NCBI GenBank assembly: GCA_019359375.1
Contig: JAHHHL010000004.1
Coordinates: 124,001-188,000, forward strand
DNA length: 64,000 nucleotides
Reading direction: 5' to 3'
Origin: Lyngbya sp. HA4199-MV5
GTDB lineage: Bacteria; Cyanobacteriota; Cyanobacteriia; Leptolyngbyales; Leptolyngbyaceae
A program made the position numbers and the translations under genes. Numbering within the stretch: the first letter of the stretch is position 1; the number at the start of each line of letters is the position of its first letter. The notes below the pieces were generated by a model. It was not told the DNA's origin. It ran no database searches and worked only from the letters and a program-made list of their open reading frames with translations. Of this stretch, positions 1 through 64,000 are shown piece by piece.

Positions 1-2
1 TG

Positions 3-566
3 AAACGAGATTTACGGTTAGAAACCTTGGAAGTCAACACTGACCAGGTGTCCATCAATCCCCTGCACGCTGTTTTAGGCAACGTCGAGCTAACCCGCCC
101 AACGAATGCTGAAGCACGCTTTGTTTTGCTAGAAAGCGACATGAATCGAGCGTTCAATTCTGACTACATTCGAGCTAAATTACGCGGCTTGAAAATGCAA
201 TTGGACGGTAAGCCAGTGACGATGAGTGTAGAGCAAGCAGAAATCGAGCTACCCGGAAAGAACCAAATAGTTGTAAATGCCGACTTTCTGCTGCTTGAAC
301 CGGGGGAGCGCAAAAAGCTAACTGCCGTTGCGGTTCCAAAGATTGAAGCGGATGGACAATGCCTTGCTTTAGAAATCTTGTCGGCTGATGGAGAAAATAT
401 AACTCAAGAAATGATTACTGCGATTTTTGACCAAGTTACTGAGCTGTTGGATCTCCGTAATCTTGATCTGTCGGGCACCTCAATGAAGCTTCAAACGCTA
501 GAGGCTCAGAAAGGTAAGTTGGTGATTCATGCAACGACACAAATTGCACAAATTCCCTCTATGTAA
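3..566 (+). CDS. DUF2993 (LmeA-like) protein, 5'-truncated by window edge
   Basis: The reading frame is open from the first bases, so the true start lies upstream of the window and only the C-terminal ~188 residues are present. The segment NRAFNSDYIRAKL and the overall pattern match cyanobacterial DUF2993 proteins. That family is distantly related to the mycobacterial phospholipid-binding protein LmeA and is usually exported or membrane-associated. No catalytic motif is expected or seen. The gene converges on the alcohol dehydrogenase gene and is separated from it by a strong hairpin. Family assignment is fairly confident; the function in cyanobacteria is not established. Confidence 0.75.
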   Translation, partial: KRDLRLETLEVNTDQVSINPLHAVLGNVELTRPTNAEARFVLLESDMNRAFNSDYIRAKLRGLKMQLDGKPVTMSVEQAEIELPGKNQIVVNADFLLLEPGERKKLTAVAVPKIEADGQCLALEILSADGENITQEMITAIFDQVTELLDLRNLDLSGTSMKLQTLEAQKGKLVIHATTQIAQIPSM

Positions 567-649
567 TCTTTAACAGCGCTTGATTGTTCTTATTCAACCA
601 TCCACTATAGGATGATGATTCTCACCAATCAAAAATCAAGCGTTAAACG

Positions 650-697
650 AAAAGGCTGTATGAAATGGAACGCAATCTCATTTCACACAGCCTTTTT
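650..697. terminator. Bidirectional rho-independent terminator
   Basis: An inverted repeat pairs AAAAGGCTGT(A)TGAAATG with CATTTCA(C)ACAGCCTTTT with one mismatch. It is preceded by an A-run and followed by a T-run. It lies between two convergent genes, so it can end transcription from both sides. Confidence 0.85.
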
Positions 698-756
698 CAG
701 AAGTAGTATTTCCTTAAAAGCACAAGGATGATAAATGGCTTTGACTTGGCTTTGCA

Positions 757-1926
757 CTAAGGTTTGAGCACAACCTTAATACACTTATCCTTTTTGTGCT
801 TAAACGTTGCGTAGCCTTTTGGAGCATCTTCCAACGCCATACGGTGTGTGATGACAAACGATGGATCGATAGCACCATTCTGGATATGTTCCAACAGTGG
901 TTGGAGATATCGATGAACGTGAGTTTGCCCCATCTTGAAAGTTAGCCCTTTGCTGAAAGCAGCCCCCATTGGCACTTTATCCAGCAAGCCACCGTAGACT
1001 CCTGGCATGGAAACATGTCCACCTTTGCGGCAGGCAAGAATGAGTTGGCGGAGCGCTGTCGGTCGATCGGTTTCAAGGCGAACAGCCTGTTTTGCCTGAT
1101 CGTAGAGCGCGTCAAGCCCTGTGCCATGTGCTTCCATCCCAACGGCATCAATCACCGCATCGGGACCGCGCCCACCTGTCATTTCCTTCACAGCTTCGCC
1201 TGCATCCATCTCTTCATAGTTGATGGTTTCGGCGTTGCCCTGCTCTTTTGCCATTTGCAGCCGTTCGGGGACGCGATCGATCGCAATTACCCGTTCCGCA
1301 CCCAACAGATAGGCACTACGGATAGCAAACTGTCCCACAGGACCACAACCCCAAACGGCAACGGTATCGCCTGGTTCAATGTTGCAGTTTTCCGCTGCCA
1401 TGTAGCCTGTAGGAAAGATATCCGTGAGAAATAGCACTTGCTCGTCCGTCAAACCATCAGGAATCTTAAATAGACCCACATCGGCAAAAGGAACACGCGC
1501 ATATTCTGCCTGCCCGCCAGCATAGCCACCAAACAAATGGGAATAGCCAAACAAGCCAGCGGCAGAGTATCCATACAGCTTTTCTGCCATCCACGCATTG
1601 GGGTTGCTGTTGTCACAGAGCGACCACAAATCACGGTTACAGAAGAAACAACTGCCACACGAAATAGTAAAGGGCACAACCACTCGATCGCCGATTCGCA
1701 GATTTGTGACCGAAGTTCCTAATTCGACTACTTCGCCCATAAATTCATGACCCAGAATATCTCCCGATTGCATCGTAGGAATATACCCATCATAAAGATG
1801 CAAATCGGAACCACAAATGGCGGTTGTGGTAATTTTAACGATGGCATCACGCGGATTCAGGATTTTAGGATCGGGTACGGTATCGACCCGAACATCGTTG
1901 GCTCCATGCCAGCAAACAGCTTTCAT
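757..1926 (-). CDS. Zinc-dependent alcohol dehydrogenase (formaldehyde-dehydrogenase-like MDR)
   Basis: A 389-residue medium-chain dehydrogenase. Catalytic zinc ligands are C38 and H60-E61; the structural zinc site is C90, C93, C96 and C104. The NAD-binding glycine motif GCGPVG lies at about 193-198. Length and motifs fit the glutathione-independent formaldehyde dehydrogenase-like branch, which oxidises alcohols or aldehydes with NAD(P). The substrate cannot be told from sequence. It is the most downstream of four leftward genes (SDR, SRPBCC protein, small exported protein, this one), a grouping that looks like a stress-response set. The start ATG at 1926 opens on the normal family N-terminus (MKAVCW). 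Confidence 0.9.
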
Positions 1927-1987
1927 ACGATCAAACTCCCAGCAACAGTAAGTGAATACGTCAGTACGTTGATGCGCGACCGCACGT

Positions 1988-2350
1988 CTAGCCAGGATCT
2001 AAGGTGTCTTTAACAGGGTCAGTCGCACGTTCAAAGGCGTTACGAGTGTTTTTGCCTACATTTTTAGCGGCTTGCTTAGGGCTATTTGCTGACTCATTTG
2101 TGGGACTGCGACGACCACTTGTGACATCAGCTCGGAAATCATCCCGAAACTCATGGGCTGCCTCCTGCAAATTGTGATAAGACCGATTGACATCGCTGCT
2201 ATCTCCCTTAACGTTGGAAATTTCGTTGGTGTCATTGGTTTTGTCAGCTAAAGCGCTTTGGGTTACGTAGCTAAACGCGGTACCGATGCACAAAGCCGCA
2301 GCAAGTAACAAAACGGTGGCAATTTTACGTAGGTTGGTTGCGTAATTCAT
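1988..2350 (-). CDS. Small exported protein of unknown function
   Basis: A 120-residue protein with a clear signal peptide: a basic N-terminus, a hydrophobic stretch at about residues 11-28, and AlaLeuAla before the mature part. The rest is hydrophilic and rich in Asn, Asp, Lys and Ser, ending in a helical region ([19 protein letters not shown]). That tail resembles part of the lipoprotein at 21313-21990 (repeated AA-K-N and KDP-D motifs), so the two may be distant paralogues. An AAAGGA sequence lies upstream of the ATG. It sits 62 bp upstream of the alcohol dehydrogenase in the same direction. No function is recognised. Confidence 0.7.
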
Positions 2351-2435
2351 GAATCTATCCTTTGGTTAAAACGTGAAATGGTTTGGTTGTGGTGCATTGA
2401 TGGGTGAAGATGCTTAAACGCCACTAAGTAAGACA

Positions 2436-3140
2436 CTAGCCTTTACAAGCTGGCTGTCCTTCAGTTGTGGCAATTTCGCCTGCTTCCATCAACTGCTTAA
2501 AGCGGTTGAGTTCATCACCAATTTGCTGCTCTGGTTCTTCGCCAAAAAGCTTGGCAAGTGCAGAACCCAAAACGCCTCCTGGAGGGTTGTATTCAGTAAC
2601 CACTTTTACTTCTGTGCCTCGATCACCCGTAGCAGGCTTAAAGCGAACAAAGCCAGAGTGATCCACATCTGCACCTTCAATGGAAGCCCAGGCAATCAAC
2701 TCATTGGGTCGATCGTCAATGATGTCAGCATCCCATTCAATACTTTGTCCCATTGGAGCGTTTGCAACCCAGTGCGATCGACGTGGATCGAGTACAGTCA
2801 CAGATTGTATGTGCTTCATAAAGGTGGGCAGGTTTGCAAAGTCGTGCCAATAGGTATAAAGTTCCTCGGCTGATTTATTAATGGTAACGGTGCGTTCAAC
2901 CCGAATCACTTTGTTCAAGCCCACTGCTTCACCAACCGCATCAGGAAGGCTCTTTTCACCTTGAATGCCATGATAGGCAAGGCTTCCACCTGCAATTGCA
3001 GTCAGAACGCCACGCAGCGATCGTTGCTGTAGCCCAAACAAAACCATCGCGCTGCCACCAATCACAGATGCCCAACGCTCGGTATCACCCAGCGTAGACG
3101 TGGACGGTTGGGAACGTTGTGTTGTTGTAATTTCTTCCAT
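2436..3140 (-). CDS. SRPBCC-domain protein with N-terminal membrane segment
   Basis: A 234-residue protein. Residues about 20-60 contain two short hydrophobic segments with the Gly-rich pattern of YgaP-type/DUF2892 membrane domains. Residues about 80-215 form an SRPBCC (START-like, polyketide cyclase/coenzyme Q-binding type) domain beginning RVERTVTINKSAEELYTYW. These domains bind hydrophobic ligands in a helix-grip pocket. It is next to, and in the same direction as, the SDR upstream and the small exported protein downstream. Ligand unknown. Confidence 0.85.
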   Translation of the reverse strand: MEEITTTQRSQPSTSTLGDTERWASVIGGSAMVLFGLQQRSLRGVLTAIAGGSLAYHGIQGEKSLPDAVGEAVGLNKVIRVERTVTINKSAEELYTYWHDFANLPTFMKHIQSVTVLDPRRSHWVANAPMGQSIEWDADIIDDRPNELIAWASIEGADVDHSGFVRFKPATGDRGTEVKVVTEYNPPGGVLGSALAKLFGEEPEQQIGDELNRFKQLMEAGEIATTEGQPACKG

Positions 3141-3245
3141 AACCTGGTGTGCTCCTGCAATGAATACATTCCGTTAGCTGGCTTATTTGATTTCAGCCAA
3201 TGGAGACAGTCAGCATAGGCTGATTCGTAACGGTTTCAATCACGC

Positions 3246-4271
3246 TCACTGCTGCCCGTCACCGTTAAACGCTTGCGCCGCTAACATCGCTAAAACCGCT
3301 GCTCCTGCTGCCGTTCCAGCAATGCCCCATCCTAGACCAGGGTGGCGATCGAGCCAATCTGTGACGCTCGGAACGGTAAGACTACCAAAATCACCTTCAA
3401 CGCGATCGTGGTCTGCAACTGGCTCATAAAGATTGTTCGGTGCATCCGCCGCTTTCAATTCATTCGTCTTCTGTCCCTGGAAGCCAGCCAACACTAAAAA
3501 AGAATCAACCAGTGCAGGTGAGAGTCGTTGCAAAAGATCCAGAACTTTCCCTACGTCTCCCACAATGAAGTCACGGGTTGGATGCTCAGCGGTATACAGT
3601 ACGGCATCCGCAACCAGGCTCGGCGCATAATAAGGTGGTAGCCCAGTTGGTTTCACGCCTAACTTCGTCAACGCGTTGTTGTAAAACGGAGTATTGATCA
3701 CCGCTGGTTTAATGCTGGTTACGCTGACAGCACTACCTTCATGCTGTAGCTCAACCCGTAATGATTCGAGAAACCCTTCTACACCGTGCTTTGCTGATGA
3801 ATAGGAGCTTTGTAACGGTAATGCTCGTCGTCCTTCCATCGAAGAAATATGGATTAATGCGCCCCGTCCTTCGCGCTTAAGATGAGGCAACGCGACCATC
3901 GCACCGTAAACCTGTCCCATCAGCGTAACCTCAATCACTCGCTTGAACTCGTCTGGAGTGACTTGCTCAAAGGGCGCGATGATGGCAGTTGCGGAAGAAT
4001 GAACCCATGTATCTAAGCGTCCGTAAGCAGCAACCGCTTTGTCTGCGATCGCCTGCACTTGCTCAAACACAGCCACATCAGCCGCAACGGCGATCGCGTC
4101 TCCACCCGTTTGATGGATTTCATGCACCAGTGATGCCAAACCTTTCTCATTCCGTGCCGACACGACAACTTTGGCACCCCGTTGCGCAAATCGAAGCGCA
4201 GCTTCACGCCCTATACCGCTAGAGGCTCCAACGATCGCAACAACTTGCTGCTCAATTGGCTTCAGTTGCAT
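3246..4271 (-). CDS. Short-chain dehydrogenase/reductase with C-terminal extension
   Basis: With the ATG at 4271 the protein has 341 residues. This start is preferred because AAAGGAGCTGAA lies just upstream; a further in-frame start at 4322 has no comparable site. The NAD(P)-binding motif GASSGIG is at residues 15-21 and the catalytic SSYSSAKHG (YxxxK) is near residue 157. Beyond the usual ~250-residue SDR core there is a ~90-residue extension ending in a hydrophobic Ala/Gly-rich segment that could anchor the protein. First gene of the leftward stress-type group. Substrate unknown. Confidence 0.88.
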   Translation of the reverse strand: MQLKPIEQQVVAIVGASSGIGREAALRFAQRGAKVVVSARNEKGLASLVHEIHQTGGDAIAVAADVAVFEQVQAIADKAVAAYGRLDTWVHSSATAIIAPFEQVTPDEFKRVIEVTLMGQVYGAMVALPHLKREGRGALIHISSMEGRRALPLQSSYSSAKHGVEGFLESLRVELQHEGSAVSVTSIKPAVINTPFYNNALTKLGVKPTGLPPYYAPSLVADAVLYTAEHPTRDFIVGDVGKVLDLLQRLSPALVDSFLVLAGFQGQKTNELKAADAPNNLYEPVADHDRVEGDFGSLTVPSVTDWLDRHPGLGWGIAGTAAGAAVLAMLAAQAFNGDGQQ

Positions 4272-4640
4272 TTCAGCTCCTTTTCTCTTCTTCAACCTAT
4301 GTGGCTTAAAAGACGTTTCCAATGATTCACTTTGATGATTAGCGCTCGTCCAATGTCATCAAAACACAATCCATCAAAACGCAATTATTGATCCATGTGA
4401 TTTCCTCTTAAAGCTACTGACAATCAATGTTCCATCCGTCCATCAGGAGGCATAGCCCTTTTACGTCGGAAGGGGTAGTGTCTATGAAGGTGGTTTGTAG
4501 CGACGTTACTTCAGGTGATACAGAGCGATCGTAGAACATTGAAAATGGCTGACTGAATTTTTAGTTTGCCGTGATTGAAATGAGGCATCCTGTTAATAAG
4601 GGTAAGAAAGAGAAAAAGATTGGTAGAGGGGATTGCAGCC
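4272..4640. other. Divergent intergenic region
   Basis: About 370 bp between the leftward SDR and the rightward glycosyltransferase. It must contain promoters in both directions, but I see no convincing -35/-10 pair, repeat or RNA gene. Confidence 0.4.
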
Positions 4641-5777
4641 ATGACACTTCCGAAAATAAGTGCATGTTCTTCACTCCAGGTGATGGTTTACACCGATGCA
4701 ATGGGAGTAGGTGGAGCAGAGATTAGCCTGGAGCATCTTATTGCCAATGTATCGAGTGACGTTGCAATCACCGTTGTAGGCGTTTCAAAGCATGTTGTGG
4801 ACACGATCGCGGCTCGCCGTTCTCATACAAAAAGCATCGTGCTACCGGGAACAGGCATTCAATCACTCATCGCGCATGTGGCTACGTTCCATCGGTTGAA
4901 ACCAGACCTGATTCATTTCAACCTCTGCACACCCTGGGCTGGCGCTATTGGTCTTGTTGCAGCGCTTTCGCTACCGAGGGCACGCGTGGTGCGAGTGGAT
5001 CAATTGCCTTTGCGTACCACCGACGCGATCGAACTGTGGCGCACACGGATGTTATCGCTGCGTGTGGATGCTCACGTTGCAGTGGGGGAAGCATCGGCAA
5101 GACGGATGGAAGACTTCTATGCGCTCGGTCGTCATACGGTTCTATCCGTGCCAAATGGAGTGCCGGATTCACCATCGACTCAGTTCAAGACAGCGAAACA
5201 GATCGATGGACGGCTTTTAGTTGGAAGTGTTGGACGGTTAGATGCGATGAAAGCACACGATGTTTTGTTGCGGGCGATCGCGCAGGTCGATGATGTGCGG
5301 GTCGAGATATTAGGTGAAGGGGAACAACGTGCTGCTTTAGAACAACTGGCTGTTGAGTTAGGTATTGATGATCGTGTGAGTTTACCAGGATGGATGGAAC
5401 AGCCGCGCGATCGCTTGTTCAACTATGATCTTTTTGTTCTACCGTCCCGGTCTGAGGGCTTTCCATTGGCGATCGTCGAAGCGATGTTAGCGGCATGTCC
5501 AGTGATTGCTACGCGGGTTGGCAGCATTGCTGAAGCTGTTCTTCATGGTGAAACGGGTCTTTTGATTGAAAAAAATGATGTAGATGGGCTTACTGCTGCC
5601 TTGCGCACTTTAGGAGATGATCCTGCTTTGCGCGATCGCATGGGGCAGCGTGGACGAACCGTAGCAATGGCAAACTTCACGGCACCCCACATGGCAAAAC
5701 GGTATGAGGAGATTTGGCAGAAGGTTTTATCAATGTCGCGATCGCCTCGGCTCTTTGTACCGCGCCCCCACGATTGA
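4641..5777 (+). CDS. GT4-family glycosyltransferase
   Basis: About 378 residues from the ATG at 4641, which has GAGGGG nine bases upstream; an in-frame TTG at 4620 is possible. The N-terminal domain shows the GT4 pattern (MGVGGAEISLEHL). The C-terminal domain has the donor-binding region VGRLDAMKAHDVLLRAIAQV, then PSRSEGFPLAIVEAMLAACPVIAT with the ExFGxxxxEA-type motif (EGFPLAIVEAM). Such enzymes transfer sugars from nucleotide donors with retention. It is the only rightward gene beside the large leftward glycan locus and probably belongs to it functionally. Confidence 0.88.
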   Translation: MTLPKISACSSLQVMVYTDAMGVGGAEISLEHLIANVSSDVAITVVGVSKHVVDTIAARRSHTKSIVLPGTGIQSLIAHVATFHRLKPDLIHFNLCTPWAGAIGLVAALSLPRARVVRVDQLPLRTTDAIELWRTRMLSLRVDAHVAVGEASARRMEDFYALGRHTVLSVPNGVPDSPSTQFKTAKQIDGRLLVGSVGRLDAMKAHDVLLRAIAQVDDVRVEILGEGEQRAALEQLAVELGIDDRVSLPGWMEQPRDRLFNYDLFVLPSRSEGFPLAIVEAMLAACPVIATRVGSIAEAVLHGETGLLIEKNDVDGLTAALRTLGDDPALRDRMGQRGRTVAMANFTAPHMAKRYEEIWQKVLSMSRSPRLFVPRPHD

Positions 5778-5825
5778 GGAGAGATGGAATGGATGAGCGA
5801 TCGAATCATGAGCGATCGCTCAAAC

Positions 5826-5880
5826 AAAAAGCTGCTAGCACCACAGGTATGAAGCTGGATGCTAGCAGTACGTAGCTTGT
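5826..5880. terminator. Hairpin between convergent genes
   Basis: CTGCTAGCA at 5832-5840 pairs with TGCTAGCAG at 5860-5868. It lies between the convergent GT4 gene and the HLIP gene and is a plausible shared terminator. The 3' T-tract is weak. Confidence 0.5.
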
Positions 5881-5911
5881 TTGGAAACTGAGAGCGATCT
5901 GTTAGTACATC

Positions 5912-6115
5912 TTATGGTGCAATGTGAAGTAAACGGACGACACTGTAACCAGCAAGATCCCACAGCAGGTAAGCAATAAAGCCAATCATTGCCAGCCGTC
6001 CATTCCACAATTCAGCTTGCGGTGTAAAGCCAAACAAGAACGCGTTCCGGTCTTTGCCATTGTAAGCGGGTACAGTCGTCGTCTGTAAAATGGCTTTTTC
6101 AGTAGGTGATTGCAT
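5912..6115 (-). CDS. High-light-inducible protein (one-helix chlorophyll a/b-binding-like)
   Basis: A 67-residue protein with the single Lhc-type helix: ELWNGRLAMIGF at residues 35-46 contains the chlorophyll-ligand ExxNGRxAM signature. A hydrophobic segment follows to the C-terminus. HLIPs/SCPs sit in thylakoid membranes, bind chlorophyll and carotenoid, and protect photosystem II assembly and chlorophyll synthesis under high light. The length is typical. It stands alone between glycosyltransferase genes. Which Hli subtype it is cannot be decided from this region. Confidence 0.93.
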   Translation of the reverse strand: MQSPTEKAILQTTTVPAYNGKDRNAFLFGFTPQAELWNGRLAMIGFIAYLLWDLAGYSVVRLLHIAP

Positions 6116-6446
6116 GATGGTTATCCTTCAGTTCATGCCACTACTGTAACGATTGATGAAGTATAGCTGCTCTGTCGAAAGGGGCAGATTGTCCGTTACT
6201 TGTTGTACCCTTTGTTGGATTAAGTGACGTATATCCTGGTAAACCACAACACACTGTTTCAATAGCTACAAACTGATTGAACTGGCGACAGAAGATTTAG
6301 CAAAATGTCGTGTGTTCTACTTATACTCAACCTACAGAAATAGTAAATGTTTCGGCTGCGCTCAGTGCGATTTGAGCCAAGACAACTATTGTCGAATTGC
6401 TATTGAATATTTAATCATTGAGCAGTGATTTGACGAGTGATCAGAG
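6116..6446. other. Intergenic region upstream of the HLIP gene
   Basis: About 330 bp, AT-richer than its neighbours. It carries the promoter of the HLIP gene and the 3' end of the leftward glycan operon. I see no repeat, RNA gene or recognisable operator. Confidence 0.35.
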
Positions 6447-7658
6447 CTAGGTTGCTTGATAGATTTGCAAATGTGCGGCTGCGATCGCGTTCCATCCCAA
6501 ATCTTGAGCAAAGGATTGTCCCGCGTGACTAAGTTGATCTCGTTTGGCACGATCGCTCAAAAGATCGGTAAGCGCTATCGCCAAGCCATTTGCATCACGG
6601 GGAGCAATGGAATAGAGGCAGGCATCCAACTCGTGATTAGAGCGATCAACCTGGGTGGCAATAACAGGTAACGCATGTGCCAGGAGTGCCAGCAGCGATC
6701 CACTCTTTAACGTGACCCCGTGGTTGAATGGCAGCACTCCCAGATCGGCACCAGAGAGATAATGAGATGCTGTCTCCGCAGACACATAGCCTGTGAAATG
6801 AACCGTTTTGTTCAGGTCTAATGCTGCAACGAGGGTGTGTAATGTTTGCCAATAGGTTATCGCATCTTCACCCGCCAACGCTAAACTTTCTACGCCTCCT
6901 ATCAGTAATAAGCGGGCATGTGGGTGCTCTACCAGGACTTGTTTGAAGGCAGGAAGCAGCGTTTCCAATCCCTTCACGGGATGCAAAAAACCGAAGAAGG
7001 CAATGACTGTTGTGTTCTCTGACCAACCACAGCTTTGGCGCAGAGTCCGACGGGCGATGGTTTGGTCGATCGAAGCAACGTCGATATTGGGCGCGATCGC
7101 CAGACGATGAATGCGATCGTGAAACGCTGGCAACCGCTCACGCAAAACAGTTTCAGCATCGGCATTAGTCGTGATGATGGCATTGCTGAGCGTCAACAAA
7201 AAACCATCTTCTCGATCCCACCAGCCGTGTTGCTGCCCCCATTGCTTCAGCCATTCCAATACTGATGATGGAAGCCAGCGGGGTTGCCACTCCCACCAAC
7301 CGTATTCATGCACCGTGATGACGATCGGCTTGCGCCAACCCGTTAACCGCAGCAGCAAGGGCAGCAAAAAGATTGCCCGCTCAAACCCATAGGTGCCTGC
7401 GGCATGTTGGATGTGGAGAATATCTGTGGAAAGGGCGTGGAGCGATCGTACCAAAGGAATGAGTTCTGCTAAGCTCCAGTTCTGTACCGCTCTAATGATA
7501 TCTGGTGCATCCGCCGTTTTAGCAGCCTTACGTGTAGTGAGAACGGTTGATTGTATACCCAGTTTATTGAGATGTGTGCGAAGGCGATCGGTGTAGTGAG
7601 CCACACCACAACGGGTTGGTTCATACGTGCCTGCAATCATCGTCACATGCATCATCAC
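6447..7658 (-). CDS. GT4-family glycosyltransferase
   Basis: 403 residues. The N-terminus (MIAGTYEPTRCGVAHYTDRL) is typical of GT4 enzymes, and a TVHEYGWW-type acceptor-domain motif follows. The C-terminal donor-binding half contains FFGFLHPVKGLETLLPAF and LKSGSLLALLAHALPVIAT. The usual acidic EA pair is less clear than in other GT4 members here. The ATG overlaps the stop codon of the upstream double-GT9 gene (ATGA, 7655-7658), so translation is probably coupled. It is the last gene of the leftward glycan operon. Confidence 0.87.
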   Translation of the reverse strand: MMMHVTMIAGTYEPTRCGVAHYTDRLRTHLNKLGIQSTVLTTRKAAKTADAPDIIRAVQNWSLAELIPLVRSLHALSTDILHIQHAAGTYGFERAIFLLPLLLRLTGWRKPIVITVHEYGWWEWQPRWLPSSVLEWLKQWGQQHGWWDREDGFLLTLSNAIITTNADAETVLRERLPAFHDRIHRLAIAPNIDVASIDQTIARRTLRQSCGWSENTTVIAFFGFLHPVKGLETLLPAFKQVLVEHPHARLLLIGGVESLALAGEDAITYWQTLHTLVAALDLNKTVHFTGYVSAETASHYLSGADLGVLPFNHGVTLKSGSLLALLAHALPVIATQVDRSNHELDACLYSIAPRDANGLAIALTDLLSDRAKRDQLSHAGQSFAQDLGWNAIAAAHLQIYQAT

Positions 7659-10084
7659 GGCGATTGAACGGGTACAGCGGTCTGTAACAGCGCCAAACTC
7701 GCTTCAACCACCTGCTCTGGTGCAATATCCAGACATTCCAGATTGAAGGGGCAGGTAAAGGCATAGCAGGGGCTACAGTCGGTGGGTTGCCGCAGCAGTC
7801 GTGCCGTTGTATGGCGCGGTTGCCATTGACATTCGTATTCGGTGCCTGAAAATAAGATCACGCTAGGAGTCCGCGTCGCGTCGGCGAGATGCATGGTAGA
7901 GGTGTTGTTACTCACCATCAGACTTGCTTGATCAATGAGTGCTGCCAACTCTGCAAGACTGGTCTGACCAATCAGGTCGATCGCCGCTGAACCCAACCGC
8001 TCCAACAGAGGCGCACTGTGGGCACGATCGGCAGCAACCCCTGTCACTGCAATGCGGTAGCCCGTTTTTTGTGCCAGCGTTTGAGCCGCGATCGCAAAGC
8101 GTTCTCTTGGGTAATTGCGCGACTGGCAGCTCGTCCAGGGATTGAGCAAAATGTACGGCTCATGAGGGTTCAATCCGTGTTCCAGAAGTTTCGCGGTGAC
8201 GCTGTGTTGGGATGAGATGGGGATATGGATTCCAAGGCTGCGATCGCTTACGGGAAACCCAACGGCTTCAACAAGGCGCAGATTTCGCTCGACTTGATGT
8301 AGGGTATCGAGTCCCGACTTAACTTCTGTCGTCAATACAGAACCGCCCCATTCTTTCGATTGCCCCAGCCGTAGTGGAATTCCCGCCAGGTAGCACATCA
8401 AGCCTGCTGGATGGGGTGTTTGGCTAAAGCTGGTGAAAATGATGGCAGCATCAAACTGGCGATCGCGCAGGGTCTGGATGAAGGATGCTTCTCGATCGGG
8501 ATCAAACGCTAGCTTGCCTAAGTCTTGCCACAGTGCCCGACAAGTGATGACCTCATCCACCCACGGCAAAAGTGCCGCTGCCTGTAATCCACCAGGGCTT
8601 GCCATGAGTGTTAGACGCGTGTTGGGCAGCGCTTCTTTGATGGCACGCAGAGCAGGGCTGGTCATCAACACATCGCCGATGTTGTCTAGCCGCATGACGA
8701 GGAGGTTGCGGAGGGATGACCAGGGGTCGAGTTCAGAGCCTGAATGTTGAAGTTCCAGAGTTGACGGTTTGAGCTTCAAGCTCGACCTTTCAAGTTCAGA
8801 GGTCGAATGATGGAGTTCTAAGCTTGACGTTCCGAGTTCAGAGGTCGAATGGTGGAGTTCTAAGCTTGACGTTCCGAGTTCAGAGGTCGAATGATGGAGT
8901 TCTAAGCTCGACATTCCGAGTTCAGAGGTCGAATGATGGAGTTCTAAGCTCGACATTCCGAGTTCAGAACTGGATTGTTTGAGGTTTAAGCTCGGTGCTC
9001 CGAGTTCAGAAGTGGAATGGTTGGGTTCTAAGGTTGGTGGTTTGAGCTTTGAGGGTGCTAGTGGGCGGTTGGAGTCTGAAGGGCGGAGAAAGGAACCCGC
9101 TACCGCCAGGACTTGAGTGAGTGAGATGTCATCGAGGCAGGTTTGCCAGCGATCGAAGGGGCAGTCGCCACTGTACCAACAGCGTTGTGTCGTGAAGTTA
9201 CTGATATCGCGTTCAGGGCAGTCTGGATAGCCCTGGAGATTGACATGCGGGGCAGGCTGTCCGTAGCGATCGTGCCAGGAGGGACCAAAGAGGGTAATCG
9301 TTGGTGTTTGAAGTGCTGCGGCAATTCGTGCAGGTCCAGTATCGGATGCAATCACGAGAGCCGCGTGTGCCAGGAGTCCTGCCAGTTCTCGTAAGGTGCC
9401 CTGTTGCCATACGGTTGCAGTGCCGCCGATCGTGCTGGCGATGTGTGTAGACTGTTCCCGATTAGAACCAATAGGCACGACGATCGTGGCGTTGTATCGT
9501 TGCTGTAAGGCTTTGCCGACCTGTACAAAGTTTGCTGTTGACCAGCGCTTGATCGCCATGCCTGCATCGGGATACAGAATCACCAACGGTTGAGTGATTG
9601 CACCAAGCGTTTGTCGAGCGGCTTCACGTTCAGCCGATGTGACATGAAGCTGTACAGGTGCAATGTCATTTGGTGAGATCACTTCTTCAGCTTGCAGAAT
9701 GTGCAAAAAGCGATCGCTGACCTTTTGATTAGGCGGTGGCGATCGCCAGAGGTTGGTGACAATGCATGGAGTCTGACTTTGCTGGATCAGCGCTTCGATG
9801 CCACCGTAGTTGGTATCCGACGCAATGAGATCGAAGCGATCGCGTTTGAGTAGTGCTGCAACCGCCTTGTGAACCGCATCTGGTGTATGAATTTGTCCGT
9901 GATTGATGCCAATAACTTTGTGAATGAGGGGATCGTGCTGGATGAGTTCGCTGCCCGGTGCAAAGGTCAATACGGTAAGCTTCGCCTGAGGATAGGCGCG
10001 ACCCAATGCCTGCATTGCGGGTAGAGCCATCAGCACATCCCCAATGCCACCCAGCAATTCGATGAATAAAATTGTTTGCACCAC
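7655..10084 (-). CDS. Tandem GT9 (heptosyltransferase-like) fusion with repeat linker
   Basis: Two complete GT9 domains in one chain. Domain 1 (about residues 5-335) has GGIGDVLMALPAMQALGRAY and IASDTGPARIAAALQTPTITLFGPS. Domain 2 (about 450-805) has RLDNIGDVLMTSPALRAI and VSNNTSTMHLADATRTPSVILF. Each ends in a Cys-rich tail. GT9 includes the ADP-heptose:LPS heptosyltransferases. The domains are joined by a ~105-residue linker of imperfect 14-residue repeats (LELHHSTSELGTSS) encoded by a 42-bp minisatellite. I chose the GTG at 10084 because AGGAGG lies eight bases upstream; an in-frame TTG at 10102 lacks a site. A typical GT9 is about 350-400 residues, so this is a true double-length protein. 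Different acceptors for the two halves are likely but inferred. Confidence 0.85.
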   Translation of the reverse strand: MVQTILFIELLGGIGDVLMALPAMQALGRAYPQAKLTVLTFAPGSELIQHDPLIHKVIGINHGQIHTPDAVHKAVAALLKRDRFDLIASDTNYGGIEALIQQSQTPCIVTNLWRSPPPNQKVSDRFLHILQAEEVISPNDIAPVQLHVTSAEREAARQTLGAITQPLVILYPDAGMAIKRWSTANFVQVGKALQQRYNATIVVPIGSNREQSTHIASTIGGTATVWQQGTLRELAGLLAHAALVIASDTGPARIAAALQTPTITLFGPSWHDRYGQPAPHVNLQGYPDCPERDISNFTTQRCWYSGDCPFDRWQTCLDDISLTQVLAVAGSFLRPSDSNRPLAPSKLKPPTLEPNHSTSELGAPSLNLKQSSSELGMSSLELHHSTSELGMSSLELHHSTSELGTSSLELHHSTSELGTSSLELHHSTSELERSSLKLKPSTLELQHSGSELDPWSSLRNLLVMRLDNIGDVLMTSPALRAIKEALPNTRLTLMASPGGLQAAALLPWVDEVITCRALWQDLGKLAFDPDREASFIQTLRDRQFDAAIIFTSFSQTPHPAGLMCYLAGIPLRLGQSKEWGGSVLTTEVKSGLDTLHQVERNLRLVEAVGFPVSDRSLGIHIPISSQHSVTAKLLEHGLNPHEPYILLNPWTSCQSRNYPRERFAIAAQTLAQKTGYRIAVTGVAADRAHSAPLLERLGSAAIDLIGQTSLAELAALIDQASLMVSNNTSTMHLADATRTPSVILFSGTEYECQWQPRHTTARLLRQPTDCSPCYAFTCPFNLECLDIAPEQVVEASLALLQTAVPVQSP
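8742..9060. repeat. 42-bp minisatellite inside the double-GT9 gene
   Basis: Units start with TGGAGTTCTA at 8811, 8853, 8895 and 8937, exactly 42 bp apart, with more diverged units on both sides. Each unit can be read as six degenerate heptamers ending in -TTC or -CTC, and 42 is divisible by three, so the array stays open as a 14-residue protein repeat. Central units are nearly identical and edge units are degenerate, the usual pattern of arrays growing from the middle. Confidence 0.92.
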
Positions 10085-10089
10085 TACCG

Positions 10090-10920
10090 TCACCTCCTGC
10101 AAAGAGGCTGACCGCTTGACCAGTCGATCGCATGATCAGCCGCCACGGTGCGATCGGGAATGGTCGTCGGTAGTTCCTGATGATACGCGCCAGATGGAAT
10201 CAGCCCACAGCCGCCATAGCGTGCCATCAACAAAAGCTGCACTCGCACATCTTCGCCCCCATGTGCAGGTGGCAGGTCGCGCCAGAAGTTAAAGCCACCA
10301 ATGCTACGAAGTTTTGCTGCGTCATACAGCACACAGCCTGCAACCCAGGCAACTTTGTAGGGACGTGGCTTCTCAACAGCTAACCCCAAGCGTTGCTGCA
10401 CATGGTAAAGATTCGCCGCATTATGCAGCCGCCATCGTTCCCATTGTGGGGTGTCTGGTTTCACCACTTCTGGCTGCACTGCACCGTCCCAGAACTCGAT
10501 CGCCTGCTCATGGGGACGCACATCTGCACGACGGCTCAACCCATGAAAGGCACTGCCGACGAAACCACAACCTTCGGTTTGGATCGTTTTGAGTAACTGC
10601 TGGATGACCGTCGCTTCTAAAATCACATCATCATCCAGGTAGAGCACATAGGGAGCCGTTGCCTGATCTAAAAGAAACTGACGGTGTTCGGCAATGCCAC
10701 GACGCGGTAAGTGTTTATGCAGCGAAAGAGTATGCCCATGCGCTTGCAGTACGCGTAAGACAGCCTGCACCTCACCCATTTCAATGGGATTGCTTGCCTC
10801 CGTTTGATCAGAAAGCACAATCCGAAAGTTCCGACAGGTTTGAGCAATTAAACTCGTAAGCGTAATCGCCAGGGCTGTCGGACGGTTATACGTTGGAATC
10901 AAGACATCAACAAGGGTCAT
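10090..10920 (-). CDS. GT2-family (GT-A fold) glycosyltransferase
   Basis: About 276 residues. The N-terminus VDVLIPTYNRP is the standard GT2 opening. The metal-binding acidic cluster is LYLDDDV near residue 97, and a GGEDVR motif near residue 232 supplies the likely catalytic acidic residues. The ATG at 10920 overlaps the stop codon of the upstream GT9 gene as ATGA; another ATG two codons earlier is possible. GT2 enzymes invert and use nucleotide-sugar donors in the cytosol. Translational coupling to a GT9 gene suggests it adds a different sugar to the same glycan. Confidence 0.88.
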   Translation of the reverse strand: MTLVDVLIPTYNRPTALAITLTSLIAQTCRNFRIVLSDQTEASNPIEMGEVQAVLRVLQAHGHTLSLHKHLPRRGIAEHRQFLLDQATAPYVLYLDDDVILEATVIQQLLKTIQTEGCGFVGSAFHGLSRRADVRPHEQAIEFWDGAVQPEVVKPDTPQWERWRLHNAANLYHVQQRLGLAVEKPRPYKVAWVAGCVLYDAAKLRSIGGFNFWRDLPPAHGGEDVRVQLLLMARYGGCGLIPSGAYHQELPTTIPDRTVAADHAIDWSSGQPLCRR

Positions 10921-12170
10921 CGCCATACCTCCCTTGCCGATGGAATGCCTGCTGGTTGGGACTCCCCATTAGCTGCGATCGTCAGCGCTGGCTGGGTGAG
11001 TATTGCTGTGAGTGGTTCTTGTGCGATCGCGTCTTGTGCGATTGGTTTTGGTGCGATCGTGGGTGTACTACCCCGATTCAACAGCCTGTCAGTCAACAGT
11101 TCACAGGCTGCTTTAAAGACGGCATCGGGTGTCACCAACTGCAAACAGTGATGATGCCCTTCAGGGCAAAGGCTCTTGTAGCAGAACTTGCACGGTACAT
11201 CATGAAACAACACCCGATGCGGCACTCCCCAGGGCGTGTGCTGTGGATTGGTTAACGCATATAGGTCAACCACAGGCGTACCAACGGCAGCAGCTAGATG
11301 CGCCGGACCGGTATTGTTGGCAATGAGCAGAGGCGCGATCGCCAGCAGAGCCGACATGTCTGCCAAATCCAGTTCACCCACCAACGAGAAAGACGCGGCA
11401 CCCATTGTTGCCTGGATGCTTTCCACGAGCGATCGCTCTGGCTCTGTGCCTGTAAAGACCACCTGACAATTGGCATCCAAGACCAGACGACGCGCCACGG
11501 CTGCAAAGCTCTCTGCTGGATACCGTCGTGACAAGGCTGTTGCACCAGGATGGATGACGACCCACGGTTGTTCTGCCTGGAGTCCAAGCCGGGATAAATG
11601 GTTGAACACTTGCTGATAGTGGTGGGCTGGCACCTTGAGCGACAGACGTTCATCCTGAATGCGACAGCCAGCCTGGGCAACCAGATCCAGTTGACGGCGC
11701 ACCTCATGCCGTATACCGCTACTGGGTTCTGGATCAAGCACCCAATGAGTGAGGAGTTGGTAGGGATTTTCGTGGCAGTGAGCCAACCGCAGTGGAATAT
11801 CTGCCAGATAGCACAGGAGAGCCGATGGCAAAGGATTTTGACTAAACACGGTGAAAATCACGGCTGCATCAAAGTTGCCTTCTCGTAGCGTTTCGACCAT
11901 CGCTAGTTCAGGCTGGCTATTCAATCGTGGGGCGGTTGCTTTCATCCAGGGTGGATCATAGGTCATCACTGCATCGATTTCTGGCACTAACGCCGCCACT
12001 TCCGCCCCCGATCGCGACGTTAGCAAGGTGATGTGACGATCGCCCGTTTGTTTCAATGCTTTGATGGCTGGAGTAGTCATCAACACATCGCCGATCGCAT
12101 CTAACCGGATACAGAGAATCCGTTTTGCCTGCTGCCATTGGCTTTGTAAGCCTACGTCTTGCAAACTCAT
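10917..12170 (-). CDS. GT9-family (heptosyltransferase-like) glycosyltransferase
   Basis: 417 residues. The N-terminal RLDAIGDVLMTTPAIKAL and the C-terminal IANNTGPAHLAAAVGTPVVDL motifs are GT9 signatures, with the ADP-heptose-binding region following. A Cys-containing segment (PCKFCYKSLCPEGHHHC) near the C-terminus is also seen in related bacterial heptosyltransferases. The final ~45 residues are low-complexity (Ala, Pro, Ile, Gln). The ATG has a perfect AAAGGAGG site and overlaps the stop of the kinase gene upstream (ATGA). It is likely to use the heptose made by the neighbouring genes, although GT9 donor specificity cannot be read from sequence. Confidence 0.88.
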   Translation of the reverse strand: MSLQDVGLQSQWQQAKRILCIRLDAIGDVLMTTPAIKALKQTGDRHITLLTSRSGAEVAALVPEIDAVMTYDPPWMKATAPRLNSQPELAMVETLREGNFDAAVIFTVFSQNPLPSALLCYLADIPLRLAHCHENPYQLLTHWVLDPEPSSGIRHEVRRQLDLVAQAGCRIQDERLSLKVPAHHYQQVFNHLSRLGLQAEQPWVVIHPGATALSRRYPAESFAAVARRLVLDANCQVVFTGTEPERSLVESIQATMGAASFSLVGELDLADMSALLAIAPLLIANNTGPAHLAAAVGTPVVDLYALTNPQHTPWGVPHRVLFHDVPCKFCYKSLCPEGHHHCLQLVTPDAVFKAACELLTDRLLNRGSTPTIAPKPIAQDAIAQEPLTAILTQPALTIAANGESQPAGIPSAREVWR

Positions 12171-13246
12171 GCAACCTCCTTTGTGGATGGATCACCTTCA
12201 TGCTCTTTATTCCACACTGATACACCAGTCACCTCGTGCATGGTCGGATGGTTTTGCAAGCTGGTCTGTAGCTCCTCAATTGAGCAAGTTTCAGTCCCTT
12301 CTTTAGCGATAACCACAGCCGCTGCTGCCACAGCCAGTTCAGCCGCGATCGCAACCGGAGCCTGACTTGCCAACGCCAGCGTCAACGCACTGATGAACGT
12401 ATCACCAGCACCTGCCTCCTGTATGCACATCGCGGGTTTCGCCTGAACCTGTTGAGGCGACTGTTGTGGCTGTAAAATCACGGCTCCCTCTGCATCCAGT
12501 GTCACGATAACCATGCTGGCTCCGGTTAGATCCAGCAGTTGAGCACAATGCTGTGCCATAAACTCCGATCGAGTGTTTCCAGCCGTTGCAGAAGTGATGG
12601 ATTGCTCAGCCAGCAGGCGACAGGCTTCGTCATAGTTGGGTTTAACCACCGTAGCACCCAGCGATCGATAGCTTGCCAACCGTTTGGAATCAACCACCAG
12701 CAATTTTGGCGTATTGGCTTGCAGAACGGCGATCGCGGCGATCACTCGCGGAGTTAGCAACCCATAGCTATAATCCGAAAGCACGATCGCATCGCAGGTT
12801 GGCACCCGTTCAGTGAGACAATCAATCAGTTGCTGTTCCATCTCAGGCGCGATCGCGTCCATGCTGCCTTCATCCAACCGCACCACCATTTGAGATCCAG
12901 CCATAATGCGCTGCTTCACCAACGTTTGTCGAGACGGTTGCACGAAAAGCCCATCCGTTCTCATCCCGCGATGCTCCAGAGTTTGTCGTAAGCGATCGCC
13001 ATTCCCATCATCCCCAATCACCGAGAGAAAGGAGACCTGGGCACCCAGCGCGTGCAAATTCACGGCAACATTCGCGGCTCCACCTGGCACATCACGACGA
13101 TCGCTCAGCGTCACAACTGGAACAGGCGCTTCCTGGCACAAACGATTTGCATGACCCATCAAGTAGCTGTCCAGCATGGCTTCACCCAGTACAACCACAT
13201 GGCGATCGACAAAAGAATGGAAGAGGGCAGACAAAGTTGTGTCCAT
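12167..13246 (-). CDS. hldA: D-beta-D-heptose 7-phosphate kinase-like (PfkB family, HldA/RfaE1)
   Basis: 359 residues of the PfkB/ribokinase fold. The substrate-binding GGAANVA is at 55-61, the DSKR region at 186-189, and GAGDTF with catalytic Asp282 at 279-284. The sequence VPGGAANVAVNLHALGA and the internal VLSDYSYGLLTP are characteristic of RfaE domain I. In Gram-negative bacteria this domain phosphorylates heptose 7-phosphate to the 1,7-bisphosphate. The nucleotidyltransferase domain of bifunctional HldE is absent, so this is the kinase half only. It lies in the same operon as a GmhB-type phosphatase and a GmhA-type isomerase, which supports the heptose role. The start ATG lacks a strong ribosome-binding site. 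Confidence 0.82.
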   Translation of the reverse strand: MDTTLSALFHSFVDRHVVVLGEAMLDSYLMGHANRLCQEAPVPVVTLSDRRDVPGGAANVAVNLHALGAQVSFLSVIGDDGNGDRLRQTLEHRGMRTDGLFVQPSRQTLVKQRIMAGSQMVVRLDEGSMDAIAPEMEQQLIDCLTERVPTCDAIVLSDYSYGLLTPRVIAAIAVLQANTPKLLVVDSKRLASYRSLGATVVKPNYDEACRLLAEQSITSATAGNTRSEFMAQHCAQLLDLTGASMVIVTLDAEGAVILQPQQSPQQVQAKPAMCIQEAGAGDTFISALTLALASQAPVAIAAELAVAAAAVVIAKEGTETCSIEELQTSLQNHPTMHEVTGVSVWNKEHEGDPSTKEVA

Positions 13247-13281
13247 GAAAAGCGGTAGTAGTTGTTGGTTGTTGGTTGTTA

Positions 13282-13410
13282 GTTGTTAGTTGTACAGCTC
13301 GTAAAGCCTTTCAAGTATCCAGGAAAAGGTATTCAGAAAAGTTGTTAGTTGTACAGCCCGTAAAGCCTTTCAGTCATCCAGGGAGAGGGATTCAAGCAAG
13401 GTTGTTAGTG
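13282..13410. repeat. 59-60-bp tandem direct repeat
   Basis: GTTGTTAGTTGTACAG at 13282 recurs at 13341, and a partial third unit starts at 13401. The units share GTACAGC(T/C)CGTAAAGCC and ATTCA(G/A) stretches. It fills most of the 207-bp gap between the kinase and phosphatase genes, preceded by a (GTTGTTG)-type simple repeat. Confidence 0.8.
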
Positions 13411-13453
13411 CATGAGCCGTTCCTGCCTCCTTCTAAAAACTAACAACTAAAAA

Positions 13454-14059
13454 CTAACCCCCCCTGCCTTCTGCCTCCTGCCCTCTGCCTCCTGCCTTCT
13501 TATCTGCCTTCTCAATCACTGCTGCCGCTTCCACCAAATCCGCTGTCGTATAATGCGGCACTCGCTCTGTTGATAGAATCCACTCTGTTTCGTTGCCATT
13601 GTCGAGCAGAATTGTGCGGCATCCTGCTCTAAGTCCTGCTTCCACATCGTTGAGAATATCGCCAATAAACCAGGATGCCGCCAAATCAATGTTGTGATCG
13701 TGAGCGGCTTGAAGGAGCAGACCAGGAGCGGGTTTACGGCAATGGCAGGCGATCGCATACTCTGCTACATCCCCTTCAGGATAATGCGGACAATAATAAA
13801 ACCCAGCCAACGGCACTTGAAAGGGTGACAACAACGTCTGTAACCGCTGTTCCACTGCCACCAACGCCGATTCAGGAAAGTAGCCCCGCGCAATCCCAGA
13901 CTGATTGGAAATGACAATTAGTTGATAGCCCATCTGGTGCAACCGCTGTAGTCCCTCCCCTGCACCTGACGTTAAGCGTATCTGTGCCGGATCAACGTTG
14001 TACGGCACATCTTCAATCAACGTCCCATCTTTATCCAAAAACACCGCTCGATGCGTCAT
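13454..14059 (-). CDS. gmhB: HAD phosphatase, D-glycero-D-manno-heptose 1,7-bisphosphate 7-phosphatase-like
   Basis: 201 residues from the ATG at 14059, chosen because AGGAGTGAAGGG precedes it and the protein then starts MTHRAVFLDKDGT. The HAD nucleophile motif is D9-K-D11-G-T. The Cys/His zinc loop (CPHYPEG ... CHCRKPAPG) is the hallmark of the GmhB/histidinol-phosphatase subfamily, and GDILNDVEAG supplies the last acidic motif. GmhB removes the 7-phosphate from heptose 1,7-bisphosphate. The last ~15 residues (Lys, Gly, Arg, Gln, Glu-rich) are translated from an STRR heptamer tract and are not part of the fold. The alternative, histidinol phosphatase, is less likely given the kinase and isomerase neighbours. 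Confidence 0.85.
   Translation of the reverse strand: MTHRAVFLDKDGTLIEDVPYNVDPAQIRLTSGAGEGLQRLHQMGYQLIVISNQSGIARGYFPESALVAVEQRLQTLLSPFQVPLAGFYYCPHYPEGDVAEYAIACHCRKPAPGLLLQAAHDHNIDLAASWFIGDILNDVEAGLRAGCRTILLDNGNETEWILSTERVPHYTTADLVEAAAVIEKADKKAGGRGQEAEGRGG
13463..13510. repeat. STRR heptamer tract overlapping the gmhB 3' end
   Basis: Tandem TGCCTTC/TGCCTCC/TGCCCTC heptamers. The tract is read in frame as the C-terminal tail of the phosphatase. Confidence 0.85.
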
Positions 14060-14109
14060 CCCTTCACTCCTGATTTCAGCCATCAGCGGTCAGCTTTCAG
14101 CCTAGAGTT

Positions 14110-14205
14110 TACTCCTGGCTTCTAACTCCTGACTTCTAACAACTAAAAACCAACAACTAGCAACTCCCCGTGACTCCTGACTCCTAGCTCCTCACTCCTC
14201 ACCTC
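14110..14205. repeat. STRR heptamer tract between gmhB and the SDR gene
   Basis: Imperfect heptamers of the CTCCTGA/CTTCTAA type, with CAACTA-type simple repeats between them. No coding potential is seen. Confidence 0.8.
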
Positions 14206-14207
14206 TC

Positions 14208-14933
14208 TCAAGGCCACGACGATTCTTGCATCGGCACTACCATCACTTCAGGAATAACGGTTCCATCGGGTTGAGACAACACATAGCGAATGGTATCGGC
14301 AACATTCTTGGGATCTTGAAGTTTGTCTAGCGGCGTATCCGGGAAGCGATCAAGAATAAAAGGCGTTTGCATTCCACCCGCGATCACAGCCGTTACTTTA
14401 ATGCCATGCGGTCTGGCTTCCACATGCAAGGCATGGCTGAAACCGAGAAGCCCCCATTTGCTGGCGTGATAGGCAGAGGCATTTGCCCAAGTGCGCTTTG
14501 ATGCAGTGGACGCAATATTGACAATGTGTCCCCGTTTTTGTTTTTGCATCGTGGGAAGCACCTGTTTGGACAGAACGAAAGGCGCACGTAGATTGACGGC
14601 TAGAACGCGATCCCACTCGGCGATCGTCAACTCATCCACAGGCAACGTGACATCTGTACCCGCATTGTTGACCAAAATATCCAGGCGACCAAATTCATGG
14701 ATGATTTTCTCAACGGCTGCTTCCACCTGGTGTTCGTCGCAAATATCTAAGCGCATGGCTTGGGCTTTACCACCGTCTGCCTGGATTTCTGCTGCGATGG
14801 TTTCAGCCAGCTCTTCACGAATATCCGCCACGATCGCGATCGCGCCTTCAGCACCCAACATCCGACAGATGGCTTCACCCAACCCTCGCGCTCCACCCGT
14901 TACCAGCGCCACTTTTCCAGTTAAATCGTTCAT
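14208..14933 (-). CDS. Classical short-chain dehydrogenase/reductase
   Basis: 241 residues. The cofactor motif TGGARGLG is at residues 12-19, NNAG at 90-93, and the catalytic YHASK near residue 155. It follows the GT4-isomerase fusion gene by 45 bp in the same direction, so it is probably part of the glycan operon. It is a classical SDR of 3-oxoacyl-ACP reductase type, not an extended SDR, so it is not an obvious HldD epimerase. A role in modifying a sugar or lipid precursor is possible but unproven. Confidence 0.85.
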   Translation of the reverse strand: MNDLTGKVALVTGGARGLGEAICRMLGAEGAIAIVADIREELAETIAAEIQADGGKAQAMRLDICDEHQVEAAVEKIIHEFGRLDILVNNAGTDVTLPVDELTIAEWDRVLAVNLRAPFVLSKQVLPTMQKQKRGHIVNIASTASKRTWANASAYHASKWGLLGFSHALHVEARPHGIKVTAVIAGGMQTPFILDRFPDTPLDKLQDPKNVADTIRYVLSQPDGTVIPEVMVVPMQESSWP

Positions 14934-14978
14934 CCTGTGTTTCCCTCACTATGCATCGTTGTCAATTGCTCAGGCTGA

Positions 14979-16925
14979 TCAATAGCCGATGGGTGCTGAG
15001 AATCGATCTGGCTCGATCGCCTTACCAAGCTGCCTTTCCACGGCTTGCAAAACATCTACAGGTGGCTGTTGGCTCAATGTTACTGTTGGTTCTGCGACAA
15101 ACCACTCTTCTACCAATTCACAGAGAAGATGAATCATCACAATATGCACTTCTTGAATGTGCTGTGGTTCAGTCGATGGCACCAGCAAGCAGTGATCTGC
15201 CAGCGATCGCACCTCACCCCCATCCCCACCGAGCAGGGCGATCGTGTGCATTCCCTGTGCGTGTGCCGTTGCAAATGCCTGCACAATATTTTGCGATCGT
15301 CCACTGGTGCTAATGCCAATTAGCACGTCGCCCGCTTTGCCAAAGGCTTCCACCTGACGCGCAAAGACGTTTTCGTAGCCCACATCATTTGACCAGGCTG
15401 TTAACACGGCGCTATCTGCGGTCAGCGCCATCGCTGGAAAGCCCGGTCGGTTCTGGCATTTAAAACGTCCAACAAACTCTGCCGCACAATGTTGCGCGTC
15501 TGCTGCACTGCCCCCATTGCCACACAGCAGCACTTTGCCACCGTGTTTAAAGCAATGACTCAAGACGGTTACTGCCTCCAGAATGGCACTCTGTAGCTGT
15601 TGCCGTGAGCGTTGTAAAGTGGTCACGGCGCACTCAAACCTGTGATCGATTAGTGCTAACGACTTGATGACTTGCCGCTGCTCTGGCTGGTTTTCAGCAA
15701 TAACATGCTCATAAAGTGTCGCCATTGTGTTAGCAACGGTTTGCCAAGTAAACAACTCATTGGCGCGTTTGATGGCTTGCTGCCGAAACGTCGCTAACAG
15801 TTGAGGCTGTTGATAGAGGTATGCCAGTCGTTCCGCGATCGCCATTGGCTCGTTGGGTGGCACCAGATAGCCCGTTTCACCATCCCGCACTGTGAATTTA
15901 ATCCCACCCACATTGGCACCAATCACCGGAGTGCCACATGCCATTGCTTCAATCGGCGTAATGCCAAACGGCTCGTACCAGGGCGTTGTGATAAAGACAT
16001 CTGCCGCACTGTAGTAATACTTCAGCACTTCACGTCCCTGACGACCCACAAAGGTGACGCGATCGGCGACTCCAGTTTGAGCCGCGATCGCTTGTAATCG
16101 CGCTACTTCCGCCGTAATGCGTGAGTCCGCATCAGTCTCATCGCCCCCTACAATAATCAATTGTGCGGGCGTTTGGTGTTCTTGAATCAAATACGCCAGA
16201 CTGCGAATGACCGTATCAACACCTTTGCGCGGCACCATACGACCCAACTGCAAAATGACGCGACCATCGGCAGGCAGTCCTAAAGCAACCCGCGCCAATG
16301 GTTTGCTGAGCGGCTCAAACTCGGTTGGATTGAAGCCACAGGGAATAATGACGATCTTGTTGGGATTGGCGTGATGGTGATGGCATAGATCCTCCTCATC
16401 TTGATGGCATTCGGCAATGATGGCATCCGCTTCAGCCACAAGGCGATCTTCGATCGCAAACCGCTCATCGGGAAATTCATCCGCCTTGCCCTGATGCAAA
16501 CGGCGCACTCGTCCCAAGGCATGGAACGTCATCACAAAGGGGATGCCCAACTGCTGCTTCACCTCAGCCGCCACTAAACCAGACATCCAGAAGTTGGCAT
16601 GGATCAGATCATAAACCACTGTTTGTCGCTTGCAAAACTGAAGCATATACGCCGTGAACTCCGTCATATACGGCAATAACTCTTCTTTGCGAATATGAGT
16701 TGCCGGACCCGCAGGCACATGAATTAAACGCACTCCATCTACCCAATCAGCCACTTCTGGTAGAAGCGTGTGATCGCGACGCGTAAAGACATCCACCGCA
16801 TAACCCATTGCTGCCAGATGCTTTGCAAGCTGTCCCACATAGACATTCTGCCCGCCACTGTCAACGCCGCCCAGCACGCCAAACGGGGAAGCATGTTCAC
16901 TAATCAATGCAAGTCGCCGTTTCAT
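14979..16925 (-). CDS. Fusion of GT4 glycosyltransferase and GmhA-type phosphoheptose isomerase
   Basis: 648 residues from the ATG at 16925, which has GAGGTGGCGC upstream and overlaps the upstream stop as ATGA. Residues 1-~440 are a GT4 enzyme: GVLGGVDSGGQNVYVGQLAK near the N-terminus, LGRMVPRKGVDTVIRSL, and PWYEPFGITPIEAMACGTPV carrying the ExFGxxxxEA motif. Residues ~455-625 are a SIS domain with CGNGGSAADAQHCAAEFVG and ISTSGRSQN, the signatures of sedoheptulose 7-phosphate isomerase (GmhA). GmhA makes D-glycero-D-manno-heptose 7-phosphate, the substrate expected for the kinase encoded downstream. Fusion of the first precursor enzyme to a transferase is unusual and ties the glycosyltransferases of the locus to heptose. 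Confidence 0.9.
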   Translation of the reverse strand: MKRRLALISEHASPFGVLGGVDSGGQNVYVGQLAKHLAAMGYAVDVFTRRDHTLLPEVADWVDGVRLIHVPAGPATHIRKEELLPYMTEFTAYMLQFCKRQTVVYDLIHANFWMSGLVAAEVKQQLGIPFVMTFHALGRVRRLHQGKADEFPDERFAIEDRLVAEADAIIAECHQDEEDLCHHHHANPNKIVIIPCGFNPTEFEPLSKPLARVALGLPADGRVILQLGRMVPRKGVDTVIRSLAYLIQEHQTPAQLIIVGGDETDADSRITAEVARLQAIAAQTGVADRVTFVGRQGREVLKYYYSAADVFITTPWYEPFGITPIEAMACGTPVIGANVGGIKFTVRDGETGYLVPPNEPMAIAERLAYLYQQPQLLATFRQQAIKRANELFTWQTVANTMATLYEHVIAENQPEQRQVIKSLALIDHRFECAVTTLQRSRQQLQSAILEAVTVLSHCFKHGGKVLLCGNGGSAADAQHCAAEFVGRFKCQNRPGFPAMALTADSAVLTAWSNDVGYENVFARQVEAFGKAGDVLIGISTSGRSQNIVQAFATAHAQGMHTIALLGGDGGEVRSLADHCLLVPSTEPQHIQEVHIVMIHLLCELVEEWFVAEPTVTLSQQPPVDVLQAVERQLGKAIEPDRFSAPIGY

Positions 16926-17923
16926 GCGCCACCTCGTACTAACGTCTGGACTGTTGAAGCAGACTGCCGTTCTCCCTGCCCTGTAACCAGCGCAAAGGCA
17001 GCGTTCCAATCGCGGGTAAAGCGCTGGATATTAAACCGTTCTTTGGCACAGCGACGTGCGCCCTGACTCAAACGATGAGCTTCGGCTGGGTCTTGTAGTA
17101 GCTGCTGCATCTTCTCGATCAGGCGATCGACATCCGTATCGACATAGCCAGAAACGCCGTTCTCAACCACCGTCACCATCTCAGTGGTGGCTAACCCCAC
17201 GATCGGCATCCCAACCATCATGGCTTCACAAACGGCTAACCCCAGGCTTGTGTAGCGAATGGGATTGAAAAAGAAGCGATACCGCGCTTGGAACGCAGGT
17301 AGCTGGACATGAGGAATTTCACCTAAACCATCATTCGCAGTGCCCATACCGACCAAATCCAACAGCACCTGCTGCCGCACACGCTCAAAAATATCTGCGC
17401 CCAAGCGACGACCGCGCGATCGCAACCCATTGACAACCACCAGACCGCGATCGAGTTCACCTGTATAAAGCACCTCTGGCACCATCACACCATGCTCAAT
17501 CACACAGGTAGGTGTACGACCGCTATCCCACATCAACGCATTAAACGGAGTGACGTGAACTAATAAGATGTCTGGATCATCGACAGGATGGTGTGTATTT
17601 GTCGGATGCTCCTGTGGCGGATCGTGCTCTAAATACAGGCGTGGCAATTGCCGTTGAGCAGCCGAGAGAATCTCATACTGATCCTCCTCATAGTTTTTGC
17701 GCGATTGAAACAGTACACAATCAAACTCCAATTCGCGCACTGCTTCAGCAGGCACATCGCGTACAGTGTCAGACCACGGAAAGCCTGCTAAGCGCCCACC
17801 ATACCCTTCGGGGTGTCCTGACTTTACAGGTAAATAAAACTCATGATGAGATTGGGTCAGGTAGTGGAGATAGCTCCCATGCACATGCCAGGTTAAGATG
17901 CGTAATGGGCGCATGAATGTCAT
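16922..17923 (-). CDS. GT4-family glycosyltransferase
   Basis: 333 residues. The N-terminal segment ILTWHVHGSYLHYLTQSHHE resembles glycosyltransferases that start with a degenerate acceptor domain. The C-terminal half has RYTSLGLAVCEAMMVGMPIVG, where the CEAM stretch replaces the usual E(x7)E motif in part, then VENGVSGYVDTD typical of GT4. The stop codon overlaps the start of the GT4-GmhA fusion gene (ATGA). An ATG at 17914 is an alternative start. It is the first gene of the main leftward run; a 195-bp gap separates it from the regulator gene. Confidence 0.83.
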   Translation of the reverse strand: MTFMRPLRILTWHVHGSYLHYLTQSHHEFYLPVKSGHPEGYGGRLAGFPWSDTVRDVPAEAVRELEFDCVLFQSRKNYEEDQYEILSAAQRQLPRLYLEHDPPQEHPTNTHHPVDDPDILLVHVTPFNALMWDSGRTPTCVIEHGVMVPEVLYTGELDRGLVVVNGLRSRGRRLGADIFERVRQQVLLDLVGMGTANDGLGEIPHVQLPAFQARYRFFFNPIRYTSLGLAVCEAMMVGMPIVGLATTEMVTVVENGVSGYVDTDVDRLIEKMQQLLQDPAEAHRLSQGARRCAKERFNIQRFTRDWNAAFALVTGQGERQSASTVQTLVRGGA

Positions 17924-18118
17924 ACCAAATCAGTAGTTGTTGACGTTAAAGAGGCATGGACGACAACAGTAGATTCATCACGAGGGCTAATTGATTAGAT
18001 CAGCTTGTGAAATCACCCTAATATTTCACTCAAATCGCCCTGATTTAAAGCATGAAAGCAGATTTCAATACCTGCTTTCACATTAAACGTTTAGAGGCAT
18101 TCCAACGCGCTGACTTAT

Positions 18119-19393
18119 TCATCTATGATGAATGGCTGCATGACAAGATTCATCGGCTATTTGCCCAAGATGTGATTGATCCCACTGTTCAACGACTGTG
18201 CATTTGCACAACTGGTTCGTATCGCCCTGAAGCGATCGCAAAAAGAGAGCCAGTCGAATCTGCATGGCATCATCAAAACGACGTGGATCAAGCCCTGTTA
18301 AGGAGGTAATTTTTTCTAAGCGATAACTCAAGGTGTTGCGATGGATCGATAGACGGCTGGCGGTGGTTGAAAGACAACAATTTTCCAAGAAGAAGGCATC
18401 CAGCGTTTCAAGCAGCTCAAGTTCTTGATCGAGTGGACTAAGCAAGTATTTAGCTAGTTCAATTTTGGTGCGTTCATGGGAAAGACCCACAAAGGCTGCA
18501 ATGCCCAAGTCATCTAAACAATGCACCTGATTTTGCCCGGAGAACCGTTTGCCCAATGACAACGCTGCTCGTGCATCCTGGTATGAAGCTGACAGCCCTT
18601 TCAATGTGGGATGGTAGCGACCAATGCCAAGATTGATGGTGGTTTGCGTTTCTCCTCGCAAGCGATCGAGCAAAGCGGCTCCAGCTCGTTTCAAGGCAAT
18701 AAGATTTGCCCAGGATGGATGCACCTGTTTCGGCTCATCATCACGGCTCGTCCAGGCAGCTAAATCCTGGGTACTGCTGGCTTTCAGCACTGCAATCTCG
18801 CCATCGCCGATGTAGGCACAGATGGTGTCATTGGGTAAGTGAAAAAAGCGAACAATACTGCTGATGACAAGCTGTGCCCGTCGCAAAATTTGTGCCGATG
18901 GTTCAAGCTCTCTTAAGGCGATCGTAGACAAAATATAGTCCGCCGCGTCGATGAGAATAACCGCGCGAGGGCGGGACAGATCCATCCCCAGGATTTGCCC
19001 CTCTCGCAGGAGATCAATCTCGCTCGTGTTGGAACCACGCAACAAGTCGTGAATAAATTTGTTTTTAAGCTCGTGCTGGTTGAGGTGCGCGGTCGTTGTT
19101 GCCTGACGAAGCATTAATTCCACCAACATCTGCGCTGGACGAAACGAGATGGCTTCACTTTGCGCTGAGGTTGAAATGATAACCTCACCTGTTTGCCCAT
19201 TGAAATGGATTGGAATGGACAGAACGTTAACGCTTGTTGCCTCATAAAGAGCATGAGGTGAACTCTCCGACCCATTGGGTTTGCTCACTGCCACAAGGTT
19301 ACTTTGAGCATTTAACACCGAAACCTGTGCTGCTAAGAGTTGAGCTAACCGTTCTGCGATCGCAGCCGCAATCTGCTCAAACGAGTCAGTCAT
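18119..19393 (-). CDS. PucR/CdaR-type transcriptional regulator
   Basis: 424 residues. The N-terminal ~130 residues resemble a sensory domain. A GGDEF-like/PucR middle region follows, with NLGIGRYHPTLKGLSASYQDARAAL. The C-terminal helix-turn-helix (LSTTASRLSIHRNTLSYRLEKI) is the PucR signature that binds DNA. A ~45-residue tail of low similarity follows the HTH. The start overlaps the stop of the GT9 gene upstream (ATGA at 19390-19393), so regulator and glycosyltransferase are co-translated. It probably responds to a small metabolite and may control the glycan locus; the ligand is unknown. Confidence 0.85.
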   Translation of the reverse strand: MTDSFEQIAAAIAERLAQLLAAQVSVLNAQSNLVAVSKPNGSESSPHALYEATSVNVLSIPIHFNGQTGEVIISTSAQSEAISFRPAQMLVELMLRQATTTAHLNQHELKNKFIHDLLRGSNTSEIDLLREGQILGMDLSRPRAVILIDAADYILSTIALRELEPSAQILRRAQLVISSIVRFFHLPNDTICAYIGDGEIAVLKASSTQDLAAWTSRDDEPKQVHPSWANLIALKRAGAALLDRLRGETQTTINLGIGRYHPTLKGLSASYQDARAALSLGKRFSGQNQVHCLDDLGIAAFVGLSHERTKIELAKYLLSPLDQELELLETLDAFFLENCCLSTTASRLSIHRNTLSYRLEKITSLTGLDPRRFDDAMQIRLALFLRSLQGDTNQLCKCTVVEQWDQSHLGQIADESCHAAIHHR

Positions 19394-20511
19394 GCTGAAG
19401 CTCCTTCATGCCGCATCATTTTTGATGCGGTCGAAGTGCGTGTACTAGAAACAGATGACTGCTGTAACAGCGTTTCTGCCTGTGCGATCGCGTCTTCTAG
19501 TGTCTCTCCCCTGGTAGTATCAACGACCCGATGCCGCGTCCCATCTAAGGGAGACCATCGCTTTGGATCAGAAGCTGTAAAAATTACGACGCTGGGTACC
19601 TGAAGCGCTGCTGCTAAATGTGAAACACCTGTATCGTTGCAGACCAACAGGCACGCTCCTTTGAGCAAAACAGCCAAAGCACCTAAGTTCGTGCAACCTG
19701 CAACATTAATTGAAGCAGCGTGCATAAACCTGGCAACCGCTTGCGTTAAAGGCACTTCTTCTGCTGATCCAGTAAGCACAATTTGATAGCCACGTTGCGC
19801 TAACGCATCCGCTACAATGGCAAACCGTTTTGGAGACCAGCGACGATCGACCATACTGGCACCCGGATGCATACAGACGTAACGTCCTTGACGCAGTGAA
19901 TACGTTGCTTCGATCGAAGCCATTGCTTGGTAATCATCCTGATACAGTGGAAATTCTAATGCCTCACCCTGGGATGGAAATCCCAAGAAATCCATCAATC
20001 GGATATAGCGTCGTACTTCTGATTCATCATGCACATAAGGCAAAAAGCAATCCGGCTGAGGACAATATTGACCAGATAGAAAAAAACCAGCCGTATGGGT
20101 TGCATCCAATAAGACCGTAAGTGGGTTAGTAATAATGCCATTACCATGCAGTTGTAATGCCAGATCAAAGCGTTGGTTTTGTGCGGCGGCAAGAAACGCT
20201 GGAAACTTCTGAGGTTGCGGCATTTGCTCTGGCAAGCCCGGATAGCCTGGAAACGCTAGCAAGATATCAATATACTGATGGAACCGTTGCACCAACATTT
20301 GCGTTTTTGGCATACCGACTAGCGTGATCTGTGCTTGGGGCAAAGCAGCACGCAGCGATCGCAGTGCTGGGATCAGACAGAGAAAATCACCCAAACCTTC
20401 AAGCGATCGCACCACTGCAACACGTTTAAAGCTAGCAAGAGTATCACTGCCAAAAACCACATCTTTTGAAGGCGATCGCTGTTTCATAGAATTTCTGTGT
20501 GATCCATTCAT
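19390..20511 (-). CDS. GT9-family glycosyltransferase
   Basis: 373 residues from the ATG at 20511; an ATG at 20487 is an alternative and neither has a strong ribosome-binding site. RSLEGLGDFLCLIPALRSLRA is the GT9 N-terminal motif and VCNDTGVSHLAAALQVPSVVIF the C-terminal donor-site motif. It is translationally coupled to the PucR-type regulator. It is the fourth GT9 domain in the locus, counting the double protein. Donor and acceptor are unknown; heptose is the natural guess from context. Confidence 0.86.
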   Translation of the reverse strand: MNGSHRNSMKQRSPSKDVVFGSDTLASFKRVAVVRSLEGLGDFLCLIPALRSLRAALPQAQITLVGMPKTQMLVQRFHQYIDILLAFPGYPGLPEQMPQPQKFPAFLAAAQNQRFDLALQLHGNGIITNPLTVLLDATHTAGFFLSGQYCPQPDCFLPYVHDESEVRRYIRLMDFLGFPSQGEALEFPLYQDDYQAMASIEATYSLRQGRYVCMHPGASMVDRRWSPKRFAIVADALAQRGYQIVLTGSAEEVPLTQAVARFMHAASINVAGCTNLGALAVLLKGACLLVCNDTGVSHLAAALQVPSVVIFTASDPKRWSPLDGTRHRVVDTTRGETLEDAIAQAETLLQQSSVSSTRTSTASKMMRHEGASA

Positions 20512-20574
20512 TGGATGTTCAGCAGCTTAACGGCTTAACGTGATTTGCGCGTCTATCTGTAGATTTAAAGCTTG

Positions 20575-20724
20575 ACAGATTGACTGATTCAACATGAAAT
20601 AGCCCTGCCTGACAAGAATCGTCAGGAAACAATTTTCCTGACGATTCTTTATGCTTGAGAGCAGACGCACAAAACCAGGAAGCTGGTCACTGGAGGCTGT
20701 CATCAACTATGTCAGTCAATCAGG
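20575..20724. repeat. Possible decayed copy of the CTGATTGACTGAC element
   Basis: The right side reads ATGTCAGTCAATCAG, matching the element end seen at 32690. The left side has a poor match (AGATTGACTGA). No target duplication is visible. CTGTCATCAA, resembling the end of the 115-bp family, abuts it. The end sequence supplies the stop codon of the DUF2231 gene. Confidence 0.4.
20614..20650. terminator. Strong hairpin downstream of the DUF2231 gene
   Basis: AAGAATCGTCAGGAAA pairs with TTTCCTGACGATTCTT around a short loop. It is a near-perfect 16-bp stem 70 bp downstream of the DUF2231 stop codon. A T-tract is limited, so it may act as an mRNA stabiliser as well as a terminator. Confidence 0.6.
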
Positions 20725-21241
20725 GTCTGTGATTACTACCGTACCCAATCACAGCAATCTTATGACGATAAACCAACTCAGCACCATACCAACCCGTAAT
20801 ACCAATCAATGTGCCTACGAACAATGAAATCACAAGCCCTATGGGAAGAATGGCTCCTGTTTGGTTATCCCATCGCAAAGCAAAGCTTACGAGTGAGAGT
20901 ACAAGCACAGCCACATTGCCTACCATATGCACCCAACCTGCCTGATGTTCACGAACACGATCGATCTTCAGAAAATCCATCATGCCCGTTGCAGCAGCTA
21001 GAAGCCCCGTCGCAATACCTGCACCAATGAGCCAAAACGAGGCGCGTGCCCAAAAAGCATCACCTGTCAGCCAGTAGCCAACGTCGGTTCCTAGAGCGCC
21101 CGTCAAAAAGGCAATGGGAAAGGTGACAATCAATGGATGAAGTGGATGTCCGGCGATCGCAACAGTGCTTGGCACGCCACTATCCCGATACTCCCGTTCA
21201 TCACTTTCAATCACAGGCGAAATGTTTGGTGTTTGAGTCAT
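20720..21241 (-). CDS. DUF2231 membrane protein
   Basis: 173 residues with four hydrophobic segments (about 43-63, 66-88, 105-122, 131-152). The motif AIAGHPLHPLIVTFPIA is diagnostic of DUF2231, an inner-membrane family of unknown function found near redox and stress genes. The C-terminus (YGSNHRP) ends in a TGA that falls inside a sequence matching the end of a mobile repeat (CCTGATTGACTGAC), so the stop codon may have been supplied by an insertion. Confidence 0.88.
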   Translation of the reverse strand: MTQTPNISPVIESDEREYRDSGVPSTVAIAGHPLHPLIVTFPIAFLTGALGTDVGYWLTGDAFWARASFWLIGAGIATGLLAAATGMMDFLKIDRVREHQAGWVHMVGNVAVLVLSLVSFALRWDNQTGAILPIGLVISLFVGTLIGITGWYGAELVYRHKIAVIGYGSNHRP

Positions 21242-21312
21242 CGTTCTACCTTGGAAAAACTGCGATCAGTCCAGACGTTTCTTACTTCTGTAAGAACATT
21301 AACCTAAAGCGT

Positions 21313-21990
21313 TTAATTGATTGCCCGCTTTGTGTTGGCAACCGTGTCATCTGCTGCATCTTGAGCGAAGTCACCTGCCCGGTTCAACACGTTGCCAGCT
21401 TGATCGATTGGATCTTTCACCCCATTGGAAATGTCTTCACTAGCCGCTTTTGCATTTTGCTTAGCCTGGTCAAAGGTGCGAGCAGCCTGTTCAGGAACAC
21501 TCTTTACATTACGCTCAAGGTTTTTGGAGCCACGCGTCCCAAATTCTTGCAGGTTCTCCTTAATGTCACCAGCACTTTGACCAAGATCGTCTCCAATATT
21601 CTCAAGACGCTCGTTTAAGGGTGTACCACTCCGAAAGTTCTTGACGTACTGTTCAGGGCTATCAATTCCTTTCTGATTGATATTACGCTCTACCCTGTCC
21701 TTTAAAGCTTTTGCTTTCGCATCAACATTATCCTTGCTCAAACGAGTTGTATCAACGTCATCAAAGTTATTTATCCCACCCTGATAAGGCTGCACCTGAC
21801 CAGGAGGGTTTGGACTGGAACTGCTGGGAGTGTTCTTTGGACTGGAACTGCTGGGAGCGTTCAATGGCAGTACATCTGTTGCATCGGCACGGCTGCAAGC
21901 AGTACTAACCAACATGAGTAAACTGATTGCCACGATCGTCAAAATTCGACTCAACTCAATCCTCTTAAACGAGGAGAACACCTTACTCAT
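21313..21990 (-). CDS. Putative lipoprotein, Asn/Asp/Lys-rich
   Basis: 225 residues from the ATG at 21990, chosen for the GGAG site eight bases upstream; the frame stays open to 22035 only because it runs into a mobile repeat. The signal sequence ends in a lipobox (LVSTAC), predicting an N-terminally acylated exported protein. The mature part starts with Ser/Pro-rich repeats (NTPSSSSPN). A helical, amphipathic Gln/Ala/Asn-rich region follows (FDQAKQNAKAASEDISNGVKD). Similar wording to the small exported protein at 1988-2350 suggests a shared cyanobacterial family. Function unknown. Confidence 0.75.
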   Translation of the reverse strand: MSKVFSSFKRIELSRILTIVAISLLMLVSTACSRADATDVLPLNAPSSSSPKNTPSSSSPNPPGQVQPYQGGINNFDDVDTTRLSKDNVDAKAKALKDRVERNINQKGIDSPEQYVKNFRSGTPLNERLENIGDDLGQSAGDIKENLQEFGTRGSKNLERNVKSVPEQAARTFDQAKQNAKAASEDISNGVKDPIDQAGNVLNRAGDFAQDAADDTVANTKRAIN

Positions 21991-22026
21991 ACCTAACTCC
22001 ATGTTTAACGTCGCTGTGCTAAGGCA

Positions 22027-22141
22027 TGTCATCAATTAGCTCCGAAACCTTGCGATATCAGCAGTGTCACGCCCGTCCCCACACACCAGGCTAGGGGCTG
22101 GAACCCTTATTGCAAGCAATGTGTAGTATTAATTGATGACA
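22027..22141 (-). mobile_element. 115-bp MITE-like element, family 1, copy A
   Basis: Ends TGTCATCAATTA and TTAATTGATGACA are perfect inverted repeats. The interior is the reverse complement of the copies at 41315 and 49052 (shared stretches such as CAGCCCCTAGC and TTTCGGAGCT). It encodes no transposase. It lies just upstream of the lipoprotein start. Confidence 0.88.
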
Positions 22142-22194
22142 GCCCCTAGTTCGTGCAGTCTCTCTTTTAAGTTCTCCTCTTTGAATTGCCGCTG

Positions 22195-22270
22195 TACCAA
22201 TTCCAAAAACAGCACTACAAATGACCATCTGTAGGGGCTTATAGTCGTAAGCCACACAAGAATTTGTAAC
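22195..22270 (+). repeat. Dispersed repeat R3, partial copy
   Basis: ACCAATTCCAAAAAC, then CACTACAAATGACC and CTGTAGGGGC, then AATTTGTAA. The same order is found at 31066-31165. The right end is not recognisable here. Confidence 0.7.
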
Positions 22271-22478
22271 CGAAGCTCAGAAAATGGGCACTAAATGTAC
22301 TGCTTGAGGAAAAAAGCAGAAGCATTGCTTGGCAAGCCTTTTGATTGACTGAGAACACTGACAAAAAACCTACCCTGCTGTAGGTTGGGTTGAGCCTTGT
22401 GTAGTTTGCTCTCCGCAGGGCAACCCAATAAAAAAGCTTATATCACTGAGTTCCCGCGATCGCTACATCCCAACCTAT

Positions 22479-22681
22479 CTGATTGATTGACAAAAGTCTT
22501 GAAAGGCTGGTCGCTTCGTTGCTCACCCGCCCGTGATTCAAATCCGGGCTCATGGTGCGAAACCCGTTGAAACGGGTTGTCAGGCGCTCGTAGTCCTCTT
22601 GAGAGGACTTCCTGCCATCAGCCCGCACTTTCAGTGCAGGGCGGGTTCAAGTACTTACTCAAAGATTTGTCAGTCAACCAG
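22479..22681. mobile_element. 203-bp MITE-like element, family 2, hairpin-rich interior
   Basis: Left end CTGATTGATTGACAAAAG and right end GATTTGTCAGTCAACCAG are inverted repeats matching the elements at 32552 and 52910. CCCAACCTA flanks it on both sides (22469-22477 and 22682-22690) as a 9-bp target duplication. The interior differs completely from the other two copies. No transposase. Confidence 0.82.
22525..22646. other. Multi-hairpin structure inside the 203-bp element
   Basis: An outer stem ACCCGCC (22525-22531) / GGCGGGT (22640-22646) encloses successive hairpins. These are AACCCGTTGAAACGGGTT (22561-22578), AGTCCTCTTGAGAGGACT (22592-22609) and GCACTTTCAGTGC (about 22625-22637). This is a possible folded RNA; no promoter was identified. 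Confidence 0.5.
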
Positions 22682-22723
22682 CCCAACCTACACAATATTG
22701 ATCAAGCAACCAGACTAAAGGCT

Positions 22724-23194
22724 CTATTTTTTCTGGGCTTGCTGATGGTGAGAAAGACGCGAAACCACGTTGTAAGCATCTGCACCAGGGCGAGAAATTT
22801 CTTCTGCACCTTCAGTGGAACCTTCGATCGCTTTCCATGCTTCCAAGCCGCCTTTCAATTTTGCTACATTACGAAAGCCAGCTTCATTGAGCTTGTTAGC
22901 TGCCTGTGTGGTGCTTTCGTCTGTGTCACCATACACATAGATATCGCGCACTTTGTCGATCGTCTTTGCATCATCTACTAACCGATCTAAAGGCATGGGC
23001 ATGGCACCCGTAATGTGTCCTCTATTGTACGACTCGCGATCGCGAACGTCGAGAATAGTCAATGCAGGCTCACCCCACTCCAGGCGTGACTTTAGGTCAT
23101 GTACTGAAGACTCGGACTTAAGACCAGGTGGTGTAGGTGTAATGTTGGGCAATGCATCTTTTGCATCTTTAATTGTGTTTTGAATGTTTTCCAT
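22724..23194 (-). CDS. Rhodanese-like domain protein lacking the active-site cysteine
   Basis: 156 residues from the ATG at 23194; a TTG four codons earlier would sit on its own ribosome-binding site. A rhodanese fold is clear from ILDVRDRESYNRGHITGAMPM and LNEAGFRNVAKLKGGLEAWK. The catalytic loop, normally YCxxGxRS, reads YVYGDTDES, so the persulfide-forming Cys is replaced by Gly. Inactive rhodanese domains usually act in binding or signalling. The ~35 residues before the domain are charged and helical. It stands alone between repeat-rich intergenic regions, near the hemerythrin-like gene. Confidence 0.85.
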   Translation of the reverse strand: MENIQNTIKDAKDALPNITPTPPGLKSESSVHDLKSRLEWGEPALTILDVRDRESYNRGHITGAMPMPLDRLVDDAKTIDKVRDIYVYGDTDESTTQAANKLNEAGFRNVAKLKGGLEAWKAIEGSTEGAEEISRPGADAYNVVSRLSHHQQAQKK

Positions 23195-23708
23195 GAGACT
23201 CGCCAACCTTTAATTTACAACGTCAACGATAAATGTAACAATAATCCATAATCATGTTCTCTTCCTATGGAATGAAACGTTTTAAAGGGGCATAAGCAAG
23301 AGCACATCAAAGTTCTCAGCATTGAATATCTAGCGAACATGCCTCAGCAACAGAACACTGTATTGCAAATCACCTTGGTGCTTCACATAGTGCTTTGTTT
23401 TATAAGCAAATTGGATGATGAGAAAGCATGTAACCCCCAGTACGATAATTTGGTGCAAAGATGATTGCGCAGTAAGCTCTACAATCCGTACTCATTTAGA
23501 CTGGCAAAATATGTCAGTCTTTTTTATACATACAAGTCGTCCTTTAAACGGTTGGTTACATTGCAATGGCTCCAGCTACCACCCGTAGCAAAATGGATAG
23601 AGGCAATCCAAAAAGATTACCAGTCAATTAGGCAAATTTACACAAGAAAAGGAGCAAACCTGAGTTCGCCCCTTTCACCCTTTAATTAGTTAGCAATCAA
23701 CTAGACAA
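23195..23708. other. Intergenic region without recognised features
   Basis: About 510 bp, AT-rich, carrying the promoter of the rhodanese-like gene and the 3' region of the hemerythrin-like gene. A 74-codon rightward ORF at 23465 has no signal or start context that supports it. No repeat seen. Confidence 0.35.
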
Positions 23709-24752
23709 TTAATTCAAGGAAGCCTTGAGCTGATCTTGCAACCCGCTTTTTGCTGCTTTGAATTGACTTGCTAGTTGCTCACTTTGATCACTGCTACAGT
23801 TATTGCGAATTGCGGTGAACATTGTGCTTTCCTCTTGACGGACGTGATCCATCACAATGTCTTTCAGTTGGTTGACTTTCGTTTTGAACTCGGAATGAGC
23901 CGGATCAATCCCTTTGATTTCATCTAAGAGAACCGCCATCTCAGCCTGCTCATCATATAGCTCCTGGGTGTCCTCATCCCCATAAAATGAACGGATGGCA
24001 GGGTAAACCACTTGCTCTTCTGCCTTTGCATGGACAATTAAGTCTTTGTAGAGTTGCCCAAAGTACTCTTGAATTTTTTGAGGATCAGTCGATTTGTTGA
24101 TTTCAACAAACAATGCATTTACTTTCTGATGATCTAGTCGAATCACGTCTTGAACATTCATGTCAGACTTATCGGAGGTTTGAGTAACCACGCTGCCAGC
24201 AACGCCCGTAACCGCCGCTACAGCGTCTTGCACTCGTGCCCATAAACCTTGATCGGCTTCTTTCCCGGTTAGTTCACGTACACCCAAGACTTCAAGCACT
24301 CCTTTCAATTGTTCTTGATGAGCACGGTTCTCAAAGTTAACAGTGTTGAGTGGAGCGATCGCGGCTTCAACATCTGCACCAACTTTTTGTGCTGCCTTGT
24401 GTACAATGATGCCACTCATGGCTTGTTGATGCTTGAGCAACTCATGCTGAAACACTTTTTCATACAAGGAAAGCTCTGAGCCTGCAACCAGCTCTTTTGC
24501 CTTCTTGACGAATTCCGTGACAGTCTTTTTGGGTTCTTCTTTGTTGCCATACTGGACAATCACTGTGTCCAAAACGCCCAGATTTTTCTGATCGTCTTCT
24601 AACATTTTCTGAAGTCGCTCACGAACCTCAGCGTCCGAAACCTCAGGAATTAACGTTTGCTCATTGCTGATCAGCAGCTCCTGTATGGCTTTGATGCTAG
24701 CAAGCTGCATTCCGATCGCGCTGCGTTTCGTGTCATTTAGTGTTGATACCAT
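23709..24752 (-). CDS. Two-domain hemerythrin-like protein
   Basis: 347 residues from the ATG at 24752, preceded by GAGAGGAACAC. The N-terminal ~150 residues are helical and Gln/Glu-rich, ferritin-like in character (SIKAIQELLISNEQTLIPEVSDAEVRE). The C-terminal region (about 205-340) is a hemerythrin HHE domain: LDHQKVNALF, then HAKAEEQVVYPAI, then MDHVRQEESTMF supply the His and Glu ligands of a di-iron site. Bacterial hemerythrins bind O2, NO or sense redox and iron. It neighbours other stress-type genes. Confidence 0.86.
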   Translation of the reverse strand: MVSTLNDTKRSAIGMQLASIKAIQELLISNEQTLIPEVSDAEVRERLQKMLEDDQKNLGVLDTVIVQYGNKEEPKKTVTEFVKKAKELVAGSELSLYEKVFQHELLKHQQAMSGIIVHKAAQKVGADVEAAIAPLNTVNFENRAHQEQLKGVLEVLGVRELTGKEADQGLWARVQDAVAAVTGVAGSVVTQTSDKSDMNVQDVIRLDHQKVNALFVEINKSTDPQKIQEYFGQLYKDLIVHAKAEEQVVYPAIRSFYGDEDTQELYDEQAEMAVLLDEIKGIDPAHSEFKTKVNQLKDIVMDHVRQEESTMFTAIRNNCSSDQSEQLASQFKAAKSGLQDQLKASLN

Positions 24753-25005
24753 GTGTTCCTCTCTGTTAAACAGGATTAACAAGCTTTGAATTTACAAGGC
24801 TTTGAATTTACAAGATGCTCAGGTAAAGCTCCTGAGCTGGATAGATCTCTGGCTCACAAAGCTTACAAGTCCCCCGAAGGTCAGCGTTAGGCATAACTGA
24901 CGATCCAAAGTAGTAGCAAATGTCGGCGCTATCACAAATTGCTTTCTCAGTAAAGTTGTGAGAGCGTGAATTAGCCACTTATCGCTGAGGCTTGTTGTCG
25001 AACGG

Positions 25006-25650
25006 TTATTGTTGAACAGTTGTTGTGGTATTTGTCCGTGGAGTCCGGGTACCAATGGATGCACCAATCAGTGAAGCTGCCAAGCCTAACAGGGAGCCGA
25101 TCGCAAAAGACCAACCGACCTTAGCAGCATTTCCAGCAATATCACGAGTCTGCTGAGCCGTCACGCCTGGAGTATTCGCTGGATTGGGAATACCCGCTCC
25201 GCCTGGTTGCACCTGGTTAAGCACTTCTCCAGCGTTTGATGCCGCAATACCAAACGCTCCCGAAACGCCACTAGAGATCAACCAAGCACTAATTGCTAAA
25301 GTTGTTGCCCAGAGAATGGCGCCATTGAGTAGCCCTGTGCTGCGATTCATTGGTCCACAGGCGCGGGTTGTCACCCAGCCACCCAAAAAAAGCGAAATGA
25401 GCAGGCTGATAATAGCCCAGATGCCTACAGCAGAACCGATACCACCAGCGTCTGTTCGAGGGGCACCTGAACCTGAAAGACTGGTTAAGCCGATCGCCGC
25501 ACCCAGCGCACTAAGCACGAGTTGACTACTTAGTGCAACAACCAGTCCGGCGATGATGGGACCCCATCGAACACGATCGTGGTAATCAGTTACAGGAAAA
25601 GCTGTGGAACGCTCCACGACATTATTAATCGGTCTATCTGCGTATGCCAT
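25006..25650 (-). CDS. Gly/Ala-rich integral membrane protein of unknown function
   Basis: 214 residues with four hydrophobic segments: WGPIIAGLVVALSSQLVLSA, IGSAVGIWAIISLLISLFLG, LLNGAILWATTLAISAWLI and WSFAIGSLLGLAASLIGASIG. A Pro/Asn-rich loop separates the last two and the C-terminus is Thr/Arg-rich. AAAGG lies eight bases before the ATG. Similar proteins occur in cyanobacteria next to stress genes, but I know of no assigned function. Confidence 0.75.
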   Translation of the reverse strand: MAYADRPINNVVERSTAFPVTDYHDRVRWGPIIAGLVVALSSQLVLSALGAAIGLTSLSGSGAPRTDAGGIGSAVGIWAIISLLISLFLGGWVTTRACGPMNRSTGLLNGAILWATTLAISAWLISSGVSGAFGIAASNAGEVLNQVQPGGAGIPNPANTPGVTAQQTRDIAGNAAKVGWSFAIGSLLGLAASLIGASIGTRTPRTNTTTTVQQ

Positions 25651-26263
25651 CGTTTGTACCTTTAAAGCGGTCCCGTTTTCCTTACGCCAACCGGGAGTAA
25701 TTTGATCGGGAAATATGTAAGAAGGTTAGGCAACGGTTTGCTAACTTATCCCTATCTACAGGCATAAACCCTTTAACACGTTTGTAATTTTTGCTTGTTA
25801 TGCTGCTGACATACCGTTAAACGACTTCGTCTCAAGCCTACTGTTACAAACTTGGGCAATCACTCCTGCACTTACTGAGAAGAGCAACGTCAAAGTGGTA
25901 GGTTTTCGGATACGTGGTGTACTTAATTGCTAGCAAAAGGGATTAAGCGTTGCCTTGCTTACCGTCTCTCCTTAGTCTCTAACCTAATACAACTTAAGAC
26001 AAGCTTAACCATCTACACCAAACAGCACTCTTGCTAGGATATGTGAGTGCAGCATCACGCATCTTTTTCGATCAGTTGTTGCTGGCAGCTTCCCATCTAC
26101 GCGCAAAGTTTTTCTTTTTCCCGCTGTTAGTTTCCTTTCTGCTGCTGCCAAGAAATAATTCAAAAAATCGGTTAGAAGAGTCTAATCTACTTTTAGAGAG
26201 AGGCAGACCGAAAAAGAGCTTTCTATAGTGAGAAGGCTTCAAGCAACAAAGCAAGGTAAAACA
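25651..26263. other. Divergent intergenic region
   Basis: About 610 bp between the leftward membrane protein and the rightward PRC/DUF2382 gene. Both promoters must lie here. Overlapping open frames at 26031-26228 (+) and 26072-26323 (-) look spurious. No repeat or RNA gene recognised. Confidence 0.35.
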
Positions 26264-27190
26264 ATGGCTCTCTATAAGATTAAAGACTTTGATCCAGACT
26301 ATTGCAAGCATTTCGACAATCAAGATTTTTTGAGTTTTGATCTTTACAACGGGAACGAAAAAGTTGGCTCGGTCGATAATCTTCTAGTTGATGAAAACGG
26401 CAGCTTTCGTTACTTCGTTATCAACACAGGCATTTGGGTTTTCGGTAAAAAAGTATTGCTTCCGATCGGTCGTGCCAGAATTTCTTATGCAGACCATCGG
26501 ATCTATGCGGATAACCTCAACCGCTCCCAAGTGGAAACGCTTCCTGAGTTTGACGAAAACTCTGTGGTTGATTACGACCATGAGGAAAGCGTTCGCAGCA
26601 CTTACCGTTCCGGTGCTACGGCTTCTCGTAGTGCAGCCCTTGATCAATCGGCGGCGATCGGCAACACACCGCTTGAGCGCTCAACCCAAGGTGCTGCATC
26701 TAGTCGCGATACCTACGATCGCAGTACCTACAATTACGACCGTGACCCAGACCTTTACGACTTTAACGAGCGTGATCACCAGAATCTCAAACTTTATCAA
26801 GAACGCTTGATTGCCAACAAAACGCGCCAAAAGTCAGGGGATGTTGCTGTTGGCAAGCGGGTAGAAACTGAGACAGCTCGTGTTTCAGTACCGATCGAAA
26901 AAGAGCGCGTTGTCATTGAGCGAACCGCAGGAAACGACGTTGGTACTCCAGTTGATGCAGCTAGTGCTGATTTTCGTGCGGGTGAAGTTGCCCGTATGGA
27001 AGTGTATGAAGAGGTTCCCGATATTCGCAAGGAAACCATTGTTCGCGAGAATGTGAGTGTGCGCAAAGAGATTGACCGCGATACGGTTGAGGCGCAAGAG
27101 GAACTTCGTCGTGAGGAGTTAGATGTTAACACTCAGGGGCATCCAGTAGTTGACCAAACGCCCGATCAACGGACAAACAAACGACGCTAG
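26264..27190 (+). CDS. PRC-barrel and DUF2382 stress protein (YsnF/AvaK-like)
   Basis: 308 residues from the ATG at 26264; an in-frame GTG at 26228 has less support. Residues 1-~85 form a PRC-barrel (NEKVGSVDNLLVDENGSFRYF, then VFGKKVLLPIGRARI). A low-complexity region rich in Ser, Tyr, Asp and Arg follows (about 95-170). A DUF2382 domain begins KLYQERLIANKTRQKSGDVA and carries EVPDIRKETIVRENVSVRKE. This architecture is known from Bacillus YsnF and the cyanobacterial akinete marker AvaK, which are linked to stress or dormancy. The neighbour downstream also has DUF2382. Confidence 0.9.
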   Translation: MALYKIKDFDPDYCKHFDNQDFLSFDLYNGNEKVGSVDNLLVDENGSFRYFVINTGIWVFGKKVLLPIGRARISYADHRIYADNLNRSQVETLPEFDENSVVDYDHEESVRSTYRSGATASRSAALDQSAAIGNTPLERSTQGAASSRDTYDRSTYNYDRDPDLYDFNERDHQNLKLYQERLIANKTRQKSGDVAVGKRVETETARVSVPIEKERVVIERTAGNDVGTPVDAASADFRAGEVARMEVYEEVPDIRKETIVRENVSVRKEIDRDTVEAQEELRREELDVNTQGHPVVDQTPDQRTNKRR

Positions 27191-27229
27191 ACTGACAGTT
27201 CTTTGAAACAATCAGTTTATAGAGTATGC

Positions 27230-27271
27230 AAGTGCAGGTAGAGATTGCTTAATTTCTTTGCCTGCACTTTC
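27230..27271 (+). terminator. Rho-independent terminator after the PRC/DUF2382 gene
   Basis: AAGTGCAGG (27230-27238) pairs with CCTGCACTT (27261-27269) and is followed by TTCT. Confidence 0.65.
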
Positions 27272-27444
27272 TCCAAAGACGCTTTTTCCCAACTTAGGAC
27301 TACGAAAATCCCAGAGGTTTATCCAAGCATCAAGCACCTCAACCAACGTCATGGCTTAAACCTCCGAAGTTTTAACCAAGAAACGTAAGTGCTGTTCAAC
27401 TTTTCTTAACTCAATTTATACGCTCATATAGCAGCTTTAGAAAT

Positions 27445-28161
27445 ATGCCACCCACAAATTCTAGTGATCATTCCAATCATTCTACGTCTTTAAACTCTGT
27501 ACCTTTAGAAATGTCTGCTCCACTAGAAGCCTCTGCTCCGTTAGATTTTGAGGATGAGGTGACGATCGCACCAATAACCAACACCCCAGTTGCAAGGTCA
27601 TTCTCGCACACTGCCCAACCTCAAGCTCAGAAGACGATAATTGAGCACGATCGCAGCAATCAATCAGTTCTACCACTAGAGCCGCTGCCTGTGGAAGATC
27701 AGCAAGAGAATCTATCTTCAAGGCAGATGAATTCTCGTACATCACCTCAAATAGTGGAAGAGAAAGTCATTCGGTTACTCGAAGAGCGTTTAGTTGTTGA
27801 TCGCAAACGACATAAGGTTGGGGAGGTGGTCGTCCGCAAAGAAATTGAAACGCAGATCATTGAAGTACCTGTACGCCGTGAGAAACTGATTGTTGAACAA
27901 ATCGGTTCAGAAACAAGGCAACTGGCGGTGATCGATCTAGGGCATCCTGATCTTCAGCCCAAACTTAAAAGTGATGCAACGGTACAATCAGCCTCGCAAT
28001 CGACGATCGTGGGTGAATTTGTGTCAATTAAAGCCGCCATTCAATTTTTGGAAACACTTGCGGCTACTCAACCTGCTGGAGATAATCAGACAGTGCAGGT
28101 AGAGGTCTCAGTGGAAAAGGTAGAACCAAATGAACTCGATCGGCAACGGTTCGATCGCTGA
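27445..28161 (+). CDS. DUF2382-domain protein
   Basis: 238 residues. The first ~105 residues are low-complexity, rich in Ser, Pro, Glu and Gln. A DUF2382 core then starts KVIRLLEERLVVDRKRHKVGE and continues through ETQIIEVPVRREKLIVEQI. The C-terminal part (VSIKAAIQFLETLAATQ) is helical and ends with a short strand-like segment. It lacks the PRC-barrel of its upstream neighbour, so the pair may have arisen by duplication and domain loss. Probably stress-related by family; no biochemical role known. Confidence 0.83.
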   Translation: MPPTNSSDHSNHSTSLNSVPLEMSAPLEASAPLDFEDEVTIAPITNTPVARSFSHTAQPQAQKTIIEHDRSNQSVLPLEPLPVEDQQENLSSRQMNSRTSPQIVEEKVIRLLEERLVVDRKRHKVGEVVVRKEIETQIIEVPVRREKLIVEQIGSETRQLAVIDLGHPDLQPKLKSDATVQSASQSTIVGEFVSIKAAIQFLETLAATQPAGDNQTVQVEVSVEKVEPNELDRQRFDR

Positions 28162-28317
28162 TCGACGATTCGTTCTGCCTTTATTTATATTCAAGCTTGT
28201 TTTATTTTACAAGACGAGTCCTGTGAGCAACGGATTGGGTAATAGACAAAGCGGATGAGTTTCTACTGTGGTAAAAAGTTATCGTGGTGAGAAGTCATCT
28301 ATTTCATCCGCTAACAT

Positions 28318-28875
28318 CTATTGCAAAGCATTGTTTGTAGGGTGCCAATCTTCCCGGTTCAAACGATACACAAAGCAATCATCATCGCCAAATTGCCGTC
28401 GATCGACCCGTTGAAAGCCGAGCCGTTCGTAGAAGCGATGAACACGCGTATTGCTGACTAATGGATCAACGAGTACAGCCGCTACAGTCGATTCAGCAAA
28501 ACAGCGGACGAGGGCAAGGTGCATCATACAAGTGCCATAGCCTTTGCCTAAATCAGTTGGTTCACCAATCCAAATATCAATTGCCCGAAGATTTGCGGCA
28601 ACATCTCCCCAATAATGGCTCTCTTCACGGGCTGGATCGATAATCTGCATAAAGCCAATCGGACGACCTTCAATCTCAGCAATGAGTTGCTCTCGCCAAT
28701 CAGGAGTGCGATCGAGTTCTACCTCCCAATGCCAATCATCGTTTGGATCTGAGGCAATTACGTGCGGCTGCTCATCCCACTGTCGCAGGAGGTTTAAATC
28801 AGCGATGGTAGCAGGACGCAAATACATTCCTTTAATATCGATCGAAGGCTTGCTCTTGCTGATGTAGGGAAACAT
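28318..28875 (-). CDS. GNAT-family N-acetyltransferase (AAC(6')-like)
   Basis: About 185 residues from the ATG at 28875; an ATG at 28827 (MYLRPATIADL) is an alternative. The GNAT core is visible: LRPATIADLNLLRQWDE, the acetyl-CoA region DLGKGYGTCMMHLAL, and DPLVSNTRVHRFYERLGFQ. The NDDWHWE/PIGFMQIID arrangement resembles aminoglycoside 6'-acetyltransferase relatives, though the natural substrate may be a different amine. The start overlaps the end of the rhodopsin gene, so the two are probably transcribed together. Confidence 0.85.
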   Translation of the reverse strand: MFPYISKSKPSIDIKGMYLRPATIADLNLLRQWDEQPHVIASDPNDDWHWEVELDRTPDWREQLIAEIEGRPIGFMQIIDPAREESHYWGDVAANLRAIDIWIGEPTDLGKGYGTCMMHLALVRCFAESTVAAVLVDPLVSNTRVHRFYERLGFQRVDRRQFGDDDCFVYRLNREDWHPTNNALQ

Positions 28876-29542
28876 CTTCAACAGATTCCAATTGCTGAAG
28901 CGAATTTAAAGCCAGGAAGCCAAACCCAACTTTAGCCGCAACATCAAGAATCGTATAACACGCCGTTTCCGCCACACTATTGATGACGTTGAACCCAGTA
29001 CTGGCTAAAAGCCACACCACCGGATAAGCCGACCAAATCACGAGATGAACCATCAGTAAGCGTCGAAACGTTTTCTTTGACCGAGGGTATTGCTGCTCTG
29101 CTTGCTGGCGGTAGTATTTCAATAACAGATACACCAACCCCACATAAGCACCACAACTCACCACGTACCAAACATAACTGATGGGTTTCTGGGAAATGGT
29201 GGCGACAAAGCCAGTCACGATCATGTAAACATCCGCACCGATCATGCTGGCTGCAACCCAAAGACTGGTTCGTCCAAGATAACTGAGTAGGATGAGCGTT
29301 AATGGAGTTGAAAAAGTCCAGGTCAAGTAGCGAGTTAAATAAGCTGGACGATCGCCAAGATAAACAAAGCCCTGTTTGAAGATCATCGCCAGATATAAAG
29401 AGGCGGCAATGGCACAAATGAAAAAGTTTAAGCTGTAAACAATTTGCCATCGCTTGCTTTTTGCACGATCGGCTCCAGAACCAAAAAAGATTGTCCCTAG
29501 TGTCATGCTGATGCATCCCAGCCACAGCCAAACCTGTATCAT
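28832..29542 (-). CDS. Microbial rhodopsin, halorhodopsin-like anion-pump type
   Basis: 236 residues with seven hydrophobic helices. Helix C reads RYLTWTFSTP. Relative to bacteriorhodopsin, R82 is kept (R71), D85 is Thr74, T89 is Ser78, P91 is P80 and D96 is Leu85. Helix G has LDVAAKVGFG, with the D212 equivalent at D200 and the retinal-binding lysine at K204. Helix F has WSAYP. Thr at the D85 site is typical of light-driven chloride pumps; cyanobacterial ones described so far (Mastigocladopsis type) are TSD, so the motif here (TSL) differs at the donor position. No retinal-forming oxygenase gene is in the window. It lies between an MFS gene upstream and a GNAT gene downstream, all leftward. 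Confidence 0.93.
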   Translation of the reverse strand: MIQVWLWLGCISMTLGTIFFGSGADRAKSKRWQIVYSLNFFICAIAASLYLAMIFKQGFVYLGDRPAYLTRYLTWTFSTPLTLILLSYLGRTSLWVAASMIGADVYMIVTGFVATISQKPISYVWYVVSCGAYVGLVYLLLKYYRQQAEQQYPRSKKTFRRLLMVHLVIWSAYPVVWLLASTGFNVINSVAETACYTILDVAAKVGFGFLALNSLQQLESVEDVSLHQQEQAFDRY

Positions 29543-29631
29543 TAACGTCCGCCTTGAACCTATTTTTTGTCAATGTAGAGGACGCGGTCAAGCAAGTTCG
29601 TCTATCCAATGAAGGAAGTATGCCATTGAAG

Positions 29632-30963
29632 CTATTCTGGCTTCAATGGCGGGTACTGCTCGGTGTTGATTGATCGCTTCCGATAATTGATGGCTAAGTT
29701 TTGGTAGGAGCGCGATCGCATTGCCATGAGCGTCACAATTAACCCGATCAATCCGGTTACGGTAAATAAAAGTGCAAGACCTCGATCGGCTCCAGTGCCG
29801 AACCAACTACCAATGAGCCTGGTGCCCGCGCCCGTCGTCATAAAGGGGATAAAAATGAATTGGGCGATTGGTCCAATCATGAAAGCGGTGAGGGGAGATG
29901 CCGCTTGCTCGATGCTTTGAGCAAACCCAAAAACGCGTCCCTGCCGTTCCAATGGAATCATGGTTTGCAAAATGGTTTGCTCCGATGCTTCAACCACTGG
30001 GATGAGACAAAGATAGATGAACATGCCGATCGCCAGCAACGCCACCGATTTTCGGAGAGTAAAGCCAGTAGCAATAATCCACATGACAATATTGGCTAAA
30101 AACATTGTCTGTAGCGGGCTTTTTCCTAACCCATTTTTGGCAACTGCCAGACCACCAACAATGAATCCTAAGCTTAAGATGCCCCACAATGTACCCCAGA
30201 CTTGAACTGACACCAGGGATAATCCATAGGCATCCATTAGAGACATAAAGACTCCGCCCAAAAAGTTATTGAAGCAATTGAAAAAAATGAGTCCAAAGAG
30301 TCCGGGAACGAGATGAATGGCATGAATGGTGCCACGAAGATCAATATGTTTCGTTTGATGTTCTGTATGAATTGTTCTTGGCTCAGGAATAGCGACTGTG
30401 GCGAGATGCATGATGACTGCAAGCGTTAATGCGATCGCAAACACCAACATCCAATAAACACCGAGAAACCCAATTGCCAGACCGCTAAAGATGGAAGCGA
30501 GCAGAAAGGAAACCCCATTCGCCGTCCCCACCAACCCGTTTGCTTGAGCGTGTTTAGCTTCAGGAATCAAGAGGGTGACGAGAGTTGGCAGGGCTATGGT
30601 ACGAATGTTGCCCGCGATCGCTCCTACCAATGTCAGGATGATAAAGATCCAGAGTATAGGGCTGGCAGGATCAGTGAAAACAGTCGTTGGAGTGGAACTA
30701 AAAACAGCGTAAGCAATGATGTATAAAACGAGCGAGCCAATGCTTGAAAGCATCATGGCTGTTTTCTTATGGTATCGATCGACCAACGAGCCGAGGAAAA
30801 AGCCAGAAATGGCAACGGTGACGAGATAGATACCTGCCATCACTGACGTTGCAAGCACAGACTGGGTTTGTAGATAAACCCAAAAGGTCACTGCAAACCA
30901 GACAAAGGTGTTGGTTAGAGCAGCCACCAGTGAGTTAGCTAAAACGGCGTAAAACAGTTTCAT
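29632..30963 (-). CDS. Major facilitator superfamily exporter
   Basis: 443 residues with about 12 hydrophobic segments. The FLGSLVDRYHKKTAMML loop between TM2 and TM3 is the MFS motif A. The overall pattern fits the MFS_3/EntS-like drug or siderophore efflux group. It lies 89 bp upstream of the rhodopsin gene in the same direction. Substrate unknown. No strong ribosome-binding site precedes the ATG at 30963. Confidence 0.87.
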   Translation of the reverse strand: MKLFYAVLANSLVAALTNTFVWFAVTFWVYLQTQSVLATSVMAGIYLVTVAISGFFLGSLVDRYHKKTAMMLSSIGSLVLYIIAYAVFSSTPTTVFTDPASPILWIFIILTLVGAIAGNIRTIALPTLVTLLIPEAKHAQANGLVGTANGVSFLLASIFSGLAIGFLGVYWMLVFAIALTLAVIMHLATVAIPEPRTIHTEHQTKHIDLRGTIHAIHLVPGLFGLIFFNCFNNFLGGVFMSLMDAYGLSLVSVQVWGTLWGILSLGFIVGGLAVAKNGLGKSPLQTMFLANIVMWIIATGFTLRKSVALLAIGMFIYLCLIPVVEASEQTILQTMIPLERQGRVFGFAQSIEQAASPLTAFMIGPIAQFIFIPFMTTGAGTRLIGSWFGTGADRGLALLFTVTGLIGLIVTLMAMRSRSYQNLAINYRKRSINTEQYPPLKPE

Positions 30964-31065
30964 TGTGGTGTATGTATTTTGTCTCTGCTGCTGTTGAACA
31001 ACGCTTCAACCCATATGTTGGCACCCTACGTGGGCAGTCGGCGATCGGTAGGAACGTTACATGTA

Positions 31066-31165
31066 ATACCAGTTCCAAAAGACTGCACTACAGATGACCG
31101 TCTGTAGGGGCATACGGTCGTATGCCCCTACGAGGATTTGTAAATGGAATTTAGAGAATTGGTAT
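31066..31165 (+). repeat. Dispersed repeat R3, 100-bp copy with terminal inverted repeats
   Basis: Ends ATACCAGTTCC and GAATTGGTAT are near inverted repeats. The centre is a 13-bp stem, GTAGGGGCATACG/CGTATGCCCCTAC (31104-31131). It shares order and sequence with 22195-22270. It lies between the MFS gene (diverging from it) and recF. Confidence 0.75.
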
Positions 31166-31273
31166 AACGTCCCTACAGAAATCATGAACAACATTTCTAG
31201 AACACCACCCCGTAGAGCACAACATGCACTAAGACCGACAAAAGGTTTGTCCGTACTACATCATACTACAAGA

Positions 31274-32509
31274 CTACGCTCCTGGCGTTAGTTGCCCCTG
31301 TTTAACGGAAAAAATCTGCGATGAATAGAGCCATTGCGCATCAAAAGACCCCAGATGTGTAGTGGTAATGAGTGTCTGATAGCGGTCTTGTATGGTTTCA
31401 AGTAACTGATTTTGACGGTTGAGATCAAGTTCTGCCAGCACATCATCCAGCAGCAGAAGGGGTGGTTCACCAATCACCTCTTCAATCAGTTTAAGTTCGG
31501 CTAATTTAAGCGCCAGCACCAGAGTCCGCTGCTGCCCTTGAGACCCATACTGACGTGCAGATGTTTGATTGATTGTAAAATCCACATCATCGCGATGAGG
31601 TCCTACGAGCGTTGTGTGCTGGTACTGCTCGGCGATCGCCCGTTCCTGAATTTTTGCCAAAAATGCCTGCTTCACCCACTCAGGCTCATCCTGTGCTAAC
31701 GCTACATTAGGCGCATAATGGACGGCTAACTCTTCCGTACTGCCGCTAATCGCATGATGCCAGCGCTGCGCCAGGGGAGCCAACCGCTGCAAAACTCTTG
31801 CCCGTCGCCGAATCACTCTCGTACCGGTTGCGGCAAGTTGAGCATCCCACAGCGCAAGTTCGTCGTGAGGAGATGGGGAACGGGATGTGGGGTATAGGGG
31901 AGAGGGCACAGATTCGAGTTCTGAGGTTTGATCAAAGCCTGTTTCTTGCTGTGCTGGCTTCTGACTCTTGACTTCTGACTCCTGACTTCTGACTTCTGAC
32001 TCCTGTTTCCTTTTCAACAACGCATTCCGCTGCCGCAGCACCTGGTTGTACTGCTGCAAAATGTGAGCATAGACAGGTTCTAGTTGGATCAGCAAGGAAT
32101 CAACCCAATTGCGCCGCTGATCTGGACCACCGCGTACCAGGTCGAGATCCAGGCTAGAGAACTGCACCATGTTCAGAATACCGAGGAAATCAAGTTGCCG
32201 TCGCACCGTTTCGCTGTTAATTGCAACAGTGCGACGGCTGTTGAGCCGCAGGGTAAACGAAAGATCAACCGAGCCGATCTCACGATCGATCTGTGCCGCC
32301 ACTTGAGCGCTGGTCTTACCCGTGTAAATTAAGTCGCGATCGCGGGTGGTACGGTGCGATCGTAGCGTTGACAGCAATTCAACAGCTTCTAGAAGATTAG
32401 ACTTCCCCTGAGCATTGTTGCCCAACAAAATGGTTTTAGGGGCATTAAACTCCACCGCCTGATCGAGATAGTTACGAAATTGTCGGAGGTGGAGCGTTTT
32501 AAGATACAT
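31274..32509 (-). CDS. recF: DNA replication and repair protein RecF
   Basis: 411 residues. The Walker A motif GNNAQGKS is at about 30-37 after LRQFRNY. The signature [15 protein letters not shown] and Walker [13 protein letters not shown] with the D-loop are near the C-terminus. RecF loads RecA at single-strand gaps with RecO and RecR. The central region (about residues 168-215) carries an insertion of Gln, Ser, Glu, Val, Lys and Pro-rich sequence encoded by heptamer repeats, which most RecF proteins lack (usual length ~360-390). The rest of the fold is complete, so the gene is probably functional. Confidence 0.95.
31865..32010. repeat. STRR heptamer tract inside recF
   Basis: CTGACTT/CTGACTC-type heptamers at about 31955-32008, plus a GATGGGG/GTGGGGT-type stretch near 31870-31910. 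All are read in frame as the RecF insertion ([15 protein letters not shown]). Confidence 0.85.
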
Positions 32510-32551
32510 AAGCTGTCAGCTACTAGCCATCAGCCGCCAGAAGGCTAGAAC

Positions 32552-32690
32552 CTGGTTGACTGACAAATCTTTTTTGTAGGTTGGGTTGAACAACGTGAAA
32601 CCCAACACCAGCGCGGTTGCGTTGGGTTACGCTGACGCTAACCCAACCTACGCAAGAATCAGGGTTTTAGGAGTTTTGTCAGTCAATCAG
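32552..32690. mobile_element. 139-bp MITE-like element, family 2
   Basis: Ends CTGGTTGACTGACAAA and TTTTGTCAGTCAATCAG are inverted repeats. GGCTAGAAC flanks both sides (32543-32551 and 32691-32699) as a 9-bp target duplication. The interior is an extended palindrome-like TAGGTTGGGTT...AACCCAACCTA. It is nearly identical, in reverse orientation, to 52910-53049. No coding capacity. Confidence 0.9.
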
Positions 32691-32748
32691 GGCTAGAACA
32701 TCAATGGTCGCAGAAAAGCATCAACGCTAATAGCTGACAGCTAATCGC

Positions 32749-35592
32749 TTATTTCTTGGTCTTTGCATACCACCGATACGCTAGCTTTTCTAACTCAACC
32801 CAGACAAACATCAGCACGCTGACACCTAAACAGATCCCCAACTCAGAGGCGCTCAGGTAATGAGTGTTGAAAAAGCTCCGCATGAACGGCACATAGACCA
32901 ATGCTAGCTGTAACAGTGACGTTAGAAACACTGCTCCTAAAAGAAAGGGGTTCTGAAAGGGATTCAGCTCGATCGTCAGGCGAGAGTTAGAGCGAATAGC
33001 CAGCGCATGACCCATTTGAGCAATACAGAGTGTTGTGAACACCATTGTTTTCCAGCGATCGCCGTTTGGATCTTCAGCCGTGGGGTTCGCATGGGTATAG
33101 CCGTAAGACCAGGACATCAAAGCGATCGCCAAAATCGCCAGCACAATCCCAATCCGAATCATGTAGGCACCCAAGCCACGCGCAAAGATACTTTCACCCG
33201 GATCGTGCGGCGGACGCTTCATCACATCAGGTTCTGCGGGTTCTACAGCGAGCGCCAATGCAGGCAACCCATCTGTCACCAGGTTCATCCACAAAATTTG
33301 AAGCGGCGATAATGGTACACCACCCAAGCCCAGCAGCGGTGCCGCCCCAATGGTTAACAGTTCGCCAATGTTGCTGCCCAGAATATATTTGATAAAACGG
33401 CGGATGTTGGTATAGACGACGCGACCTTCTTCAGTCGCAGCGACGATCGTGGCAAAGTTGTCGTCAAGCAGCACCATGTCGCTCGCATCTTTACTCACGT
33501 CTGTACCCGTAATCCCCATCGCAATCCCAATATCGGCTTGCTTAAGGGCAGGCGCATCGTTCACACCATCACCCGTCATGGCGACAATGTGCTTTTTCTG
33601 CTGTAGCACCTGTACGATACGCAGCTTGTGTTCGGGAGCCACACGGGCATAGACGCTGACATCTTCTACCTGGTTGGCGAGTTCTTCTAAACTGAGTCGT
33701 TCGAGTTCACGTCCGCTGAGGGCACGATCGCCCGGTTTCGCAATCCCCAAATCTTCGGCAACGGCTTGGGCTGTTAACTGGTGGTCGCCCGTAATCATGA
33801 TGGGACGAATACCCGCCGATCGACAGCGCGCTACAGCATCGCGGACTTCAGGTCGGGGTGCATCCAGCATTGCCACTAACCCAAGCCAAACAAGCTCTTG
33901 TTCTGTGGTTTCGTCAGAGCCTTCAGCGGGAACCTCAGTCAATGGTTTACAGGCAAAGCCCAACACACGCAAGCCGCGCCCTGCCATCTGGTTATTTTGA
34001 TCGAGCACTTGACGGCGTTGCTCTTCGGTAATGGGTTGTCCTGCATCCCCCACCTGAATTTGCGTGCAGCGCTCTAGAATCAGTTCCGGCGACCCTTTGG
34101 TAAACATCATGTAGTGTGAAGTGCTCCCCATTAACGCGGGGTCTGTATCCATCACTTCTGCAATCACGCTCATGCGTTTGCGCTCTGAGGAAAAAGGGAA
34201 CTCAGCGATACGAGGCAACTTGCTCAACCACTGGTCTTTCTCAAAGCCAGCTTTTGCGGAGAGGGTGAGCAACGCGCCTTCCGTTGGATCGCCTAGAATG
34301 ATCCATTCACCTTTATCCTGCTGCAAAACGGCATCGTTACAAATGGTGCAGGCAGTCAAAAGGTTTAGCAGTTCTGGCTGCTCTTGCGGATTAATGGAGG
34401 CATCGTTGGTTTGGGCATCCACCGGGACAAACTCACCGATCGGGCTATAACCTTCGCCCATCACACGTAAAGATGTGCTGCTGGTGTGGAGTAACTGCAC
34501 AACCATTTTGTTTTGTGTAAGCGTGCCCGTTTTGTCCGAGCAGATTGTGGTGACAGACCCAAGCGTTTCAACAGCAGGCAGTTTACGGATGAGCGCATTT
34601 CGTTTCACCATGCGTTGAGTCCCCAGTGCCAGCGTGACAGTGATGACAGCAGGGAGACCTTCGGGGACGATCGCCACTGCCATACTGAGCGACACTTCCA
34701 GCAGTTCCTTCCAACTCTCTACCCCCAGGTGAATGATGCCGCCGATGACCACCAGCGCCACTAGAGCTAAGGCACCTGAGACTAACACTTTGCTCAAGAG
34801 CGACATCCGCTTTTGTAGGGGTGTTGCGTCTGCCTCAACGGATTGCAGCAGCGTGGCAATCCGCCCTAGCTCAGTCTGCATCCCGGTCCCCGTAACCACC
34901 ACCGTTGCGCGACCCTGAAGCACTTCTGTGCCCTGATAGACCAGGTTTACGCGATCGCCCAGAGGCGTATCTGGCGGCAACGCTGCATCCACGCGCTTGT
35001 TCACAGCTTGTGCTTCACCCGTCAGTGCAGACTCCCGAATTTGGAGATTTGCGGCATCCAGCAGGCGACCATCAGCCGCCACCTGCACCCCAGCTTCCAG
35101 CAGCATGACATCGCCTGGAACCAGGTCTTTCGAGTCTACTTCGATCGTTTTGCCATCGCGAATGACACGGACTCTGGATGTTGCCAGCTTCTTCAGAGCC
35201 GCCAGATCTTTTTCGGCTTTGCTTTCTTGAAAGTAGCCCAACAATCCGTTCAAGATGACGATCGCAAAAATGGCGATCGTGTCTTTAAAGGGAATCTCAC
35301 CTGGACTAAGTTTTCCAGCGCGCCAATCAAAGAAATCTAACCCACCAGAAATCAACGCGACTGCAATCAGCAAGAGCAGCATGATGTTGGTGAACTGGTC
35401 TAGCAGGATCTCCCAGGCGTTGCGCCCTCCTGTTTCCACTAATTCGTTGGAGCCATAGCGCTCTAAATGATCAGTGACTTGTTGAGTCGTTAAGCCTGTC
35501 TGGCGATCGGTCTGAAACTGCTCTAACGTTTGATGCGCATCAAGTGTGTGCCAGATCGACGCGGTGTCGGGTGCAGACGAGTTTACAACCAT
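32749..35592 (-). CDS. P-type Ca2+-transporting ATPase (P2A-like)
   Basis: 947 residues. The phosphorylation motif [10 protein letters not shown] has Asp353. The actuator loop is LTGEAQ at 190-195, where Ala replaces the usual Ser of [14 protein letters not shown] in TM4 and NLVTDGLPA in TM6 carry the acidic calcium-site residues of SERCA-type pumps, and [16 protein letters not shown] is the hinge motif. Ten hydrophobic segments can be placed. It exports Ca2+ (possibly Mn2+) from the cytoplasm. It is a monocistronic leftward gene, with a mobile element 59 bp beyond its 3' end. Confidence 0.92.
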
Positions 35593-35746
35593 GGTGAATC
35601 TTAGTGGGAAGAGGGGTAAGGAGTGTTATAACACCTATAGCACCTGATCATAGTGTCTAAAGCACATATTTGGCACTATTAAATAGTGTAAACCCAAATG
35701 TCTGCGTTCAGTCCTGGCTAGCTTGCACGCTAGTTTTTTGTTCACA

Positions 35747-36931
35747 ATGGTTGTGAATCCATTTAGACCACAGCAGCTTCTCGGTAGACAGTCCGCGCTA
35801 CAGCAGGTCAGCCAAATCCTCGCTGACGATGGCGATTTGCTATTGGCTGGCGTTCCTGGTAGTGGTCGTCGAACCCTATTACGTCATGCATCCCGTACCG
35901 TTGGTGCCAGGGTCGTTGAAATTGACTGTTTGCGTGCAACGGATAGCAATCGCTTTCTTCAGCTACTTACTGAGGGCATTGTGACTGCCTTTCAGCCACC
36001 CGCTGAGTTAGCACTCATTCAGCAGTGGAGTCAAGAACAGCCCATCATCCTGGACATGACACCCAACGGACAGGCACGCTTGATCTGGCATCCTACGCCA
36101 AAAAATGAGTGGGTATTGTTCCAGAGTTTGCTGGCACTGCCGCAGGTCATGGCAGAGTGGCTGAATTGTCGCGTGGTCATGGTTTTTCTAAACTTCTCCC
36201 ACATTCGCTCCTGGGATCGTTCAGAGAAGTGGCAGAGCTACTTACGGCAAGAAATTCAGCAGCAAACCCAGGTTAGCTATGCGCTCATCGCAACGGTGGC
36301 GGAAAGTTGGGTGCAAGCTAGCGATGTCAAAGTTATTTTACTGGGACCGCTTGAAGATGCAGAACTGCGATCGTGGCTTGTTTCAGCTTTAGCCGCTGAG
36401 GGACTTCAGTTTGAGCCAGACGGTCAGGCATTGGAGTTGTTTTTAACGTATGTACAGGGGCACGTTGGGGATGCGATCGCGCTTGCCCGCCGACTTTGGC
36501 TAGACCACCGCGCCTTTGAGGAGTCTCGACCAACGGTTAATGATCTAGGGTTTGAGCCATCCTTACCCAAACGCAAAGATTTTACTCCTGCTCTAGAAGC
36601 TCAAGAACCACCGCTTAAGGCTCACATGATCTATCCGCACCATGTTTATCGCAGCACGCTGGCACTGGTGGAAGACTTGTCGCTGACCTTCGAGTCACTT
36701 ATTTTGCTGCTGCCGCCCAGCCAGGTACGGGTGCTTGAAAGCCTCGCGCTTGACCCAACCGATAGCCCTCATTCGCGGGATTACATTCAGAAGCATCAGC
36801 TTTCTAGAGGGGGAGGGTTGCAAGGTGCTTTAGCAAGTTTGGAGCAAAAAGGTTTGGTGTATGGTCCAGATTATGGCTATCGCATTACCATGCCCTTGCT
36901 GGCTTTCTGGCTGAAATATCATCTTGCTTAA
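35747..36931 (+). CDS. ATP-binding-fold protein with degenerate Walker A
   Basis: 394 residues from the ATG at 35747 (MVVNPFRPQQLLGRQSALQ); a TTG at 35723 is possible. GVPGSGRRTLLRHA sits where the P-loop is expected, but the invariant Lys is Arg. The layout resembles archaeal-type STAND/AAA ATPases: an N-terminal nucleotide domain, a central helical domain, and a C-terminal winged-helix-like part (SQVRVLESLALDPTDSPHS, then LASLEQKGLVY). It may bind but not hydrolyse ATP. Diverges from the Ca-ATPase gene. Function unknown. Confidence 0.72.
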   Translation: MVVNPFRPQQLLGRQSALQQVSQILADDGDLLLAGVPGSGRRTLLRHASRTVGARVVEIDCLRATDSNRFLQLLTEGIVTAFQPPAELALIQQWSQEQPIILDMTPNGQARLIWHPTPKNEWVLFQSLLALPQVMAEWLNCRVVMVFLNFSHIRSWDRSEKWQSYLRQEIQQQTQVSYALIATVAESWVQASDVKVILLGPLEDAELRSWLVSALAAEGLQFEPDGQALELFLTYVQGHVGDAIALARRLWLDHRAFEESRPTVNDLGFEPSLPKRKDFTPALEAQEPPLKAHMIYPHHVYRSTLALVEDLSLTFESLILLLPPSQVRVLESLALDPTDSPHSRDYIQKHQLSRGGGLQGALASLEQKGLVYGPDYGYRITMPLLAFWLKYHLA

Positions 36932-36969
36932 GTCAACTTGCTTAAAAGAAACGTGTATCCAGCATTGTT

Positions 36970-37179
36970 TCACGGTTGCGCCTTGAGGCAGTAAGTTGCG
37001 CCCGACTTTGGCAACAGCGGTCGGCGAGAGCTGACGCTGCCAGTATAAAAACGCACAAGAGCCGACCTTCGTAGAAAATCATAGATTTTTTCTGCTCTGA
37101 AGTGATCGCGATCGCTCCCGTTCACTTGACGTGCGACGGCTGCGACTAGAGCTGAAAGCTCGGAGCTATCGTTATTCAC
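36970..37179 (-). CDS. Doubtful small hypothetical protein
   Basis: A 69-codon frame starting with GTG at 37179, with AAAGG nearby. The composition looks protein-like (LVAAVARQVNGSDRDHFRAE), but I recognise no family and the start is weak. It could be a chance frame in a 545-bp intergenic region between the ATP-binding protein and the FHA gene, where I otherwise see no repeat or RNA gene. Confidence 0.25.
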   Translation of the reverse strand: MNNDSSELSALVAAVARQVNGSDRDHFRAEKIYDFLRRSALVRFYTGSVSSRRPLLPKSGATYCLKAQP

Positions 37180-37476
37180 TAAACCTTTACAAAAAACGCA
37201 GATTTTAAGGTTATCGAAAGAAAAATTAACAGGTACTTAACAAAACCACGCATCTTCGAGAGCAGTGTGAAGGCTCTAACAAGTTGCTTTCCTTCACGGT
37301 TGTCATCCCCTTTAGCAATGTTGTTTAGTCTACATAACCACATGCGTCACCCTTAAGGGGGATTACTTACCTACCATCAGCAGCCTTCGCGGCTTGTACA
37401 AAACCGATCAGGGTCCTAGGGTTTATACCCAAATTTAGCCGTAACGCAAAGAAGTTGTCTTTCCAGAATAGGAATC

Positions 37477-38019
37477 ATGTTGAATTTGAAGCCCTCTAGC
37501 GACACTGATCGACGTACACTTAATTTTTTAGAGAAAAATCCTTCGCTTTCTCAGTGCCTACTTGAAGATTGCGGTCCTAACCTGAGCCAAGTTTCAACTA
37601 TTATTGAACCTGTTTTAAGTGCTTCTAGTCGCTGTGAAGTTAGCTCTTTTTATATTCAAGCAGTGACGACGGGACGCACAGCCTTTTTAACGACCAATTT
37701 ACCGGACAATCGTGCGACCCATGTAACCTCTGTGGGCACAAGCTGGCTTGTTGGTCGTAGCACCAACTGCGCGATTTCGATCAACAATGCATCGATTTCT
37801 CGCTGCCATGCAGTCATTGGGCATTGCCCCGATCGAGGCTTTTACATTATGGATGTGGGCAGCAGCAATGGCACGTTCGTCAACTGTCGTCGCCTAGCTG
37901 CCTTAGAGCAACGCTTTCTGAATGATGGCGATTTGGTCGAGTTGAGTCACACCCGCATGGAGTTTTTCATCTCTGGCTACAGCAATCGTCAGCCTGCACA
38001 TCAGGATACTCAGGTTTAG
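37477..38019 (+). CDS. FHA-domain protein
   Basis: 180 residues. An FHA (phosphothreonine-binding) domain occupies about 80-165: WLVGRSTNCAISI with the conserved GR, then ISRCHAVI with the SRxH motif, and DVGSSNGTFVNCRRL with SNGTxxN. The N-terminal ~75 residues are of unknown fold. FHA proteins read Ser/Thr phosphorylation, common in cyanobacterial signalling. It is a single gene with STRR repeats just after the stop codon. Confidence 0.9.
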   Translation: MLNLKPSSDTDRRTLNFLEKNPSLSQCLLEDCGPNLSQVSTIIEPVLSASSRCEVSSFYIQAVTTGRTAFLTTNLPDNRATHVTSVGTSWLVGRSTNCAISINNASISRCHAVIGHCPDRGFYIMDVGSSNGTFVNCRRLAALEQRFLNDGDLVELSHTRMEFFISGYSNRQPAHQDTQV

Positions 38020-38041
38020 CTCTGCGTAAGCTTTTTAGCGG

Positions 38042-38155
38042 GCAGGGGGCAGAAGGCAGAAGGCAGGAGTCAGAAGTCAGAAGTTTAAGGTGATTGGCTC
38101 CATAGGCGAAGCAGGAGTCAATGATGCTAGAGAAAGTCAGGAGTCAGAAGTCAGA
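38042..38155. repeat. STRR heptamer tract
   Basis: GGCAGGG, GGCAGAA and GTCAGAA/GTCAGGA heptamers interrupted by 40 bp. Intergenic after the FHA gene. The rest of the space up to 38430 shows no feature apart from the presumed promoter of the next gene. Confidence 0.8.
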
Positions 38156-38430
38156 CGGTGTTTAACCCTGTGACGACTGGTTTCTGGCTTCGTTTTTTTG
38201 AGTAGGGTGATTGCTGACATGTTTCTGTCATATTCGCCCGTCACACTCAGAGTATGAGTTTGGAGAGTTGATACACAGCAACTTTAGAACCCAAACTCAG
38301 ATTTGCGAGACGGTTACACAACTGAAGCGATCAGTCGTTAGCTGGTAGCCCATTGCTGGCAGCTAACGCTTTCTCTCAGTGCTTGAGCGAGTACAGCGAT
38401 CGGACAATCACCAGCAGGAGCGATTGATCT

Positions 38431-38805
38431 ATGTCCAAACAGGGACTGATGCACGCAGCAATGGTGGCAGCAGCAATGGCTACCGTTTTGACCGTTGATG
38501 CCAGCGAAGCCAGTGCCCATCATGGTTGGAGTGAATACAACAATCAGCAATCACTGACCGTAACAGGCGAAATTCAACAGGTTAGCAGTGGCAATCCTCA
38601 CACGACGATTCGGTTGAAGTCTGGAAATAAAGTCTGGACAGCGATTTTGGCACCACCATCGCGGATGGAACGACGTGGGTTGCCGCAAGGGGCACTTAAG
38701 GCAGGACAGACGGTGAGGTTAGTTGGCTATCCCCATCGCAGTGCGGCGAACGAAATGCGTGCAGAGCGGATTACTCTGGGCGATCGCACCGTTGAGTTGC
38801 GCTGA
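38431..38805 (+). CDS. DUF6152 exported protein
   Basis: 124 residues. A signal peptide ends near ASEASAHHGW, so the mature protein starts with His-His, as is typical of DUF6152. That family, named for an AHH-start beta protein, often neighbours DUF6644 membrane proteins. The remainder is a small beta domain (TVTGEIQQVSSGNPHTTIRL). The HH start could bind a metal. TGATG couples it to the next gene. Confidence 0.8.
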   Translation: MSKQGLMHAAMVAAAMATVLTVDASEASAHHGWSEYNNQQSLTVTGEIQQVSSGNPHTTIRLKSGNKVWTAILAPPSRMERRGLPQGALKAGQTVRLVGYPHRSAANEMRAERITLGDRTVELR

Positions 38806-39293
38806 TGCTCCTGCTGGTGATGCTTGACGCGCTGTGGCTAGAACAAAGTGCTTTGTCTCACGCGATCCGCCAGTGGGTTTGGTTTTATCCGGCGATCGAA
38901 AGCTTGCATCTGCTGGGGTTGGCGCTGCTGGTTGGGTCGATCGCGCTGTTTGATCTGCGTCTGTTGGGGTTCTCGCGTCAACTCTGGATTACAGATCTGG
39001 CTCAGCATTTGCTGCCCTGGACATATGTAGGCTTTGCGATCGCTGCCGTCACTGGCGGTTGTCTGTTTGCGGTTGATGCAACCCAGCTTGCAGCGAACCC
39101 TGCCTTTCGTTTGAAGTTACTGCTAATCGTTGTGGCGGGCGTGAATGCAGCACTGTTTTATATCAAGTGTCGATCAGTCCGGCTGTGGAATCGTGGTGTG
39201 ACGGCTCCGTTGGGTGTACGAGCGATCGCAGTTATATCACTGTTGCTCTGGGTTGCCGTCGTCATCTGCGGCCGTTTGATTGCTTATGTTTAG
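38805..39293 (+). CDS. DUF6644 membrane protein
   Basis: 162 residues with four or five hydrophobic segments. FYPAIESLHLLGLALLVGSI at about 28-47 is characteristic of the DUF6644 family, and the His there could be a heme or metal ligand. Start and preceding stop overlap as TGATG, which indicates translational coupling to the DUF6152 gene. The pair probably forms one exported or membrane unit of unknown function. Confidence 0.8.
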   Translation: MLLLVMLDALWLEQSALSHAIRQWVWFYPAIESLHLLGLALLVGSIALFDLRLLGFSRQLWITDLAQHLLPWTYVGFAIAAVTGGCLFAVDATQLAANPAFRLKLLLIVVAGVNAALFYIKCRSVRLWNRGVTAPLGVRAIAVISLLLWVAVVICGRLIAYV

Positions 39294-39428
39294 CGATCGC
39301 TTGACGGTGTTTCGATGTCATTTCTCGTGAGGTTACAGCCCACTTAGACCCGTAAGACTGGCGGAGCAGGGCTGGTGTTATCTCTGGGTAGCCTTCAAAC
39401 AAATTTATACTCTCTAAGGGAACTCACA

Positions 39429-40568
39429 ATGTCTCAACCTCTTTCGCGCCTATCGCTTAAATCTGTGTCGCTGTTGTCTATGGGTGCTCTTGGCGGCTTG
39501 TTGGTGGGCACGCAGTTTGTACCGACTAATGCTGTACCCACTCAGTCAACGATCGCCCAGGCACCTGCATCCGGAGCGATCGCCCAGGCACCCGCTGCTC
39601 CGGTGAGTGATACCGATGAAAACTTTATTTCAGCCGTAGCAGACAAAACAGGTGCGGCTGTTGTGCGGATTGATTCCTCTCGGACGGTGCGGCGGTCGCC
39701 CCAGTCCAACGGGCGCATGGTACGAGGCACTGGCTCTGGTTTCATCGTCAAAACTGATGGTTTGGTGCTGACCAATGCCCACGTAGTCGATGGTGCCAGC
39801 AGCGTGACCGTGACGCTTAAAGACGGACGTGAATTTACAGGCAAGGTGTTGGGCAAAGATGAACTGACCGATGTTGCGGTGGTGAAAATTCAGGCAACTA
39901 ATTTGCCAACCGCCCCGATCGGCAATTCAGATCAAATTAAACCGGGAGAATGGGCGATCGCGATCGGCAACCCGTTGGGGCTGGATAACACGGTGACGGC
40001 TGGCATCATTAGCGGGACTGGACGATCGAGCGGTGTGGTTGGTGCGCCAGACAAACGTGTCAGTTTCATTCAAACGGATGCAGCCATTAATCCTGGTAAC
40101 TCTGGTGGACCCTTGCTGAACCGTCAGGGACAGGTGATTGGCATGAATACGGCGATTATCGGCGGCGCACAGGGGCTTGGTTTTGCGATCCCCATCAACC
40201 AGGCGCAGCGAGTGGCAAATCAGTTGATTGCGACAGGCAAAGTCGATCATCCCTACATTGGGGTGCAAATGACCAACCTGACAACAGCCACCAAAGATGC
40301 CCTGAATCAGGATACCGATTTAGGGGTGAACGTGAAAGCCAATCAGGGAGTGGTGGTGGTCGGCATCGCCCGTCGATCGCCTGCTGCCAGCGCTGGACTC
40401 AAGGCTGGAGACGTAATTCAAGCGGTGAATGGACGATCGGTCAAAACCGCAGACGACGTGCAGCAGGTGATTGAAGCCAGCAAGATTGGTGCCAGTTTGC
40501 CGATTCAGATCGATCGCAGTGGGCAATCCCTTACCGTAACGGTCAGCCCCGGCGCTTTTCCCTCTTAA
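39429..40568 (+). CDS. HtrA/Deg-type serine protease with PDZ domain
   Basis: 379 residues from the ATG at 39429, preceded by AAGGGAACTCACA. A signal or anchor sequence lies at about 10-35. The trypsin-like domain has the catalytic triad H118 (LTNAHVV), D148 (LTDVAVV) and S225 (NPGNSGGPL). One PDZ domain lies at about 280-379 (GLKAGDVIQAVNGRSV). This is the HhoA/HhoB/HtrA group of cyanobacterial quality-control proteases of the periplasm or thylakoid lumen. Which of the three paralogues it is cannot be settled here. The QAPASGAIAQAPAAPV stretch before the domain is low-complexity. Confidence 0.93.
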   Translation: MSQPLSRLSLKSVSLLSMGALGGLLVGTQFVPTNAVPTQSTIAQAPASGAIAQAPAAPVSDTDENFISAVADKTGAAVVRIDSSRTVRRSPQSNGRMVRGTGSGFIVKTDGLVLTNAHVVDGASSVTVTLKDGREFTGKVLGKDELTDVAVVKIQATNLPTAPIGNSDQIKPGEWAIAIGNPLGLDNTVTAGIISGTGRSSGVVGAPDKRVSFIQTDAAINPGNSGGPLLNRQGQVIGMNTAIIGGAQGLGFAIPINQAQRVANQLIATGKVDHPYIGVQMTNLTTATKDALNQDTDLGVNVKANQGVVVVGIARRSPAASAGLKAGDVIQAVNGRSVKTADDVQQVIEASKIGASLPIQIDRSGQSLTVTVSPGAFPS

Positions 40569-40725
40569 GCACTTAGAAGAGAACAAGGATACTGGGTGAA
40601 GACAGCGATCAGCGGTCAGCTTGTTCTTATAGCTGACCGCTGACTGCTCTATTTGAGTGAACCAGAAGGTGCCTCGCTACGTCCAAAAGGTGAATGGAGA
40701 ACTTAGCACATAGGAGGGTTCCGGC

Positions 40726-41310
40726 ATGGCAGTGGCTCAGCCGCATCGGGTGAAGGCTCCCAAAGGCAAAAAGACAATGGCTCAACGTCTGTGGTTTTTG
40801 CACTGGTTGATGGCAGCATTCTATCTCCTGCTGTTTACAGGCGGCATTTACATGGCTGATCTGCCTAGAGATGTTGCCTATCGCGGCTCTCTCTATACTA
40901 TTCACAAGACGCTAGGCGTTTTCGTGATGAGCTTGCTTTTAGCCAGAATTGGCGTGCTGCTAGCCGTTGTGTTGCATAAGTATCGTCGCCGTTTACCCAA
41001 AACAACCCCACACTGGTGGCGCATGACGGCTCTACACATAGGTCTCTACACATTTATGCTGCTGGTGCCACTCAGTGGCTATCTGTTTTCCAACGCCAAT
41101 GCGAAAGATATCGTCATTTTTGGCACCAACATTGTCATGCCGCCGTTAATTGGTGCCGACAAAGCATTGGCAGAACTGGGTCGTAATGCCCATTTTTGGT
41201 TGAGCTATACCTTCCTGGCATTCATTCTCCTGCACAGCCTGGATCAGCGAAAATACTTACGAGCGTTCCTGCGTCGCTCTTACAAGACGATCGCAAAAAC
41301 AGTGCGCTAG
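40726..41310 (+). CDS. Cytochrome b561/b6-like membrane protein
   Basis: 194 residues with four hydrophobic helices. Likely heme-ligand histidines lie in them: H26 (LHW), H60 (TIHKT), H104 (LHIGLYTF) and H156 or H170. This matches the diheme b561 family of electron-transfer proteins that pass electrons across or within the membrane. An AGGAGGGTTCCGGC site precedes the ATG. It follows the protease gene in the same direction, 157 bp apart. Partner unknown. Confidence 0.85.
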   Translation: MAVAQPHRVKAPKGKKTMAQRLWFLHWLMAAFYLLLFTGGIYMADLPRDVAYRGSLYTIHKTLGVFVMSLLLARIGVLLAVVLHKYRRRLPKTTPHWWRMTALHIGLYTFMLLVPLSGYLFSNANAKDIVIFGTNIVMPPLIGADKALAELGRNAHFWLSYTFLAFILLHSLDQRKYLRAFLRRSYKTIAKTVR

Positions 41311-41314
41311 GAAC

Positions 41315-41429
41315 TGTCATCGATTACGACTACACATCACTTGCAGCAAGGGTTTCAGCCCCTAGCTTGGTGTGTTAGGACGGGCGCGATCATGCTGATA
41401 GCGCAGGGTTTCGGAGCTGAATTGATGAC
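41315..41429 (+). mobile_element. 115-bp MITE-like element, family 1, copy B
   Basis: Starts TGTCATCGATTA and ends TGAATTGATGACG. About 85-90% of positions agree with copy C by eye. It is inserted just after the cytochrome gene stop. The rest of the interval to 41740 shows no other repeat. Confidence 0.88.
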
Positions 41430-41740
41430 GCGCCCTAAGGTTCATTGTTTTAGAGAGAACCATGCAGCCTTTTGCAAGCGTGTTTCTACGGCAGAACTTA
41501 AGCATAAACACTGAAAGATGCTATTCTTTAGAAAAAAAGAATTAGTCTACTTTGGGCAATGCCTGGAATGCGAGCAAAGATACCGTCTACGCCTTTGCCT
41601 CTGTAGAAATTGCGGTATACTAAGCGGTTATATTGAATTGATCGATCGTCACTCCGTTTCACAGCGCTGAAAACAAACCACTGAAAGCATCTCAGATAAT
41701 TTCTAAATTATGTTCAGCCCTTTCATTCCTGAAAATCGTC

Positions 41741-42244
41741 ATGAGTACTACGCAACACAATCTGGCTCAGACTTACCGTAATGTCATGGAGTCGCTGGTA
41801 GTTGAAGAGGTAGAAAGGCAGTTTCAAAAGCTGCCTGCAAAGGTGAGTCGCTACGTGAATAAGCCAGAAGTCATGGCTTATGCGTTGAATCGCTTACCTG
41901 CCCTTTATGCAACGAGCGAAAAAGGATGGGCGCAGCAAGGGGCACGCGCCCGCAGAGAGCTAGACAGCCAGATTGTAGCTGCCGTGCGTCAGGCGATCGC
42001 CGCTGTACAGCGCGATCCGCTTCGAGCCGTGGTGCCGCTGAAAATTGGTGCTGAGCAAGAGTCGCAGCTTGTGCTCGAAGAACTAAAGGAGTTGTTGGGG
42101 CGAGAGGAGCTTTCCTGGCGTACTCTGGTAGACGCGGTAGAAAATGCCCTCATTCGTACCGCTCGTGGAGAAGTTACCTGGCGTAAACGAGGCAATGCAG
42201 CAGCACAACGCAATGAGTGGCAAGACAGCCGTTACTACCTGTAG
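41741..42244 (+). CDS. ComFB-family protein
   Basis: 167 residues. TYRNVMESLVVEEVERQFQKLP and VMAYALNRLPALYATSEKGW are diagnostic of ComFB (late competence development protein). In cyanobacteria, some ComFB-type proteins have been reported to bind cyclic di-nucleotides. The N-terminal 110 residues hold the domain and the rest is helical. It lies four bases before the next gene, so the two are likely co-transcribed. Confidence 0.88.
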   Translation: MSTTQHNLAQTYRNVMESLVVEEVERQFQKLPAKVSRYVNKPEVMAYALNRLPALYATSEKGWAQQGARARRELDSQIVAAVRQAIAAVQRDPLRAVVPLKIGAEQESQLVLEELKELLGREELSWRTLVDAVENALIRTARGEVTWRKRGNAAAQRNEWQDSRYYL

Positions 42245-42248
42245 GCTG

Positions 42249-43022
42249 ATGATTGGTAGACCGATGATCGGCAAAGCGTGGTCGATCGCGTCTGGCAAGC
42301 GGCATGGTCAGTGGGTGTCGTCTATCTCAAAAGCAACTCTGGCTTGGGTACTCAGCCTGGGTGTGGTTCTGTGTTACCCTGCGATCGCGGCAGACCCAGT
42401 TTCGACAGCTTCTAAGACAAGCCTTCAGCCTGATTTAACCCCCTTAGATGTCAAAGCACTTCAGCCCGATCGTGCCCCTGCTTATGTGGTGACGGCAACC
42501 CGCATCTCTCTGACGCAACTGAGTATTCCTAGCCTCTGGTGGCTTCAGGAACAGCTTGCCAATGAAGAGACCTATGGTGGCAATCTGCTAGAGAATTGGT
42601 TGGCGTATCCAAACAGTGGCAGTCAACCCGGTCGCGTTGATCTCGTTGTCAATCGCCAGTCCTGGAGCTTGCTGGACTATCTCGATCGCTATGCGTTCAT
42701 CCATGCCTTTGGGGAAGCCGGTCGCGATTATGGTTACAACGTCAGGGTGTTTGATGGGCAAGCCGCATTGTTGGGTGCCTCCACCTGTGACTTTAGTACG
42801 GTCAGCATTGATGGGTTGCAGCGTCGTCAATTTGCCGCACGCATCCGTGAGACCGATCCCCTGAATACAAGCCCCTCAGAGCCTTCATCGGCTCAGCCCG
42901 AAGACTCGATCGCCTGTCAAATTTTGCTCGACTCTTCAGGCAAGGCAGGGTTAAGAGGTGGCTCTAACCAGTTGCTCCCTGGCGCAAATGGAGCCAAAGC
43001 GCTTGGTATTGGTCAGCCGTAG
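42249..43022 (+). CDS. Exported protein of unknown function
   Basis: 257 residues from the ATG at 42249, right after the ComFB stop; an ATG at 42264 is possible. A signal peptide (hydrophobic at about 30-48) ends at AIAADP. The mature part contains VVTATRISLTQLSIPSLWWL and VDLVVNRQSWSLLDYLDRYAF. I do not recognise the family. The last 59 bp overlap the 3' end of the convergent solute-binding-protein gene. Confidence 0.72.
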   Translation: MIGRPMIGKAWSIASGKRHGQWVSSISKATLAWVLSLGVVLCYPAIAADPVSTASKTSLQPDLTPLDVKALQPDRAPAYVVTATRISLTQLSIPSLWWLQEQLANEETYGGNLLENWLAYPNSGSQPGRVDLVVNRQSWSLLDYLDRYAFIHAFGEAGRDYGYNVRVFDGQAALLGASTCDFSTVSIDGLQRRQFAARIRETDPLNTSPSEPSSAQPEDSIACQILLDSSGKAGLRGGSNQLLPGANGAKALGIGQP

Positions 43023-44199
43023 CGCGATCGAGCGGTTGCAGAAATTCGCTCTTGTCTCGAATCGCCGCGTCTGGTAGCAGGACTGTATTCTGACTCAGCG
43101 CAGGAGGCAAGTTGGCGATCGGGGTTTCCAGCACCGCTGGAGAGGCTGCGCGGCTGAGTAGAGAGAGCTGGCTGGCAATTTCAGGTCGCCAACAAAAACT
43201 AATCCAATCCGCTGCAAGGGAGGATAAGTCAGGAGCAGCGACGGCTGGACGCACCCAGAGATCAGCCCACAGTGTGGTACCAGCTTTGGGCACAACAGCC
43301 GCAATCGTTGGGCTACGCTGCACTAGAGGCAGCACATCGGTTGACCACCCAACGGCTACCCACGTCTCGCCGAGCAGCAGGGGTTGCAGATAAGCATTGG
43401 AGCTATATAGCTTGGTCTGCTGATTCAGTGCCGTCAGTGTCGCTTTGAGCTGAGGCACCGTGTTTGGATTGAGGGTGTTATAAGATTGCCCTAGCTGCTT
43501 GAGGGTCAGCCCAATCACTTCACGAGGCTGATCCAGCAAGGAGATGCGTCCTTTTAAATCCGATCGCCACAAATCTGCCCAGTCGGTTGGCGGTTGCAAC
43601 CCTTTCTCTTTGAAGATGTCCTGGCGATAGGCAATCACGGTGCTGCCCCACCGATAGGGCGCTCCCCAAACCTTAGCAGCAGAGGATGTCGGGGCACGTC
43701 TCGTCACCAGCGTTTTCCAGGCTTGCGGCAATTGCTCCCAGCCCGACAGTTGCCTGGGATCCAACGGGTGAAGTAAACCTTGCTGAATGGCTTTGTCTAG
43801 CCAGTAATCACCGAGCGTCACCAAATCTGCTGTTGCTAGAGGAGAACGCTTGCCCAAGAAGGGCACCCAGCCAAAGCCACCAGACGTAGACTCGGCTTGT
43901 CCTTGATGCTTCCACGCTTGCAGCCGTTCAAAGAGGGGTTGCACCTGCGGCTCGATCGCAAGGTTCAGCCTTCCAGATGACGATGATTGCCTCAAGTGCT
44001 TGCGGAACGCTCCCACAATTTGTGGTGGAATCGAGCCATTTAGCACCTGCAAGCTCAGCGTTTGAGCATTCTGACCCGCGCAACCCATGAGAAGCTGACC
44101 GAGTGTGATGCCGATCGCGCCTGTTAAAAACGAACGACGCGTATATAGATAAGGTGTGGAGTGTGGGGTGTCGGGTGTAGAGGAAAGGAGACGAATCAT
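42964..44199 (-). CDS. Extracellular solute-binding lipoprotein (PotD/F-like)
   Basis: 411 residues. The signal region TRRSFLTGAIGITLGQLLMG-Cys has a twin-arginine stretch and a lipobox, so the protein is exported and likely lipid-anchored. The periplasmic binding fold matches the spermidine/putrescine-binding group (WGSTVIAYRQDIF, then DWADLWRSDLKGRISLLD). No permease or ATPase genes are adjacent. The first ~20 residues (STPDTPHSTPYLYT) are encoded by heptamer repeats at about 44154-44185. The 3' end overlaps the convergent gene. Confidence 0.85.
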   Translation of the reverse strand: MIRLLSSTPDTPHSTPYLYTRRSFLTGAIGITLGQLLMGCAGQNAQTLSLQVLNGSIPPQIVGAFRKHLRQSSSSGRLNLAIEPQVQPLFERLQAWKHQGQAESTSGGFGWVPFLGKRSPLATADLVTLGDYWLDKAIQQGLLHPLDPRQLSGWEQLPQAWKTLVTRRAPTSSAAKVWGAPYRWGSTVIAYRQDIFKEKGLQPPTDWADLWRSDLKGRISLLDQPREVIGLTLKQLGQSYNTLNPNTVPQLKATLTALNQQTKLYSSNAYLQPLLLGETWVAVGWSTDVLPLVQRSPTIAAVVPKAGTTLWADLWVRPAVAAPDLSSLAADWISFCWRPEIASQLSLLSRAASPAVLETPIANLPPALSQNTVLLPDAAIRDKSEFLQPLDRATADQYQALWLHLRQGATG

Positions 44200-45122
44200 C
44201 GTGTTATGTCCTGGCGTTTCTCATTCAAGCACAGTACAAGCTCTTTAAATTCAAGCCAGAAGGCAGGTCAAAACTCTCTTTGCGTCTGCCCTCTGCTGTT
44301 TTGCGACGGTACTTCACTGTGCTAAAACCCTCTAAGCGACAACGCTTGAATAGTGACAGCAAGGTGCGATCGAAGAATACGTTGGTTTTCAGTGGCAATC
44401 AGTGAATCAACACCAAACTTTTTGTAGGGTCGTTCCACGTCACTCCGCAGGGCGCATCTCAGCTTTGTATTGCATAGTGCGAGCGTCTCGCTCGCGAGCG
44501 AGACGCTCGCACTCCAAAAAAACTTGACCTTACAAAATTGGGATACACCCACCCCGCACAGTAGAGTGATAGGTTCTTTCCGTAGCCCATAAACCTGTAC
44601 AGACCGTAAAAATCTTGAATGGTAAGCATTTCTAATAGAAAAACCTAACTGAATGGACTCTTTCTTGAGGCAGTTTTTAACTAAAATTTGCGATGAACTT
44701 TGTGGGGATCGCAATTCATTTCTTGACTGCATTTCTCTTGACCGCATTGTTGGTCAATCAGCGCCTTACACCAACTATAGCAAGCCCCAATGAGTAGCCA
44801 TGTGGAAATGCTCTCAGCAAGGTCTCATTCACCATCGCTCCGTGCAATACCTGGAAGCCTGTCAACATCGATACAGCATGGCTTCGATGCCACTTGCAGC
44901 GATCGATCATCTCGTTGCAAAAGGCGTTGAAACAAGCAGGGTTTAAGCTATTTAGCGCTTGAGCAAACAGGGTTGTTAGGGCGTTTGACCGTGATCAATC
45001 GCATTATAGATTGCAATTTAATCATCCTGCCCAAAGCTTAAATGATTCAGGAGTAACCCTCGGTATGAGCAATTAGCTACTTAGAATGATTCCTAGAAGA
45101 TTAGGTCAAATTGGGGCACTGA
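44200..45122. other. Long intergenic region
   Basis: About 920 bp. It contains the 36-bp palindrome at 44477. A 141-codon leftward frame (44322-44747) runs through that palindrome and is probably spurious. No tRNA, terminator or full mobile element recognised. Confidence 0.4.
44477..44512. repeat. Perfect 36-bp palindrome
   Basis: GTGCGAGCGTCTCGCTCG is followed directly by its exact reverse complement. CG-rich in an AT-richer setting. It resembles interspersed palindromic repeats seen in cyanobacterial genomes. Confidence 0.9.
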
Positions 45123-45497
45123 ATGGATACCCTGCAAAAGCAGATCAATATTATGAGTACGAAGGTTGATGCGTTGTATCAACTCATTGAGCAACTCAGC
45201 AATCAACTGTCGGACGTAGCAACTGAATGCAAATTCGGGGTCGATCAAATGCAGCGCTCTGACAGCGAAACAACCAGTAGCTATCGCTCCTACCAGGTCT
45301 ATGCCGGATTAGATGCCAGCATGGAACACAAGGATGTCCTGGTCGATCATACCGGGGTAGATGCAACCGCTCATAGTGGCGAAAAACAACTTGCGCCTGA
45401 GGTGCAAGTGCAGCGCTTAACCGCACAGCTAACGGCTGCTTACAATCGAATTGCGGCGCTGGAAGAACAACTGCTTTCGAGGCGGATTCACAGTTAG
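45123..45497 (+). CDS. Small coiled-coil protein of unknown function
   Basis: 124 residues. Residues 1-38 (STKVDALYQLIEQLSNQLSD) and 97-120 (QRLTAQLTAAYNRIAALEEQ) have heptad-like hydrophobic spacing and probably form coiled coils. The middle is polar and disordered. No cysteines beyond one, no signal peptide, no known domain. Confidence 0.65.
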   Translation: MDTLQKQINIMSTKVDALYQLIEQLSNQLSDVATECKFGVDQMQRSDSETTSSYRSYQVYAGLDASMEHKDVLVDHTGVDATAHSGEKQLAPEVQVQRLTAQLTAAYNRIAALEEQLLSRRIHS

Positions 45498-45535
45498 TCA
45501 TCGTGTCAGGACGCATAGCATCGGGAAGGTGGGTG

Positions 45536-46762
45536 TCAGAAAGATAGGCGGTTGATTTGCTGCTGGCGCTCTGCTAGGGTGTCGATCGCCTCCAGTAGTT
45601 TCGGTTGGCTCCAGCCTTGATAAAGGTGAGCCGCGATCGCGCAACCGCCCGCGCCAACGCCTTCTTTAACGAAGCCTTGCTCGTATGCCTGTAGCTGCTT
45701 GTGGCGTGATCTCGCCAAGCTAAGCTGAGTGGCAATCAGCGGCACATCACCGACCAGGTTCGCCAGTCCTACTGTGTCGCCTGTCTCATCCTCTGCTACC
45801 CAGCGAGTTGTGCCAATAGCAATTTGTTCGGGTCGCCATGCAAGCTTATGCGACTGGGCGATCGCCCTCAGCAGAGCGTAGACAGCCAGCATCTGAGTGC
45901 CGCCAGCCAATAAAACACCACTGGCTTGGCTAGCAGCGATCGCCATTCCTGCTACCACAATTTGCATTGGATCGCCGACTGCCGCCACAATTTCAAGGGG
46001 GGAACGTTGGCAAAGGAGCGTGTTTTGTACGAGAGATGATGTCGCTTCTCGCAAGCCCGATCGCTGCAAGCCTTCTTCTACAAGCTCCCATTTTTGATGA
46101 TGGTTGCAGGTCGCGTGGCTACTGTTGACCTTGCCTGCCGCTGCCACCCCCAAGCCTGTCAAGACACCTAAAGCCGTGGTCGTGCCACCCACCACACATT
46201 CGCCCAGAATCAGAAGATTCGTTGTTGCTCCGAGTGTTGCGCCCCATTGCAAACCCTGGTGTAGCAAATGTTCTACGGTCGCTAGCGGCATGGCGTGACC
46301 GGAACTCAGGCACCTGGCAGGAGTTCCTCCCAGGTTGATCGCTGGCACTGTTGGCGGCATTGGCAATCCCGCATTCAACAGCGAGAGTGGAATCTGTTGC
46401 CCAGCAACGATCGCCCGCGAAAGAAAGACGGGTGATGCGCCAACATCGAGTGGCGGCAGTGGGTAGGCTGGCGAAACTTGTGGTCCATCATGCAAAAACT
46501 CAGCATCCGCAATCGCGGTGTATTGGCGATCGGTCGGCGTTGCACCCGCTGCCGAAATTCCTGGCACCAGACCTGTCTCTGTAAAGCCCAGGATGCAAGC
46601 AAAATGTGGTCGCTGACCCCGATGCTGCTGCAACCAGCGCTCCCCCTGTTTCAACTGAGTATAAACTCGGTTCATCGGCAACTGAGCGGACGCTAGAACG
46701 GCTTCTACCGATTGCCCTCCCACTCCCCACTCTCCACTCCCGACTCCCCACTCCCTACTCAT
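45536..46762 (-). CDS. CobT-like nicotinate mononucleotide phosphoribosyltransferase
   Basis: 408 residues. The cyanobacterial/archaeal CobT-type family is shown by FTETGLVPGISAAGATPTDR, LPPLDVGASPVFLSRAI and TTALGVLTGLGVAA. The family is annotated as dimethylbenzimidazole phosphoribosyltransferase for cobamide lower-ligand activation. The first ~17 residues (Trp, Gly, Val, Ser-rich) come from an STRR tract; the real start may lie downstream. The ATG overlaps the stop codon of the DUF2232 gene. Confidence 0.87.
   Translation of the reverse strand: MSREWGVGSGEWGVGGQSVEAVLASAQLPMNRVYTQLKQGERWLQQHRGQRPHFACILGFTETGLVPGISAAGATPTDRQYTAIADAEFLHDGPQVSPAYPLPPLDVGASPVFLSRAIVAGQQIPLSLLNAGLPMPPTVPAINLGGTPARCLSSGHAMPLATVEHLLHQGLQWGATLGATTNLLILGECVVGGTTTALGVLTGLGVAAAGKVNSSHATCNHHQKWELVEEGLQRSGLREATSSLVQNTLLCQRSPLEIVAAVGDPMQIVVAGMAIAASQASGVLLAGGTQMLAVYALLRAIAQSHKLAWRPEQIAIGTTRWVAEDETGDTVGLANLVGDVPLIATQLSLARSRHKQLQAYEQGFVKEGVGAGGCAIAAHLYQGWSQPKLLEAIDTLAERQQQINRLSF
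46707..46760. repeat. STRR heptamer tract at the cobT start
   Basis: CCCACTC/CCCACTC/TCCACTC/CCGACTC-type heptamers running up to the ATG. Read in frame as EWGVGSGEWGVGG. Confidence 0.85.
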
Positions 46763-47600
46763 AATCCATCAGCACCTGCACCCACCGCGGCGGTCTCGGA
46801 ATGGGATCACCCAGGCGATCGAGCAGTAGCCACGCCACCAGGTGAACAACAAACACATACACAACGTTGTTGAGCACAATCATGCCGACGATCGCAGCCT
46901 GTACCAGCTCTAAGCCAGGTTGAAACAGAAACCCTAGCTTAACGAACAGCCACTCCAGCAAATCTGTGGTTTGAGTCGTGGCATACAGCCAGAGATCATC
47001 GCCCAACAGTAAGGAGACGAGCCAGACGCGAAAGAAGAATCCAAGCGACCCCAACAGGCTGCCAATGGTAATCGACACACTCCATTGCGCACCGCGTCGC
47101 CAAAGGACACCAAACAGTACACCCATCAGACCATAGGGCATGACAAAGAGAATACTGCGTGCTGGTCCCATCAACACACTCAGCAGCAAGCCAGAGACCA
47201 ATGCACCCATCCACGCCGCACGACTGCCCCAGCGCAGGTAGGTGAGCGCGATCGGAATGGAAAAAAAGAGCCGCAATAAAGGTCCGATCGGAAAGTAATA
47301 GTTCACTAAAAAGACGAGACTGGCAGCACTGGCTAAAAACGCAGTTTCTACCATAATCAGCGGCACTGACGGATCAATCGTTCGCGGTAATCCCCTAGCA
47401 TGAGGTTGACCAAAAAGACGATCCTCGCCTGGTTTGCGATCGTCCGCTGGTGTTTGGGGACGCTCTAGCGCCGCCTCTACTTCACGCCAGGAAGCCTCAT
47501 CGAAAGCGGTGTCCCTGCCAAGACTAGCTGCATCAAAGGCATCATCAGTCCGGTTCGCTGGATTGGCTTCAGAGGGGTTGGCTTCAGAAGAATCAGTCAT
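46755..47600 (-). CDS. DUF2232 membrane protein
   Basis: 281 residues. The first ~75 residues are acidic and polar, followed by six to eight hydrophobic segments. FFSIPIALTYLRWGSRAAWMG, then FVMPYGLMGVLFGVLW, are typical of DUF2232 (YybS-like, possible ECF-type transport or membrane-biogenesis protein). Its stop codon overlaps the cobT-like start, so the two genes are co-transcribed; a cobalamin-related transport role is possible but unproven. Confidence 0.86.
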   Translation of the reverse strand: MTDSSEANPSEANPANRTDDAFDAASLGRDTAFDEASWREVEAALERPQTPADDRKPGEDRLFGQPHARGLPRTIDPSVPLIMVETAFLASAASLVFLVNYYFPIGPLLRLFFSIPIALTYLRWGSRAAWMGALVSGLLLSVLMGPARSILFVMPYGLMGVLFGVLWRRGAQWSVSITIGSLLGSLGFFFRVWLVSLLLGDDLWLYATTQTTDLLEWLFVKLGFLFQPGLELVQAAIVGMIVLNNVVYVFVVHLVAWLLLDRLGDPIPRPPRWVQVLMDYE

Positions 47601-47780
47601 GCAGTCTTAAGCAAAGGGGCAACGGAAAAATCTAGAAAAGAATAGATAGCTTTATGCTCGCGTTAAACCATCGGTACATCTGACGAAAGTAGATGTTTGA
47701 GGGCAAGGTCATTGACAATCCCTGGATTGATTAGCCCTGGCTTGAGGTCGATCGCACAGTCTTGCAATCCATGCCTGACT

Positions 47781-48272
47781 TCAAGGGGTTGTTTCACCCT
47801 GAACCACTAACACCGAACAGTGGGCATGATGCACTGCATAGTTGCTCACACTCCCCAGCAAGACCTCTGATAACCCCTTGCGACCTCGTCGTCCAACCAC
47901 AATCAGGTCTGCGCCCCAGGCTTGAGCAGTTGCACACAGCAGCGGTTCAATATCGCCGACTTCTAGCCTTGTCTCAGCTTGTACCCCGCCTTGACGCGCC
48001 GCTTCGCTGTATTGCTGAAGCAATGCCTGCACAGCCTCTTTGCGGGATTCAAGGTTTGGCTGCTGTGCGAGATAGGTGCTACTCATCGTGTCTGGTGCAA
48101 ACAAACCCACCTCAGCAGGCAGACTGGGCGGCTGTACAAGCGAAGTATCACTCACACCGCTAAACAACAATAAAGTTGCCGGAGTCGCTTGGGCTAAGGC
48201 AAGGGCTTGCGCGAAAACAGCGTTGCTCAAGTTGGAGTCGTCGAGGGCAACCACAATCTTATGAAAACTCAT
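47781..48272 (-). CDS. Universal stress protein (UspA family)
   Basis: 163 residues. The N-terminal strand KIVVALDDSNLSNAVFAQAL and the C-terminal GRRGRKGLSEVLLGSVSNYA motif (G-2x-G-9x-G-S) are those of ATP-binding Usp proteins. Length is normal. A stand-alone leftward gene; cytosolic. Confidence 0.93.
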   Translation of the reverse strand: MSFHKIVVALDDSNLSNAVFAQALALAQATPATLLLFSGVSDTSLVQPPSLPAEVGLFAPDTMSSTYLAQQPNLESRKEAVQALLQQYSEAARQGGVQAETRLEVGDIEPLLCATAQAWGADLIVVGRRGRKGLSEVLLGSVSNYAVHHAHCSVLVVQGETTP

Positions 48273-48370
48273 GAGCCTTTCTCCATTCGCCCAATAGATC
48301 TATCTTACGAGCGTTTAGAGCGCAGCGGATCGGTGTGGGATCGATCGCGCCTGAGCTTATAAACCTGAGC

Positions 48371-48796
48371 TTATAAAAGGGAGGCGGTGCTGGCTCGCAG
48401 CACGTACATACGACGACTGAGATGTACCAGCAACTTTTGCATACTGCCGGGATGCAGAATGGTCCACAGGTTGATGCTCAGGCAAGAGGTTCCTAGCAGC
48501 AGTAAGACAAATGTGGGTAGCATCACAACGCCGACGATGAACCAGGTCAACACATGGAGCATCATTGAAAGGGCAAAGACACTGCCTACTCCTGAGACCT
48601 GCCAAACTTGAAGGGCAGGACGCTTTAGCCCAACCAGCACGATCGCGCACAGCGTAGTCAGTACGTTAGCGGGTACTAAAGCAGCACAGATGGCTACACA
48701 GTGGTGATGGGAAAACTCAAGCAGATTGCTGAAATCAAACATTAGCTCATCAAAGTGGGTGGCGTTAGCAAACGGTCTGGCTTGCTTTACGTTCAC
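48371..48796 (-). CDS. Small integral membrane protein of unknown function
   Basis: 141 residues from a GTG at 48796, or 123 from an ATG at 48742; neither start has a strong site. Four hydrophobic segments are evident (HHHCVAICAALVPANVLTTL onward). It has a His-His-His-Cys run before TM1. No family recognised. Confidence 0.65.
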   Translation of the reverse strand: MNVKQARPFANATHFDELMFDFSNLLEFSHHHCVAICAALVPANVLTTLCAIVLVGLKRPALQVWQVSGVGSVFALSMMLHVLTWFIVGVVMLPTFVLLLLGTSCLSINLWTILHPGSMQKLLVHLSRRMYVLRASTASLL

Positions 48797-48877
48797 TATA
48801 TGTAACGCAGATAAGAGTGAGTCCAGAAAAAACTACAAAAAACTCAAGATTTACAGGAACACGTAGAATCGCCGATT

Positions 48878-49057
48878 TCAGCCTTTAGCCCTTACTTTAG
48901 CAGCCCGTGCGAACTCGCCTTGAGAAACTGGCTTTAACAATTCAACAGGGAATCCATAACATTCTGCAACAGCATCAAGACAGTGCAGACCTGCAAGCGC
49001 CAGCAGAAAGCGACGGCTACTTAACGGCTTCGCACCGGCTTGGCTAGGGGCTGTCAT
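48878..49057 (-). CDS. Doubtful small protein abutting a MITE
   Basis: About 59 codons. The start ATG and first codons (MTAPS) come from the end of the 115-bp element at 49052. The remainder (RRFLLALAGLHCLDAVAECYG) looks protein-like with two Cys. It may be a real short gene whose start was altered by the insertion, or a remnant. Confidence 0.35.
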   Translation of the reverse strand: MTAPSQAGAKPLSSRRFLLALAGLHCLDAVAECYGFPVELLKPVSQGEFARAAKVRAKG

Positions 49058-49167
49058 CAATGACGACTACATATCACTTGCAGCAAAGGTTTCAGCCTCT
49101 AGCTTGGTGTGTTAGGACGGGCGCGATCGTGCTGATAGCGCAAAGTTTCGGAGCTGAACTGATGACG
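49052..49167 (+). mobile_element. 115-bp MITE-like element, family 1, copy C
   Basis: Starts TGTCATCAATGA and ends GAACTGATGACG. Shares AGGACGGGCGCGATC and TTTCGGAGCTGAA with copy B. No coding capacity. Confidence 0.88.
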
Positions 49168-49203
49168 CGCCACAAGCATTGCCCAAACGGAGCCATCCAC
49201 AGC

Positions 49204-49827
49204 TTACGAAACTCTCGCCCGTGACGACGGTTTCATTCGTGACGCTTGCCCGCGTACACCGTGTCCGCGCAGAAAGTGATCAGCAATTTTAGAGCGCTGC
49301 TGCCAGTCAGATTTGAGTGGGTTATCAAACTTCCCTGGGCTAAGCAAACTGGTGATTTCTTCCCAAAGCGATCGATCGGCTGTGTGCAGGTCAAGCAGCA
49401 TTAAGCCCACGCCTAGCAAGAGTAGCGTTACCCCTAGCACAAATAATCCTAAGGAAAGCGGCACCAACCATTCCAGATTGACCAACGCTCGTAACGCAAG
49501 AGCCAGGGTGCTGGCGATCGCGCACAGTAGCGCGTAGGCATTTGCCAGCACACCATAGCGGATGACCTGGTAGCGGTGCTGAAGCTGACGCAGGTACTTC
49601 TTCGCTTGCAGCACCCGGCTTGTTGCGCGATCGCCCCTCGACACATCGCTCCGCCCCTCATTGCTGATGCCCAGCAGATCAACACACTGCCGATTAGCCG
49701 TGTGCAACTGTTCTTCAAGAGCCGTTTGGCGCAAACTGATGCGGTTCAGCAGCAGCGTGCAAGCGAACGCCATTAACACCGAGTTTAAAACTAGCTGGAT
49801 CAACTGGGTTGTTTGCTCAACGCTCAT
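49204..49827 (-). CDS. DUF2721-like membrane protein
   Basis: 207 residues from the ATG at 49827, which has GGGAG seven bases upstream. One hydrophobic N-terminal helix (LNSVLMAFACTLLLNRI), a charged coiled-coil segment, and two more helices (YALLCAIASTLALAL, LSLGLFVLGVTLLLLGVGL). The layout resembles DUF2721 proteins. Function unknown. Confidence 0.7.
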   Translation of the reverse strand: MSVEQTTQLIQLVLNSVLMAFACTLLLNRISLRQTALEEQLHTANRQCVDLLGISNEGRSDVSRGDRATSRVLQAKKYLRQLQHRYQVIRYGVLANAYALLCAIASTLALALRALVNLEWLVPLSLGLFVLGVTLLLLGVGLMLLDLHTADRSLWEEITSLLSPGKFDNPLKSDWQQRSKIADHFLRGHGVRGQASRMKPSSRARVS

Positions 49828-50017
49828 AGGGTTCTCCCTTAGACGTGCAGGCAGTGTAGGCAAATCATACGGGTTGTTTGCCCATACCGCAATCAATAGT
49901 CATCAATATACCAGATAATTTAGTACATTTGAACCATCTTATACGCCGATTCGGTTTGTAGGAAGGGCATCTCAAAAGGGTACACGCAAAAAGGCGTTCC
50001 TTAAAATGATCATGCCT

Positions 50018-52819
50018 TCAACGGGCTGACTCATCGTGAACGAGAAGGGCAACCGGAAAATGGTGTAAAGCTTCGCCGACCGCGATCGCCCCCTCGCCTT
50101 GCACCGTCTGAGCCGTAATCGCATTGGTCCAGGTAGACGGAAACTTGGTAGGCAAAACGATGTGAGTGTCTTGCCACGCCTTGCCAAGTGGACGCTCTCC
50201 GGGCTGTACCAGACGAGTAAAGAAGCGAGGCGCGATCGCGATCGCTACCTGCCCTTCAGCAACTCTGGCAAACGCAATGAGATGATCTTGCAAGGCTCCC
50301 CTTACCTCCAGCGGTTGATAACCTCCGTTTTGAAACAGGTTGGCAAACGTTTTTCTAGCTTGTAGCAACTGATAGGTCAAAAAGAGTTTGATTTTGCCAT
50401 TCGTTCTTGCGGCAAAAAGATCTTCAATGAGACCTAAGGGATCGTTGGTTAACTGAGACTTAATCTGCTCCAGTGCGTTTATCCGCTGCTCATAGTCAAC
50501 AGGACGACGATTATCTGGATCGACAAAGCTCAAGTTCCAAAACTCATCTCCTTGGTACAGATCAGGCACTCCAGGAGCCGCGTTTTTGATCAAAACCTGT
50601 GACAAAGAGTTGAGTATGCCGTACTCTGCGATCGACTGCTGAAACGATTTGAATTGGCTGATAAACTCATCGTCTTCGGTCGCACTAAGCAGCGTTTCCA
50701 CAAACGTACTAAAGCCCTTTTCATAATCGCTATCGGGACGCAACCAGGCAGTATGTACCTTTGCTTCTCGCACTGCCTTAATCACGTAATCTTTGAGACG
50801 ATCGACAAAAGCAGAAAACTCTGCCTCCTCGAATGGAAATGACCCCACTAAGGTTTGATACAAAAAGTACTCATCGTTGCGATCGGGAATCGTTCTGCCA
50901 CCCGAACGCACTTTTTTGCTAAAGTTTAACTCTGCCCATTGTTTTACCTGCTTTGACCATTCGTCTGGTATTTCAGACAACACATTGAGGCGTGCTCTTA
51001 CGTCTTCCCCTCGCTTTGTATCATGCGTAGACGTTGTGTTCATTGAATGCAGCCAATGAGCCGTTTTATGCTGATTGAACTGGTGAAATTCTGCTGAACT
51101 AACGCCAAATTGACTGGGGTTGCCGCCCACTTCATTCAATGACAGCAAACGGTTGTACACATAGAGCAACGTATCTTCAATACCCTTTGCCATCAGTGGT
51201 CCTGTCAACTGTTGCATTCGCATGACAAAGTGTAAGCGTTCGGCTTTCTGCTCTTCCGTTAAGTAATCTTCATCCTTGCGCAACAGAATCGATTCGATAT
51301 ATTCAAGTTCTCTTGACAGTAGGGGGAGGTGAGGTTTTGCTGCCGCGATCGTTTCTTGAATCACATGCTGATCCGTTTCGCTCACTGTATTTGACGCGAT
51401 GTAGGTGCGATACACTGGAAAGAGGGCTAAGATCTCACTCAATGCCCGCTTTAAGCCGTAAGCTGTAAAGTCTCCTCCATAACGTGTTTGCCCTGCAATC
51501 CGCTTCAAACGTTGAGCAAGATTTTCGACATCGCCCGCCAAATTTTTCTCAATAATGAGTCCCTTTTTTTCAGCGGCTAAGCGATCGTAGGTTGCTGTTA
51601 CACCCGTAAAGGTCGTATAGAACTGATCGAAGGCACCTTCATGTGTCATGTCACAAAACAAGCCGTTCACATAGTTTAGAAACTCGTAACCACTGGTTCC
51701 TTCAACCTGCCAATCGTCAGGTAACGCTTCTGATGCCTCTAGAATTTTTTCGACCGTAATATACACATTGCCAACTTTTTCACGGAGCCGCTCTAAATAC
51801 TCGACAGGGTGATACAGCCCGTCAATATGATCGATGCGTAGTCCCGTAAACGTCTCGTTTTCAACGAGTTGAGCAATTAAAGAGTGGGTTTTGTGAAACA
51901 CCTTTACCTCTTCAACTTTGACGGATATCAATTCGTTGACAGTGAAAAAGCGGCGGTAGTTAATTTCTTCGGCTCCTACCTTCCAAAATGAGAGACGGTA
52001 CAACTGTTCGCCAAGCAAATGATCTAAAAGGTTAAAGCTTTCTGGTTTGCCTGGTTCTCCATTAAAGGACTCAACATTTGCTGCAAAAAATTCTTTGACT
52101 GCATCGTTTTGCTCATGTAGTTCCCAGAGTAATCCCTTCACAAACGCAATCTGATCGTAGCGCTCTCGTCCCTTTGCTTCCGCAGGAATATTTTTAATCA
52201 AATAAAGAATACCTAGCAGCTTGACGAAATCCGGATGTCGTCTACCCAGTGATTTTGTTAACTGACCTAAATTATGGGTGATGAAACGCGCATAGGATTC
52301 AATGCGAACAGGCAAGCGTAGACCAAAATAGTTGACGCTTAAACCAGCTTCATCGTAAGCAAGCTGAATCTCACCTCGCTCCAAACAATTGCCGTATAAA
52401 TCACCGAGTAGTGGCGCTAAAACTCGCTCTCGAATATCTTCATACAGGTGATTCCAATCAATATCAAAATAGTCAAAGCTATCGGAATCAGACCCATTCT
52501 CTAAGACATCCATCAGCCATAAGTTTTGACTGTCATAAGCCATATGGTTAGGCACAATGTCTTGCAACCAACCCATTTTTTGCTGCTGAATAGCATTTGC
52601 CAACGTATCAAAATCTGCTTGAGTTCCCAACTCCGGATTCAACTGTGTTGGGTCAACCACATCATAGCCATGACTACTGCCTGCCCTGGCTTTGAAAATC
52701 GGAGAAGCATACAGATCGGAGATACCTAAAGCTGCAAGGTAAGGCACGATCGCCGTTGCAGCAGCAAAGTCATACTCCTGGCGAAACTGAAGGCGATATG
52801 TAGAAACTGGGATTCTCAT
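50018..52819 (-). CDS. treY: Malto-oligosyltrehalose synthase
   Basis: 933 residues of GH13_26 type. The N-terminus IPVSTYRLQFRQEYDFAAAT and SHGYDVVDPTQLNPELG are diagnostic. GLRIDHIDGLYHP carries the nucleophile Asp, and TSTHDTKRGEDVRAR is a further conserved block. TreY converts the reducing end of maltodextrins to an alpha,alpha-1,1 linkage; TreZ then releases trehalose. It lies downstream of treZ in the same direction, separated by a mobile element. Trehalose protects against desiccation and salt. Confidence 0.96.
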   Translation of the reverse strand: MRIPVSTYRLQFRQEYDFAAATAIVPYLAALGISDLYASPIFKARAGSSHGYDVVDPTQLNPELGTQADFDTLANAIQQQKMGWLQDIVPNHMAYDSQNLWLMDVLENGSDSDSFDYFDIDWNHLYEDIRERVLAPLLGDLYGNCLERGEIQLAYDEAGLSVNYFGLRLPVRIESYARFITHNLGQLTKSLGRRHPDFVKLLGILYLIKNIPAEAKGRERYDQIAFVKGLLWELHEQNDAVKEFFAANVESFNGEPGKPESFNLLDHLLGEQLYRLSFWKVGAEEINYRRFFTVNELISVKVEEVKVFHKTHSLIAQLVENETFTGLRIDHIDGLYHPVEYLERLREKVGNVYITVEKILEASEALPDDWQVEGTSGYEFLNYVNGLFCDMTHEGAFDQFYTTFTGVTATYDRLAAEKKGLIIEKNLAGDVENLAQRLKRIAGQTRYGGDFTAYGLKRALSEILALFPVYRTYIASNTVSETDQHVIQETIAAAKPHLPLLSRELEYIESILLRKDEDYLTEEQKAERLHFVMRMQQLTGPLMAKGIEDTLLYVYNRLLSLNEVGGNPSQFGVSSAEFHQFNQHKTAHWLHSMNTTSTHDTKRGEDVRARLNVLSEIPDEWSKQVKQWAELNFSKKVRSGGRTIPDRNDEYFLYQTLVGSFPFEEAEFSAFVDRLKDYVIKAVREAKVHTAWLRPDSDYEKGFSTFVETLLSATEDDEFISQFKSFQQSIAEYGILNSLSQVLIKNAAPGVPDLYQGDEFWNLSFVDPDNRRPVDYEQRINALEQIKSQLTNDPLGLIEDLFAARTNGKIKLFLTYQLLQARKTFANLFQNGGYQPLEVRGALQDHLIAFARVAEGQVAIAIAPRFFTRLVQPGERPLGKAWQDTHIVLPTKFPSTWTNAITAQTVQGEGAIAVGEALHHFPVALLVHDESAR

Positions 52820-52909
52820 ACATCATTACTCATCGATTGGCTGATTAATTGCCGGGAAATCGTGCTTCTAAAACTCGGTAGGTCAGTACAACAAGGTCAA
52901 GCTTGATAG

Positions 52910-53049
52910 CTGATTGACTGACAAAACTCCTAAAACCCTGATTCTTGCGTAGGTTGGGTTAGCGTCAGCGTAACCCAACGCAACCGCGCTGGTGTTGGGT
53001 TTCACGTTGTTCAACCCAACCTACAAAAAAGATTTGTCAGTCAACCAGG
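52910..53049. mobile_element. 140-bp MITE-like element, family 2, in the treZ end
   Basis: Ends CTGATTGACTGACAAAAC and GATTTGTCAGTCAACCAGG are inverted repeats. GCTTGATAG occurs directly on both sides (52901-52909, 53050-53058) as a 9-bp target duplication. Nearly identical, in reverse, to the copy at 32552. It supplies the last codons and stop of treZ. Confidence 0.92.
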
Positions 53050-54866
53050 GCTTGATAGAGCGCAAAGCTAATGGGTGGAACAGTCAGCGACTGATTGGGT
53101 ACTATTGCATTTGGCAACGTGGGTGACGATCCAAGCCATTTTTCATCCGCAGAGTCCAGTATCTTTTGCCATTTGGCATCCGGAAGATTGGGGGTAAGAT
53201 TTACAGCTTCGTGGTTAAAGTTCATCAAGCAAAGAATCTGACTTTCGGTTGACCAGCGATGAAGTAACAGCACCTTTTCAGTTTCTAGAGCCGTGGCTTC
53301 TAACTGCTGTTTATCCAATGCTTTAAGGGCAGGAATGGTGCGGCGAAGCTGAATTAAATGCTGGTAAAGATCTCGCAACACTTTGTGCTTGCCTTCATTG
53401 CGAGTATTCCATTGAAGCTGCGATCGCCGAAACGTTTCTTCGCTTTGCGGATCAATGTATTCTCCTTCTAAGTGAAAGTGGGAAAACTCACGCTTTCTGC
53501 CTGCTCTCACGGCTTCGACTAGATTAGGGTCGGTGTGGCTGACGAAATACAGAAACGGCGCGTCCTCACCATACTCTTCGCCCATAAACAGCAGCGGCAC
53601 ATTGGGAGATAGCAGTAAGATCGCGGCTCCCAGTTTGAGCGCATCGAAAGACACAAGATGCGTGAGCCGATCGCCCAGCATACGATTGCCAACCTGGTCG
53701 TGGTTTTGAATGCACACCACAAACTGCTGACCGGGGAAGGCGCTGGAATCACTGCCATGCCAGCGATCGCGGAACGGCGAATATTCCCAGGAGAACACAA
53801 ACCCTTGCTTCATCGCTTTTGCCAACTGGGCGCAGGAGCCGTAATCCTGGTAGTAGCCGATCTGCTCGCCTGTTAGCAACGTGTGAGCACAGTGATGAAA
53901 GCCATCGTTCCACTGAGCATCTAAGCCGTAGCCACCGTCTTCAACGGTACGCAGCAGGCGCACATCGTTCACGTCATTTTCGGCGACTAGATAATGTTTG
54001 CGTCGTTGTTTTTGACAAAGTTCGGCAACGTGTTCCGTTAGCTCTTGTAGAAAGTGTTTGGCGTTCAAGTCGATGATGTGGTCTGTTGCATCCAGCCGCA
54101 GCATATCAATGTGATAGGTCTCAAACCAATACAGCGCGTTTTGCAGAAAGTATTGACGCACAGGATAGCTTTGCGCCCCATCAAAGTTAAGCGCACTCCC
54201 CCAAATGCCATTATATTTTTCAGTGAAATACGGACCGTAATCGCTGAAATAGCTACCTTCTGGTCCGAAATGGTTGTAGACCACATCCAGAACGATCGCC
54301 ATTCCCTGCTGATGACACGCATCAACCAGACGCTTCAAGCCATCAGAACCACCATAGGAATGCTGCACTGCAAATGGATAAACGCCGTCGTAGCCCCAAT
54401 TGCGATTGCCCGGAAACTGGGCGACCGGCATGAGTTCGATCGCATTCACACCCAACGCCTTTAGCTCTGGTAAGCGGGGAATAATCGCTTCAAACGTGCC
54501 CTCTGGCGTGAATGTGCCTGTGTGCAATTCATAGATAATAAAATCTTCTAAAGGAATGTTTGACCACTGCGCATCCGTCCACTGAAAGGCGGCGTGATCG
54601 ACCACTTGAGACGGTCCATGCACACCATCCGGCTGAAACTGAGAAGCAGGATCGGGTCGCTCAAGATCGTCATCCAATTCGTAAAAATATTGCGTTCCAG
54701 GCACAACGTCTTCAGCCGTGACCTGCCAGTAACCGGAACCAATCGACTCCATCGGGAGCGATCGCCCTTTGGGAGCAATGATATTCACCCCCACCTGCTT
54801 GTGCAGCGGTGCCCATACGGTAAAACGGCAGCGATCGTGACCCAGCCAGAATGCCCCAACATCCAT
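53037..54866 (-). CDS. treZ: Malto-oligosyltrehalose trehalohydrolase
   Basis: 609 residues of GH13_10. An N-terminal carbohydrate-binding-like domain is followed by the catalytic barrel: GVNAIELMPVAQFPGNRNWG, DVVYNHFGPEG, and DMLRLDATDHI with the nucleophile Asp; later FVCIQNHDQVG-type sequence. It cleaves maltooligosyltrehalose to release trehalose. Length is normal. The last residues (LVD) and the stop codon come from an inserted element; without it the frame would have ended one codon after Gln, at ALYQA. No trehalase gene (treH) is adjacent. Confidence 0.96.
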   Translation of the reverse strand: MDVGAFWLGHDRCRFTVWAPLHKQVGVNIIAPKGRSLPMESIGSGYWQVTAEDVVPGTQYFYELDDDLERPDPASQFQPDGVHGPSQVVDHAAFQWTDAQWSNIPLEDFIIYELHTGTFTPEGTFEAIIPRLPELKALGVNAIELMPVAQFPGNRNWGYDGVYPFAVQHSYGGSDGLKRLVDACHQQGMAIVLDVVYNHFGPEGSYFSDYGPYFTEKYNGIWGSALNFDGAQSYPVRQYFLQNALYWFETYHIDMLRLDATDHIIDLNAKHFLQELTEHVAELCQKQRRKHYLVAENDVNDVRLLRTVEDGGYGLDAQWNDGFHHCAHTLLTGEQIGYYQDYGSCAQLAKAMKQGFVFSWEYSPFRDRWHGSDSSAFPGQQFVVCIQNHDQVGNRMLGDRLTHLVSFDALKLGAAILLLSPNVPLLFMGEEYGEDAPFLYFVSHTDPNLVEAVRAGRKREFSHFHLEGEYIDPQSEETFRRSQLQWNTRNEGKHKVLRDLYQHLIQLRRTIPALKALDKQQLEATALETEKVLLLHRWSTESQILCLMNFNHEAVNLTPNLPDAKWQKILDSADEKWLGSSPTLPNAIVPNQSLTVPPISFALYQALVD

Positions 54867-55420
54867 AGAATCCCTGCCCCGTCGTTCAATACATTTTTAG
54901 GGAGTATATTCTTCTTAATACGCCATCGAAACCTTCCTAAAAGCGGATCTTTGCACGGCTACCTCCAAAGACCGACGTTAAGCCTTAAATTTTGAGACTT
55001 ACACTTGGCAAACGAAAGACGGGCGGCTTAAACACAGGCTTTCAAGGATCAGCCAGTAACTTAAGTCCGCCCGGTGAGGCTTAGTCTAGTGCGTTGTTTA
55101 CACATGGCACTGAGGTATATACGCGCCAACAGTCCGATTAGATTCATGGGTGCGCAAAATAATTTAAGGTTTACGTCTTTTGATTGAAACCGCCGAGGTT
55201 CAAGCCAAAACGGTGATTGCGAAGATTGATGCTTAGCTAAAACTGCCGAGGTTTGCGTAAGTTCCAACCAATTCACTGATCATCGTTCGCTGATTCTATC
55301 GGGAAGCAACCTGTTAAGGGAGAATGGGGATGCGAAGAGAGTTGAGCAAAGCTTGTCCCTGAGCTAGTTTTATTTCCCAACAATTCTCATAGCAAGCGGT
55401 AGTCTGTGGGCGCAAGCGAG
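54867..55420. other. Divergent intergenic region
   Basis: About 550 bp between treZ (leftward) and the serine hydrolase (rightward). Promoters for both must lie here. A 71-codon leftward frame at 55061-55276 has no support. No repeat seen. Confidence 0.35.
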
Positions 55421-56359
55421 ATGAGTCTGTTTTTTCATAAAGATGAGTCGTTGGACGTGTTGGGTGATCGCATCCTCGAAGCTACGTGGGCAGAGTTTCC
55501 AGGGTTAGCTCGCAACCAGTTAGCGATGACTTGGCTGGTCTACGATCCGCCTTCGCCCATGAATACAGGGGGTGCTTTGAGCGCTGAGGCGTTCTGGCAA
55601 TATTCGCCCCGTGGCTTTAGCTATCGCGGTGTTGAGCGGATCTATCCTGCCAGCGTGGTCAAATTGTTTTACCTGGTGGCGATTCACGAATGGCTAGAGC
55701 AAGGAATGACACAGCCATCTGCAGAACTGGAGCGAGCCGTCAAAGATATGATTGTGGATTCCAGCAACGATGCCACAAGTCTGGTTGTAGACGTGCTGAC
55801 GGGCACTACCAGCGGTCCTGAACTGCCTCTGGCTCCTTTTGAGACCTGGAAACAGCAGCGCAACCTGGTAAATCGTTACTACCAATCTCTCAACTGGACA
55901 GAATTGGAAACCATGAATGTGAACCAAAAAACCTGGTGTGACGGTGCTTATGGACGGGAACGGGTATTTCTGGGTGAGTTGATGGAGAACCGCAACATGC
56001 TGACAACAACGGCGACCGCGCGCTTGCTACACAGCATTGTGGGCGGGGTTGCGATCTCAGCGTCCCGATCGCAAGCCATGATGCAGCTTTTACGGCGATC
56101 GCTCCATCCAGATGATCTGCTGGCTGATCCCGAAAATCAGGTGACAGGCTTTTTGGGTGCGGGGCTACCGCTAGCGGCGCGTCTTTGGTCAAAAGCCGGA
56201 TTGATGAGCCGTGTGCGCCATGATGCGGCTTATATTGAAGTGCCCAATGCTCCTCCTTATCTGCTCGTCGTCTTTACAGAAGGCACTGCCCACAGTCAGA
56301 ATGAGGCGATTCTTCCCTTTATTTCACGGCAGGTGGTGGAGGCGGTTTTTAGTTTTTAG
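55421..56359 (+). CDS. Serine hydrolase of class A beta-lactamase fold
   Basis: 312 residues from the ATG at 55421; an in-frame GTG at 55406 is possible. Motifs: SVVK (Ser78, Lys81) for the acylating serine and lysine, SSN at 114-116 for the SDN-type loop, and WSKAGLM for the KTG-like strand, where Thr is missing. No signal peptide is visible, so it may be cytoplasmic, unlike secreted beta-lactamases. The family includes cyanobacterial proteins of unknown substrate. Confidence 0.8.
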   Translation: MSLFFHKDESLDVLGDRILEATWAEFPGLARNQLAMTWLVYDPPSPMNTGGALSAEAFWQYSPRGFSYRGVERIYPASVVKLFYLVAIHEWLEQGMTQPSAELERAVKDMIVDSSNDATSLVVDVLTGTTSGPELPLAPFETWKQQRNLVNRYYQSLNWTELETMNVNQKTWCDGAYGRERVFLGELMENRNMLTTTATARLLHSIVGGVAISASRSQAMMQLLRRSLHPDDLLADPENQVTGFLGAGLPLAARLWSKAGLMSRVRHDAAYIEVPNAPPYLLVVFTEGTAHSQNEAILPFISRQVVEAVFSF

Positions 56360-56560
56360 TTGTTGGTTTTTGGTTTTTAGAAATCAGGAGTCAGGAGTCA
56401 GGAGTTAAGGAGGCAGAGGGCAGAGGGCAGAGGGCAAAGGGGGAAGTCAGAAGTCAGGAGTCAGCCTTTTGTCCTACTCTTGTCTAACAGCTAACAACCA
56501 ACAACTAACAACTTTTAAAGCTACTCTTGTCTAACAACTAACAACCAAAAACCAACAACT
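56360..56560. repeat. STRR and simple heptamer repeats
   Basis: GTTTTTAGTTGTTGG-type and AGTCAGG/GCAGAGG heptamer tracts, followed by CTAACAA repeats. It fills the whole gap between the serine hydrolase and the histidine kinase genes, whose 3' ends face each other. Confidence 0.85.
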
Positions 56561-56563
56561 TAA

Positions 56564-58855
56564 TTAGAGAGCCGATTCTGGTGCTGTTGCAAACGTGATG
56601 ATAAACGTTGTGTGATGGTTAGCACTCTCGGTATGAATGTTGGCTCCCAAATGCTCGGTCAACCGTTTGACCAGGGCTAAGCCTAAACCTGTACCACCAT
56701 ACTTCCAGGGATCGCTGTTGGGAATGCGGTAAAACTTGTCGAAGATGCGATCGAGTTCACTCTCCGCAATCTCTGTACCCGTGTTGCTGACGGAAAGCTG
56801 CATGGTTTTTGAGGTTGCCGCTGCTGCTACACGAATAGTTTCACCGGGTGGTGTGTATTTGAATGCGTTTTGCAAAAGCTCTATGACGATGCGCTTCAGG
56901 CAGTCAAAATCAGTGGTTAAGGGTGGCAAAGCCGCAGGGATATCGATCAGGAGGTGTAGCTGTTGACTGGTTGCCCGATCGACGAAGACTTGCACCACGC
57001 CAGGAATCCAATGCTGTAGCTCCTGCGTCGTTAGCGTTAAGCTATCAGTGCCAGACTCGACGCGTGAGAGATCCAGCAAGTCGTTAATCAGATTTATTTC
57101 GCGCTGACACTCATCCTGCAAGACCTTGAAGTATTGGGAAATACGGCTGGACTCGTGGTTGAAAATCCCTGTCTGCTTGAAGATAATCTCCAGCATCTGG
57201 GTTGCCATTTTAATATTCGCCATCGGCGTTCTCAGCTCATGAGAGACGGAACTGAGAAAATCATCTTTGAGATAGTTCAACTGCTCTAGATCGCCGACCT
57301 GAGTTTGAATTTCCTGGTACAGGCGTGACTGCCGGAGGGCGATCGCACATTGATTGGCGACCTGCTGCACCAAACGAATTTCGGTCTCATTGAAAAGCTG
57401 ATCACGCGGTCGGAAGAGCCACATATCGCCCAGAATGCCCTGACTGTCAATGAGAGGGCAGCTCAAAATGGCATACTGCTGGCTAACTTTACGGAAGGCA
57501 TCCAGGGGGGTGGGAAGCGCACAAAACTGCACCCACCGTCCTGCTAGCGTTTCTTGCCCAATGTCTGCGAGGTCTACAAGCGGGATTACAGCCCCCTTAG
57601 CTGTTGGAAAGGTATCCGATCGGATGGCTTCGTAGTCTATGGTGACGGTGTTGTACGCTGGATCGTAAAGCCCTGTATCGCAACACAAAACATTTAATTC
57701 GGCAGCTAATTCTTGCACCGTTGTTTGCAGAATATGGCGCTCATCTAGACTGTCGCGCATGCGATCGGTAATCCGTTTTAGCAGCGCTTCGTAATCGAGT
57801 GCTTTGCGAAGCTGGATCGTGCGCTCCTGTACCTGACTCTCCAACGTCTCATTTAGCTGGCGCACTTGTTGATAAAGCTGCGATTGCTGAATGGCGATCG
57901 CCAGTTGATCGACCACCGCACAGGCAAGCTCTACTTCCGAGTCTTGCCAGCGTCGGCGCTGATCCCGAATGAGTGCCAGACAGCCCCAAAGCCGCGCATC
58001 AAAGTGGAGCGGCACCAGCAGCCAGGTGCCTGGTAAGAGTTGGGCATATTGGCTGACGGTCGCGTCAGGATGTTGGGCAACATCGTTTAACTGCACCACT
58101 TCCAGGCGTTTTAGTTGAGCGATCGGTGCATTGGATTCATCCGCAAACTCCATGCCAGCAATCGTGTTAAGCCGCTGGTTGTCATGGCTATCGGATACAA
58201 CCTTCCAAACGGGACGTGCTGCCAGATATTGAATGATGTCGGCTCGATCGGCTTGAAGCAGTTGGGCAATTTCGGTTGTTGCTGTTGCAAAGATGGTGGT
58301 TAAGTCCAATGAGTTCCGAATGACTTGAATCACGCGATTCAGGGCTTGCTCCCGCTGTGCCTGGACTCGAAGCTGGTGATAGAAGTAGGAAGACTCCAGC
58401 TCATTTTGATTGCTGCTCCAATGTCCATCCTGTGACAGTTCGTTAGACGGTCTGAGCCAAACGGATGGATTCAGTGCCTGGAGCAAACTACGCTCTGTCA
58501 CCACGCCTAAAACGTATCCTTCCTGATGCATAACGGGCAAATGCTGAATGTTGTGCCGTTGCATTAGCTGCCACGCCATGTCTGGTGCTTCTGCGGCGTT
58601 GAGCGTGACCGGCGATCGCGTCATCAAGTCTGCAATGGTGATTAATTCTGGGTTTGCGCCTGCCGCGATCGCTTGCAGACAGTTGCGTGCAGTACACAGA
58701 CCAACCAATTGTTGCTGCTCCAACACCAGCACATAGTCAGCCTGCCCTTGGCTCATGCATTGAATCGCCTCCAGGGCAGTTGCATCAGGTGCTAAGGTAA
58801 AAGGCTGCATCGAGTAGGCTGGCGGAACTTGCATATCACCAGAAATAGAAAGCAA
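56564..58855 (-). CDS. CBS-GAF hybrid sensor histidine kinase
   Basis: 763 residues. Residues ~15-130 are a CBS-domain pair (DATALEAIQCMSQGQADYV, IQHLPVMHQEGYVLGVVTER). Two GAF domains follow (about 165-330 and 365-525). The HisKA region has the phosphorylated His in SSVSHELRTPMANIK, and the HATPase domain carries the N-box (LLQNAFKYTPPGET) and G-box (GGTGLGLALV). No transmembrane segment, so a cytosolic kinase sensing perhaps adenine nucleotides (CBS) and a GAF ligand. No response-regulator gene is adjacent. Its 3' end abuts STRR repeats. Confidence 0.93.
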   Translation of the reverse strand: MLSISGDMQVPPAYSMQPFTLAPDATALEAIQCMSQGQADYVLVLEQQQLVGLCTARNCLQAIAAGANPELITIADLMTRSPVTLNAAEAPDMAWQLMQRHNIQHLPVMHQEGYVLGVVTERSLLQALNPSVWLRPSNELSQDGHWSSNQNELESSYFYHQLRVQAQREQALNRVIQVIRNSLDLTTIFATATTEIAQLLQADRADIIQYLAARPVWKVVSDSHDNQRLNTIAGMEFADESNAPIAQLKRLEVVQLNDVAQHPDATVSQYAQLLPGTWLLVPLHFDARLWGCLALIRDQRRRWQDSEVELACAVVDQLAIAIQQSQLYQQVRQLNETLESQVQERTIQLRKALDYEALLKRITDRMRDSLDERHILQTTVQELAAELNVLCCDTGLYDPAYNTVTIDYEAIRSDTFPTAKGAVIPLVDLADIGQETLAGRWVQFCALPTPLDAFRKVSQQYAILSCPLIDSQGILGDMWLFRPRDQLFNETEIRLVQQVANQCAIALRQSRLYQEIQTQVGDLEQLNYLKDDFLSSVSHELRTPMANIKMATQMLEIIFKQTGIFNHESSRISQYFKVLQDECQREINLINDLLDLSRVESGTDSLTLTTQELQHWIPGVVQVFVDRATSQQLHLLIDIPAALPPLTTDFDCLKRIVIELLQNAFKYTPPGETIRVAAAATSKTMQLSVSNTGTEIAESELDRIFDKFYRIPNSDPWKYGGTGLGLALVKRLTEHLGANIHTESANHHTTFIITFATAPESAL

Positions 58856-59246
58856 TCACCTGGAACGGTCGCAATGGCATCAAGCCACATCCTGAACCAC
58901 TCGCTTCGGGGTATAGGTTCCAGCTACAGATGTGACACTCATGACGCAAACACTACGATAGATGGCTGGACTCTAAACGTAAAGGGTGCAGGGCTTGAAT
59001 CGACTCTCGATCGTTCCCTTTAAACCAGGCTGAAGTAAAGGTCATCATGATCGCGCTCTGGAGAACACACTGACCGTTGCAAAGTCGTAACGTCTACACC
59101 GTAGCCTTTGCGTACTCAAACGAATGACAGATCATGCCTGTTTGCTTGAGCAGATCGAGCCACGCTCAAGACGTAATCCGACCGCTAGCTGAACTGTGTC
59201 AGAATGGCTGCGATCGCGGTCGTTTTTTCATGGCGTTTTCGTTTTT
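58856..59246. other. Intergenic region
   Basis: About 390 bp holding the kinase promoter. No coding sequence, repeat or RNA gene recognised. Two GTTTTTTCATGG(T/C)GTTTT units at 59222-59258 form a short direct repeat at the end of the HD gene. Confidence 0.35.
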
Positions 59247-60506
59247 TCATGGTGTTTTTAACAGTGTAAGCAAGGTTGGCTCGATCGATCGAGGGTAGAT
59301 CAGCCAGGCTCGTTCATAGGGAGTGGTCAACGTTTGCACCAGGGGAGACAGGGCACTTAATTCCTGCAAGCCCCTGCTGGTTTGGCACTTGATCCCACGT
59401 TGGTAAAGGGTATAGCCCCGGCTCAGCGATACTTGCAACCCAGCATAGTATGTCGCATATGTCGGTGTGAGCCGCTGTTGGACAGCCTGTAACAGGGTTT
59501 GGCGCTCTTCCTGAGCCAGATGAGTGATATCCAGAGCCTTGGGCAAATCGCGATCGAGAAACCGTCGGCACAAATCAGCCAAAAGCGGATCATCACTGGT
59601 TTGCCATCGTTGCAGGTGATAGGTAAACACCCCATCATCCGCCGCGAGATACTGCTGCAAGGGCAACTGGGCGCAATCGCCAGATAGCCATGCTTTGACA
59701 GTATCATCAACTTCTAACATGCCCTGCTGTAGTAGCTCACGGGCGCGCACAAACGCTTGTTGCAACACCCAGCAAGCAGCAATATTTTTGGGGTGGTTGT
59801 ACACCTGGGCGTACATAAAGTAGCGCACGATCAGGTAATGCTCCACAGCGGTCACGCCTTTCCGCGCTACAACAAGCTGCTGTGTCACCGGATCGTAGCG
59901 CATAGCCATGAGAATCCGATCGAGATCGATTCTGCCGTAGGAGGCTCCGGTGAAGTAGCTATCGCGCATCAAATAATCGAGGCGATCGCAGTCTAGTTGA
60001 CTGGAGACCAGTTGCCAAACCAATGGAATCGGATGCTTCTTCACATAAACCTGAAGCATTTGCTCTAGCAGGGTGGGATCAAGGGCATCCAGCGCCTCTC
60101 GAATGGGCGGCGACTCCTGCAAAATGCGACCCGTCCAGTGTTCGTGGTTACTGCCAAACACCTCTTCTCCCGTATGGCTAAACGGTCCATGCCCAATGTC
60201 ATGCAGTAAAGCCGCACACAGCACCACTGCGCGGTAAGGCTGGAGTTGAGGATAGGGTTTGGCTAAGCGATCGAAGGCTCGACGCGCGATCGCCATCACG
60301 CCAATCGAATGGGTAAAGCGTGAACTCTCGGCACCATGAAAGGTGAGACTCGCTGGTCCCAATTGCCGCACACGTCGCAAGCGTTGAAAGGCAGGGGTAT
60401 CGATCAGCCGAATGAGCAACGCTTCCGTGGGATCGCTCCCATCCAGCGCGATCGCTCCATGCAGCGGATCGTGATAGGTGCGCTCGGCATGAAGTAGCCC
60501 TGGCAT
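59247..60506 (-). CDS. HD-domain phosphohydrolase (dGTPase-like)
   Basis: 419 residues. Opening HDPLHGAI-type sequence (TYHDPLHGAIALDG), then RRVRQLGPASLTFHGAESSRFTHSIGVM (split in the chain), LCAALLHDIGHGPFSH with the metal-binding HD pair, and DRLDYLMRDSYFTG. This is the SAMHD1/dGTPase-like superfamily of metal-dependent nucleotide phosphohydrolases. Its ATG shares one base with the ctpA stop codon (TGATG), so it is co-translated with ctpA. Confidence 0.88.
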   Translation of the reverse strand: MPGLLHAERTYHDPLHGAIALDGSDPTEALLIRLIDTPAFQRLRRVRQLGPASLTFHGAESSRFTHSIGVMAIARRAFDRLAKPYPQLQPYRAVVLCAALLHDIGHGPFSHTGEEVFGSNHEHWTGRILQESPPIREALDALDPTLLEQMLQVYVKKHPIPLVWQLVSSQLDCDRLDYLMRDSYFTGASYGRIDLDRILMAMRYDPVTQQLVVARKGVTAVEHYLIVRYFMYAQVYNHPKNIAACWVLQQAFVRARELLQQGMLEVDDTVKAWLSGDCAQLPLQQYLAADDGVFTYHLQRWQTSDDPLLADLCRRFLDRDLPKALDITHLAQEERQTLLQAVQQRLTPTYATYYAGLQVSLSRGYTLYQRGIKCQTSRGLQELSALSPLVQTLTTPYERAWLIYPRSIEPTLLTLLKTP

Positions 60507-61765
60507 CAGTCCGCCCCAGCGATCATGGCATGGGTCGTCAACAGTTCTACAGCGGCTTGATACTGTCGATCGTCGGGTGTCGCTACTTGAACGCCTGTAA
60601 TCGGGTCAAGCGGTACCGTCACATCGGGCTTAATCCCAAGTTTGTTAATGTCAATGTGCGCGGGCGTTTCATACTTTGCTACCGTTACTGCCAGCCCTGA
60701 CCCGTCGGATAAATCAAAGAGAGATTGAATCAACCCTTTGCCAAAGGTCTTTTCGCCCAGAATGGTTGCTCGCCCATTATCTTTCAGAGCGCCTGCCAAA
60801 ATTTCGCTGGCACTAGCCGTTCCCTGATTGACCAACACTACCAGCGGATCATCCGTCAAAGCTTGCTCCGTTGCTTCAAAGCTGCCCTGAATGCCTTGCC
60901 GATTGACGGTATAGACGATCGTGCCTTGATTCAGCCAGAGGCGCGCAATCTCAATGCCTGCTTGCAGCAACCCACCTGGATTATTCCGCAAGTCGAGAAT
61001 GTACGAATCTGCACCTTGCTTTTCCAGGCGTTCAATTGCATGGGCAAGCTCAACCGTCGCATTCGCATTAAACTGACTCAGCCGGATGTAGCCAATCCTG
61101 GCAGGACCATCCTTGTTTGCAGACGGGGGTTGCGATCTCAATTCGGCATACACCGGATTTAACTCAATCCGATCGCGCACCACGGTCAGGTCAATGAAGT
61201 CCTCGCCTTCTCGTTGAATCGTTAGCGTCACCTGGCTTCCGATCGTGCCTCGCATCCTCGCTGCCGCTTCATCCAGCGTCAGGGTTTCCGTTGACACTCC
61301 GTCTATTTTAACAATGGTGTCGGCGGGCTTGACCCCTGCGCGATCGGCGGGTGAGCCTGCAACAGGGGCAATCACACGCAGCTTTCCCGTGTTGGCATCA
61401 GATGCAATTTGCAACCCAACCCCAGTCAGTTCTCCAGAGGTGTTGGTCTGCAAACTCCGGTATTGCTCAGGCTTAAGTAACCGTGTGAATGGGTCATCTA
61501 ACCCTGCCAGCATTTGTTGAATCGCGGCATAGGTTTGCTCACGATCGCCTAACGATTGCTTAAACGCTTTTTGACGCACCAGCCACCAGTTCTGGTGATT
61601 AAAGGTGTCATCTACATAGGCGCGATCGACTAAACGCCAGACTTCTGCCAGCAGTTTTTGCTCATCTGTGAGTGCCTGCGCCTGTGGCACTGCCCAACCC
61701 AGCGTCAGCAAAATTGCTAACAGAACCGCCGCAAGCCGTCTAGCCCAGGAGTGATTTTTGCTCAT
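60506..61765 (-). CDS. ctpA: Carboxyl-terminal processing peptidase
   Basis: 419 residues. Signal peptide at 8-31 ending QAQA. The PDZ domain lies at about 112-195 (GELTGVGLQI). The catalytic Ser318 in GTASASE pairs with Lys343 in FGKG, 25 residues apart as in D1 processing protease. CtpA removes the C-terminal extension of the D1 protein of photosystem II in the lumen. It diverges from petB, an arrangement known in other cyanobacteria, and is followed by the HD-domain gene. Confidence 0.94.
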   Translation of the reverse strand: MSKNHSWARRLAAVLLAILLTLGWAVPQAQALTDEQKLLAEVWRLVDRAYVDDTFNHQNWWLVRQKAFKQSLGDREQTYAAIQQMLAGLDDPFTRLLKPEQYRSLQTNTSGELTGVGLQIASDANTGKLRVIAPVAGSPADRAGVKPADTIVKIDGVSTETLTLDEAAARMRGTIGSQVTLTIQREGEDFIDLTVVRDRIELNPVYAELRSQPPSANKDGPARIGYIRLSQFNANATVELAHAIERLEKQGADSYILDLRNNPGGLLQAGIEIARLWLNQGTIVYTVNRQGIQGSFEATEQALTDDPLVVLVNQGTASASEILAGALKDNGRATILGEKTFGKGLIQSLFDLSDGSGLAVTVAKYETPAHIDINKLGIKPDVTVPLDPITGVQVATPDDRQYQAAVELLTTHAMIAGAD

Positions 61766-62029
61766 AGTGACTAATCTTAACGTCAGCAGCAGGAACTCTG
61801 CTACTTGCTATGGCGCGATCGGGCGATCATCTCCGTCACCCGCTTTAGAAAACTTTACCTGAGCTTAAGAATCGGCACCCTCCATCGCACTTGACGATAA
61901 ACACGAGAAGACACCAATGCAGCTAGACGATCGCGCCATTCTAAGGATTCGGTTTTCGCGTGAAATGCAGCCTGTGTCTGTGTTACATTCTTTAGGAACA
62001 GCAATACATCTTTTAGGAATTCTTGCTTC

Positions 62030-62698
62030 ATGTTCACTAAGCAGGTGACCGACTCGAAAGCATACCAGTGGTTCGAGGAGCGGCTAGAGGTTCAGGCACT
62101 CGCCGACGATATTTCTAGCAAGTATGTCCCTCCCCACGTAAACATTTTTTACTGTCTGGGTGGCATTACATTAGTTTGCTTCCTCATCCAGTTTGCCACT
62201 GGGTTTGCGATGACGTTTTACTACAGACCCACTGTTGCCGAAGCGTTTGAATCCGTTCAGTACATCATGAACGAAGTCAGCTTTGGCTGGTTGATTCGCT
62301 CTATTCACCGCTGGTCTGCCAGCATGATGGTGCTGATGATGATTCTTCATGTGTTTCGGGTTTACTTGACCGGAGGCTTTAAAAAGCCCCGCGAGTTGAC
62401 CTGGGTGACAGGTGTGATCCTCGCAGTCATCACTGTCTCCTTTGGGGTGACGGGCTACTCCCTTCCATGGGATCAAATTGGTTATTGGGCGGTCAAGATT
62501 GTTTCTGGCGTACCCGAAGCCATCCCAGTCGTTGGCGTACTGATTTCTGACCTATTACGGGGTGGCTCTAGCGTGGGTCAGGCAACGCTGACTCGCTACT
62601 ACAGCGCCCACACCTTCGTTTTGCCCTGGTTGATTGCAGTCTTCATGCTGCTGCACTTTTTGATGATTCGCAAGCAAGGCATTTCTGGTCCGTTGTAA
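62030..62698 (+). CDS. petB: Cytochrome b6
   Basis: 222 residues, slightly longer than the 215 of many PetB proteins because of an N-terminal [10 protein letters not shown]. Heme ligands H93, H107, H194 and H209 are in place, and C42 is the residue that attaches heme c(i). It is the four-helix core of the cytochrome b6f complex in the thylakoid. petD follows 132 bp downstream, so the two are probably one operon. The 264-bp space to ctpA holds both promoters. Confidence 0.99.
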
Positions 62699-62830
62699 AG
62701 GTTTTCTGACGCAGATTTGGAATAGCATTCTTATTTCGGATCAGACCTTTTATAGTGGAAGCTACGTTGATGATGCTTCACTGCTTGCATCCCTCTGCCG
62801 ACTTCAGAACACAAGGAGAGCGACTTTAAT

Positions 62831-63313
62831 ATGGCAACGGTTAAAAAGCCGGATCTATCCGATCCTCAGTTGCGTGCCAAGCTTGCCAAAGGTATGGGTC
62901 ACAATTACTACGGTGAACCTGCATGGCCGAATGATTTGCTTTACATCTTTCCCGTGGTGATTCTGGGAACGATCGCGCTTAACGTCGGTTTGGCAGTCCT
63001 TGATCCGGCAACGATTGGCGAACCGGCTGATCCCTTCGCAACGCCGCTAGAAATTCTGCCGGAATGGTATCTTTACCCGGTATTTCAAATTTTGCGTACT
63101 GTGCCTAACAAGCTGTTGGGTGTAGTGGCAATGGCTTCGGTACCCCTGGGTTTGATTATCATTCCTTTCATCGAGAACGTGAACAAGTTTCAGAATCCAT
63201 TCCGTCGTCCGGTCGCAACCACGGTGTTTTTGGTTGGGACGCTGGTGACGCTCTGGTTGGGTATTGGCGCAGCCTTCCCGATCGATAAGTCTCTGACGCT
63301 TGGGTTGTTCTAA
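62831..63313 (+). CDS. petD: Cytochrome b6f subunit IV
   Basis: 160 residues, the normal size, with three transmembrane helices. The quinol-oxidation motif PEWY is present in [31 protein letters not shown] precedes the ATG. It forms the Qp site together with PetB. Confidence 0.99.
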
Positions 63314-63335
63314 ACCCTCCGCTTTGGACTTGCAT

Positions 63336-63398
63336 CAACACCTGTTAAATTCTCGCTGTGGCATGGCGCTACAAGTGAATTTGGCGGGTGTTGTTTTT
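63336..63398 (+). terminator. Rho-independent terminator of petBD
   Basis: CAACACC...AAATTC pairs with GAATTT...GGTGTTG and is followed directly by TTTTTT. Confidence 0.75.
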
Positions 63399-63605
63399 TG
63401 GTGCAAGGGCGTTCAGTGCAAATGCAGCGGCAACGTCCAGTAGGAGTGAACGGCTGTTCGCCCCTACTCCGTTTTAGCAACCCCAATGAGAAATTTTCAG
63501 GTAGTAGGGATCTCTACCCATACAGGGAGGGAATTTCTCTTAGGCAGTGAGGCGATTTCTCAGTAGGATGAGAGTATTCGAGACGACGTTGTGCAGGAGA
63601 CTGCC

Positions 63606-63986
63606 GTGAATCAGGACAATTTTAAGCATTTCCAGAGCGGCTTCGCTGAGGTTAGTCGCTGGCTATTGCCTTTCGCTGTGATCTGGCTACTAGGCGCGAT
63701 CGGGCTTGGTTGGCTGGTCAAATCGTTTTTGATTCTGGTCGGTTTGATTATCATTACGCCTGTGATTGCTTTCTTCGGCTTCCGATGGTGGCTGAAGCGT
63801 AATCTGATTCAGTCAGACTGCCCTGTGTGTCACCACGAATTTATTAGCCTGAACCAGACAGAGTTTGCCTGCCCTAGCTGTAGTGAACCTTTAAGGGTAG
63901 AGAATGGGCAGTTTAACCGTCTCACTCCACCGGGAACCATTGATGTAAGCGCTGTCGAGGTACCCGCCCAGACTCTTGATGATTAG
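63606..63986 (+). CDS. Membrane protein with C-terminal zinc ribbon
   Basis: 126 residues from the GTG at 63606, chosen because AGGAG lies six bases upstream; a GTG at 63591 is less likely. One long hydrophobic region or two helices (WLLPFAVIWLLGAIGLGWL and SFLILVGLIIITPVIAFFGF) is followed by a CPVCHHEF...CPSC zinc-ribbon. The C-terminus is polar. Conserved but functionally unassigned. Confidence 0.75.
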   Translation: MNQDNFKHFQSGFAEVSRWLLPFAVIWLLGAIGLGWLVKSFLILVGLIIITPVIAFFGFRWWLKRNLIQSDCPVCHHEFISLNQTEFACPSCSEPLRVENGQFNRLTPPGTIDVSAVEVPAQTLDD

Positions 63987-64000
63987 TCTATTGGTGCTGC

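What the first reader, a model, noticed from the sequence alone, without database searches (positions are those of the whole stretch)
28832..29542. Halorhodopsin-like rhodopsin with a Thr-Ser-Leu helix-C motif
T74, S78 and L85 replace the D85/T89/D96 set of bacteriorhodopsin. Known cyanobacterial halide pumps have T-S-D; archaeal halorhodopsins have T-S-A. Leu at the third position in an otherwise complete rhodopsin (R71, D200, K204 kept) may mark a separate group with altered anion choice or photocycle.
Basis: partly seen in the sequence, partly recalled or inferred. Interest (0 to 1): 0.78.

Follow-up and report, generated by a model that had tools for sequence, protein, structure and literature searches.

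The report
Chloride-pump rhodopsin of the TSL branch
A cyanobacterium carries a gene for a probable light-driven anion pump from a known but apparently untested branch of the cyanobacterial halorhodopsins, which lacks a buried acidic residue found in the two studied pumps but has another acidic residue at a second place near the ion's exit path.

Summary
In detail: 28832-29542 (-) encodes an intact 236-residue microbial rhodopsin with R71, T74, S78, L85, D200 and K204, 55-56% identical to SyHR and MrHR, the two characterised cyanobacterial halorhodopsins. The TSL motif is already in print as a variant of this family (PMC5877348, PMC9617919; passages). What I add: 12 distinct TSL proteins form one clade (100/98 and 100/96), 11 of them from 42 searched genomes of the host's family. 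In that clade L85 goes with D104 (N in 35 of 35 TSD/TSI/TSV rows), T82, A203, L136 and usually V35, positions that line two cytoplasmic sites in SyHR. The named chloride-site residues and H166 are kept. T182, in 12 of 12 TSL rows, replaces MrHR's E182, the published block to sulfate. Best reading: a working inward chloride pump, possibly also carrying sulfate, with its cytoplasmic acid at 104 instead of 85. L85 itself is unlikely to set anion choice. Transport and retinal binding are untested. Moderate interest; new member of a known kind.

The parts
28832..29542 (-). cyanobacterial halorhodopsin gene, 236 aa, TSL motif
   Evidence: ORF and translation; Pfam PF01036 E 9.8e-48; SyHR 1e-85, MrHR 6.3e-85 in the PDB sequence search; dN/dS 0.08 with L002
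29330..29332 (-). R71 codon (needed for sulfate binding in SyHR)
   Evidence: alignment; role from PMC11995866
29321..29323 (-). T74 codon, first motif letter (chloride ligand in SyHR)
   Evidence: alignment; role from PMC9617919
29309..29311 (-). S78 codon, second motif letter (chloride ligand in SyHR)
   Evidence: alignment; role from PMC9617919
29288..29290 (-). L85 codon, third motif letter (D85 in SyHR and MrHR)
   Evidence: L in 12 of 12 TSL-clade rows
29231..29233 (-). D104 codon (N104 in SyHR, where it shares a small water cavity with H167)
   Evidence: D in 12 of 12 TSL and 2 of 2 TST rows, N in 35 of 35 TSD/TSI/TSV rows; cavity from PMC9617919
29045..29047 (-). H166 codon (SyHR H167), hallmark of the cyanobacterial anion pumps
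   Evidence: H in 49 of 49 CyHR rows; role from PMC9617919 and PMC11995866
28997..28999 (-). T182 codon (MrHR E182, SyHR T183), anion-entrance residue
   Evidence: T in 12 of 12 TSL rows, E in 21 of 29 TSD rows; role from PMC9525653
28943..28945 (-). D200 codon (counterion, SyHR D201)
   Evidence: role from PMC9617919
28931..28933 (-). K204 codon (retinal Schiff-base lysine, SyHR K205)
   Evidence: role from PMC9617919
28318..28827 (-). GNAT acetyltransferase gene directly downstream, same strand (neighbour; no functional link shown)
   Evidence: Pfam PF13523 E 2.4e-25
29632..30963 (-). MFS transporter gene upstream, same strand (neighbour; no functional link shown)
   Evidence: Pfam PF07690 E 3.4e-24; no tblastn match of either neighbour in the stretches of L002 and L003 that are held

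Best explanation
The gene encodes a functional light-driven inward chloride pump of the cyanobacterial halorhodopsin (CyHR) clade, in a TSL branch of it. The confidence given is for this core; I put sulfate transport at about 0.5 and a real role for D104 at about 0.3. Retinal on K204 holds a protonated Schiff base. T74, S78, R71 and D200 form the same chloride site as in SyHR and MrHR. Light flips the retinal and pulls the anion past the Schiff base; it leaves to the cytoplasm along helix F past H166. In this branch the buried cytoplasmic acid D85 and its pocket residues L35 and L82 are replaced, and an acid sits at D104 near H166, perhaps protonated and hydrogen-bonded to T79 as D115 is to T90 in bacteriorhodopsin (that comparison is recalled, from no call). 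T182, E192 and R71 predict that sulfate is carried too. Shown: sequence, clade, conserved residues, purifying selection. Inferred: retinal binding, transport, anion choice, and the role and protonation of D104.
For: Nearest solved proteins are SyHR and MrHR (E 1e-85 and 6.3e-85; the next protein, 6lm0, is at 1.8e-45). 47 positions are invariant across the 49 CyHR rows, the window included, among them R71, T74, W75, S78, T79, H166, E192, D200 and K204. TSL rows form one clade. dN/dS 0.08 with L002. Two carotenoid oxygenases (PF03055) in the genome offer a possible retinal source; PMC7541481 says almost all cyanobacterial genomes it examined carry diox1 (passage). T182 in 12 of 12 TSL rows, with the published effect of that position. 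Residues of the published trimer contacts, A46, Q57, Y106 and W125, are present.
Against: My paper searches showed no expressed member with L85. D85 has been proposed to stop chloride backflow against a steep gradient (PMC9617919), so its loss could weaken the pump. A charged D104 near the exit path would repel anions unless protonated. Position 136 is Leu, hydrophobic like MrHR I136, so the second SyHR cavity may be missing. The sulfate rule at 182 was tested only in TSD proteins, and two groups disagree on 63/118. The basic helix-F end seen here is not uniform in the TSL clade (Lys at 157 in 6 of 12, a basic residue at 160 in 2 of 12), and that region alone did not give MrHR sulfate transport. 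The structure model failed. Rhodopsin genes of this kind look broken in several other genomes, so the pump is dispensable.
Confidence: 0.8

Rival explanations
1. Rival to the additions, not to the core: a chloride/bromide-only pump in which L85 is neutral drift at a position the family does not need; D104, T82 and A203 are passengers and sulfate is not carried.
For: D85 is not conserved in the family and its replacement in MrHR changes the photocycle little (PMC9617919); TSI and TSV rows lost D85 while keeping N104; D, L, I, V and T all occur at 85.
Against: T182, E192 and R71 match sulfate-pumping SyHR; L85, T82 and D104 are fixed together in 12 of 12 TSL rows, though this may be one event.
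Confidence: 0.4
2. A rhodopsin that lost efficient pumping and acts as a light sensor or slow photoswitch.
For: Loss of the cytoplasmic acid; no transport data found for any TSL member.
Against: T74, S78 and H166 (the histidine important for efficient transport in SyHR) are invariant; none of the six neighbouring ORFs scanned matched a transducer family (the rest of the window was not scanned).
Confidence: 0.08
3. A decaying gene kept by chance, with L85 an early lesion.
For: Remnants occur in several cyanobacterial genomes, one of them in the same genus (L052, with the same match as L008).
Against: Intact ORF; dN/dS 0.08; L85 shared by 12 distinct proteins in one clade.
Confidence: 0.03

Closest known systems
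SyHR (Synechocystis sp. PCC 7509 halorhodopsin, PDB 7zou)
   Same: 55% identity; R71, T74, S78, H166/167, T182/183, E192/193, D200/201, K204/205; basic residues at the cytoplasmic end of helix F
   Different: D85 here L85; N104 here D104; T137 here L136; L35 V; L82 T; S204 A203; S212 A211; Q190 S189
MrHR (Mastigocladopsis repens halorhodopsin, PDB 6k6i, 6xl3)
   Same: 56% identity; same chloride-site residues and H166; hydrophobic residue at 136
   Different: D85 to L85; N104 to D104; E182 to T182 (MrHR is described as halide-only in PMC9525653)
TSL/TSV/TSI variants mentioned in PMC5877348 and PMC9617919
   Same: same third motif letter (TSL) in cyanobacterial halorhodopsins
   Different: nothing in the passages read describes their function, D104 or a separate clade; I did not see which sequences were meant
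Archaeal halorhodopsin (TSA)
   Same: Thr-Ser chloride site, non-acidic third letter
   Different: third letter Ala and no helix-F histidine (PMC9617919); no entry labelled archaeal halorhodopsin among the 60 best of 173 PDB sequences; none was in my trees
Cyanorhodopsin (CyR, DTD/DTE proton pumps)
   Same: D104 and A203 in the rows that I take for CyR from their motif (L050, L060, L061, L150)
   Different: D at 74, T at 78, L instead of H at 166; proton pumps by PMC7541481

Membership tests
Cyanobacterial halorhodopsin (CyHR) | falls in the clade of SyHR and MrHR, apart from the DTD/DTE rows (CyR-like and haloarchaeal) | tested here: met
   CyHR branch 99/99 with 49 rows and 99/99 with 48 rows; window inside it. 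Archaeal halorhodopsins and CyR-II were not in the trees
Cyanobacterial halorhodopsin (CyHR) | Thr-Ser at the first two motif positions with R71, D200 and K204 | tested here: met
Cyanobacterial halorhodopsin (CyHR) | third motif letter mostly Asp, with Val/Leu/Ile variants admitted in print | tested here: met
   Leu here; PMC9617919 passage
Cyanobacterial halorhodopsin (CyHR) | helix-F histidine (H166/H167) | tested here: met
   49 of 49 CyHR rows
Cyanobacterial halorhodopsin (CyHR) | residues of the trimer contacts A46-Y106 and Q57-W126 (SyHR numbering) | tested here: met
   A46, Y106, Q57, W125 in the window protein; contacts from PMC9617919. Residues only; trimer formation not tested
[quoted passage not shown]
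   needs expression
Characterised TSD sub-group (SyHR, MrHR) | D85 with N104 | tested here: not met
   L85 and D104
Archaeal halorhodopsin | TSA motif and no helix-F histidine | tested here: not met
   TSL and H166
Sulfate-pumping rhodopsin (as SyHR) | no acidic residue at the 182/183 entrance position; R71 and E192/193 kept | tested here: met
   T182, R71, E192; rule from PMC9525653 and PMC11995866
Sulfate-pumping rhodopsin (as SyHR) | measured sulfate transport | not testable with these tools
   needs expression

The most novel reading that the evidence does not exclude
The TSL lineage, perhaps with the TST lineage, is a functionally distinct second kind of cyanobacterial anion pump. It carries chloride and sulfate, and its cytoplasmic gate is built on the D104-H166 pair instead of the D85-N39 pair, so that acid and pathway were rearranged together on one branch of the family.
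Probability: 0.25. Interest if true: 0.55.

Novelty: new member of a known kind. Interest (0 to 1): 0.36.

Why it matters
By PMC9617919, only two proteins of this clade, both TSD, had been characterised by 2022, and the role of D85 is unclear. A natural, intact clade without D85, with D104 near the exit histidine and without the E182 barrier, allows direct tests of two open points: whether a cytoplasmic acid at 85 matters for anion pumping, and whether position 182 predicts sulfate transport outside the TSD proteins. A second natural sulfate pump would also be useful as a tool.

Tried and rejected
A simple 'acid swap' (D85 lost and D104 gained in the TSL line) was my first idea (note) and is not settled. 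In the first tree the 35 N104 rows form a clade (94/89), TSL with TST has support 48/0, and position 104 needs one change with N derived. With three long-branched rows removed (L106, L081, L082) the CyHR root moves: TSL plus TST is a clade (96/90), joined to SyHR at 80/78, inside N104 rows, so D104 would be a reversal by my reading of that tree. In that reduced tree, AU tests reject neither TST with the N104 rows (p 0.466) nor TSL with the N104 rows (p 0.462). The D85/D104 exclusion may rest on a single evolutionary event, so it is weak evidence for coupling.

Structure prediction failed: AlphaFold with 3 sequences gave mean pLDDT 43.4; no fold search was run on it. Operon idea: neither the MFS nor the GNAT neighbour was found in the held stretches of L002 or L003, so no functional partner is claimed. 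Plasmid search: 8 of 72,556 records matched, best 36.8% identity, none cyanobacterial by name. RNA families over 26500-31500: one match far below its gathering score. Promoter and terminator scan over 28200-29800 near the shuffled mean (2 against 2.5; 2 against 1.3).

Loci were capped at 30 per search, and the class search drew a sample.

Full report
THE OBSERVATION. Window 28832-29542 on the minus strand is an intact ORF of 236 codons plus stop. Pfam assigns Bac_rhodopsin (E 9.8e-48), and this is the only match to that family in the host's 6.9-Mb assembly.

WHAT IT IS. A sequence search of the PDB puts SyHR (1e-85) and MrHR (6.3e-85) far ahead of the next protein (6lm0, 1.8e-45). On my alignment the window protein is 55.0% and 56.1% identical to them, and they are 70.4% identical to each other. 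Forty-seven positions are invariant across 49 distinct CyHR rows, the window included; among them are R71, T74, W75, S78, T79, H166, E192, D200 and K204. By published work on SyHR, T74 and S78 bind chloride, R71 is needed for sulfate, and the helix-F histidine (H167 there) is needed for efficient transport and for the O intermediate (PMC9617919 passages; PMC11995866 passages).

THE GROUP. I searched the host's family (42 genomes, the latter asked for the order and returned the same 42), a sample of its class (388 genomes, which again lists the family), and four family sets around other genomes (36, 63, 217 and 1 genomes), which overlap the class sample. One scan of genome contigs gave 7 loci, 3 of this type, one of those a fragment. 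After removing identical proteins and fragments I had 59 rows: 49 CyHR and 10 others. The CyHR rows comprise 29 TSD (SyHR and MrHR included), 12 TSL, 4 TSI, 2 TSV and 2 TST. The 12 TSL rows form one clade with 100/98 support when the trait columns 82, 85, 104, 203 and 211 are left out, and 100/96 when three long-branched rows are also removed. Eleven of the TSL rows come from 11 of the 42 genomes of the host's own family. The twelfth, L003, lies on a 13-kb contig of a metagenome assembly labelled Hydrococcus. Two other genomes of the family (G013, G014; L048 and L049) carry TSD proteins. None of the CyHR rows from outside this family that I read was TSL; fragments were not read.

WHAT GOES WITH L85. 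I listed positions where at least 11 of 12 TSL rows share a residue found in at most 1 of the 35 TSD/TSI/TSV rows: 10 (C), 35 (V), 82 (T), 85 (L), 100 (M), 104 (D), 135 (G), 136 (L), 189 (S) and 203 (A). By the published SyHR structure, L35 and L82 surround D85, while N104, T137 (136 here) and H167 coordinate the waters of a small cavity near the ion-release region, and the carbonyl of S204 (203 here) contributes to the neighbouring cavity. So 6 of the 10 positions fall in two published cytoplasmic sites, while the named chloride-site residues are unchanged; I did not compare the whole retinal pocket. D104 is D in 12 of 12 TSL, 2 of 2 TST and 10 of 10 non-CyHR rows, and N in 35 of 35 TSD/TSI/TSV rows. 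No CyHR row has an acid at both 85 and 104; TSI and TSV have one at neither. All of this may reflect one branch, so it is suggestive only. Whether D104 is ancestral or regained depends on the root and is open.

ANION CHOICE. In MrHR the acidic E182 at the anion entrance hinders sulfate; E182T raises the relative sulfate activity about 11-fold, and T183E or T183D weakens sulfate transport in SyHR (PMC9525653 passages). The window protein and all 12 TSL rows have T182; of the TSD rows 21 of 29 have E, 7 T and 1 S. R71 and E192, named for sulfate binding in SyHR (PMC11995866), are kept. Its helix-F cytoplasmic end (PRSKKTFRRLL) is at least as basic as SyHR's (PQAKKVFRKLL) and more so than MrHR's (PRSKQAFRTLV), but this is not uniform in the TSL clade, and that region alone did not give MrHR sulfate transport. 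Together this predicts sulfate as well as chloride transport. Against it: the rule was tested only in TSD proteins, and the same paper reports disagreement with another group on positions 63 and 118. The prediction has nothing to do with L85.

IS THE GENE ALIVE. dN 0.085, dS 1.07, ratio 0.08 against L002; ratios of 0.043 to 0.136 in the other pairs whose dS was finite, many of which are near saturation. The genome has two carotenoid-oxygenase genes, a plausible but unproven retinal source. The immediate neighbours, an MFS transporter and a GNAT acetyltransferase, have no match in the held stretches of L002 or L003. In the same-genus genome G035 a GNAT relative (86.5% identity) lies on a different contig from its rhodopsin remnant.

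LITERATURE. 'TSL motif' with cyanobacteria and halorhodopsin gave one paper, PMC5877348, which says that cyanobacterial HRs have TSD, TSV or TSL (passages). [quoted passage not shown] The search for TSV, TSL and TSI together gave only PMC9617919; 'cyanobacterial halorhodopsin' from 2018 gave five papers, of which I saw passages of three (PMC11528372, PMC9617919, PMC7541481) and only the listing of two; a TST-motif search gave none. None of what I saw describes a characterised TSL or TST member. Only open-licence PubMed Central papers are held, so subscription papers such as Harris et al. 2018, cited by PMC5877348, were not read. I read passages, not whole papers.

VERDICT. The motif itself is already in print. 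The likeliest function is an ordinary light-driven inward anion pump; the added interest lies in the fixed L85/D104/T182 combination and its direct tests.

Noticed in passing
L072 and L075 (genomes G133, G150): A TST variant of cyanobacterial halorhodopsin (T85, Q82, D104), two rows, one clade at 100/100; a paper search for a TST motif in cyanobacterial rhodopsins gave no paper.
   Followed up: partly
L008 6001-6179 (Tildeniella nuda) and L052 (genome G035, same genus as the host): Halorhodopsin remnant: residues 1-42 run almost directly into what looks like the C-terminal tail in another frame (weak match, E 0.047), with the middle of the gene gone.
   Followed up: partly
L092 1501-1698 (genome G174): Halorhodopsin-like piece in an open frame of 91 codons in which residues 1-33 are followed in frame by residues 203-235, the retinal lysine included; another internal deletion that keeps both ends.
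   Followed up: partly
L148 (G466), L149 (G465), L151 (G461), L152 (G583): Other rhodopsin genes of one cyanobacterial family that look broken by frameshift, internal deletion or insertion; assembly errors were not excluded.
   Followed up: no
window about 31060-31210: MITE-like element: parts of it recur in the host genome and relatives, and it folds into a strong hairpin (z -4.08).
   Followed up: partly
window about 27290-27411: Second dispersed repeat of about 100 bases, with many matches in the host genome and relatives; no notable fold.
   Followed up: partly
L003 6001-6708: A rhodopsin 81% identical to the window's lies on a 13-kb contig of an assembly labelled Hydrococcus; mislabelled contig or gene transfer.
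   Followed up: no
SyHR residue 190 (window S189): PMC9617919 names E190 in the extracellular basin, while the SyHR letters printed have Q at that place.
   Followed up: no
window 26228-27190 and 27445-28161: Two neighbouring DUF2382 genes, the first with a PRC-barrel domain.
   Followed up: no
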